Below are positions 1 to 26,988 of a stretch of DNA of 26,988 nucleotides, one piece after another. A model generated the notes under the pieces. The model saw only the letters and a list, made by a program, of their open reading frames with translations. It was not told the origin of the DNA and ran no database searches. Each line of letters starts with the position of its first letter. Position 1 is the first letter of the stretch. Both the position numbers and the translations under genes were made by a program. The DNA comes from Thamnocephalis sphaerospora (Eukaryota > Zoopagomycota > Zoopagomycetes > Zoopagales > Sigmoideomycetaceae): the NCBI GenBank assembly GCA_003614735.1, contig KZ992602.1, positions 1-26,988 of the forward strand, given 5' to 3'.

Positions 1-156
1 AGCTATGTGTTTGGCGCCATATACGATGGAAACCGAGCTGTAGGATGTAGCGGTGTGTCATGCTACCGTGAAGCATTCCTGCTGTCTACGTACATTTACG
101 TTGGCGCATTTGTTGTTGTCCTCATACTCGAGTGGCGATTGCGCAAGCTGCTGTAA
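1..156 (+). CDS. MFS transporter, C-terminal fragment (5'-truncated by window edge)
   Basis: Frame 1 is open from the first base to TAA at 154-156 and gives the last 51 residues of a membrane transporter. It reads F-G-A-I-Y-D, then C-S-G-V-S-C-Y-R, then a hydrophobic last helix and a short basic tail. The same C-terminal pattern (F-G-x-[IL]-[YF]-D, then C-x-G-x-x-C-Y-R) occurs in the four minus-strand transporters at 18004-26988, so this is a fifth member of that family, on the opposite strand and about 18 kb away from the others. The family resembles NFD4/nodulin-like or yeast Mch1-type MFS proteins; substrate unknown. The stop lies 25 bp before the F-box repeat array and 118 bp from the convergent first F-box stop codon. 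Confidence 0.85.
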   Translation, partial: SYVFGAIYDGNRAVGCSGVSCYREAFLLSTYIYVGAFVVVLILEWRLRKLL

Positions 157-274
157 TAGTACTATCGAGACCTGTATATTGTTTGCCTTTTCTATAATGG
201 CTGAGCAAAGCACATTTTATGCATGAGGAGCACATTATCGTGCACAGTAAGAATGGCGCGCTGTATTCAGAAAA

Positions 275-1825
275 CTAGAAAAACATGCCCACGTCAAACC
301 ACACGATGGCATTAGAAAACATGCTTACTATTCCACGATCAGAAATACCTATTGGCGCAGTAGCGTTACGGTAAAAATTGCTTGAGAACTCGTCATTGTA
401 CTTGACATCGAAAATGATGACACCTTCTTCATGTCGCGTCACCCAAAAGCGCTCCAAGGCCGTTCCAATGTATGTCAAGTCGTCGCCAATCTTTGTCTTA
501 TGGATTAGCTGCTTCGTGGAGAGCGTAGTAACAGACCATTCTGTTGTAGTCGACATGATAACACGGTCGTTATTGATTGACACAGTTGGCGTTGCTCCAG
601 TAAACTCCTTAGCGAATTGTATACCCTTTAGCACAGAATGGACGATTATGAATCCATTCTTGTTACTGTCATCGCGCCAAATTAGATAGCTGTCGTCGGT
701 AAGTTGGCGTGATTTCCACTCGCTGTTGGGACTTGACATGGAAAACGCCATGCTGTGTGTCTCGGCCTTTTCCGTGCATAGACTAAAAGGTGTCACTCGC
801 CACAACGTCCAGTGTAAGTTTGTGTTTTCTGCCTGTGCGTTGCTAGCTCCATACTGCCGCTGGTTATAATAATAGTCTTGAGACTGCGCGCTTGAAATGT
901 TATCGCGAGAGCCAAGATGAGCGGCGTACACGATCGCCTTGTTTCCTCTCAGCTCATGAATTTTGTAAATGTGCCACCCATAGTACGTCGAAACACGTGG
1001 CGTTGGCCCATCTTTGGTAAGATCATAAATGTAAGCTTTTCCTCGGTTCATGTTGTCTTTGGTGCGGAATACTAGCCAGTTAGCGCGCAGATCTTCAATC
1101 GACTCGACTTCGCGTGGTAGCTCCAGACAACCAGAAAATGTGGGTTTTGCGGCCTTGTCTAGCCTCCAAAAATAGCATTTTTGACTTGAACTAACCAAAA
1201 TGGCAATAAACTGATTGTTGACCGCTGCGGAAAGTTTGCCTGCTGACTGTAGAGTGCTTGCATGGGTGTCGGGTGCTTTAAGGGCCACCAGTTTTGGGCT
1301 TTTATCTTGCAAAGGGCTATAGTATATACATTTACCAACACGTATTACAGTGCCCCATATGTTTGTTGTTAGCATGTAAAATGGGGACTCTGCGTTGTTT
1401 TTGGAGTCGATCGCGCCAGCAGGATAATCGCAAATGAAGCTGTTTCCGCGTCCATGCTTCCAATTGCTTTCCAGCTGCTTGCGTGCCGTGTACCGTCTGA
1501 ACCAGTTGAGTGGCAGTGAAAATAGTGACATCCCTAATACACCATTAGCGATGTAGAACTTGAGCGGCTTTTTGTAGTGATTATCTTCGACACGAGCTGC
1601 TGCTTTATCAAACCATCGTAGCCACTCTTTTACAGACGTGTTGGTTTCTGGATAGCATAGGTCGAACTGCTGATACCAGTATCCATCATTGTCAGCAATG
1701 ATAAGATAGAATCGCTTGCTAGCTCGGGCAACGGCGACACGCTCCTTGGTTGGGAGACGGGTAAAAATGTTTTGAAGTATTTCTGTCGCGTAGGGCAGCC
1801 TGCGCGAAAAGCGCTTGGATGACAT
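275..1825 (-). CDS. F-box protein, copy A
   Basis: Predicted 516-residue F-box protein encoded by one uninterrupted exon. An F-box lies at residues ~9-50: L-P-Y-A-T-E-I-L-Q-N-I-F, then the spaced leucines, A-S-K-R-F-Y-L-I-I-A-D and a terminal Y-W. By family knowledge it should bind Skp1 and act as substrate receptor of an SCF ubiquitin ligase. The remaining ~460 residues form many short beta-like stretches with W and aromatic residues (G-K-C-I-Y-Y-S-P-L, K-C-Y-F-W-R-L, Y-L-I-W-R-D, I-V-W-F-D-V). This could be a degenerate beta-propeller, but I see no clear WD40 or Kelch signature. Start chosen at ATG 1825 because the context TTGCYTACAATG is conserved in all three copies. It ends G-M-F-F-stop as in the paralogues. 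Target unknown. Confidence 0.85.
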   Translation of the reverse strand: MSSKRFSRRLPYATEILQNIFTRLPTKERVAVARASKRFYLIIADNDGYWYQQFDLCYPETNTSVKEWLRWFDKAAARVEDNHYKKPLKFYIANGVLGMSLFSLPLNWFRRYTARKQLESNWKHGRGNSFICDYPAGAIDSKNNAESPFYMLTTNIWGTVIRVGKCIYYSPLQDKSPKLVALKAPDTHASTLQSAGKLSAAVNNQFIAILVSSSQKCYFWRLDKAAKPTFSGCLELPREVESIEDLRANWLVFRTKDNMNRGKAYIYDLTKDGPTPRVSTYYGWHIYKIHELRGNKAIVYAAHLGSRDNISSAQSQDYYYNQRQYGASNAQAENTNLHWTLWRVTPFSLCTEKAETHSMAFSMSSPNSEWKSRQLTDDSYLIWRDDSNKNGFIIVHSVLKGIQFAKEFTGATPTVSINNDRVIMSTTTEWSVTTLSTKQLIHKTKIGDDLTYIGTALERFWVTRHEEGVIIFDVKYNDEFSSNFYRNATAPIGISDRGIVSMFSNAIVWFDVGMFF

Positions 1826-2459
1826 TGTAAGCAAGTGGCAAGTCAGAGGCGGTAAAGACTATTGCTGCGTGACTAAGCGGTGAGAGATGGTATGAGACGG
1901 TGGCACCGATGTAGGCGACATTTATAATACGTAGCCGTGTACTGCATCAATGGTAGAATACGCCCATATGAAACACGCTTGCGTCATGTCTAGCAGCTTG
2001 TAAGTGCTGTAAATCATTTTTGTGTCAGTTAATGGCAGTCACGCATGCATCATAGATAGCACAACAGCCAGCGCCGCGTCATCCACTATCATGGCAGCCG
2101 TCAGTTGGTCGCGACACTAGCCTGCAATTAGCACTCTATCCACCGGCAGCTAGAGAAGCATACCAGTGCCGAGTGCATGATACCTCAGAAAGACTGTTAC
2201 TAACAGGCAACATCCATGTTTTGGCCCACTTGAAGAGCTCAAAATTGTGTTTCGGATGTTCTGTGTCATGTGTCATCATGCTACGCCGCCACGCACTCAA
2301 GACGGTCGGCGATATGGTAGTTTTACACACAGCCTTTTGCATGCTATAGATGCTTGTCCACTGCTTACCCATTCTACAGCAGCTGAACAAACACATACTT
2401 TATGCATGAGTGCAAAATGCTGCACGCAGTAAGAATAGCACGCTGTATTCAAAAAAAAA
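1826..2459. other. Spacer of repeat unit A/B, presumed promoter of F-box copy A
   Basis: No convincing gene. The spacer is homologous to the spacers upstream of copies B and C in its distal part (about 2040-2350). The ~150 bp immediately upstream of copy A is clearly more diverged than the equivalent stretch is between B and C. An A-rich run (nine A) lies at 2451-2459 next to the copy B stop codon. Short frames at 2136-2497 are shared noise: they are not conserved in the equivalent positions of the other spacers. Confidence 0.6.
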
Positions 2460-4061
2460 CTAGAAAAACATGCCCACGTCAAACCACACAATGGCATCGG
2501 GAAGCATACTCACAATTCCTCGATCGGAAACACTGATCGAATCAACAATGTGGCGGTGAGGATTGCTGGAGACTTCATCCTCGTATTCGACATCAAAAGT
2601 GACAATGCGTTTTTGCAGATGCCGCGCCACCCAGAAGCGCTCCAAGGCTGTTCCAATGTATGTCAAGTCGTCGCCAATCTTTGTACTATGAATCACTTGC
2701 TTTGTTGAAAGTGTAGTAACAGACCATTCTGTCTCAGTCGACATAATGACGCGGTCGTTATCGATTGACACAGTTGGCGTTGCTCCAGTAAACTCCTTAG
2801 CGAATTGTATATCGCTCCGCACGGAATGAACGATTATGAATCCATCGCCATTTTTGGCATCACGCCAAATGAGATAGTTGTCACCGGTAAGCTGGCGTGA
2901 CTTCCACTTGGAATTGGGACTTGACACAGAAAACTGCGTACTGAGCGCCTCGGCCTTCTCTGTGCACAAACTAAAAGATGTTACTCGCCACAGTGTCCAG
3001 TTTAGCTGCGTGTTATTTGATGCAGCACCAAATACTCCAGCTGATGTCGCAGTATGGTTAAAACCTCGTCTTGCATTGTTACCTGCTTGAGGTCGATTGC
3101 CGAAAGTGTAGGCTTGAGGCTGTGCAATTGGAGTGCTATCGCCAGAGCCAACATGAGCAGCGTATATGATCGCCTTGTTTTCTCTAAGCTCGTGAATCTT
3201 GTAAGTGTGCCATCCGCTGTATGTTGAGACACATGGCGTTGGCTCTTCTTTGGTAAGGTCATATATGCAAGCTTTTCCTTGACTTGTGATACTCAGGGTG
3301 CGAAGTACCAGCCAATTGGCGCGCAAATCTTCAATCGATTCGATTTCATGCGGCAATTCCAGACAGCCAGAAAATGTAGGGCTTGTAGCATCATCTAGTT
3401 TCCAAAAGTAGCACTTTTGAATTGAACTGGCCAAGATGACAATAAAATGATTGTTGACCGCTGCAGAAAGCTTGTCTGCTGACTGTAGAGTGCTTGCATG
3501 GGTGCCCGGTGCCTTGAGAGATACCAGCTTTGAGCCTTTGTCTTGCAGAGGGCTGTAGTAGATGCATTTGCCAACGCGCACCAGCGTGCCCCATATGCTT
3601 GTTGCCAACATATCAAGCGAGGGCTTTGCGTTTTTTTCGGCGTTAGCTGTGCCGGCGGGATAGCTGCAAATGATACTATGCCCATGTCCACGCTTCCAGT
3701 TGCTCTCAAGCTGCTTGCGGGCGGTGTACCGTCTAAACCAGCTGAGTGGCAAGGATAGTATTGACACCTCCGATATATCGCTGGAGATGTAAGAGCTGAG
3801 CGGCTTTTGGTTGCTTTTTTCTTTGACCCGGACAGTCGCTTTCTCAAACCATTGCAGCCACTCTTGCACAGATACGCTGGTTTCCGGATAGCATAGATCG
3901 AACTGTTGTTTCCAGTATGCATCACTGTCAGCAATGATAAGATAGAATCGCTTGCTAGCACGGGCGACGGCGACACGTCCTGGCGTTGAAAGGCGACTGA
4001 AAATGTTTTGAAGAATCTCTAGCGCGTATGGCTGTCTGTGCCGATGATCTTTGAGCGTCAT
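2460..4061 (-). CDS. F-box protein, copy B
   Basis: Predicted 533-residue, single-exon F-box protein, the longest of the three. The F-box is at residues ~9-50 (P-Y-A-L-E-I-L-Q-N-I-F-S-R-L ... A-S-K-R-F-Y-L-I-I-A-D ... Y-W-K-Q-Q-F). The body aligns along its length with copies A and C, including W-F-R-R-Y-T-A-R-K-Q-L, G-K-C-I-Y-Y-S-P-L and the C-terminal I-V-W-F-D-V-G-M-F-F. It carries an extra ~17 residues rich in N, A, G and T in the loop just before W-T-L-W-R-V-T (DNA about 3000-3110), which explains most of the length difference. Start chosen at ATG 4061 by the conserved upstream context. Likely an SCF substrate receptor; target unknown. Confidence 0.85.
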   Translation of the reverse strand: MTLKDHRHRQPYALEILQNIFSRLSTPGRVAVARASKRFYLIIADSDAYWKQQFDLCYPETSVSVQEWLQWFEKATVRVKEKSNQKPLSSYISSDISEVSILSLPLSWFRRYTARKQLESNWKRGHGHSIICSYPAGTANAEKNAKPSLDMLATSIWGTLVRVGKCIYYSPLQDKGSKLVSLKAPGTHASTLQSADKLSAAVNNHFIVILASSIQKCYFWKLDDATSPTFSGCLELPHEIESIEDLRANWLVLRTLSITSQGKACIYDLTKEEPTPCVSTYSGWHTYKIHELRENKAIIYAAHVGSGDSTPIAQPQAYTFGNRPQAGNNARRGFNHTATSAGVFGAASNNTQLNWTLWRVTSFSLCTEKAEALSTQFSVSSPNSKWKSRQLTGDNYLIWRDAKNGDGFIIVHSVRSDIQFAKEFTGATPTVSIDNDRVIMSTETEWSVTTLSTKQVIHSTKIGDDLTYIGTALERFWVARHLQKRIVTFDVEYEDEVSSNPHRHIVDSISVSDRGIVSMLPDAIVWFDVGMFF

Positions 4062-4692
4062 TGTAGGCAAGTGGCAAACCAAAGGTGGTGATGGCTAGAG
4101 CTGTGCTGCTACGGTAAACGGTAAAAGGCGGGGCGGCGTAGGCGTAGAGGGTAGTTGTATTGCGTAGTCGCATGCTATATCAATGGCAGGCTAGGCCTAT
4201 GCGAAGCACTCGCCTACGTCATATGTAACTGTTTGTAGGTGCTACAAACCCATTGTCCGTGCTGGTCAATGGCGGCCGTGCATGCACAATAGAGAGCACA
4301 GCAGCTAGCGCCACGTCATCCACTATTATGGCAGCCGCCTGTTGGCAGCAATGCTAACACACAGTCAGCACTGCATCCACCAGCAACTCGAGAAGCATAC
4401 TAGTGTCGCATGCGTGATACCCCAGATAGACTGTTATCACCAAGCGGCACCCGTGTTCTGGCCTATTTGAGATGCTCAAAATTGTGTCTCTGATGCAATA
4501 TGCCATATATCCAGCGTGCTACGCCGCCACGCATTCAAGGCGCTCGGCGATATGCTAGTCTCGCGCAACCCCTCGCATTTTACAGATGCTTCTCTGCTGT
4601 TTGCTTTTTCTGTAATGACTGGACAAAACCCATCTCACGCACAATAAACACACTGTTGTGCACGGTAAGAACAGCACGCTACATTCAAAAAA
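4062..4692. other. Spacer of repeat unit B/C, presumed promoter of F-box copy B
   Basis: No gene seen. The first ~110 bp upstream of the start (about 4083-4175) is nearly identical to the sequence upstream of copy C (about 6235-6330), including the GATGGCTAGAGCTGTGC block and TAGTTGTATTGCGTAGTCG-type block. Such conservation right at the promoter fits recent duplication or conversion between B and C. Confidence 0.6.
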
Positions 4693-6216
4693 CTAGAAAA
4701 ACATGCCCACGTCAAACCACACGATGGCATTGGAAAACATGCTTACTATTCCACGATCGAAAACGCTGATCGATGCAATAGCGTTTCGGTAAAAGTTGCT
4801 TGAGAATTCGTCATCGTACTCGACATCAAAAATAGTGACGCCTTTTTTTGTGTTCCGCGCAACCCAAAAGCGTTCAAACGCCGTTCCAATGTACGTCAGG
4901 CCTTCGCCAATCTTCGTCTTATGAGTCAGCTGCCTTGTTGAGAGTGTAGTGACAGACCACTCTGTCTCATTCGACATGATGACACGGTCGTTATTTATCG
5001 ATACGGTTGGTGCTGTTCCGGTGAACTCTTTGGCGAATTGTATGCCTTTGAGCACAGAATGGACGATCATGAACCCGCTATAACTTTTGGCATCGCGCCA
5101 GATGAGATAGCTGTCGTCGGTAAGTTGGCGCGACTTCCATTCGCTGTTGGGTCTCGACACAAAAAACTCTGGGCTGAGTTCCTCGGCCTTTTCTGTGCAC
5201 AAGCTGAAGTGTGTTACTCGCCACAGCGTCCAGCATAACTGCATATTGCCCGACCCTATACTGCTAGCTCTATAAGTCCACTGGTCGTAAGAAATATCTT
5301 GAGGCTGTGTACTTGGAATGTCATCGCGAGAGCCAACATGAGCGGCGTATATGATCGCCTTGCTTCCTCTCAACTCGTGAATCTTGTAAGTGTGCCATCC
5401 ATAGTATGTCGAAACACATGGTGTTGGCTCATCTTTTGTGAGGTCATAAATGTAAGCTTTTCCTCGGTTCATGTTGTCTTTGGTGCGGAATACCAGCCAG
5501 TTGGCGCGCAAATCTTCAATTGATTCAATTTCACCTGGCAATTCTAGACAGTCAGAAAATGTAGGGTTTGCGGTGTCATATAGTCTCCAAAAGTAGCACT
5601 TTTGGCTTGAACTGGCCAAGATGACAATAAACTGATCGTTGATCGCTGCAGAAAGCTTGTCTGCTGAATGTAGAGTGCTTGCATGGGTGTCGGGTGCTTC
5701 GAGGGCCACCAGCTTTGGGCTTTTATCTTGCAGAGGGCTATAGTATATACATTTGCCAACGCGCACCAGCGTGCCCCATATGCTTGCCGTCAACATATTC
5801 AGTGGTGACTTTACACTGTTTTCGGCATCAGTTGCATCGGTAGGGTAGTTGCAAATGAAGCTTTGCCCGCGTCCACGCTTCCAATTGCTCTCCAGCTGCT
5901 TGCGTGCCGTATACCGCCTGAACCAACTTGTACCGTTGGCAGTGTAAGAATTTAGCGAGTGTATGCAGTAGCCCTCTTCCATGTAGTCTACTGTTTCATC
6001 AAACCATTGCAGCCACTCTTTCACGGATACGCTAGTTTCAGAATAGCACAGGTCAAACTGTTGTTTCCAGTATTCATCGTCGTCAGCAATGATAAGATAG
6101 AATCGCTTGCTAGCACATGCAGCAGTGACACGTTCTTGTGCTGAAAGGTCACTAAAAATGGTTTGAAGAATCTCTGATGCGTAGGGCTTCCTGCGCCGGA
6201 AGTATGTGCGCAGCAT
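4693..6216 (-). CDS. F-box protein, copy C
   Basis: Predicted 507-residue, single-exon F-box protein. The F-box is at residues ~9-50 (P-Y-A-S-E-I-L-Q-T-I-F, then A-S-K-R-F-Y-L-I-I-A-D, Y-W-K-Q-Q-F). Compared with A and B it lacks about 11 residues between the F-box region and W-F-R-R-Y-T-A-R-K-Q-L, and it has its own version of the variable loop before W-T-L-W-R-V-T. Sequence identity to A and B switches along the gene: the 5' flank and N-terminal third are closest to B, while the block around K-D-N-M-N-R-G-K-A-Y-I-Y-D-L and the last ~30 residues are closest to A. Start at ATG 6216 in the conserved CCTACAATG context. Likely an SCF substrate receptor; target unknown. Confidence 0.85.
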   Translation of the reverse strand: MLRTYFRRRKPYASEILQTIFSDLSAQERVTAACASKRFYLIIADDDEYWKQQFDLCYSETSVSVKEWLQWFDETVDYMEEGYCIHSLNSYTANGTSWFRRYTARKQLESNWKRGRGQSFICNYPTDATDAENSVKSPLNMLTASIWGTLVRVGKCIYYSPLQDKSPKLVALEAPDTHASTLHSADKLSAAINDQFIVILASSSQKCYFWRLYDTANPTFSDCLELPGEIESIEDLRANWLVFRTKDNMNRGKAYIYDLTKDEPTPCVSTYYGWHTYKIHELRGSKAIIYAAHVGSRDDIPSTQPQDISYDQWTYRASSIGSGNMQLCWTLWRVTHFSLCTEKAEELSPEFFVSRPNSEWKSRQLTDDSYLIWRDAKSYSGFMIVHSVLKGIQFAKEFTGTAPTVSINNDRVIMSNETEWSVTTLSTRQLTHKTKIGEGLTYIGTAFERFWVARNTKKGVTIFDVEYDDEFSSNFYRNAIASISVFDRGIVSMFSNAIVWFDVGMFF

Positions 6217-6735
6217 TGTAGGCAAGCGGTAATCTGGAGGTGGTGATGGCTAGAGCTGTGCGGCTACAGTAAACGGTAAAAGACGGGGCGGCGTCGACGT
6301 AGAGGGCAGTTGTATTGCGTAGTCGTATGCCTTTGTAGAGTGCTCGCCTACGTCACATGTAACTGCTTATGGGTGCTACAAACCCATTGTCTGAGCGGTC
6401 AATGGCGGTCGTGCATGCAGAATAGAGAGCACAATAACCAGCGCCACGTCACCCACCATCATGGCAGCCGTTCGTTGGCAGTAATGCTAACACACAGTCA
6501 GCACTGCATCCATTAATAGTCGGAGAAACGCACCTGCGTCGAATGCATGCTGCTCCAGGAAAACCGCTACCATCAAGCAGTACCCATGTTTGGTCTACTT
6601 GGGATGTTCAAAATTGTGTTTCAGGTACACCGTGTCATGTGTCCATCGCAGCTGGATGGTGCTACACTGCCGAGCCTTCAAGGCGGTCGGCGATGTGGTA
6701 ATCTCACACGGTGGCTCCTCGTATCTTGTAGATGC
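6217..6735. other. 5' flank of F-box copy C, right end of the array
   Basis: Presumed promoter of copy C, homologous to the spacers at 4062-4600 and, more distantly, 1826-2350. Homology fades near 6735, which I take as the right breakpoint of the last duplication. No gene seen. Confidence 0.6.
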
Positions 6736-8764
6736 CGACGATGCTCTTGCCTTGGTCTTGGGCGATCGATGGCCGGTCATCTGGTGTAGTGTGTGTATAT
6801 ATATGGCGCCTCAGAGCGGCAATCGCGCCGAGAACCGTTTGAAACAAGGCTGCTTGCCTCAGCTTGTCGAGTTGGAAATAGAGTGTGCATCCTCTGCGCG
6901 TGCGCATTAATCGTCTTACTCGACTGTTCTGACATCTAATGACGACCGCATACGAAACCTTGCTGCCGATATCCATTTGCGCACTCGCAGATACACGTGG
7001 CCATCGTGTAGATGGGCAGCTCGGCAGACACAAGAGCTGTTCAGTGCTGGTGTGTGTGTGCGGGCCTCAGTGCCCATGAGCTGCTCATCAGACCGGGTAC
7101 GTCACCGTCTACATGAGCAGCACTACCGGTCATTGCTACCTTGAGCAGTCCTTGACTGTCTTCTCGTGGGTCTCCAAAGCACGTAGATGTGCTGAGGGCG
7201 GTGGCATAAAGGGCGGCGGTGCACACGTCGATACTTGTATTGTCCCACCGCATTTGGTGGGCTGCAACAAAGATGGCCGAGGTGGGTTGCCCAGACGAGG
7301 CGCGCCTTGGCCAGTCGGTGCATTCGTGCATGATGGTCGGCACCCCGCTGTTACGATGGTGCGTGCGCAGGCGCAGCTGCTTCCCGCCAGCATGCAAGCG
7401 CACGGCATTGCGTGGCCTCGCCGACGGATGGTAGAGTAGCCGCTCTCACACATGTGCAGCTGCTACGTACGGCATGGCTGCGGTGGCTGCTGATCGAACA
7501 CATGTGGTCCAATGCAGACGTCGTTTGTCGCTCGCTATTTCTGCTGCAATGTATTTGCACACCTGCCACGACCAGTTTAGTGGCCGGCTGCACATCGACG
7601 CTCAAAGCGTACCCGCACACCCATTTGGAACGATGCCGCGCGCCGTCTGGTGCATCGAGTGCTACACATGTGCACCTGTTTGGTTAAAGCCCAGAACCCA
7701 TCGTCAAGAAGCCGACGCCGTTATAGCTTGCTCTTTTCACCGCCTTTATCATTATTGCTTTGCTTTATTTGCGAGACCGATACACGCCGGCCGCTCGTCG
7801 TGGTTCCGCTAATTGATACGCACGTTTTGCACCATCCGAGACGCTGTCTGGCTATTTGTCGGCATTTCGGCGTGCACTGTCCCTTCTTCCTCTTTCGTGT
7901 CTGCTTGCCGTTACGTTTATTGACAGCGGCTGTTTTCAGCGCACACTTCTTGTTTCACCTCAGCGTGCTGAGCTTTGTGCGGATTCGTACGCGCCGCTTG
8001 TTTCTCCTTAATACGTCCGCATACGCTTGTGCGCGGCACAGAGCGCGTAGCCTCCTCTTCTCTCTTGCTCGCTCGCTCCTCGCTCGTCTATCGCGGCTCA
8101 CTCCCTTCACTCGGCCGTCTTGCGTGTGCGCTGGTCCGACACTGACCCGCTGGCACTCTGGAATCTCCCATACATTGGCCACGACACGTTGTGATCTCTA
8201 ATAGCGCCAGCAGCCGTGCCTGCCTACCCTTTGCTCACCTCTTCTCTTCGTTTGTAGCGGTCGCTGAGCGATACGCCATAGGACACCGTTAGGCGCGCCT
8301 GTTGTCTGGCCCATTGCCCATCTGCGCAGTGTGGTCGCCAGAGGCAAGCTTCGCCCGTGTTCAACTTTTTGTGTATTAGCCACACATTGCTTATCCACCG
8401 CTGTTCAGCCGCTGCTGCACCGCATTCTAACCTTGTTCTTGACACCAGTGCGCAGACCCTGACATACATATACGCGCACGTACATCTGCAGACGTACAGA
8501 CCGGTAATGCGTCATTGCTGAGCAACATTCCACTACATTGCCTCGATACGCACTTAGAAGCGCCATTTCATTGGTGGCACGACAGGTGCACTTTCATTAC
8601 GTTCCAGCTACCAGTGCATCTGCGTCACTGCTACAATAGCGCAGCGTCTGGTATTAGCCGTCGGTCATACACCATCTCTGGCCAAACGTGTTTGCAACAA
8701 ACGTAGCGCCAGCAACAGCGGCGATCTACCATCAATTGCTCCAGCTGCTGGATTAGCTTGGACC
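6736..8764. other. 2 kb region without a recognisable gene; leader/promoter of the EGF-type gene
   Basis: Open frames here (for example 7113-7439 and 7650-8201 on +, 7136-7453 on -) have residue compositions rich in C, H, R and S, no recognisable motif, and overlap one another on both strands. I regard them as chance. A short TATATATA run lies near 6797-6804. From about 7730 to 8150 the + strand is pyrimidine-rich, with runs of CTCTTCTCTCTTGCTCGCTC type; this suits a core promoter or long 5' leader for the gene starting at 8765. I found no tRNA-like cloverleaf. A non-coding RNA gene cannot be excluded. Confidence 0.5.
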
Positions 8765-11700
8765 ATGGCGTCCGTGCAGTTTTTACTTTATCACAACCAA
8801 ACGGGGTTCACGCGGCAGAGGGCAGTCGGACGCGAGCCATGCCGCAACCACCGCCTTTTCTCTCTGCTCTGGGCAGTGCTGCTGCTTTGTCTCTTGGCGG
8901 TTTTTTCGTCGCCGGTGGCTGCACAGACGGGCATTAACATGTGCCAGGTGCAGTTGTGTACCTCATCGCCAGGACGTTTTCCTGGATCCTGCGGTGCTGG
9001 TGCACCTGCCACCGCCACGTGCCCATGCCAGGCCGGTTTCACAGGCACCTACTGCCACCAATGTCGCAGCAGCGATATGTACAACCGCGGCAACATCACG
9101 CTCCCAGCCACCATACAGAATCCTTCTCGAGTGCTGTTTTCCAACTGCGAAGCATGCCAATGCAGCACTGAAGGCAGCATAGGAGGCGGCTGCGACGATC
9201 TTACCGGTCAATGCCGCTGCCGGCCTGGCTTCACCGGTGCTCGATGCGAGCGATGCGTTTCTGGCTCAGGTATTTTCCCCAACTGCCAGGCAAACTGTCT
9301 GTGTACACCAGGCGCCACAAGAGAACAAGCGGCTAGCATCTGCCAAGCTCAAGCTAATCTGTTGACTACGGGAGCTAAATGTCAGTGTTTATCTGCAGAC
9401 TGCGCCCAATGCGCCGCTGGCTATTTCCCCGACGACTCTGGCAAGTGTGTCGGCTGTGATTGTGACGCTGTGGGCGCCGCTGGTTGTTCAGCCATGGGCG
9501 GTGCATGCAAATGCCGAGCTGGCTTTGCTGGTGCAAAGTGCAATCAGTGCGCGGAAGGATACTCGGACTATCCCAGCTGCCAAGGTGAGTGATGGATCGC
9601 TAGGGCGGCATGTCGGCATAATTGTCTAACGCTAGCGCTGTATGATGGCGGCAAATTGCAGGTCGTGTTTTTCAGCAAAACATCGCACCGATGGCAGTAG
9701 CGGTCTGCATTGCCTCCTTTAGCATGGTTCTGGTGGCGCTGGCTCGGCGGGCACCGCTTCTTACACACCGCAACGAGCCGCTCATTCGTCTCCTTGCCTT
9801 TGTGGCATTGATCGTAGATGTGGCCTTTGTAGCGCACCTGAGCGAGCCAATGTTCACATCACCTATAGGCCTGAAGGTTGCCGGCAGCCTTGTGCTGGCG
9901 CTGACCACGGTGCTCAACCTGACGCTGGCACTACGCATCATGAACGCGGAGCGCATTGAGCACTTGTCTTTTCAGCTGTGGCTGGAGACAACCCGCACTA
10001 CAACGTCCATGGTAGCCATAGTGGCTGCGTTGGCCGGTGCATCGCAGCTGCTGTTGATCCGCAGTCGCTTGTGTGGTCGGGCGTGCTCCTCTGCGCCAAT
10101 GCACGACAGCACGGTGCAGCGACTGCGCGCGGCTGGTATGCTTGGTATGCTGGTGCGCAGCACTATCATGTGCATCATTGGCATGGTAGCTCTGTCTCAG
10201 CTAGGTCGGGACAAGAGCGACGCGCTGACATTCATCTCTATCGGACTCAACGTGGCGGTGATACTGGTCGCTCTGGTGCTGGATTTTGGAGCACGCAGCT
10301 ACCTGCTGGATGCGCTCACCAGCCGCCGCCGATCGCGTCTTGCCGATCCGACCGGATATTATCCAAGCGGTGACGAAAGCGGCATCTCGGTGGATCCCAA
10401 GTTTGCGGAAATGCGTATGGTCAGCCCGGATATGGAGCGTAGCCTACTGCCAAAGCTGCCGCAGGCTTCCCATCATGCTCGAGTCCGCCAAGGATCTGAT
10501 GCCTCGTTTGTTACCGGCACGAGCGTCAACAGCAGTTTCCAAAGCTTGGGCATATCGCCACACAATGTCGTATTGCCGGCGATACCATCCATGCCGTCTG
10601 TGTCTTTGGAAACGCACACTGAAGGCGAGCTCCTTACCGAAATGCACACGGCGCCTGTACCGGGAACGACGTCAACTGTGCAGCAACATACCCGGACAGG
10701 AAGCGGCAAGGCAAGTTCGACGACACACATGTCTTATTACGGCGAGTATGAGCTAGATGGTAGCCCGCAGGCCAGCTCGCGTGCTTCGCGTGTCTCGCGT
10801 AATTCGCGAAACTCGGCGTATCGGCGCAAGGAGCTGATGAAGCGGGCGGTGAACGATGCCCTCAACATATCACAGCATCCTGTTCCATCTCCAGTCAACC
10901 CCGACAGTCTGCCCAAGCCGCCAACCTATCCGCCTCTGCCCACTGGGTCGCATTCTGAAGCATCCTTGCAACCGGTGCCTCGGCTGTCTACCGACTCGCG
11001 TCCGTCTATTAGCTCGCGTCCGTCCACCGATTCGCGGCGGACTACCGGTAGCTCACGCAAGGGATACCGCAAAAAGATGCACACCACCCGGCTCTCGTCG
11101 GGTACGCTGGCGGTGGCTGCCGCAATTGCTGCTGCCCAGGCGACCAAGGGCTCGACGCTTTCCAAGGCTCCTACGATGACGAGAAAGGCGTCGGCCCAGC
11201 CTGCTGCTCATGATATGTACTACTTTGAGAAGCGAGATCAGGAGATGCAGCAGCAGGCTACAACGGTCCCTGCTGTTACGCCGCAAACGCAAAAGGACGC
11301 AGTGGCATTGCCGGACTTTTCGTTTGAGCTGTCGTCCCCAACTGCAACAGATCAGCCTCGGCGTGTGCCTGACGAGGAGGAGCGGCGGCAGGACTTTATG
11401 CTGCTGCAGGCTCAACTGCATGCACAGATCAATTCCCAAAGTCCGGTCTTATCCATGCCTACATCATCCGGCGTTGCATCCACATCAGGTCAGCAGCAAA
11501 AGGAGCAGCAGAAGGAGCAGCAGAAGAAGCAGCGGCAGCAACAGCTGCAAGAGCTGCAAAGACAGGAGCAGCTGCTTCAGCAGCAACAGGAGCAGTTGCG
11601 CCAGCAGCAAGCACAGCTAAACGAGAAGCAAGAGGCCTACGCACGGCTTCGGCAAGCCAGCCGTCAGCCGCACTATGGCATGGGCGACTGCAGCTTTGGC

Positions 11701-11898
11701 TCCAACACAAGCGGCCACTCGCTCATGTCGTCGGGATTCTTGGATAGCGCGCCATCAGGCGCTGTGTCCAGCCAGCCTAGCAGCGGCCAGGGCACCAATC
11801 TTGCACCGGCCAATCCCAAATCATTCATTCTTGGCGGCGACATGACCGCCTCGCCCATGTTTGCTTATCTGAAAAACTATAGCGAACATGACCTCTGA
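8765..11898 (+). CDS. Laminin-EGF-like / multi-TM membrane protein with Ser- and Gln-rich tail
   Basis: Two exons, 8765-9584 and 9662-11898, give 1,018 residues. The intron (77 nt) has GTGAGT, a GTCTAAC branch site at about 9624-9630 and a GCAG acceptor, and restores the frame exactly. Start ATG sits in ACCATGG. Residues ~31-53 are a hydrophobic signal sequence or anchor. Residues 58-273 are Cys-rich, with laminin-EGF-like modules around C60-C100, C131-C174 and C231-C272 showing the C-x-C-x-x-G-[FY]-x-G-x-x-C-x-x-C pattern, plus an N-I-T glycosylation sequon at 110. About six hydrophobic segments follow at ~284-301, 314-333, 344-364, 388-406, 431-453 and 462-483. The tail (~485-1018) is low-complexity: Ser/Arg repeats (~650-730) and a Gln-rich coiled-coil-like stretch (~882-942). 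The order suggests a surface receptor or adhesion/sensor protein. I know no family with this order; function is inference. Confidence 0.8.
9585..9661 (+). other. Intron of the EGF-like/multi-TM gene (77 nt)
   Basis: Donor AAG|GTGAGT at 9584/9585, branch-like CTAAC at 9626-9630, acceptor TTGCAG ending at 9661; phase 1. It joins the last EGF module directly to the first membrane segment (..S-C-Q-G|R-V-F-Q-Q-N..). A second AG at 9675 would break the frame. Without splicing the upstream frame stops 8 nt into the intron. Confidence 0.85.
11485..11660 (+). repeat. CAG/CAA/GAG-rich low-complexity tract encoding a Q/E/K-rich helix
   Basis: Imperfect repeats of CAGCAG, GAGCAGCAGAAG and similar encode a stretch of mostly Gln with Glu, Lys, Arg and spaced Leu (L-Q-E-L-Q-R-Q-E-Q-L-L). 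The spacing of leucines among glutamines suits a coiled coil rather than pure polyQ. Mixed CAG and CAA codons and interrupting GAG/AAG codons argue against a freshly expanded microsatellite. Confidence 0.8.
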
Positions 11899-12207
11899 GC
11901 GGCACTGCTTGCCGCCGCAGAATGATTGTACCTTGCCGCCTGCTTGTCCATGCCCTTCTCTTTCGTCAACGCCGCTCCAATCGCTCACGTCGGTGTACAT
12001 GCCATCTGTCTGTTCACTTGTCGCCTTCTTGTTGCCTTGCATTTTCCGCTACACGCTTCGTTGATTGTCTGCGCCGTGTTTTATTGCGGCTAACGATCCA
12101 TTCGCACAAGAGCACTGCCGTCCAAGCGTGTTTGTATCCCACTGCTTGAGTTTGTCGATAAAGTTATAATTGCCTGCCTTTATCCTCGCTTGCCTCCGAT
12201 ATCCGGC
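11899..12207. other. Convergent 3' ends of the EGF-type gene and NIF3
   Basis: A gene-free 309 bp stretch between two stop codons facing each other. An AT-rich segment GATAAAGTTATAATTG at about 12157-12172 is the best candidate for poly(A) signalling on the + strand; no exact AATAAA is present there. The frames at 11821-12042 (-) and 11922-12149 (+) look like chance. Confidence 0.4.
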
Positions 12208-13315
12208 TTAGACAATTGTAATAGGATCACGGTCAACCTGGCTGCACACCACAGTCGCCTCGGCCAGACCATCCTGCCGCAGCAGGCTCTCCAGCCGACC
12301 CGAAAGCACAGCGCTCAGATAGCCACGCTCCGTGTTGCTATGTTCGCACAGCACCACGCTGGTCTGGCCTTCCACGGCAGCCAGCGTTTCGTGATGGGAC
12401 ATTTCGCCCGTGAGATACACATCAGCGGTGACCGGCGCCAGTACTGAAATGCCCGAGCCGGCGCAGATGGCAATGGTGCGCACAAGCTCAGACTTGTGGC
12501 GGTCGGCCATGGCAAGACGCACTAGCAAACAACATGCGGCAGTACTGTGCGTTAGCAGCCATGCACGCAGCAACAAGCGCACGGACCAAGGTAACGTACG
12601 ATGCGGCAAACGCAAATGAGCCTTGATGCGCTCCACCACGGTGGTAAGCGGCGTAGGCTGGTCCAGGGTAAAGAGACGGCCAGAGCCAGCTCCTTCATGG
12701 CCTACCGCATCAACATGCCCGATCAGCCTAGTAGACACGTCTGTAAACGCAATGCTTGCGACTCACCTTCAGGCGTCTGCTCGCGCGGATTAATCACCTC
12801 TGCATGTCCCGCGCCAAGACCGCTGGCCAGCCAGTCGTTCACTTTGTACATTTGCCGGTTTAGCCATGCTAGTCCTATGCGTCACGTTGACTCGAATACT
12901 CACCGCCATTCAGACAATTGTCCAGCGAAGTGTGTGGCGAAAAGACAGAGACGCCGGCTGCTGCACAGCGTAGCGCGATCGCTTGCTTTGGGTCGGCCAG
13001 CGTGAGCCGTTTGAACGAGCGAAAGAGCGGCGGGTGGTAGGAGACAATAACGCCGACAGCGGGATCAGCCAGCGCCTCAGCCAGCACCGGCGTTGTCAGA
13101 TCGTTGGTCAGAAAGACGCGCGTTGCAGCAGCGCGCGGTGTCGGTGCCTCTGTAGCAGCGGAAAGCGTCGATGCATAAGGTGGGGTCGTGGCTGTGGCAG
13201 GCTATTGCGAGCAGCACGTACCGACGAGCAGACCAACGTTGTCCCAGGCGGTCTCTGCGAGCGAGAGCGGCGCAATGCGCTCCAATGCGCGTACTACCTT
13301 GTCGAGAAGCGTCAT
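12208..13315 (-). CDS. NIF3: NIF3 family protein (dinuclear metal, GTP cyclohydrolase 1 type 2-like fold)
   Basis: Five exons on the minus strand, 13315-13222, 13149-12904, 12841-12767, 12740-12600 and 12521-12208, give 289 residues, close to yeast Nif3 (about 288). Landmarks in order: A-W-D-N-V-G-L-L-V; F-L-T-N-D-L; S-Y-H-P-P (H70); S-P-H-T-S-L-D (D108); V-N-D-W-L-A-x-G-L-G; G-A-G-S-G-R-L; A-I-C-A-G-S-G; D-V-Y-L-T-G-E-M-S-H-H; C-E-H-S-N-T-E-R-G (H246, E250); D-R-D-P at the end. The His, Asp and Glu residues match the family's metal-binding set. The family is conserved in all domains of life; its exact activity is unsettled. The human-type insert in the middle is absent, as in yeast. An in-frame ATG at 13333 would add six residues; 13315 matches the usual family start. 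The third intron would be only 26 nt. Confidence 0.92.
12741..12766 (-). other. Candidate 26-nt intron in NIF3
   Basis: Reading the minus strand, the exon ending C-C-T-G-A-A-G is followed by GTGAGT and, 20 nt later, TTACAG. Removing 26 nt joins ..T-P-E to D-V-S-T-R-L-I-G-H in the frame needed for the following exon. Reading through gives a stop (TGA) within 45 nt, and the other nearby acceptor (CTACTAG at 12728) gives the wrong phase. The other NIF3 introns are 78, 62 and 72 nt. No branch-site motif fits inside. A sequencing or assembly error is the alternative. Confidence 0.55.
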
Positions 13316-13526
13316 GGCGGATGTATGCGTCATACAGAGGGGCAACTACAGTGGCGACGTAGCATTGCTCCGCCTGTTCCAGCATACACTTTAACTTGTC
13401 CTGGTACTTGCTTTTGCCTACACTGGCAGCCCCATCTACGCGCGCATACACGCTACGCACAACGCACTCGTCGCTGCGACGCGCGCTATCCAACTACACG
13501 GCCAGGTGCCTGCGCGCTCATCGAAC
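13316..13526. promoter_or_regulatory. Bidirectional promoter region between NIF3 and the TUG/UBX gene
   Basis: The two start codons (13315 on -, 13527 on +) are about 210 bp apart and point away from each other, so both promoters must fit here or overlap the genes. If the NIF3 start is 13333, the gap is 193 bp. I see no clear TATA box. Frames through this interval on both strands are upstream extensions without family similarity. Confidence 0.6.
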
Positions 13527-15737
13527 ATGGCGTCCAACGTTGTCGTCTCCTTTGACCATGGCAGTCGGCGGCAAACGGTCAAAACCACGCCCATGATGCC
13601 GCTCAAGACGATCGTGGCAGCTGTCGTTGAGAAGCAGAGGCTGGGCAGTCCGGACAGCTTTGGACTCAAGTGCGTTCCACGTCGGCTAGCGTGTGGCCAG
13701 TGTGGCCAGTGTGTAGACAGCGTCTAACAACAGCTGCATAGATATGGCAAGAACACGCTGGACATGTCACTGACCATGCGCTTCGCCAATCTTCCTCCTG
13801 GCGCTAAACTGGACCTGATAAAGACCAAAAAGACGGCGGGTAGGTGTCGCCAAGGTATAACAAACGCCTGGACTAGTGCTGATGTACAGGCCATCGCCAA
13901 CGACGGAGTTAGACAACGGACCGGTGACTATTGCGATCCAGTTGGAGGACGGCGGCCGACTGATCCGCAAAGTGCCGTCCAGCACGAGCTTCTGGACCTT
14001 GATAACTCAGCTGGAAGCCGAGTCAAAGGGGTAGGCCGTTTTGCTGCCGATGTTCCGTGCAGGCACCACCGTCACATGCTGATGGGCGCATGTACGTAGG
14101 GCACTGAACCTTACACGGCGCCAAGTGGAGGCACCACCTCCAACGACTGGCATCAGCAAGTGGAAAAAGATGGGCAAAAAGGAGGATGGGCCTACGCCTG
14201 GTCTTTATCTGCAGCCTGTATGCGTGCTGCTGAATCGCGAGGTTAGCAGCCGCCCTGTGCTTGGTATAAGCTGGAAGCTGACGCTTAGCATGATAATGTG
14301 CATGTGGTAGTTTGCTACTATTGCTGCACTGCGCAGCACGACATTGGCCTCGGTTGGTCTCACGTCAGGCAATGCTGTCGTGCGTGTTAGCTTTAGAGTG
14401 AGCGAGCATACTCTGGCAGACACACTGCCAGAACTCGATCAAGAAGCTGCTGCTCCTTTGGCCGATGCATCATCTGCTTTGCCACCTGTTCCACCGCCAG
14501 CTCCTGCCACTGTGACACCTGCGCCCCCTGCAACCCCTGCTGTGGCAGCGGTGGCACCAACCGTGTCGTCGGCTCATGACGCTAGCCTATCCAGCACCAG
14601 TGCTGCTTCATCTCAGGTGGAAAGTGACGTTGCCAAGACGCAAGAGGCGTCCCCAACCAGCACTGTGGTGACGGATAAGGGCAAGGCAAACGCAGAGGAA
14701 CCAGAGGATGTGGTGATGGAGGATACGGAGGCAGCGGCAGCGGCAGCAGCGGCAGAGAACGCACATGTATCAGAAGAGTCTGAGCAGCCTGCTGCATTCC
14801 ATCGCGCACTGCGAGTCTTTAACGCGCCACCGCCAAATATGCCTATGGTGAACCAGAAAAGTAGGTCACCATCGGTTTAACGCGCGATCCTTGATACTCA
14901 CGAGCTAACGTATGGCCACATTTTGTCGCTACGACACTGCAGTTGATCTGCCTGACGCTTTCTTTGAGCTCTCGCCAACGGAACTCAAGACCATGCTGGC
15001 GGTGCAGCATGCAAAGCGCATTGCCGAGGAGAATGCCGGCTTTCGCACACGGGCCATGCGCGCCGCTGAAGAAGCCAAACGCGCGCAAAAGTATCCCAAG
15101 ACCATGCTGCGCATTCGGTTTCCGGATCGCGTTCAGCTGCAGTTGCAATTTCTCTCGCACGAAACCATTGGCGAAGTGCACGATGCGTTGCGCGCACACC
15201 TACGCCACGCTGCACGCCCGTTCCGTCTTTATGTCACGCCACCCCATCGCGACCTGATCGACATGAACGCGCGCTTGATCGATGCCGGCCTCACTCCGGC
15301 CAGCGTGGTACATTTTGCATGGACTAGCACTGGTAAGTTTGTACACATGGGGGATCCGTATAGCACCATGCCCACAACTTGGCTCTCCTTATGCGTAGAC
15401 GATGACCAGCACGATGGCTACCTGTTGGATGAAACGCTGGCCATGGCTGAGAACCTTCCGCTGGTCGAGACCGAGGTGCCGACCGACTTGAAGGAGCGAC
15501 TGTCCGCCGCGGCAGCGTCCTCATCGGTGCCGGCGGCCGACGAGGACAAGGCGCATCGGCAGCATCTTGCCGCATCAGCCAGCGACGCCTCTGCTGGTTC
15601 AGCCGGCGATCAGGGCAGCACAGCAAAGAAGCTGCCAAAGTGGCTGCAATTGGGTAAGCCTGCCGCGCAAGAGGATGCGACTTTTATGACTAGCGCTAAC
15701 ATGCCATCAATGTACTGCTGCGGCAGGCAAGAAATAG
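13527..15737 (+). CDS. TUG/ASPSCR1-Ubx4-like UBX-domain protein (Cdc48/p97 cofactor)
   Basis: Eight exons, 13527-13669, 13742-13843, 13890-14030, 14100-14241, 14311-14860, 14943-15332, 15399-15653 and 15727-15737, give 577 residues. Residues ~1-80 are the TUG N-terminal ubiquitin-like domain (V-V-V-S-F-D-H-G-S-R-R-Q-T-V-K ... L-D-M-S-L-T-M-R-F-A-N-L-P-P-G-A-K-L). A second ubiquitin-like domain follows at ~90-190 (V-T-I-A-I-Q-L-E-D-G-G-R-L ... L-R-S-T-T-L-A-S-V-G-L). An Ala/Pro-rich acidic linker runs to ~355. Then L-P-D-A-F-F-E-L-S, a helical segment, and the UBX domain at ~413-489 with the V-T-P-P-H loop in place of the usual FPR loop, as in TUG. It ends K-L-P-K-W-L-Q-L-G-K-K, the family's C-terminal motif. 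Expected to bind Cdc48/p97. The second intron is ambiguous: 13840-13876 also keeps the frame. Confidence 0.9.
15333..15398 (+). other. In-frame 66-nt intron in the TUG/UBX gene
   Basis: Donor ACTG|GTAAGT and acceptor GCGTAG flank 66 nt that contain no stop codon in frame, so the sequence reads through as coding. I call it an intron because the donor is perfect, the interval lies right at the end of the UBX domain, and skipping it joins W-T-S-T to D-D-D-Q-H-D-G-Y-L-L, which resembles the family's post-UBX Y-L segment. Retention would insert 22 residues harmlessly. Confidence 0.65.
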
Positions 15738-16344
15738 TCGCTAATAAACGGAGCTCGGCTGTATCTTTTCCGCCACGATGGCCATTTCCCGGTGTGCTCG
15801 CTGTACGACCGGTATATCGATCGCCCATGGACTACCGCGGTAAGACACTCGTGGCAGACTGCAAATCGGCTCGTGTGCCTTCTCCATCCGACTCGTCAGG
15901 CCTTGACATGTGAAAGCGCCCAGCCACCGTGCGCAGACTCCTAGCTCATAGCTGCATCAGCACGCGCACCCTTGATATGGTGCGGGCACAGCGATGATGG
16001 TCGTATGGGCCCACAGGCGACCGTAGCTGACCGCAACAAACAGGCATATTTGCATGTCTTTCTCTTCCACGCCACATTGCCACCCCGCACCCACTGCAAA
16101 ACCTTTCACGCTGACTCTTTCACGACGCTTCAACCACAAAACCCACGCGCGCGCGCGTTCACGCCGTTCACCGAACAGGCGACAGCCAGCAGAAACCCGC
16201 ATGGCTGCGCATGTTCCAACGCGGGGCGAATGCTTGGCGTCACAGTCGTCACTGGCGACTGCCAAACGCCGCATACACTCCACTGACTCTCATCCCAGCA
16301 GCCACCGCCGCTACCAGCGCCGCTACGGCGGCTGCGGCTTTGGC
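15738..16344. other. Spacer between TUG/UBX gene and the acidic-tail membrane protein gene
   Basis: AATAAA at 15743-15748, 6 nt after the TUG stop, is a possible poly(A) signal, though very close. Frames continuing the TUG reading frame to 15913 come from not removing its last intron. From about 16050 to 16200 the + strand is C- and CT-rich with a (CG)n run at about 16144-16153, consistent with a promoter/leader for the next gene. That gene's frame is open from 16054, so the true start could lie at 16201 or earlier. Confidence 0.5.
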
Positions 16345-17538
16345 ATGCTGCGACCGCGGCCACTGACGGCCAGCCTACTCCTGGTGGCGCTCCTTCTCCT
16401 GACCGTCGTGGTGACCTGTGCCACTGCCGCCGGCAGCGACCCCCCTCGCGCTGGCAATACTTTGCGCACTCAGGCGCCCTTGCTGTCCGAAAAGGACGAG
16501 CCAGAGGCGCAGGCACAGCCGGTGCTCAGCTTTCTGCTGGGCACGCTGCTTCGCTGGCTGGGCAAAGTACTCTACTATCTACTGCGGCCGTTCTACCTGG
16601 CCGTCTACTGGGTAGTGCACTTGACCATTCTCATGCCCTTCTCCATCGGCTATCGCGTGTTTGCCGCGGTTGCGCCTATTCTTGGCTTCCTTATTGTGGC
16701 CACGGGCGTGGGCGCGTGTATCGGCGGTGGCGCTGCCTGGGCCGTACGAACGGCGGCCGAGCTAGGCTGGGGTGAACTGCCCGAGACGAAATATCAGGCG
16801 TTGCTGGAGGAGAACGCTGGTCAGTCGATGCTCAACGGCGAAGCCGCGCAGAAAATGGGCGGGCTGGCGGTGGCGCACCGGCGTCCGCAGGGACGGCATG
16901 GCCGCAAGAACACGGGCGCCTCAGACTTGACGCAGCTCACCGACTGGCAGAGTGAGGCGGGCGAGTCGGCCTGGTTGCACAGCGAGACAGAGAGCATCGC
17001 CAAACGCTCGGGCAAGCGACCTGCTTACCAGCCGACCAAGCATCTCACGAGCAAAGCCGACCATTCTCATAGCATCTACGATGATGACGGTGAGGATGAT
17101 GACGGTGCTTCGTACGGACCCTACGATCACGACGACGTCTACACAAAGGACTGGGACTATGAGGATGACCAGGAGATGCTGCTCAGCGAGGAGGATCTGA
17201 TTGCAGACCAGCGCAGCAGTCGGGCCCACACGTCCTCTAGCCAGGTGTACCAGACGCGTATTCAGGAGCGGCGTCCATACCGTGCGCGTGCCTCCACGGA
17301 CACGTCGCTTGCCTCTGCACTTGCGGCGGATGAGGTCCCGTCGACCAGACGCCCTGTGACGCCAGTCGTTGGCTCCAACCTGTCCGCTGCCATGGCGGCG
17401 CATGCTCACGCTGCGCGTACCGCCGAGGCCTATGCGTACACTGACGAAGATAGCTATGACGATGGTGACATGTCCAGCCTCTACGACAGCACGCAGGACG
17501 AGTCTCTTGACGCTAGCGATCCGCGCAAGAATATCTAA
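16345..17538 (+). CDS. Hypothetical membrane protein with acidic, low-complexity C-terminus
   Basis: Single exon; not recognised. From ATG 16345 it has 397 residues. Residues 1-30 read as a signal peptide or anchor (M-L-R-P-R-P-L-T, then a Leu/Val run ending A-T-A-A-G). Residues ~60-100 are aromatic and amphipathic (W-L-G-K-V-L-Y-Y-L-L-R-P-F-Y-L-A-V-Y-W-V), and ~103-135 are a Gly/Ala/Val-rich membrane segment (G-F-L-I-V-A-T-G-V-G-A-C-I-G-G-G-A-A-W). The rest is polar, with an Asp/Glu-rich stretch at ~245-295 and Ala/Ser-rich ends. The Phe/Tyr/Trp-rich double-helix-then-TM pattern recalls uncharacterised fungal membrane proteins, but I cannot name a family. In-frame ATGs at 16201 and 16054 would give 445 or 494 residues; 16345 is preferred because it places the hydrophobic signal at the N-terminus. 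Confidence 0.7.
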   Translation: MLRPRPLTASLLLVALLLLTVVVTCATAAGSDPPRAGNTLRTQAPLLSEKDEPEAQAQPVLSFLLGTLLRWLGKVLYYLLRPFYLAVYWVVHLTILMPFSIGYRVFAAVAPILGFLIVATGVGACIGGGAAWAVRTAAELGWGELPETKYQALLEENAGQSMLNGEAAQKMGGLAVAHRRPQGRHGRKNTGASDLTQLTDWQSEAGESAWLHSETESIAKRSGKRPAYQPTKHLTSKADHSHSIYDDDGEDDDGASYGPYDHDDVYTKDWDYEDDQEMLLSEEDLIADQRSSRAHTSSSQVYQTRIQERRPYRARASTDTSLASALAADEVPSTRRPVTPVVGSNLSAAMAAHAHAARTAEAYAYTDEDSYDDGDMSSLYDSTQDESLDASDPRKNI

Positions 17539-18003
17539 ACATCGTCGGTGGCTGCGGTGGCCAAACGCACTGCCTCTGCTTTGCTATCGTGACCGCAGCT
17601 CTTCTTTTTCGTCGCAGTTCAGTGCTATCTGCCGCCTATCTTTACGAGTCTTTTGTCCCCACTACCGCCATTACCATCCAACAATATGCCTTTTACACTA
17701 CGCCCGATGGCCATCCGCTCGCTACCCGATGCGCTACTCCGCACGTATGCGCACCATTTGTCTTATGCCAATGACGTATATCATCAGCCTTTAAGTGCTA
17801 CGCTACCTCATCACATTCCATTGTTTGCCCATCGTACATGTGAGCTATTGCTTGAACATACATATAATACCACAATGGTTGAGCGCCAGAATGCGCGTAG
17901 ATCTGCACGCGACTAGAAACCAGCGAGAAAACCACAAAAAGTATGCAAGAAGTGTGTATGTGTATGGACGAAAGGAATAAAAAGAGGCGCTTGGCAAGTA
18001 TCA
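17539..18003. other. Convergent 3' region between the acidic-tail gene and MFS copy 1
   Basis: 465 bp between two facing stop codons. AATAAA at 17976-17981 on the + strand is a candidate poly(A) signal, but it lies ~440 nt beyond the + strand stop and only 22 nt before the end of the opposite gene, so the transcripts may overlap. No gene seen; the frame at 17653-17916 has no recognisable features. Confidence 0.4.
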
Positions 18004-19961
18004 TTAAGCGCGTGCCGGTGCATTTGGTGCATTTGGTGCATTCGACGATGGGATAAGCCCACCCTGCCGCCGAAGTAGACCTACAGCAATTGCAATGGCC
18101 ATAAGACAGGATACGATTGCAACGTAAAACACGTCACGGTAGCACTCGCTTCCAATGCAGCGGTCGCCGTCGTCCCAGCTCAACTGCCGGTCATAGAGAG
18201 CGCCGAAAAGCATGGTGAAGATTTGACCGCCAGCTGCAGGCGCCAGCGCCAGCAGTCCCCTATAAACGCAAGCGAGGTTAGTCCAGATACCACATTGTGC
18301 AAGCAAATGCGCTGGCAGCACGTACGTATTGCGGCCCACATGGGCAATGTCCCACAGTTCGCTGGCAATCGTTGGAAGCACGATGCAAATCATGCCAAAT
18401 GCAAAGCCACAAATAGAGGAAGCGACAAGCAGCTGTGGTGCAGTGTCGGATACATAAGTCATGGCTTGTGCGCAGGTCAGCGCAATGGCAGCCAAAACGA
18501 TAAACCAGAGCCGACTGATGCGTGCCGACGTGGCGGTGTAGTCGGACAGAGGACCGGTGACCAAACGACTGAGAAAGTTGGAAAGGCCAAAGACGGCCAC
18601 TTGGGAGGCAGCGACAAATGTCTGCGACTGTTGGTCGCCAGCCAGCTGAAACGCCATGCTACCGATGCTGTTGATGTACATGAGGCAGACGCCAATGAGA
18701 ATACCGGATATCAACCAGAGACACCAGAAAAGCGGGTCGACAAGACGCTCCTTGAGCGACGGTACCGGTGGCCGTGGCACCGATGGCGCGCTAGAGCGTC
18801 GCCGCTGTAGCAAAGGTGAACGCTCACCATTGTAGGAGAGGCGTCGAGGAAAGGAGGAGGATGAGGAGGACGAGGATGGCAGTGGTGGTGGTGGTGGTGG
18901 TGGTGGTGGATACAGCGTGGCACTGGACATGTCGCGCTCCAAGACTGGTGCCAGCGAGGGCGAAAAAGATGTACGGTCACCGCTGCAGGAAAGGCGCTGA
19001 GAAGTGGGCATAGGCGGATACAGCGTGGCGCTGGACATGTCTCGTTCCACGGCTGGTGCCAGGATGGGCGACGCTTCAGGTGAGCCGGTTGGCGTAGCAT
19101 CCCTGCTGCTTGATGGAGGCGAGTGCGTAGAGGTGCTGGCATAGCTAGGAGGACGTTGGCTGCTGCTGGAAAGTGCCTTTTGCACACGTACACCTAGCAG
19201 TGGTGCCGACTTTTGCCGGTGGATACTGGCTGCTGCTGCTAGTCGTGCCAGCGCGCCTGCTTCGTCCTCGCTTTGCATGGCCCATTCGGGCTGGCAGGCC
19301 GAGGCCACGTTCACAATGCCACAGAACAGGGCCATACAGAAAAGAAACTCGCTAGTGGCTGTGCGTTCCTCAGGCAGCTGGTGCGCAGGCGTGGAAAACC
19401 AGAACATGCTGCTCAAAGCGCATATCAACGGTGCCAGACCCATAAAGCTAAGCGCCAGGCTGAAGACGGCGCCGCGACTTGACCAAGGAAAGCGCCGCAC
19501 CATCAAGGTGGCGGCAACCGTGCAGGCCGACGTTGCGCCGACGCCGATCAATGCAGAAAACAGCGCTGCTAGCCACGGGGATGTCGTGAGCAGCTGGCCT
19601 TCCATCAATAGCGCAAAGCCGGCGTAGCCTGTGGTGAGTAGCACAGCAGCGGCAATCCAGGCCCTTTGAAAGGTTCGTTAGCGTGGCACAGCAGACGATA
19701 ACGTGGTCGTCTGCTGCACACTCACTTGCGGGGGCCATGTCGAACGTACGCATCCACCATGGGCGCACTAAGATAGTGGCCAACGCTGGCAGCGGCGGCA
19801 ATGGAGGCAAGTTCCAGGTGTGAATAGCCCAGGACCTGGGCCATTTGAGGGCCAAAGAGGGAAAACGTATACTGTGTGCCGGCCGTTAACATCGTAAACG
19901 TCGCAGAAAGCAACGTGATGAGCAGTGCCGGCTGGGCACGAATCGCATTCAAAAGAGACAT
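18004..19961 (-). CDS. MFS transporter, NFD4/Mch1-like, copy 1
   Basis: Three exons, 19961-19726, 19663-18326 and 18259-18004, give 609 residues. The N-terminal half begins with TM1 and the family motif Y-T-F-S-L-F-G-P-Q, then Y-S-x-L-E-L and G-P-R at the first loop. Six helices are followed by a ~185-residue Ser/Pro-rich loop, TM7 with M-Y-I-N-S-I-G, further helices, then F-G-A-L-Y-D and C-I-G-S-E-C-Y-R before the last helix. It is closest to the nodulin-like/NFD4 and yeast Mch1 group of MFS proteins. Substrate unknown; a vacuolar or other endomembrane location is inferred from E-R-S-P-L-L in the loop, which fits the E-x-x-x-L-L sorting pattern. Both introns are phase 2. First gene of the tandem minus-strand array. 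Confidence 0.88.
18260..18325 (-). other. In-frame 66-nt intron in MFS copy 1
   Basis: On the minus strand: donor AAT AC|GTACGT, branch-site GACTAAC, acceptor TTTATAG. The 66 nt contain no stop, so a simple reading frame runs through them and adds 22 residues that break the transporter alignment. Splicing joins G-R-N-T to G-L-L-A-L-A-P, matching the spliced junction G-R-N-I / G-L-I-G-W-A in copy 4, with the same phase. Confidence 0.8.
18842..19065 (-). repeat. Simple repeats and 108-bp tandem duplication in the loop of MFS copy 1
   Basis: A GGT run at about 18882-18909 (encoding nine prolines on the minus strand) and GGA/GAG-rich DNA at about 18850-18877 (encoding eight serines). Next to them, a block starting GGATACAGCGTGGC occurs at 18908 and again at 19016, a 108-bp (36-codon) period. 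It encodes V-E-R-D-M-S-S-A-T-L-Y-P-P and L-E-R-D-M-S-S-A-T-L-Y-P-P. The duplication stays in frame. Confidence 0.85.
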
Positions 19962-21511
19962 GATGGCAGGCTGTGGATGTAGTGAACAAATGTGCACAAG
20001 GCTAAGCTGCGGTGCAGGCACAAAAGAGTAGCAGGAAGCAGGTGAACAGACCAAGAACAAGCCGATGGCAGATGCTGTGCGAACAAGAAATGGCAAGACG
20101 CTGCAGTCGGTCGGCCGGTTGGTACAGTGTATAGAGAGGTTTGCCTAGTCCAAGGCCAGGTCGCTGACGGCGTGCTGGAACGGAAGAGCACTTGGTGGAA
20201 TAAAGTTATGAAGCTATCATACAAGCACAGTGCACAAGCAGCGGCGTTTGGCAGAGGGCGCTAGGGGATGGCCGACAGCAGGTTGCCGGACAAGTTTGAA
20301 GAGCGAAGCGGCAGGGCAGTATGGACCAAGGCGGATAAGGCGCAGTCTGACGCGGACAGGCCCGCGTAGAGGCCAGCAGAGCAACGAAGAGAAGACGATA
20401 AAGGTAGCTAGGTGAGCGGCCCAGACTGGTGGTGGCTCCTTTGGGCGGCGTTTTAACAACGCAACACCGTATAGCCACATGTGCGACGAGTAGCTTGTCG
20501 AAAGAGGCGAGGCCCACCAGCGTGGCAGCATGTATGGCTACCGACTTGTGTGGCACCGCACGCGTGCTGGTACCGACCAACCATGCTGCATTAGGCGTAC
20601 TCCATCCGGCGAGGCGACAATGGCGCCGATGACGACATGTGCGCTGGCGGCTTGTACACGGCAGTGATGATGCGCGTGCGTGGCCGTGAGGTCGGCATTG
20701 TTTTGGCCAGACTGCTGCAGCATCGATCCGCCATTGTATCCATGCATATGGCATGGCAGAAGGAACCAGCGTGCAGACGCTTCTAGCTCACGCAAACAAC
20801 AGCGCCCATGCTGCCCATTCAGCAGTGGTGCGCGCACAGCAGCAAGCATGCACGCTAGCAGCTGAACAGCCACGGAGTCAAATGCAGGTGCGTGATGTCT
20901 GACGTTTCTGGCGAGCGGCACACTGTATCGTATGGCGGAAAAACGGGTGGAAGAGCGCGATAGCAGCAACGGCGGTCAGGTTGCTCGCGGCAAAGGCCAT
21001 GGGACGGCGATAGTGTCGTTCTAGGAAGCGATGACGGAGACTGCAGCATGCTGCGCGTGCATCGCTGATGACGAGCGATATCGTCATTGCGATCGATGCG
21101 CAGCATTTGCGCGGTCGTCTGCACGGAGACCACGTCAACGTGGACCACTAGCAGTGTGAAACGATGTGCAGCTTGCTCGGCCAGCATGCAGTCACAGCGC
21201 AATGTACTACGTCAAACAGCTGCCCCGAAAGGCAGGCCATGATGCTGCAAGGGCATTAGCCAACGCAGTACCAACCGTCTAGGAGTACGACGCAGCGTTT
21301 GGCATACTATGCACTGTCTCGCCAGTCTCGGATGGCAATACCTGGCGCTGCTACAGCTAGAACGCCAGCCGGTAAGCACCGTTCCAGTCATTAATTGTAC
21401 AGTAGAAAGCATGTATGGTAGCAGTCAAACATGATGTATTTCATAGCGCAAGCACTTGTTGAGTAGCGTGCCAACCATTCTTTTTAGATGGCTGCTATCT
21501 TCGATGGTCGC
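19962..21511. other. 1.5 kb spacer between MFS copies 1 and 2, with unassigned frames
   Basis: Holds the promoter of copy 1 (a TATA-like CTATACAC near 20127-20134 on the minus strand, about 165 bp upstream). Several unassigned minus-strand frames also lie here. 20754-20206 is a 182-codon frame from ATG, Arg/His/Cys-rich at first and with a more protein-like centre (T-L-V-G-L-A-S-F-D-K-L-L-V-A-H-V). 21202-20855 is a 115-codon frame. At 21053-20879 there is a frame with M-A-F-A-A-S-N-L-T-A-V-A-A-I-A-L-F. They overlap in different frames and I could not join them into one convincing spliced gene, nor see transporter motifs. A decayed gene or an unknown multi-exon gene is possible. Confidence 0.35.
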
Positions 21512-23297
21512 CTAGTTGACGCCAATGCGCTGGTAAAATTGCGGCGGGTGTGCGTGTCGGTACCACAGCACTAGCAAAAGGAGCAAAGCGACCAGACAGG
21601 CGCTTCCGGTAAAAGGAAAGATGAAGCGGTAGCATGGGCCACCCATGCAGCGTTCCGCTTGGTCGTAAGCGTCTACCCACAGGCCAAACAGCATGATGAA
21701 CCACGGTGCGCCAACAGACGGTGCAAGCACAAGCCAGCGGCTGTAAAAGAAAAGCAAGCACTCAGGTTAGCATCGGTGGTCCAGTGGACACAGTATGGCA
21801 TGTACTTACTTTTTGGCATCCTGCAGTGTGTTGCGCCACTCGGTAACGTCATTGCCGCTTAGAACGTCAAAAGGCAATACAACGCAGATGCTGCCGTATG
21901 CCAAGCCGCTAGCAGCAGCTACCACCAGAAGCTGGTGCGGTGTTGTGGCCAGATAGCCGCAGATTTGTACAACCAGTAGCAGAACGGCGGCAGCAACGAG
22001 TACTCGCAGCTGACGTTGCCGAACAGACACAGCAAAGATGCGATCGAGCAGCAGGCTCAGAGTTACATGCGCTATGCTCATGGACACGCCAAACACCACC
22101 ACCTGCATGCTAGTGTCGCGTTCACGCCGTCCATTCGTAGCATCCAGTGCAGAGTGGGCGCCAATCAGGTGAACCATGCTGCCGGCGGTGTTGATGTAGC
22201 CGAGTGCTACGCCGGCAAGTAAAGCAGTGGCCGCCCAGAGACCGCCGTCGTCAAAGCCGCCGAGAATACCTTGGTCGCTAGCGGATATCTCGCGCAGCAT
22301 AGCTAGATCAGGCGTGCGCGGCCGCGACGGGTACAGCATTGGCGAGTGGTCTGGGCCAATGGCACCATAGTTGCGTCCAGCACGGAGCGGCGGCGACGCC
22401 GTGCCCGAGAACGGGCTGGCGTAGACGCCCTTTGGTGCACGCATCGTGCGCTCATCAATGTCCGGGATGGAGAGTGTATGTGGCAGAGGTAGCGCAAGAA
22501 GCGGCGGCGACGGCATGAGCGTGGGCGTACGCAAGAATGGCGAAGCAGCTGCACTGCCCGCGTAGGGAGACGGAGCAGGTGAATGTACACGGCGAAACTG
22601 TGGTAGCAGCATCGGCAGCAGGCAGGCGATGCTGCCCACCAACGCGAGGATAGCCAGATAGGCGCCTGTACCGCTGGACCTGCCAGCATCGGAGCGGTGA
22701 TCCAGATGAGCCAGCCGCACCAATGCCCAGATACACACTAGCAAGCCCAGTGTAGCTGCCAGCAGGCGGCTCAGAGTGTGCAGTCCGGCGATGGCCATGC
22801 GACGCTGTGCCGTGGCCGTAACAGCGCTACGGACAATGGCACTGCCGGCGCCTGCCATTGCCGCCAGTGCCGCAGTGAGCATAAACGACAGGGCAGGCAG
22901 GTATCCCTCGTGGAGAGCAGCTAGGCCAGCAAAGCCCAGTAGAGTAAGGGTAGCGGCTAGTGCGCACATGCTGTATAGTGCGCGTGCAAGCAGACGGAAA
23001 GCGCGATTCGTTCCCTGATTAGCATGTGACGATTCTATGCTGCCGTCTCTGCACCTACCTGCGTGGGCTACGGCGAACCAGCTGCCGAGCGAATGCAGTC
23101 GCTAGCGCGTGGCCGGCCACAGCAGCCGAGGCCACCACTGAAAGTTCCAGCTGCGAGTAGTTTAGACGTGCAGCCAGTTGTGGACCGTAGAGAGAAAAGG
23201 TATAGAAAGTACTGGCGCCCAAAAATAGCAACATGACGCCGCCAGCCAGCTGGAGGAGCATGAAGGGCTGTGCGTGCAGCGTAAGCAGCAGCATCAT
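21512..23297 (-). CDS. MFS transporter, NFD4/Mch1-like, copy 2
   Basis: Three exons, 23297-23059, 22970-21810 and 21740-21512, give 542 residues. It has the family start (F-Y-T-F-S-L-Y-G-P-Q-L-A, Y-S-Q-L-E-L, S-P-R at the first loop), a Pro/Ser-rich central loop of ~120 residues containing R-N-Y-G-A-I-G, TM7 with G-Y-I-N-T-A-G, and C-M-G-G-P-C-Y-R near the end. Intron 1 (88 nt; branch GCTAATC) interrupts right after the S-P-R motif and intron 2 (69 nt; branch GCTAACC, long pyrimidine tract, TTTACAG) lies before the last two helices; both are phase 2 and at the same places as in copy 1. Copy 2 has about six extra residues before intron 2. The start is in ACCATGATG. Substrate unknown. Confidence 0.87.
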
Positions 23298-24211
23298 GGT
23301 GGGCTAAACCGGCGAAGCGACTGTGCCGCCAATAAAAAAGAACAAAGTAGACCGCCCGCTAGGCTATGGGTATGCGCGGGCGCGGGTAACTCTATATACG
23401 ACCGGCCCCGGTGTATCGGCGGGCCAAATGACGATATGTGATGAAACGGGTGGGATACGAGCGCAAGCAGATGTAGCAGGTAACTGTAAACGCGGTAGCA
23501 AATGAAAGGAGCAAGAGACGCAAAGATATCCTGGTCGCGTTGCTGGGCTACGGCGTAAACGCTCTACAGCGTGATGGCTCTATAGAAGGGATAAAGATAG
23601 TCGAGTGGTGCGATATGAATAGCACAGCGTGGAGCGGTGCAGCTGTTGAGCACGCGTAAGAGTAGGCGGATACAGACTACAGACAAGGGGTAGCAGGAAC
23701 GCAGTACGTTGGCGAGGCGGCGGCGGCAATACACAGGGTGTTTTTAACTGTTGCTTGACAAAGGAGAATGCACAAAATGTAGAATGGTGCAACGCCAATG
23801 CGGCACCTGTGGGACGGTAAGCAGCGAGCGGGTCTGGTGTAGACGCAAAGAACGACAGCGATGGCCGATGTAGAATGTAGAATGCGATAGAGACGGTGAA
23901 GACAGTTCGTGCATGTACGGGCGGTGGCACAGGCACGGCGTCTCCATCTTTCTAGCCTACTTTTATGCGCCGTGACCAATGCTGCCTGACCAGTCCTTTG
24001 CAAGCATCCGTCAGCGTGTGACGTCTAATGATGAATGGCCGGTCGGAGAGCAGCGCAAAAATAGCACAGGCCTATTGGTTGCAGTGCCGAGCACCCAGGT
24101 TCCGGCAAATGGACGAATGACGCACAAGTGCAGGCACTACGGCTGATATGCGCCGAGATATGGCGCCGAGAAGATGCTATAAGAGTTCTGCAACGTAGTG
24201 CGACCGAAACA
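23298..24211. other. Spacer between MFS copies 2 and 3
   Basis: 914 bp. TATATAGA on the minus strand at 23392-23399, about 95 bp upstream of copy 2, is a plausible TATA box. The minus-strand frames at 23580-24003 overlap each other, are rich in S, T, P, H and C, and show no motif, so I treat them as promoter DNA of copy 2. Nothing else recognised. Confidence 0.45.
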
Positions 24212-25790
24212 CTACGCGTGGTGCCTAGTGCCGCGCCGGAAGGTCAGGTGCGTCCCCAAGGCCAGCATGCCAAGAGTGCATCCGGCGGCCGTTATAAGAA
24301 ATGCGTTGCGGTAGCATTGGCTTCCGATACAGCCACCAGGAAGGCTGCGGCGTGCGTCAAAAAGCGCGCCAAACATACTGCCCAGCGCCGTTGTAACCGC
24401 CGTTATTCCCCAAAACATCAGGCCCCAGTTGCGGGCAAACTGGCTGCTGCCCCAGCGCTCGTTGGTAATGGCAGGCGCCAGCGTGGCGGCGCTGCCTAGC
24501 CCAACTCCCACCATTGCTGATACTGCAACCAGTGTAAGCGGATCTTGGACGCTGTAGGCCAGTAGCTGTGCGGAAATAAGCCATATGGCCGTTGCCAAGA
24601 GCAGCCAGCAGCGGTTCAGTTGATGGCTACGCATCAAGTAGTCGGAAATAAAGCCTACTAGCAGGCGTGTTGTTGCATTGGTTGCACCAATGGTTGCCAC
24701 ATGTATGCCAATTGCATGCTGAAGCTGCGCGCTATCAGGCGGCGGTGTGTCTGGCTGTTTTTCCAACGATCCGTTGTAGAGTAGCTGCACGATTGTTCCA
24801 ACGTTCGCAATGTACATTTGGCAACTTCCATTCAGTAAACTACCGGCTATAATGAGGCCAGAATAGCTAGTGTCCCGGAGGAGTTCCCGTAGAGTGAGAT
24901 TGCCCGCGCTGTTGGATGCCGTTGTGTCGTGCTCACGGTGCTCTGATGTTACGGTGGCCGACAACGGAGTATTATCATTATCGCTATCACTATCGCTACC
25001 ATAAATGTAATCCTGTTGGGCCGTTGCAGCGCCTACTAGCGGCGTACGTTCCGTTGCAGCGATGTTGACGTCCAAATGGTCATCCGCGTGCATATCTGTG
25101 GCGACAGAGGCACGATCGATTGGCAAACGCTGCATCCATGCGGATGCGATGACGTTGCCGCACGCACACACTATAGCCAGGAAAACGAGATAATGGTGTG
25201 TGCTATCTCTGTCAACGCTACTACCAACAAATAGCGTACTCTGCAGTAGAGAAAGCACCAGTCCGGAAAGAGCAAACAGGCTGAGCAGTATGCCAATGGC
25301 AGTGCCCTGCTGATGACGTGGCCAGTTGGACGCATTGGTACGGAGAGTGACCATGTATCCGGAGAAAGATCCAGCGCCCACAAGAAGAAAGCAGAATGCT
25401 GCCAATAAATACGAGTCGGTGAGCAGCTGTCCTGCGTAGATGGCAGCTAGGCCTTGATATCCGAAAAACAGCAAAACTGCGGCAAGTATACACCAGCTAT
25501 GGCACCACCAGCACATTAGATGTGCTATGACATAGCAATACAAGCGCTTACGCTACACACCGACGTGGCCCTGTTTGATCTATGAAATGGCCCAAGAACG
25601 GACTCGCCAGTGACAGACCAATGCTTCCCGAGGCAGCTACCACATTGATTTGAAGCTGGGTGTAGCCGCGCCGCTCGGCCAATTGTGGTCCAAACAGTGG
25701 GAACGCATACATGGTGCCGCACACTAGCATCGTCAACATACCGCAGAGCAGCGCTACGAAGCGCCGCCGCTTCCAAACTAGTCCATCCAT
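24212..25790 (-). CDS. MFS transporter, NFD4/Mch1-like, copy 3
   Basis: Two exons, 25790-25561 and 25496-24212, give 504 residues. Motifs: M-Y-A-F-P-L-F-G-P-Q-L-A, G-Y-T-Q-L-Q, G-P-R at the first loop; TM7 region C-Q-M-Y-I-A-N-V-G; F-G-A-L-F-D and C-I-G-S-Q-C-Y-R before the last helix. The central loop is short (~90 residues) and acidic, with E-R-T-P-L-V and a D-S-D-S-D-N run, unlike the Pro/Ser-rich loops of copies 1 and 2. The single intron (64 nt, branch-like TCTAAT, phase 2) is at the same place as intron 1 in the paralogues. The second family intron is absent here: the matching position is continuous (A-R-N-W-G-L-M). ATG 25790 chosen as the first ATG in frame. Substrate unknown. Confidence 0.87.
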
Positions 25791-26229
25791 GCTCACAACC
25801 CAAGCAGCGGTATCCTGACTTTCGTGGCCAATAGGTAAAGTATTGGTGTTGCTGACAAGAAGCAGTTGCGTGGCGATTGCAAAAGGTGAAGCGCAAGTGG
25901 AGCAAGGTGTGGCGGTGCCGTCACCTGTGTCTACCTATATAGCGCTATTCTTTCTGCACACAGTCGAGACTATTGCCCAGTCCAAAGCAGCGAGCTAAGC
26001 AGTCTTTGCTAGAGTAATCTTGGCGGTGTGGAGCAACACGGAAAAGGTGCAAGTGAATCTGAATACACCAGAGCACATCTTTAATATGTGACTGGCCAGA
26101 TTACACCGTCTACAGAGTAACGACTGTGACTTGCATCACAGGTAAATAAAGCAGCAGTGGTTCATTTTCAAACAACAGCATGCTGGCGCATCCGTGCTGG
26201 CATCAGAGCTCTGCTGCCAAGCTCGCACT
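25791..26229. other. Spacer between MFS copies 3 and 4
   Basis: 439 bp. It serves as the 5' flank of copy 3 and 3' flank of copy 4. A CTATATAG palindrome at 25935-25942 lies about 145 bp upstream of the copy 3 start and could be its TATA element. No gene seen. Confidence 0.45.
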
Positions 26230-26988
26230 TTAGGCAGCTACGAGGTGTTCCATCATATCCCGACGGCGCCGCAAGCAATAAAGCAGCAGGGCGAGGGCAA
26301 TGCCAATTGCGCACGTACATGCGCTGAGCGGAAAAACGTCGCGATAACACTCGCGACCCATACATCCACCTGCTTGCCCTTCACGCATATCGTATATAAC
26401 TCCAAAAAGCGAGCCAAAGATCTGGCTGCCGAAAGCAACGGCCCAGCCGATGAGGCCGCTGTGGGACAAGCAGAGGCATATGAGCAAATGATATGATGCG
26501 CAATTACAGTCTACAACCTACATATTACGGCCGCAGTTCTCGGTGCCCCAGTAGTCGCTGACAACGACAGAGTTGAGGGTGAACACAATGCCAGATGCAA
26601 AGCCAGAGAGAAACGTAACCGGCAACAGCTCTTCCAGCGTTTCGGCATAGTAGCCGCCCACCTGAGCGATGCCCTGTAGTGCTGCTGCGACTGTGAAAAA
26701 GTGGATGCGCTCAATGTTTGCCTTGCGCTTGGCATAATCGGACGCGTAGCCGACCAAGAGGCCTGCAATGCAGCTGGAGAAGCTGAGCACCGAGACGTGC
26801 AGCGTAATGTGGTCGTCGAGCCCGCTGCTGATGACGCCGCTCGCGCCGCGCACGCCCGGCCATAGTTGCTGTACCAGAAGGCCAATGTTATTGACGTACA
26901 TCAGATCGACGCCCGTAACAAGACCAGCGGCAATCCAGAAACACCAGAATTCGGCATCGGTGAGAATGGCGCGGAGCGACGTGTCACG
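26230..26988 (-). CDS. MFS transporter, NFD4/Mch1-like, copy 4 (5' part beyond window)
   Basis: Two visible exons, 26988-26522 and 26458-26230, give the last 231 residues; the frame is open at the window edge. It begins just before TM7 with R-D-T-S-L-R, has M-Y-V-N-N-I-G in TM7, then helices with G-Y-A-S-D-Y, F-L-S-G-F-A-S-G, and F-G-V-I-Y-D and C-M-G-R-E-C-Y-R before the final helix and an Arg-rich tail. The intron (63 nt, GTAGGT..CCACAG, phase 2) joins G-R-N to I-G-L-I-G-W-A, the same place and phase as the last intron of copy 1. It is the upstream-most member seen of the minus-strand tandem array. Confidence 0.88.

Follow-up and report, generated by a model that had tools for sequence, protein, structure and literature searches.

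The window (the whole stretch of DNA analysed, 26,988 nucleotides) is contig C179 of a 14,455,036-base genome (14.46 Mb in 594 contigs). A receptor-like gene occupies 8765–11898 on its plus strand, running from an ATG at 8765, with an in-frame stop upstream at position 8555, to a TGA ending at 11898, and its 1018 amino acid product is encoded by two exons separated by a single 77-nt intron. An in-frame TGA was met at once when the frame of exon 1 was read into the intron. Elsewhere in the same genome, a 97-nt match to the pattern GTAAGT...CTAAC...CAG separated two pieces of a G-alpha gene. The original prediction of one spliced gene was borne out: its coordinates were exact, the splice and branch sites look canonical, and a relative described below (P0001) is one protein across the intron point. 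The features of the gene are given here in order, with the basis of each in parentheses:

8765–9584, plus strand: exon 1, with the N-region, signal sequence and four laminin-type EGF (LE) modules (open frame, splice model)
8855–8911, plus strand: signal-sequence hydrophobic core, residues 31–49 (Kyte-Doolittle peak 2.48; P0001 alignment)
8942–9148, plus strand: LE module 1, residues 60–128, with a long last loop (8-Cys spacing, conservation)
9155–9286, plus strand: LE module 2, residues 131–174, canonical (best stretch of Pfam EGF_laminin, 131–177; genome search, 37.5 bits)
9296–9448, plus strand: LE module 3, residues 178–228, with irregular spacing (8-Cys spacing; its eight Cys common to P0001)
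9455–9580, plus strand: LE module 4, residues 231–272, canonical (genome search, 34.8 bits; 8-Cys spacing)
9585–9661, plus strand: intron, 77 nt, GTGAGT...CTAAC (9626)...CAG (splice model, in-frame stop)
9662–11898, plus strand: exon 2, with the membrane core and tail (open frame, splice model)
9682–10284, plus strand: membrane core of six hydrophobic segments, residues 281–301, 313–333, 345–365, 386–406, 431–451 and 461–481, their ends hand-set from peaks (hydropathy; low-confidence AlphaFold models)
11065–11142, plus strand: conserved tail motif YRKKMHTTRLSSGTLAVAAAIAAAQA, residues 742–767 (block 736–775, 62% identical to P0001)
11389–11442, plus strand: tail piece QDxxLLQAxLHAxINxQS (invariant columns; P0001 model helix 849–870, low confidence)
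11497–11658, plus strand: predicted Q-rich coiled coil, residues 886–939 (47% identity in block 841–950; P0001 helix 907–963)
11674–11703, plus strand: YGMGDxSFGS motif, after the coil (invariant columns)

Three tandem, visibly related frames stood on the minus strand at 275–1834, 2460–4082 and 4693–6225. Each had an F-box-like match over the cut-off, and their GC content was 46–48%, against 54–62% in five frames measured between 12208 and 25543. Downstream of the receptor-like gene, 12208–12738 (minus strand) matched the C-terminal part of DUF34/NIF3, and 14912–15913 (plus strand) was a UBX-domain frame. A row of transporter-like frames lay on the minus strand at 18004–19644, 21806–22969, 24212–25543 and 26518–26988. 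MFS_1 scored over its cut-off in 18004–19644 and 24212–25543; the frames at 21806–22969 and 26518–26988 (the latter unscanned) were alike by eye only. Bacterial promoter and terminator scans and a tRNA scan of the DNA gave nothing of use.

Other contigs of the genome carry four frames of class C-like 7TM type, none of which has a large ectodomain:

C58, 325–2418, minus strand: class C-like frame (L007)
C30, 583–1872, minus strand: class C-like frame (L008)
C363, 1423–3126, plus strand: class C-like frame (L009)
C534, 1483–3327, plus strand: class C-like frame (L010)

A genome scan with 7tm_3 gave four places, one of them over the cut-off, and hmmscan of the four open frames put none of the four over it. 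An RGS match was present in two of the four (over the cut-off in one), and the frames are possibly a small set of 7TM-RGS-type (class VI) receptors. Two G-alpha places lay about 9 kb apart on contig C35, at 32067–33116 (minus strand) and 42259–43435 (plus strand); one matched in four pieces, a pattern that short introns would produce, and the other had two TAA in the match. The genome also contained a domain of the fungal family Chitin_synth_1N (106.7 bits), and on this ground it is taken to be that of a fungus.

Residues 1–500 of the product were searched against 5.77 billion proteins, and scores were computed for the 7,995 candidates with the most words in common. Two matches were found at E up to 10, laminin gamma-3 (E 0.61) and P0001, a 1034 amino acid hypothetical protein on a 6,384-bp JGI contig that was 46% identical over 89% (E 3.7e-129). 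P0001 was collinear with the window protein from the signal through the C-terminus, as one protein at the intron point, and all 32 of the 32 ectodomain cysteines were common to both. Identity by block was 52–59% in the EGF modules, 36% in the core, 47% in the coil block and 36% at the C-terminus. Within the tail it was 22% before the conserved motif (485–735), 62% in the motif block (736–775) and 20% after the motif; the tail is made of short conserved elements within fast-changing sequence. The architecture of laminin-type EGF modules, core and tail is real and is kept in two sequences. Searched against the genome of the window, P0001 matched just this gene, in three pieces, and the membrane core matched only itself. 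Protein searches with the core alone and with an exon-2 alignment gave no match; they missed even P0001, although its length was within range, and are therefore uninformative about the absence of relatives. Of the protein searches, just the one with residues 1–500 was informative. With P0001 as the query, GTDB genomes gave 51 pattern matches and no confirmed relative, and IMG/VR gave no match. The intron, which falls between the EGF and membrane halves, had been read as a sign that two older pieces were fused; its position is compatible with fusion but does not demonstrate it, and P0001 shows only that the EGF, core and tail arrangement predates the split of the two sequences.

Hydropathy confirmed the predicted signal sequence as the N-terminal hydrophobic segment at residues 31–49, next to a cleavage-site-like PVAA/Q, and the signal is likely cleaved before Q54 (VMA/Q in P0001). 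Exon 1 matched EGF_laminin of Pfam (PF00053) in three stretches (E 8.5e-18; 64.7 bits, cut-off 21). The laminin type proposed for these modules therefore stood, but their number did not: Cys spacing gave four modules of eight cysteines in place of about three, and the four account for 32 of the 32 ectodomain cysteines. An N-glycosylation sequon (N110, with counterpart N106 in P0001) lies in the last loop of module 1, and eight residues separate the end of module 4 from the first membrane segment. The closest solved structure by sequence was laminin beta-2 (E 1.5e-14), among 12 matches. EGF_TEN on exon 1 fell below its own cut-off (16.3 against 65 bits) and was rejected. A second laminin-EGF place in the genome (C37, 7893–7952) matched over 20 positions at 24.4 bits, which exceeds the cut-off; its stretch includes one TGA and is antisense to a 423 amino acid open frame, and it was judged to be chance. 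Genome scans with Kringle and plain EGF (PF00008) found no match and show nothing, the control genomes having been likewise silent.

The tail (residues 485–1018; 534 amino acids) agrees with the earlier description of a low-complexity stretch of more than 500 residues with a Q-rich coil near its end, here at residues 886–939. Its commonest residues over 501–1018 were S, Q, A, P and T, and in the P0001 model it was mostly without predicted structure. Helix 907–963 of P0001 was the one confident part of that model (ten-residue means of 87–93 over 911–960), and a coiled coil in the tail is predicted with good confidence. The motif at 742–767, whose consensus with P0001 is YRKKxHTxxLSSxxLAVAAAIAAAQA, had no second match in the genome with E up to 10.

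The original count of about six hydrophobic segments also held: by hydropathy there were six in the core and one at the N-terminus, and P0001 has six as well. Low-confidence AlphaFold models contained six core helices in both the window protein (pLDDT 45.8) and P0001 (pLDDT 40.0). No Pfam family reached its cut-off on the core at E up to 10, no NCBIfam family scored over its cut-off, and PDB sequence searches with the core gave nothing credible (best E 0.65 and 0.16). DUF2975 matched the core of the window protein only (E 0.0041; 17.5 against 27 bits) and DUF6040 matched P0001 (E 0.079); both were judged to be chance because the matches on the two sequences disagree. GPS/GAIN and 7tm_2 of Pfam were absent from the window exons at E up to 1 and from the core and P0001 at E up to 10, and Pfam's RGS domain had no match in exon 2 or P0001. 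Two structure comparisons were rejected as evidence of fold: Foldseek returned 358 matches in which GPCRs, BAR domains and channels were mixed (best E 0.31; model pLDDT 45.8), and VIA-align rests on the same model. The claim that no family has this order was right insofar as no Pfam or NCBIfam family covers the whole order, but it was too strong for the general kind, since class C receptors with EGF-like ectodomains have been published (accessible portions of PMC5168858 and PMC12716839).

Our best reading, offered tentatively, is that the locus encodes a single-gene, GPCR-like receptor with which the fungus senses surfaces or walls. We infer its surface location, inside tail, sensing and signalling. 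The four laminin-type EGF modules would form a short rigid disulphide rod standing directly on the membrane and touching the cell wall or a foreign surface. Only about eight residues join the rod to the membrane bundle, so the first helix could move when the rod is bound or pulled. The bundle shows six segments, and the long fourth stretch may conceal a seventh crossing. It would relay the signal to the cytoplasmic tail, and the tail would assemble partners through its coiled coil and conserved short motifs. We counted the genome's G-alpha matches and class C-like 7TM proteins, and the alignment of the core to the latter given below, in favour of a GPCR-like receptor. It may be, though we stop short of calling it probable, that the gene represents a family of fungal surface receptors not described before, with a laminin-EGF rod, a membrane core of its own kind and a conserved coiled-coil tail.

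A narrower form of the GPCR-like reading, rather unlikely but deserving weight, is that the protein is a diverged class C (7tm_3) GPCR of fungi in which laminin-type EGF modules took the place of the ligand-binding domain. EGF-like domains have been published for class C receptors of fungi (accessible portion of PMC5168858), and EGF domains occur on class C receptors of other opisthokonts (accessible portion of PMC12716839). The core itself offers a pattern in its first segment, loop and second segment (TM1-ICL1-TM2), RR(A/K)PxLxxRNxPLIRL, which is like the RR...R carried by the genome's four 7tm_3-like proteins. When the core was aligned by hhalign with these four class C-like proteins, the score was 26.3 over 44 columns spanning TM1-loop-TM2, at a probability of 5.7%; a second build gave 25.6 over 35 columns (4.3%). 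The score of 26.3 exceeded all of 200 block shuffles (maximum 24.5) and all nine slices taken from three MFS-type frames, which reached 19.3 at best, and in an earlier comparison the best of 30 shuffles reached 18.5 and the reversed core 13.6. Among themselves the four class C-like proteins scored 74–143 in leave-one-out comparisons. Against this reading, besides the low hhalign probabilities and short alignments, 7tm_3 (PF00003) had no match in either sequence at E up to 10 with the HMMER filters on, the core was absent from the genome's four matches to 7tm_3, and no clear seventh segment was seen after the sixth. We regard the weak TM1-loop-TM2 resemblance as a lead to class C and not as membership.

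Improbable, and ranked after both GPCR-like readings, is a cell-wall protein or adhesin with six membrane passes as its anchor and no G-protein signalling, whose tail either lies on the rod's side of the membrane or is a mere cytoskeletal tether. With the EGF rod outside, six crossings leave the tail outside too, and cleavage of the signal makes no difference to this. The original prediction had offered an uncleaved N-terminal anchor as a way around this difficulty, and on reasoning it fails, because only crossings between the rod and the tail count and their parity is unchanged. Six was the best count for the window protein under a homemade topology score, which is a hint only: with the start outside, the window protein scored 37.2 for five crossings, 38.3 for six and 34.2 for seven, the corresponding scores of P0001 being 39.5, 43.2 and 44.2, and a count of seven is reached by splitting the long fourth stretch. 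Six crossings starting inside scored 37.3 and 42.8, so near to these values that the score hardly tells orientation. The six core helices of both low-confidence models would likewise keep the tail on the rod's side of the membrane, and its length, low complexity and coil would suit a tether.

The distribution of charge points the other way. The K+R counts in the window protein and P0001 were 3 and 2 in loop 1, 0 and 0 in loop 2, 2 and 2 in loop 3, 5 and 4 in loop 4, and 2 and 2 in loop 5; over the 30 residues past segment six, K+R was 5 and 4 and D+E was 3 and 4. The counts in loops 1 and 2 fit an outside EGF rod. Loop 4 and the stretch past segment six look cytoplasmic, as if a crossing between loops 2 and 4 had been missed or did not exist, and they conflict with an outside tail; the charge past segment six leans to an inside tail. 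By eye, the tail's sequons were not at aligned places in P0001. On this evidence there may be five, six or seven crossings between the EGF rod and the tail, and a GPCR-like sensor would remain the most likely reading. A TRP- or polycystin-like protein, in which an EGF stalk would be attached to a six-segment channel or mechanosensor subunit, is a distinctly poor candidate. That 8765–11898 holds two adjacent genes, or that its splice model is wrong, we consider scarcely credible: each exon is an open frame by itself, but the splice and branch sites look canonical, residues CQGR...QN on both sides of the exon junction are conserved between the product and P0001, and two unrelated genes are argued against strongly by the collinearity of P0001 as one protein across the intron point (itself known as a predicted protein sequence only), which keeps both halves, the 32 cysteines and the tail motifs.

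Among known sequences, P0001 shares with the window protein the whole domain order, the 32 ectodomain cysteines and the tail motifs, and differs in its core (just 36% identical) and in the tail between motifs (20–22%). Animal laminins and netrins likewise contain laminin-type EGF modules of eight cysteines, with laminin beta-2 matching at E 1.5e-14, whereas the window protein is membrane-embedded and has no other laminin domain in Pfam. Flamingo/CELSR adhesion GPCRs combine laminin-type EGF with several membrane helices, as does the window protein, but the latter had no cadherin, GAIN/GPS or 7tm_2 match. Fungal class VI 7TM-RGS receptors resemble its core weakly in TM1-loop-TM2; unlike them, it has an EGF ectodomain and no RGS match.

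Among fungal receptors, the accessible portion of PMC5168858 counts about 100 of class C in gut fungi; a pectin-lyase fold is present in around 30% of them, a solute-binding fold in almost half and an EGF-like domain in a few. These are likewise fungal proteins with a membrane bundle and an extracellular part able to hold an EGF-like domain, but they have a recognised class C 7TM, whereas the window protein has laminin-type EGF only and an unassigned core. In the available section of PMC3251606, which catalogues the N-terminal domains of fungal glutamate-type receptors, no EGF domain is named, and the portions available of PMC12842992 and PMC13308352 set out 17 fungal receptor classes without naming one that has laminin-type EGF. 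According to the abstract of PMC13308352, most GPCRs of fungi are orphan receptors. Our literature searches found no laminin-type EGF receptor in fungi and no title or abstract naming this protein. An EGF-like domain on a fungal receptor is thus already known, and neither these portions nor the literature searches yielded a laminin-type rod on an unassigned core with such a tail. This conserved protein, with a laminin-type rod, a membrane bundle and docking-type motifs in its tail, is a concrete candidate for the sensing of its own wall or of another cell's surface by a wall-clad fungus. If this is true, a fungus senses surfaces by means of a module of the animal-matrix type. Class C receptors of several opisthokonts, including relatives of animals, carry EGF domains (accessible portion of PMC12716839), and the present architecture bears on whether EGF-type ectodomains joined membrane bundles more than once in opisthokonts.
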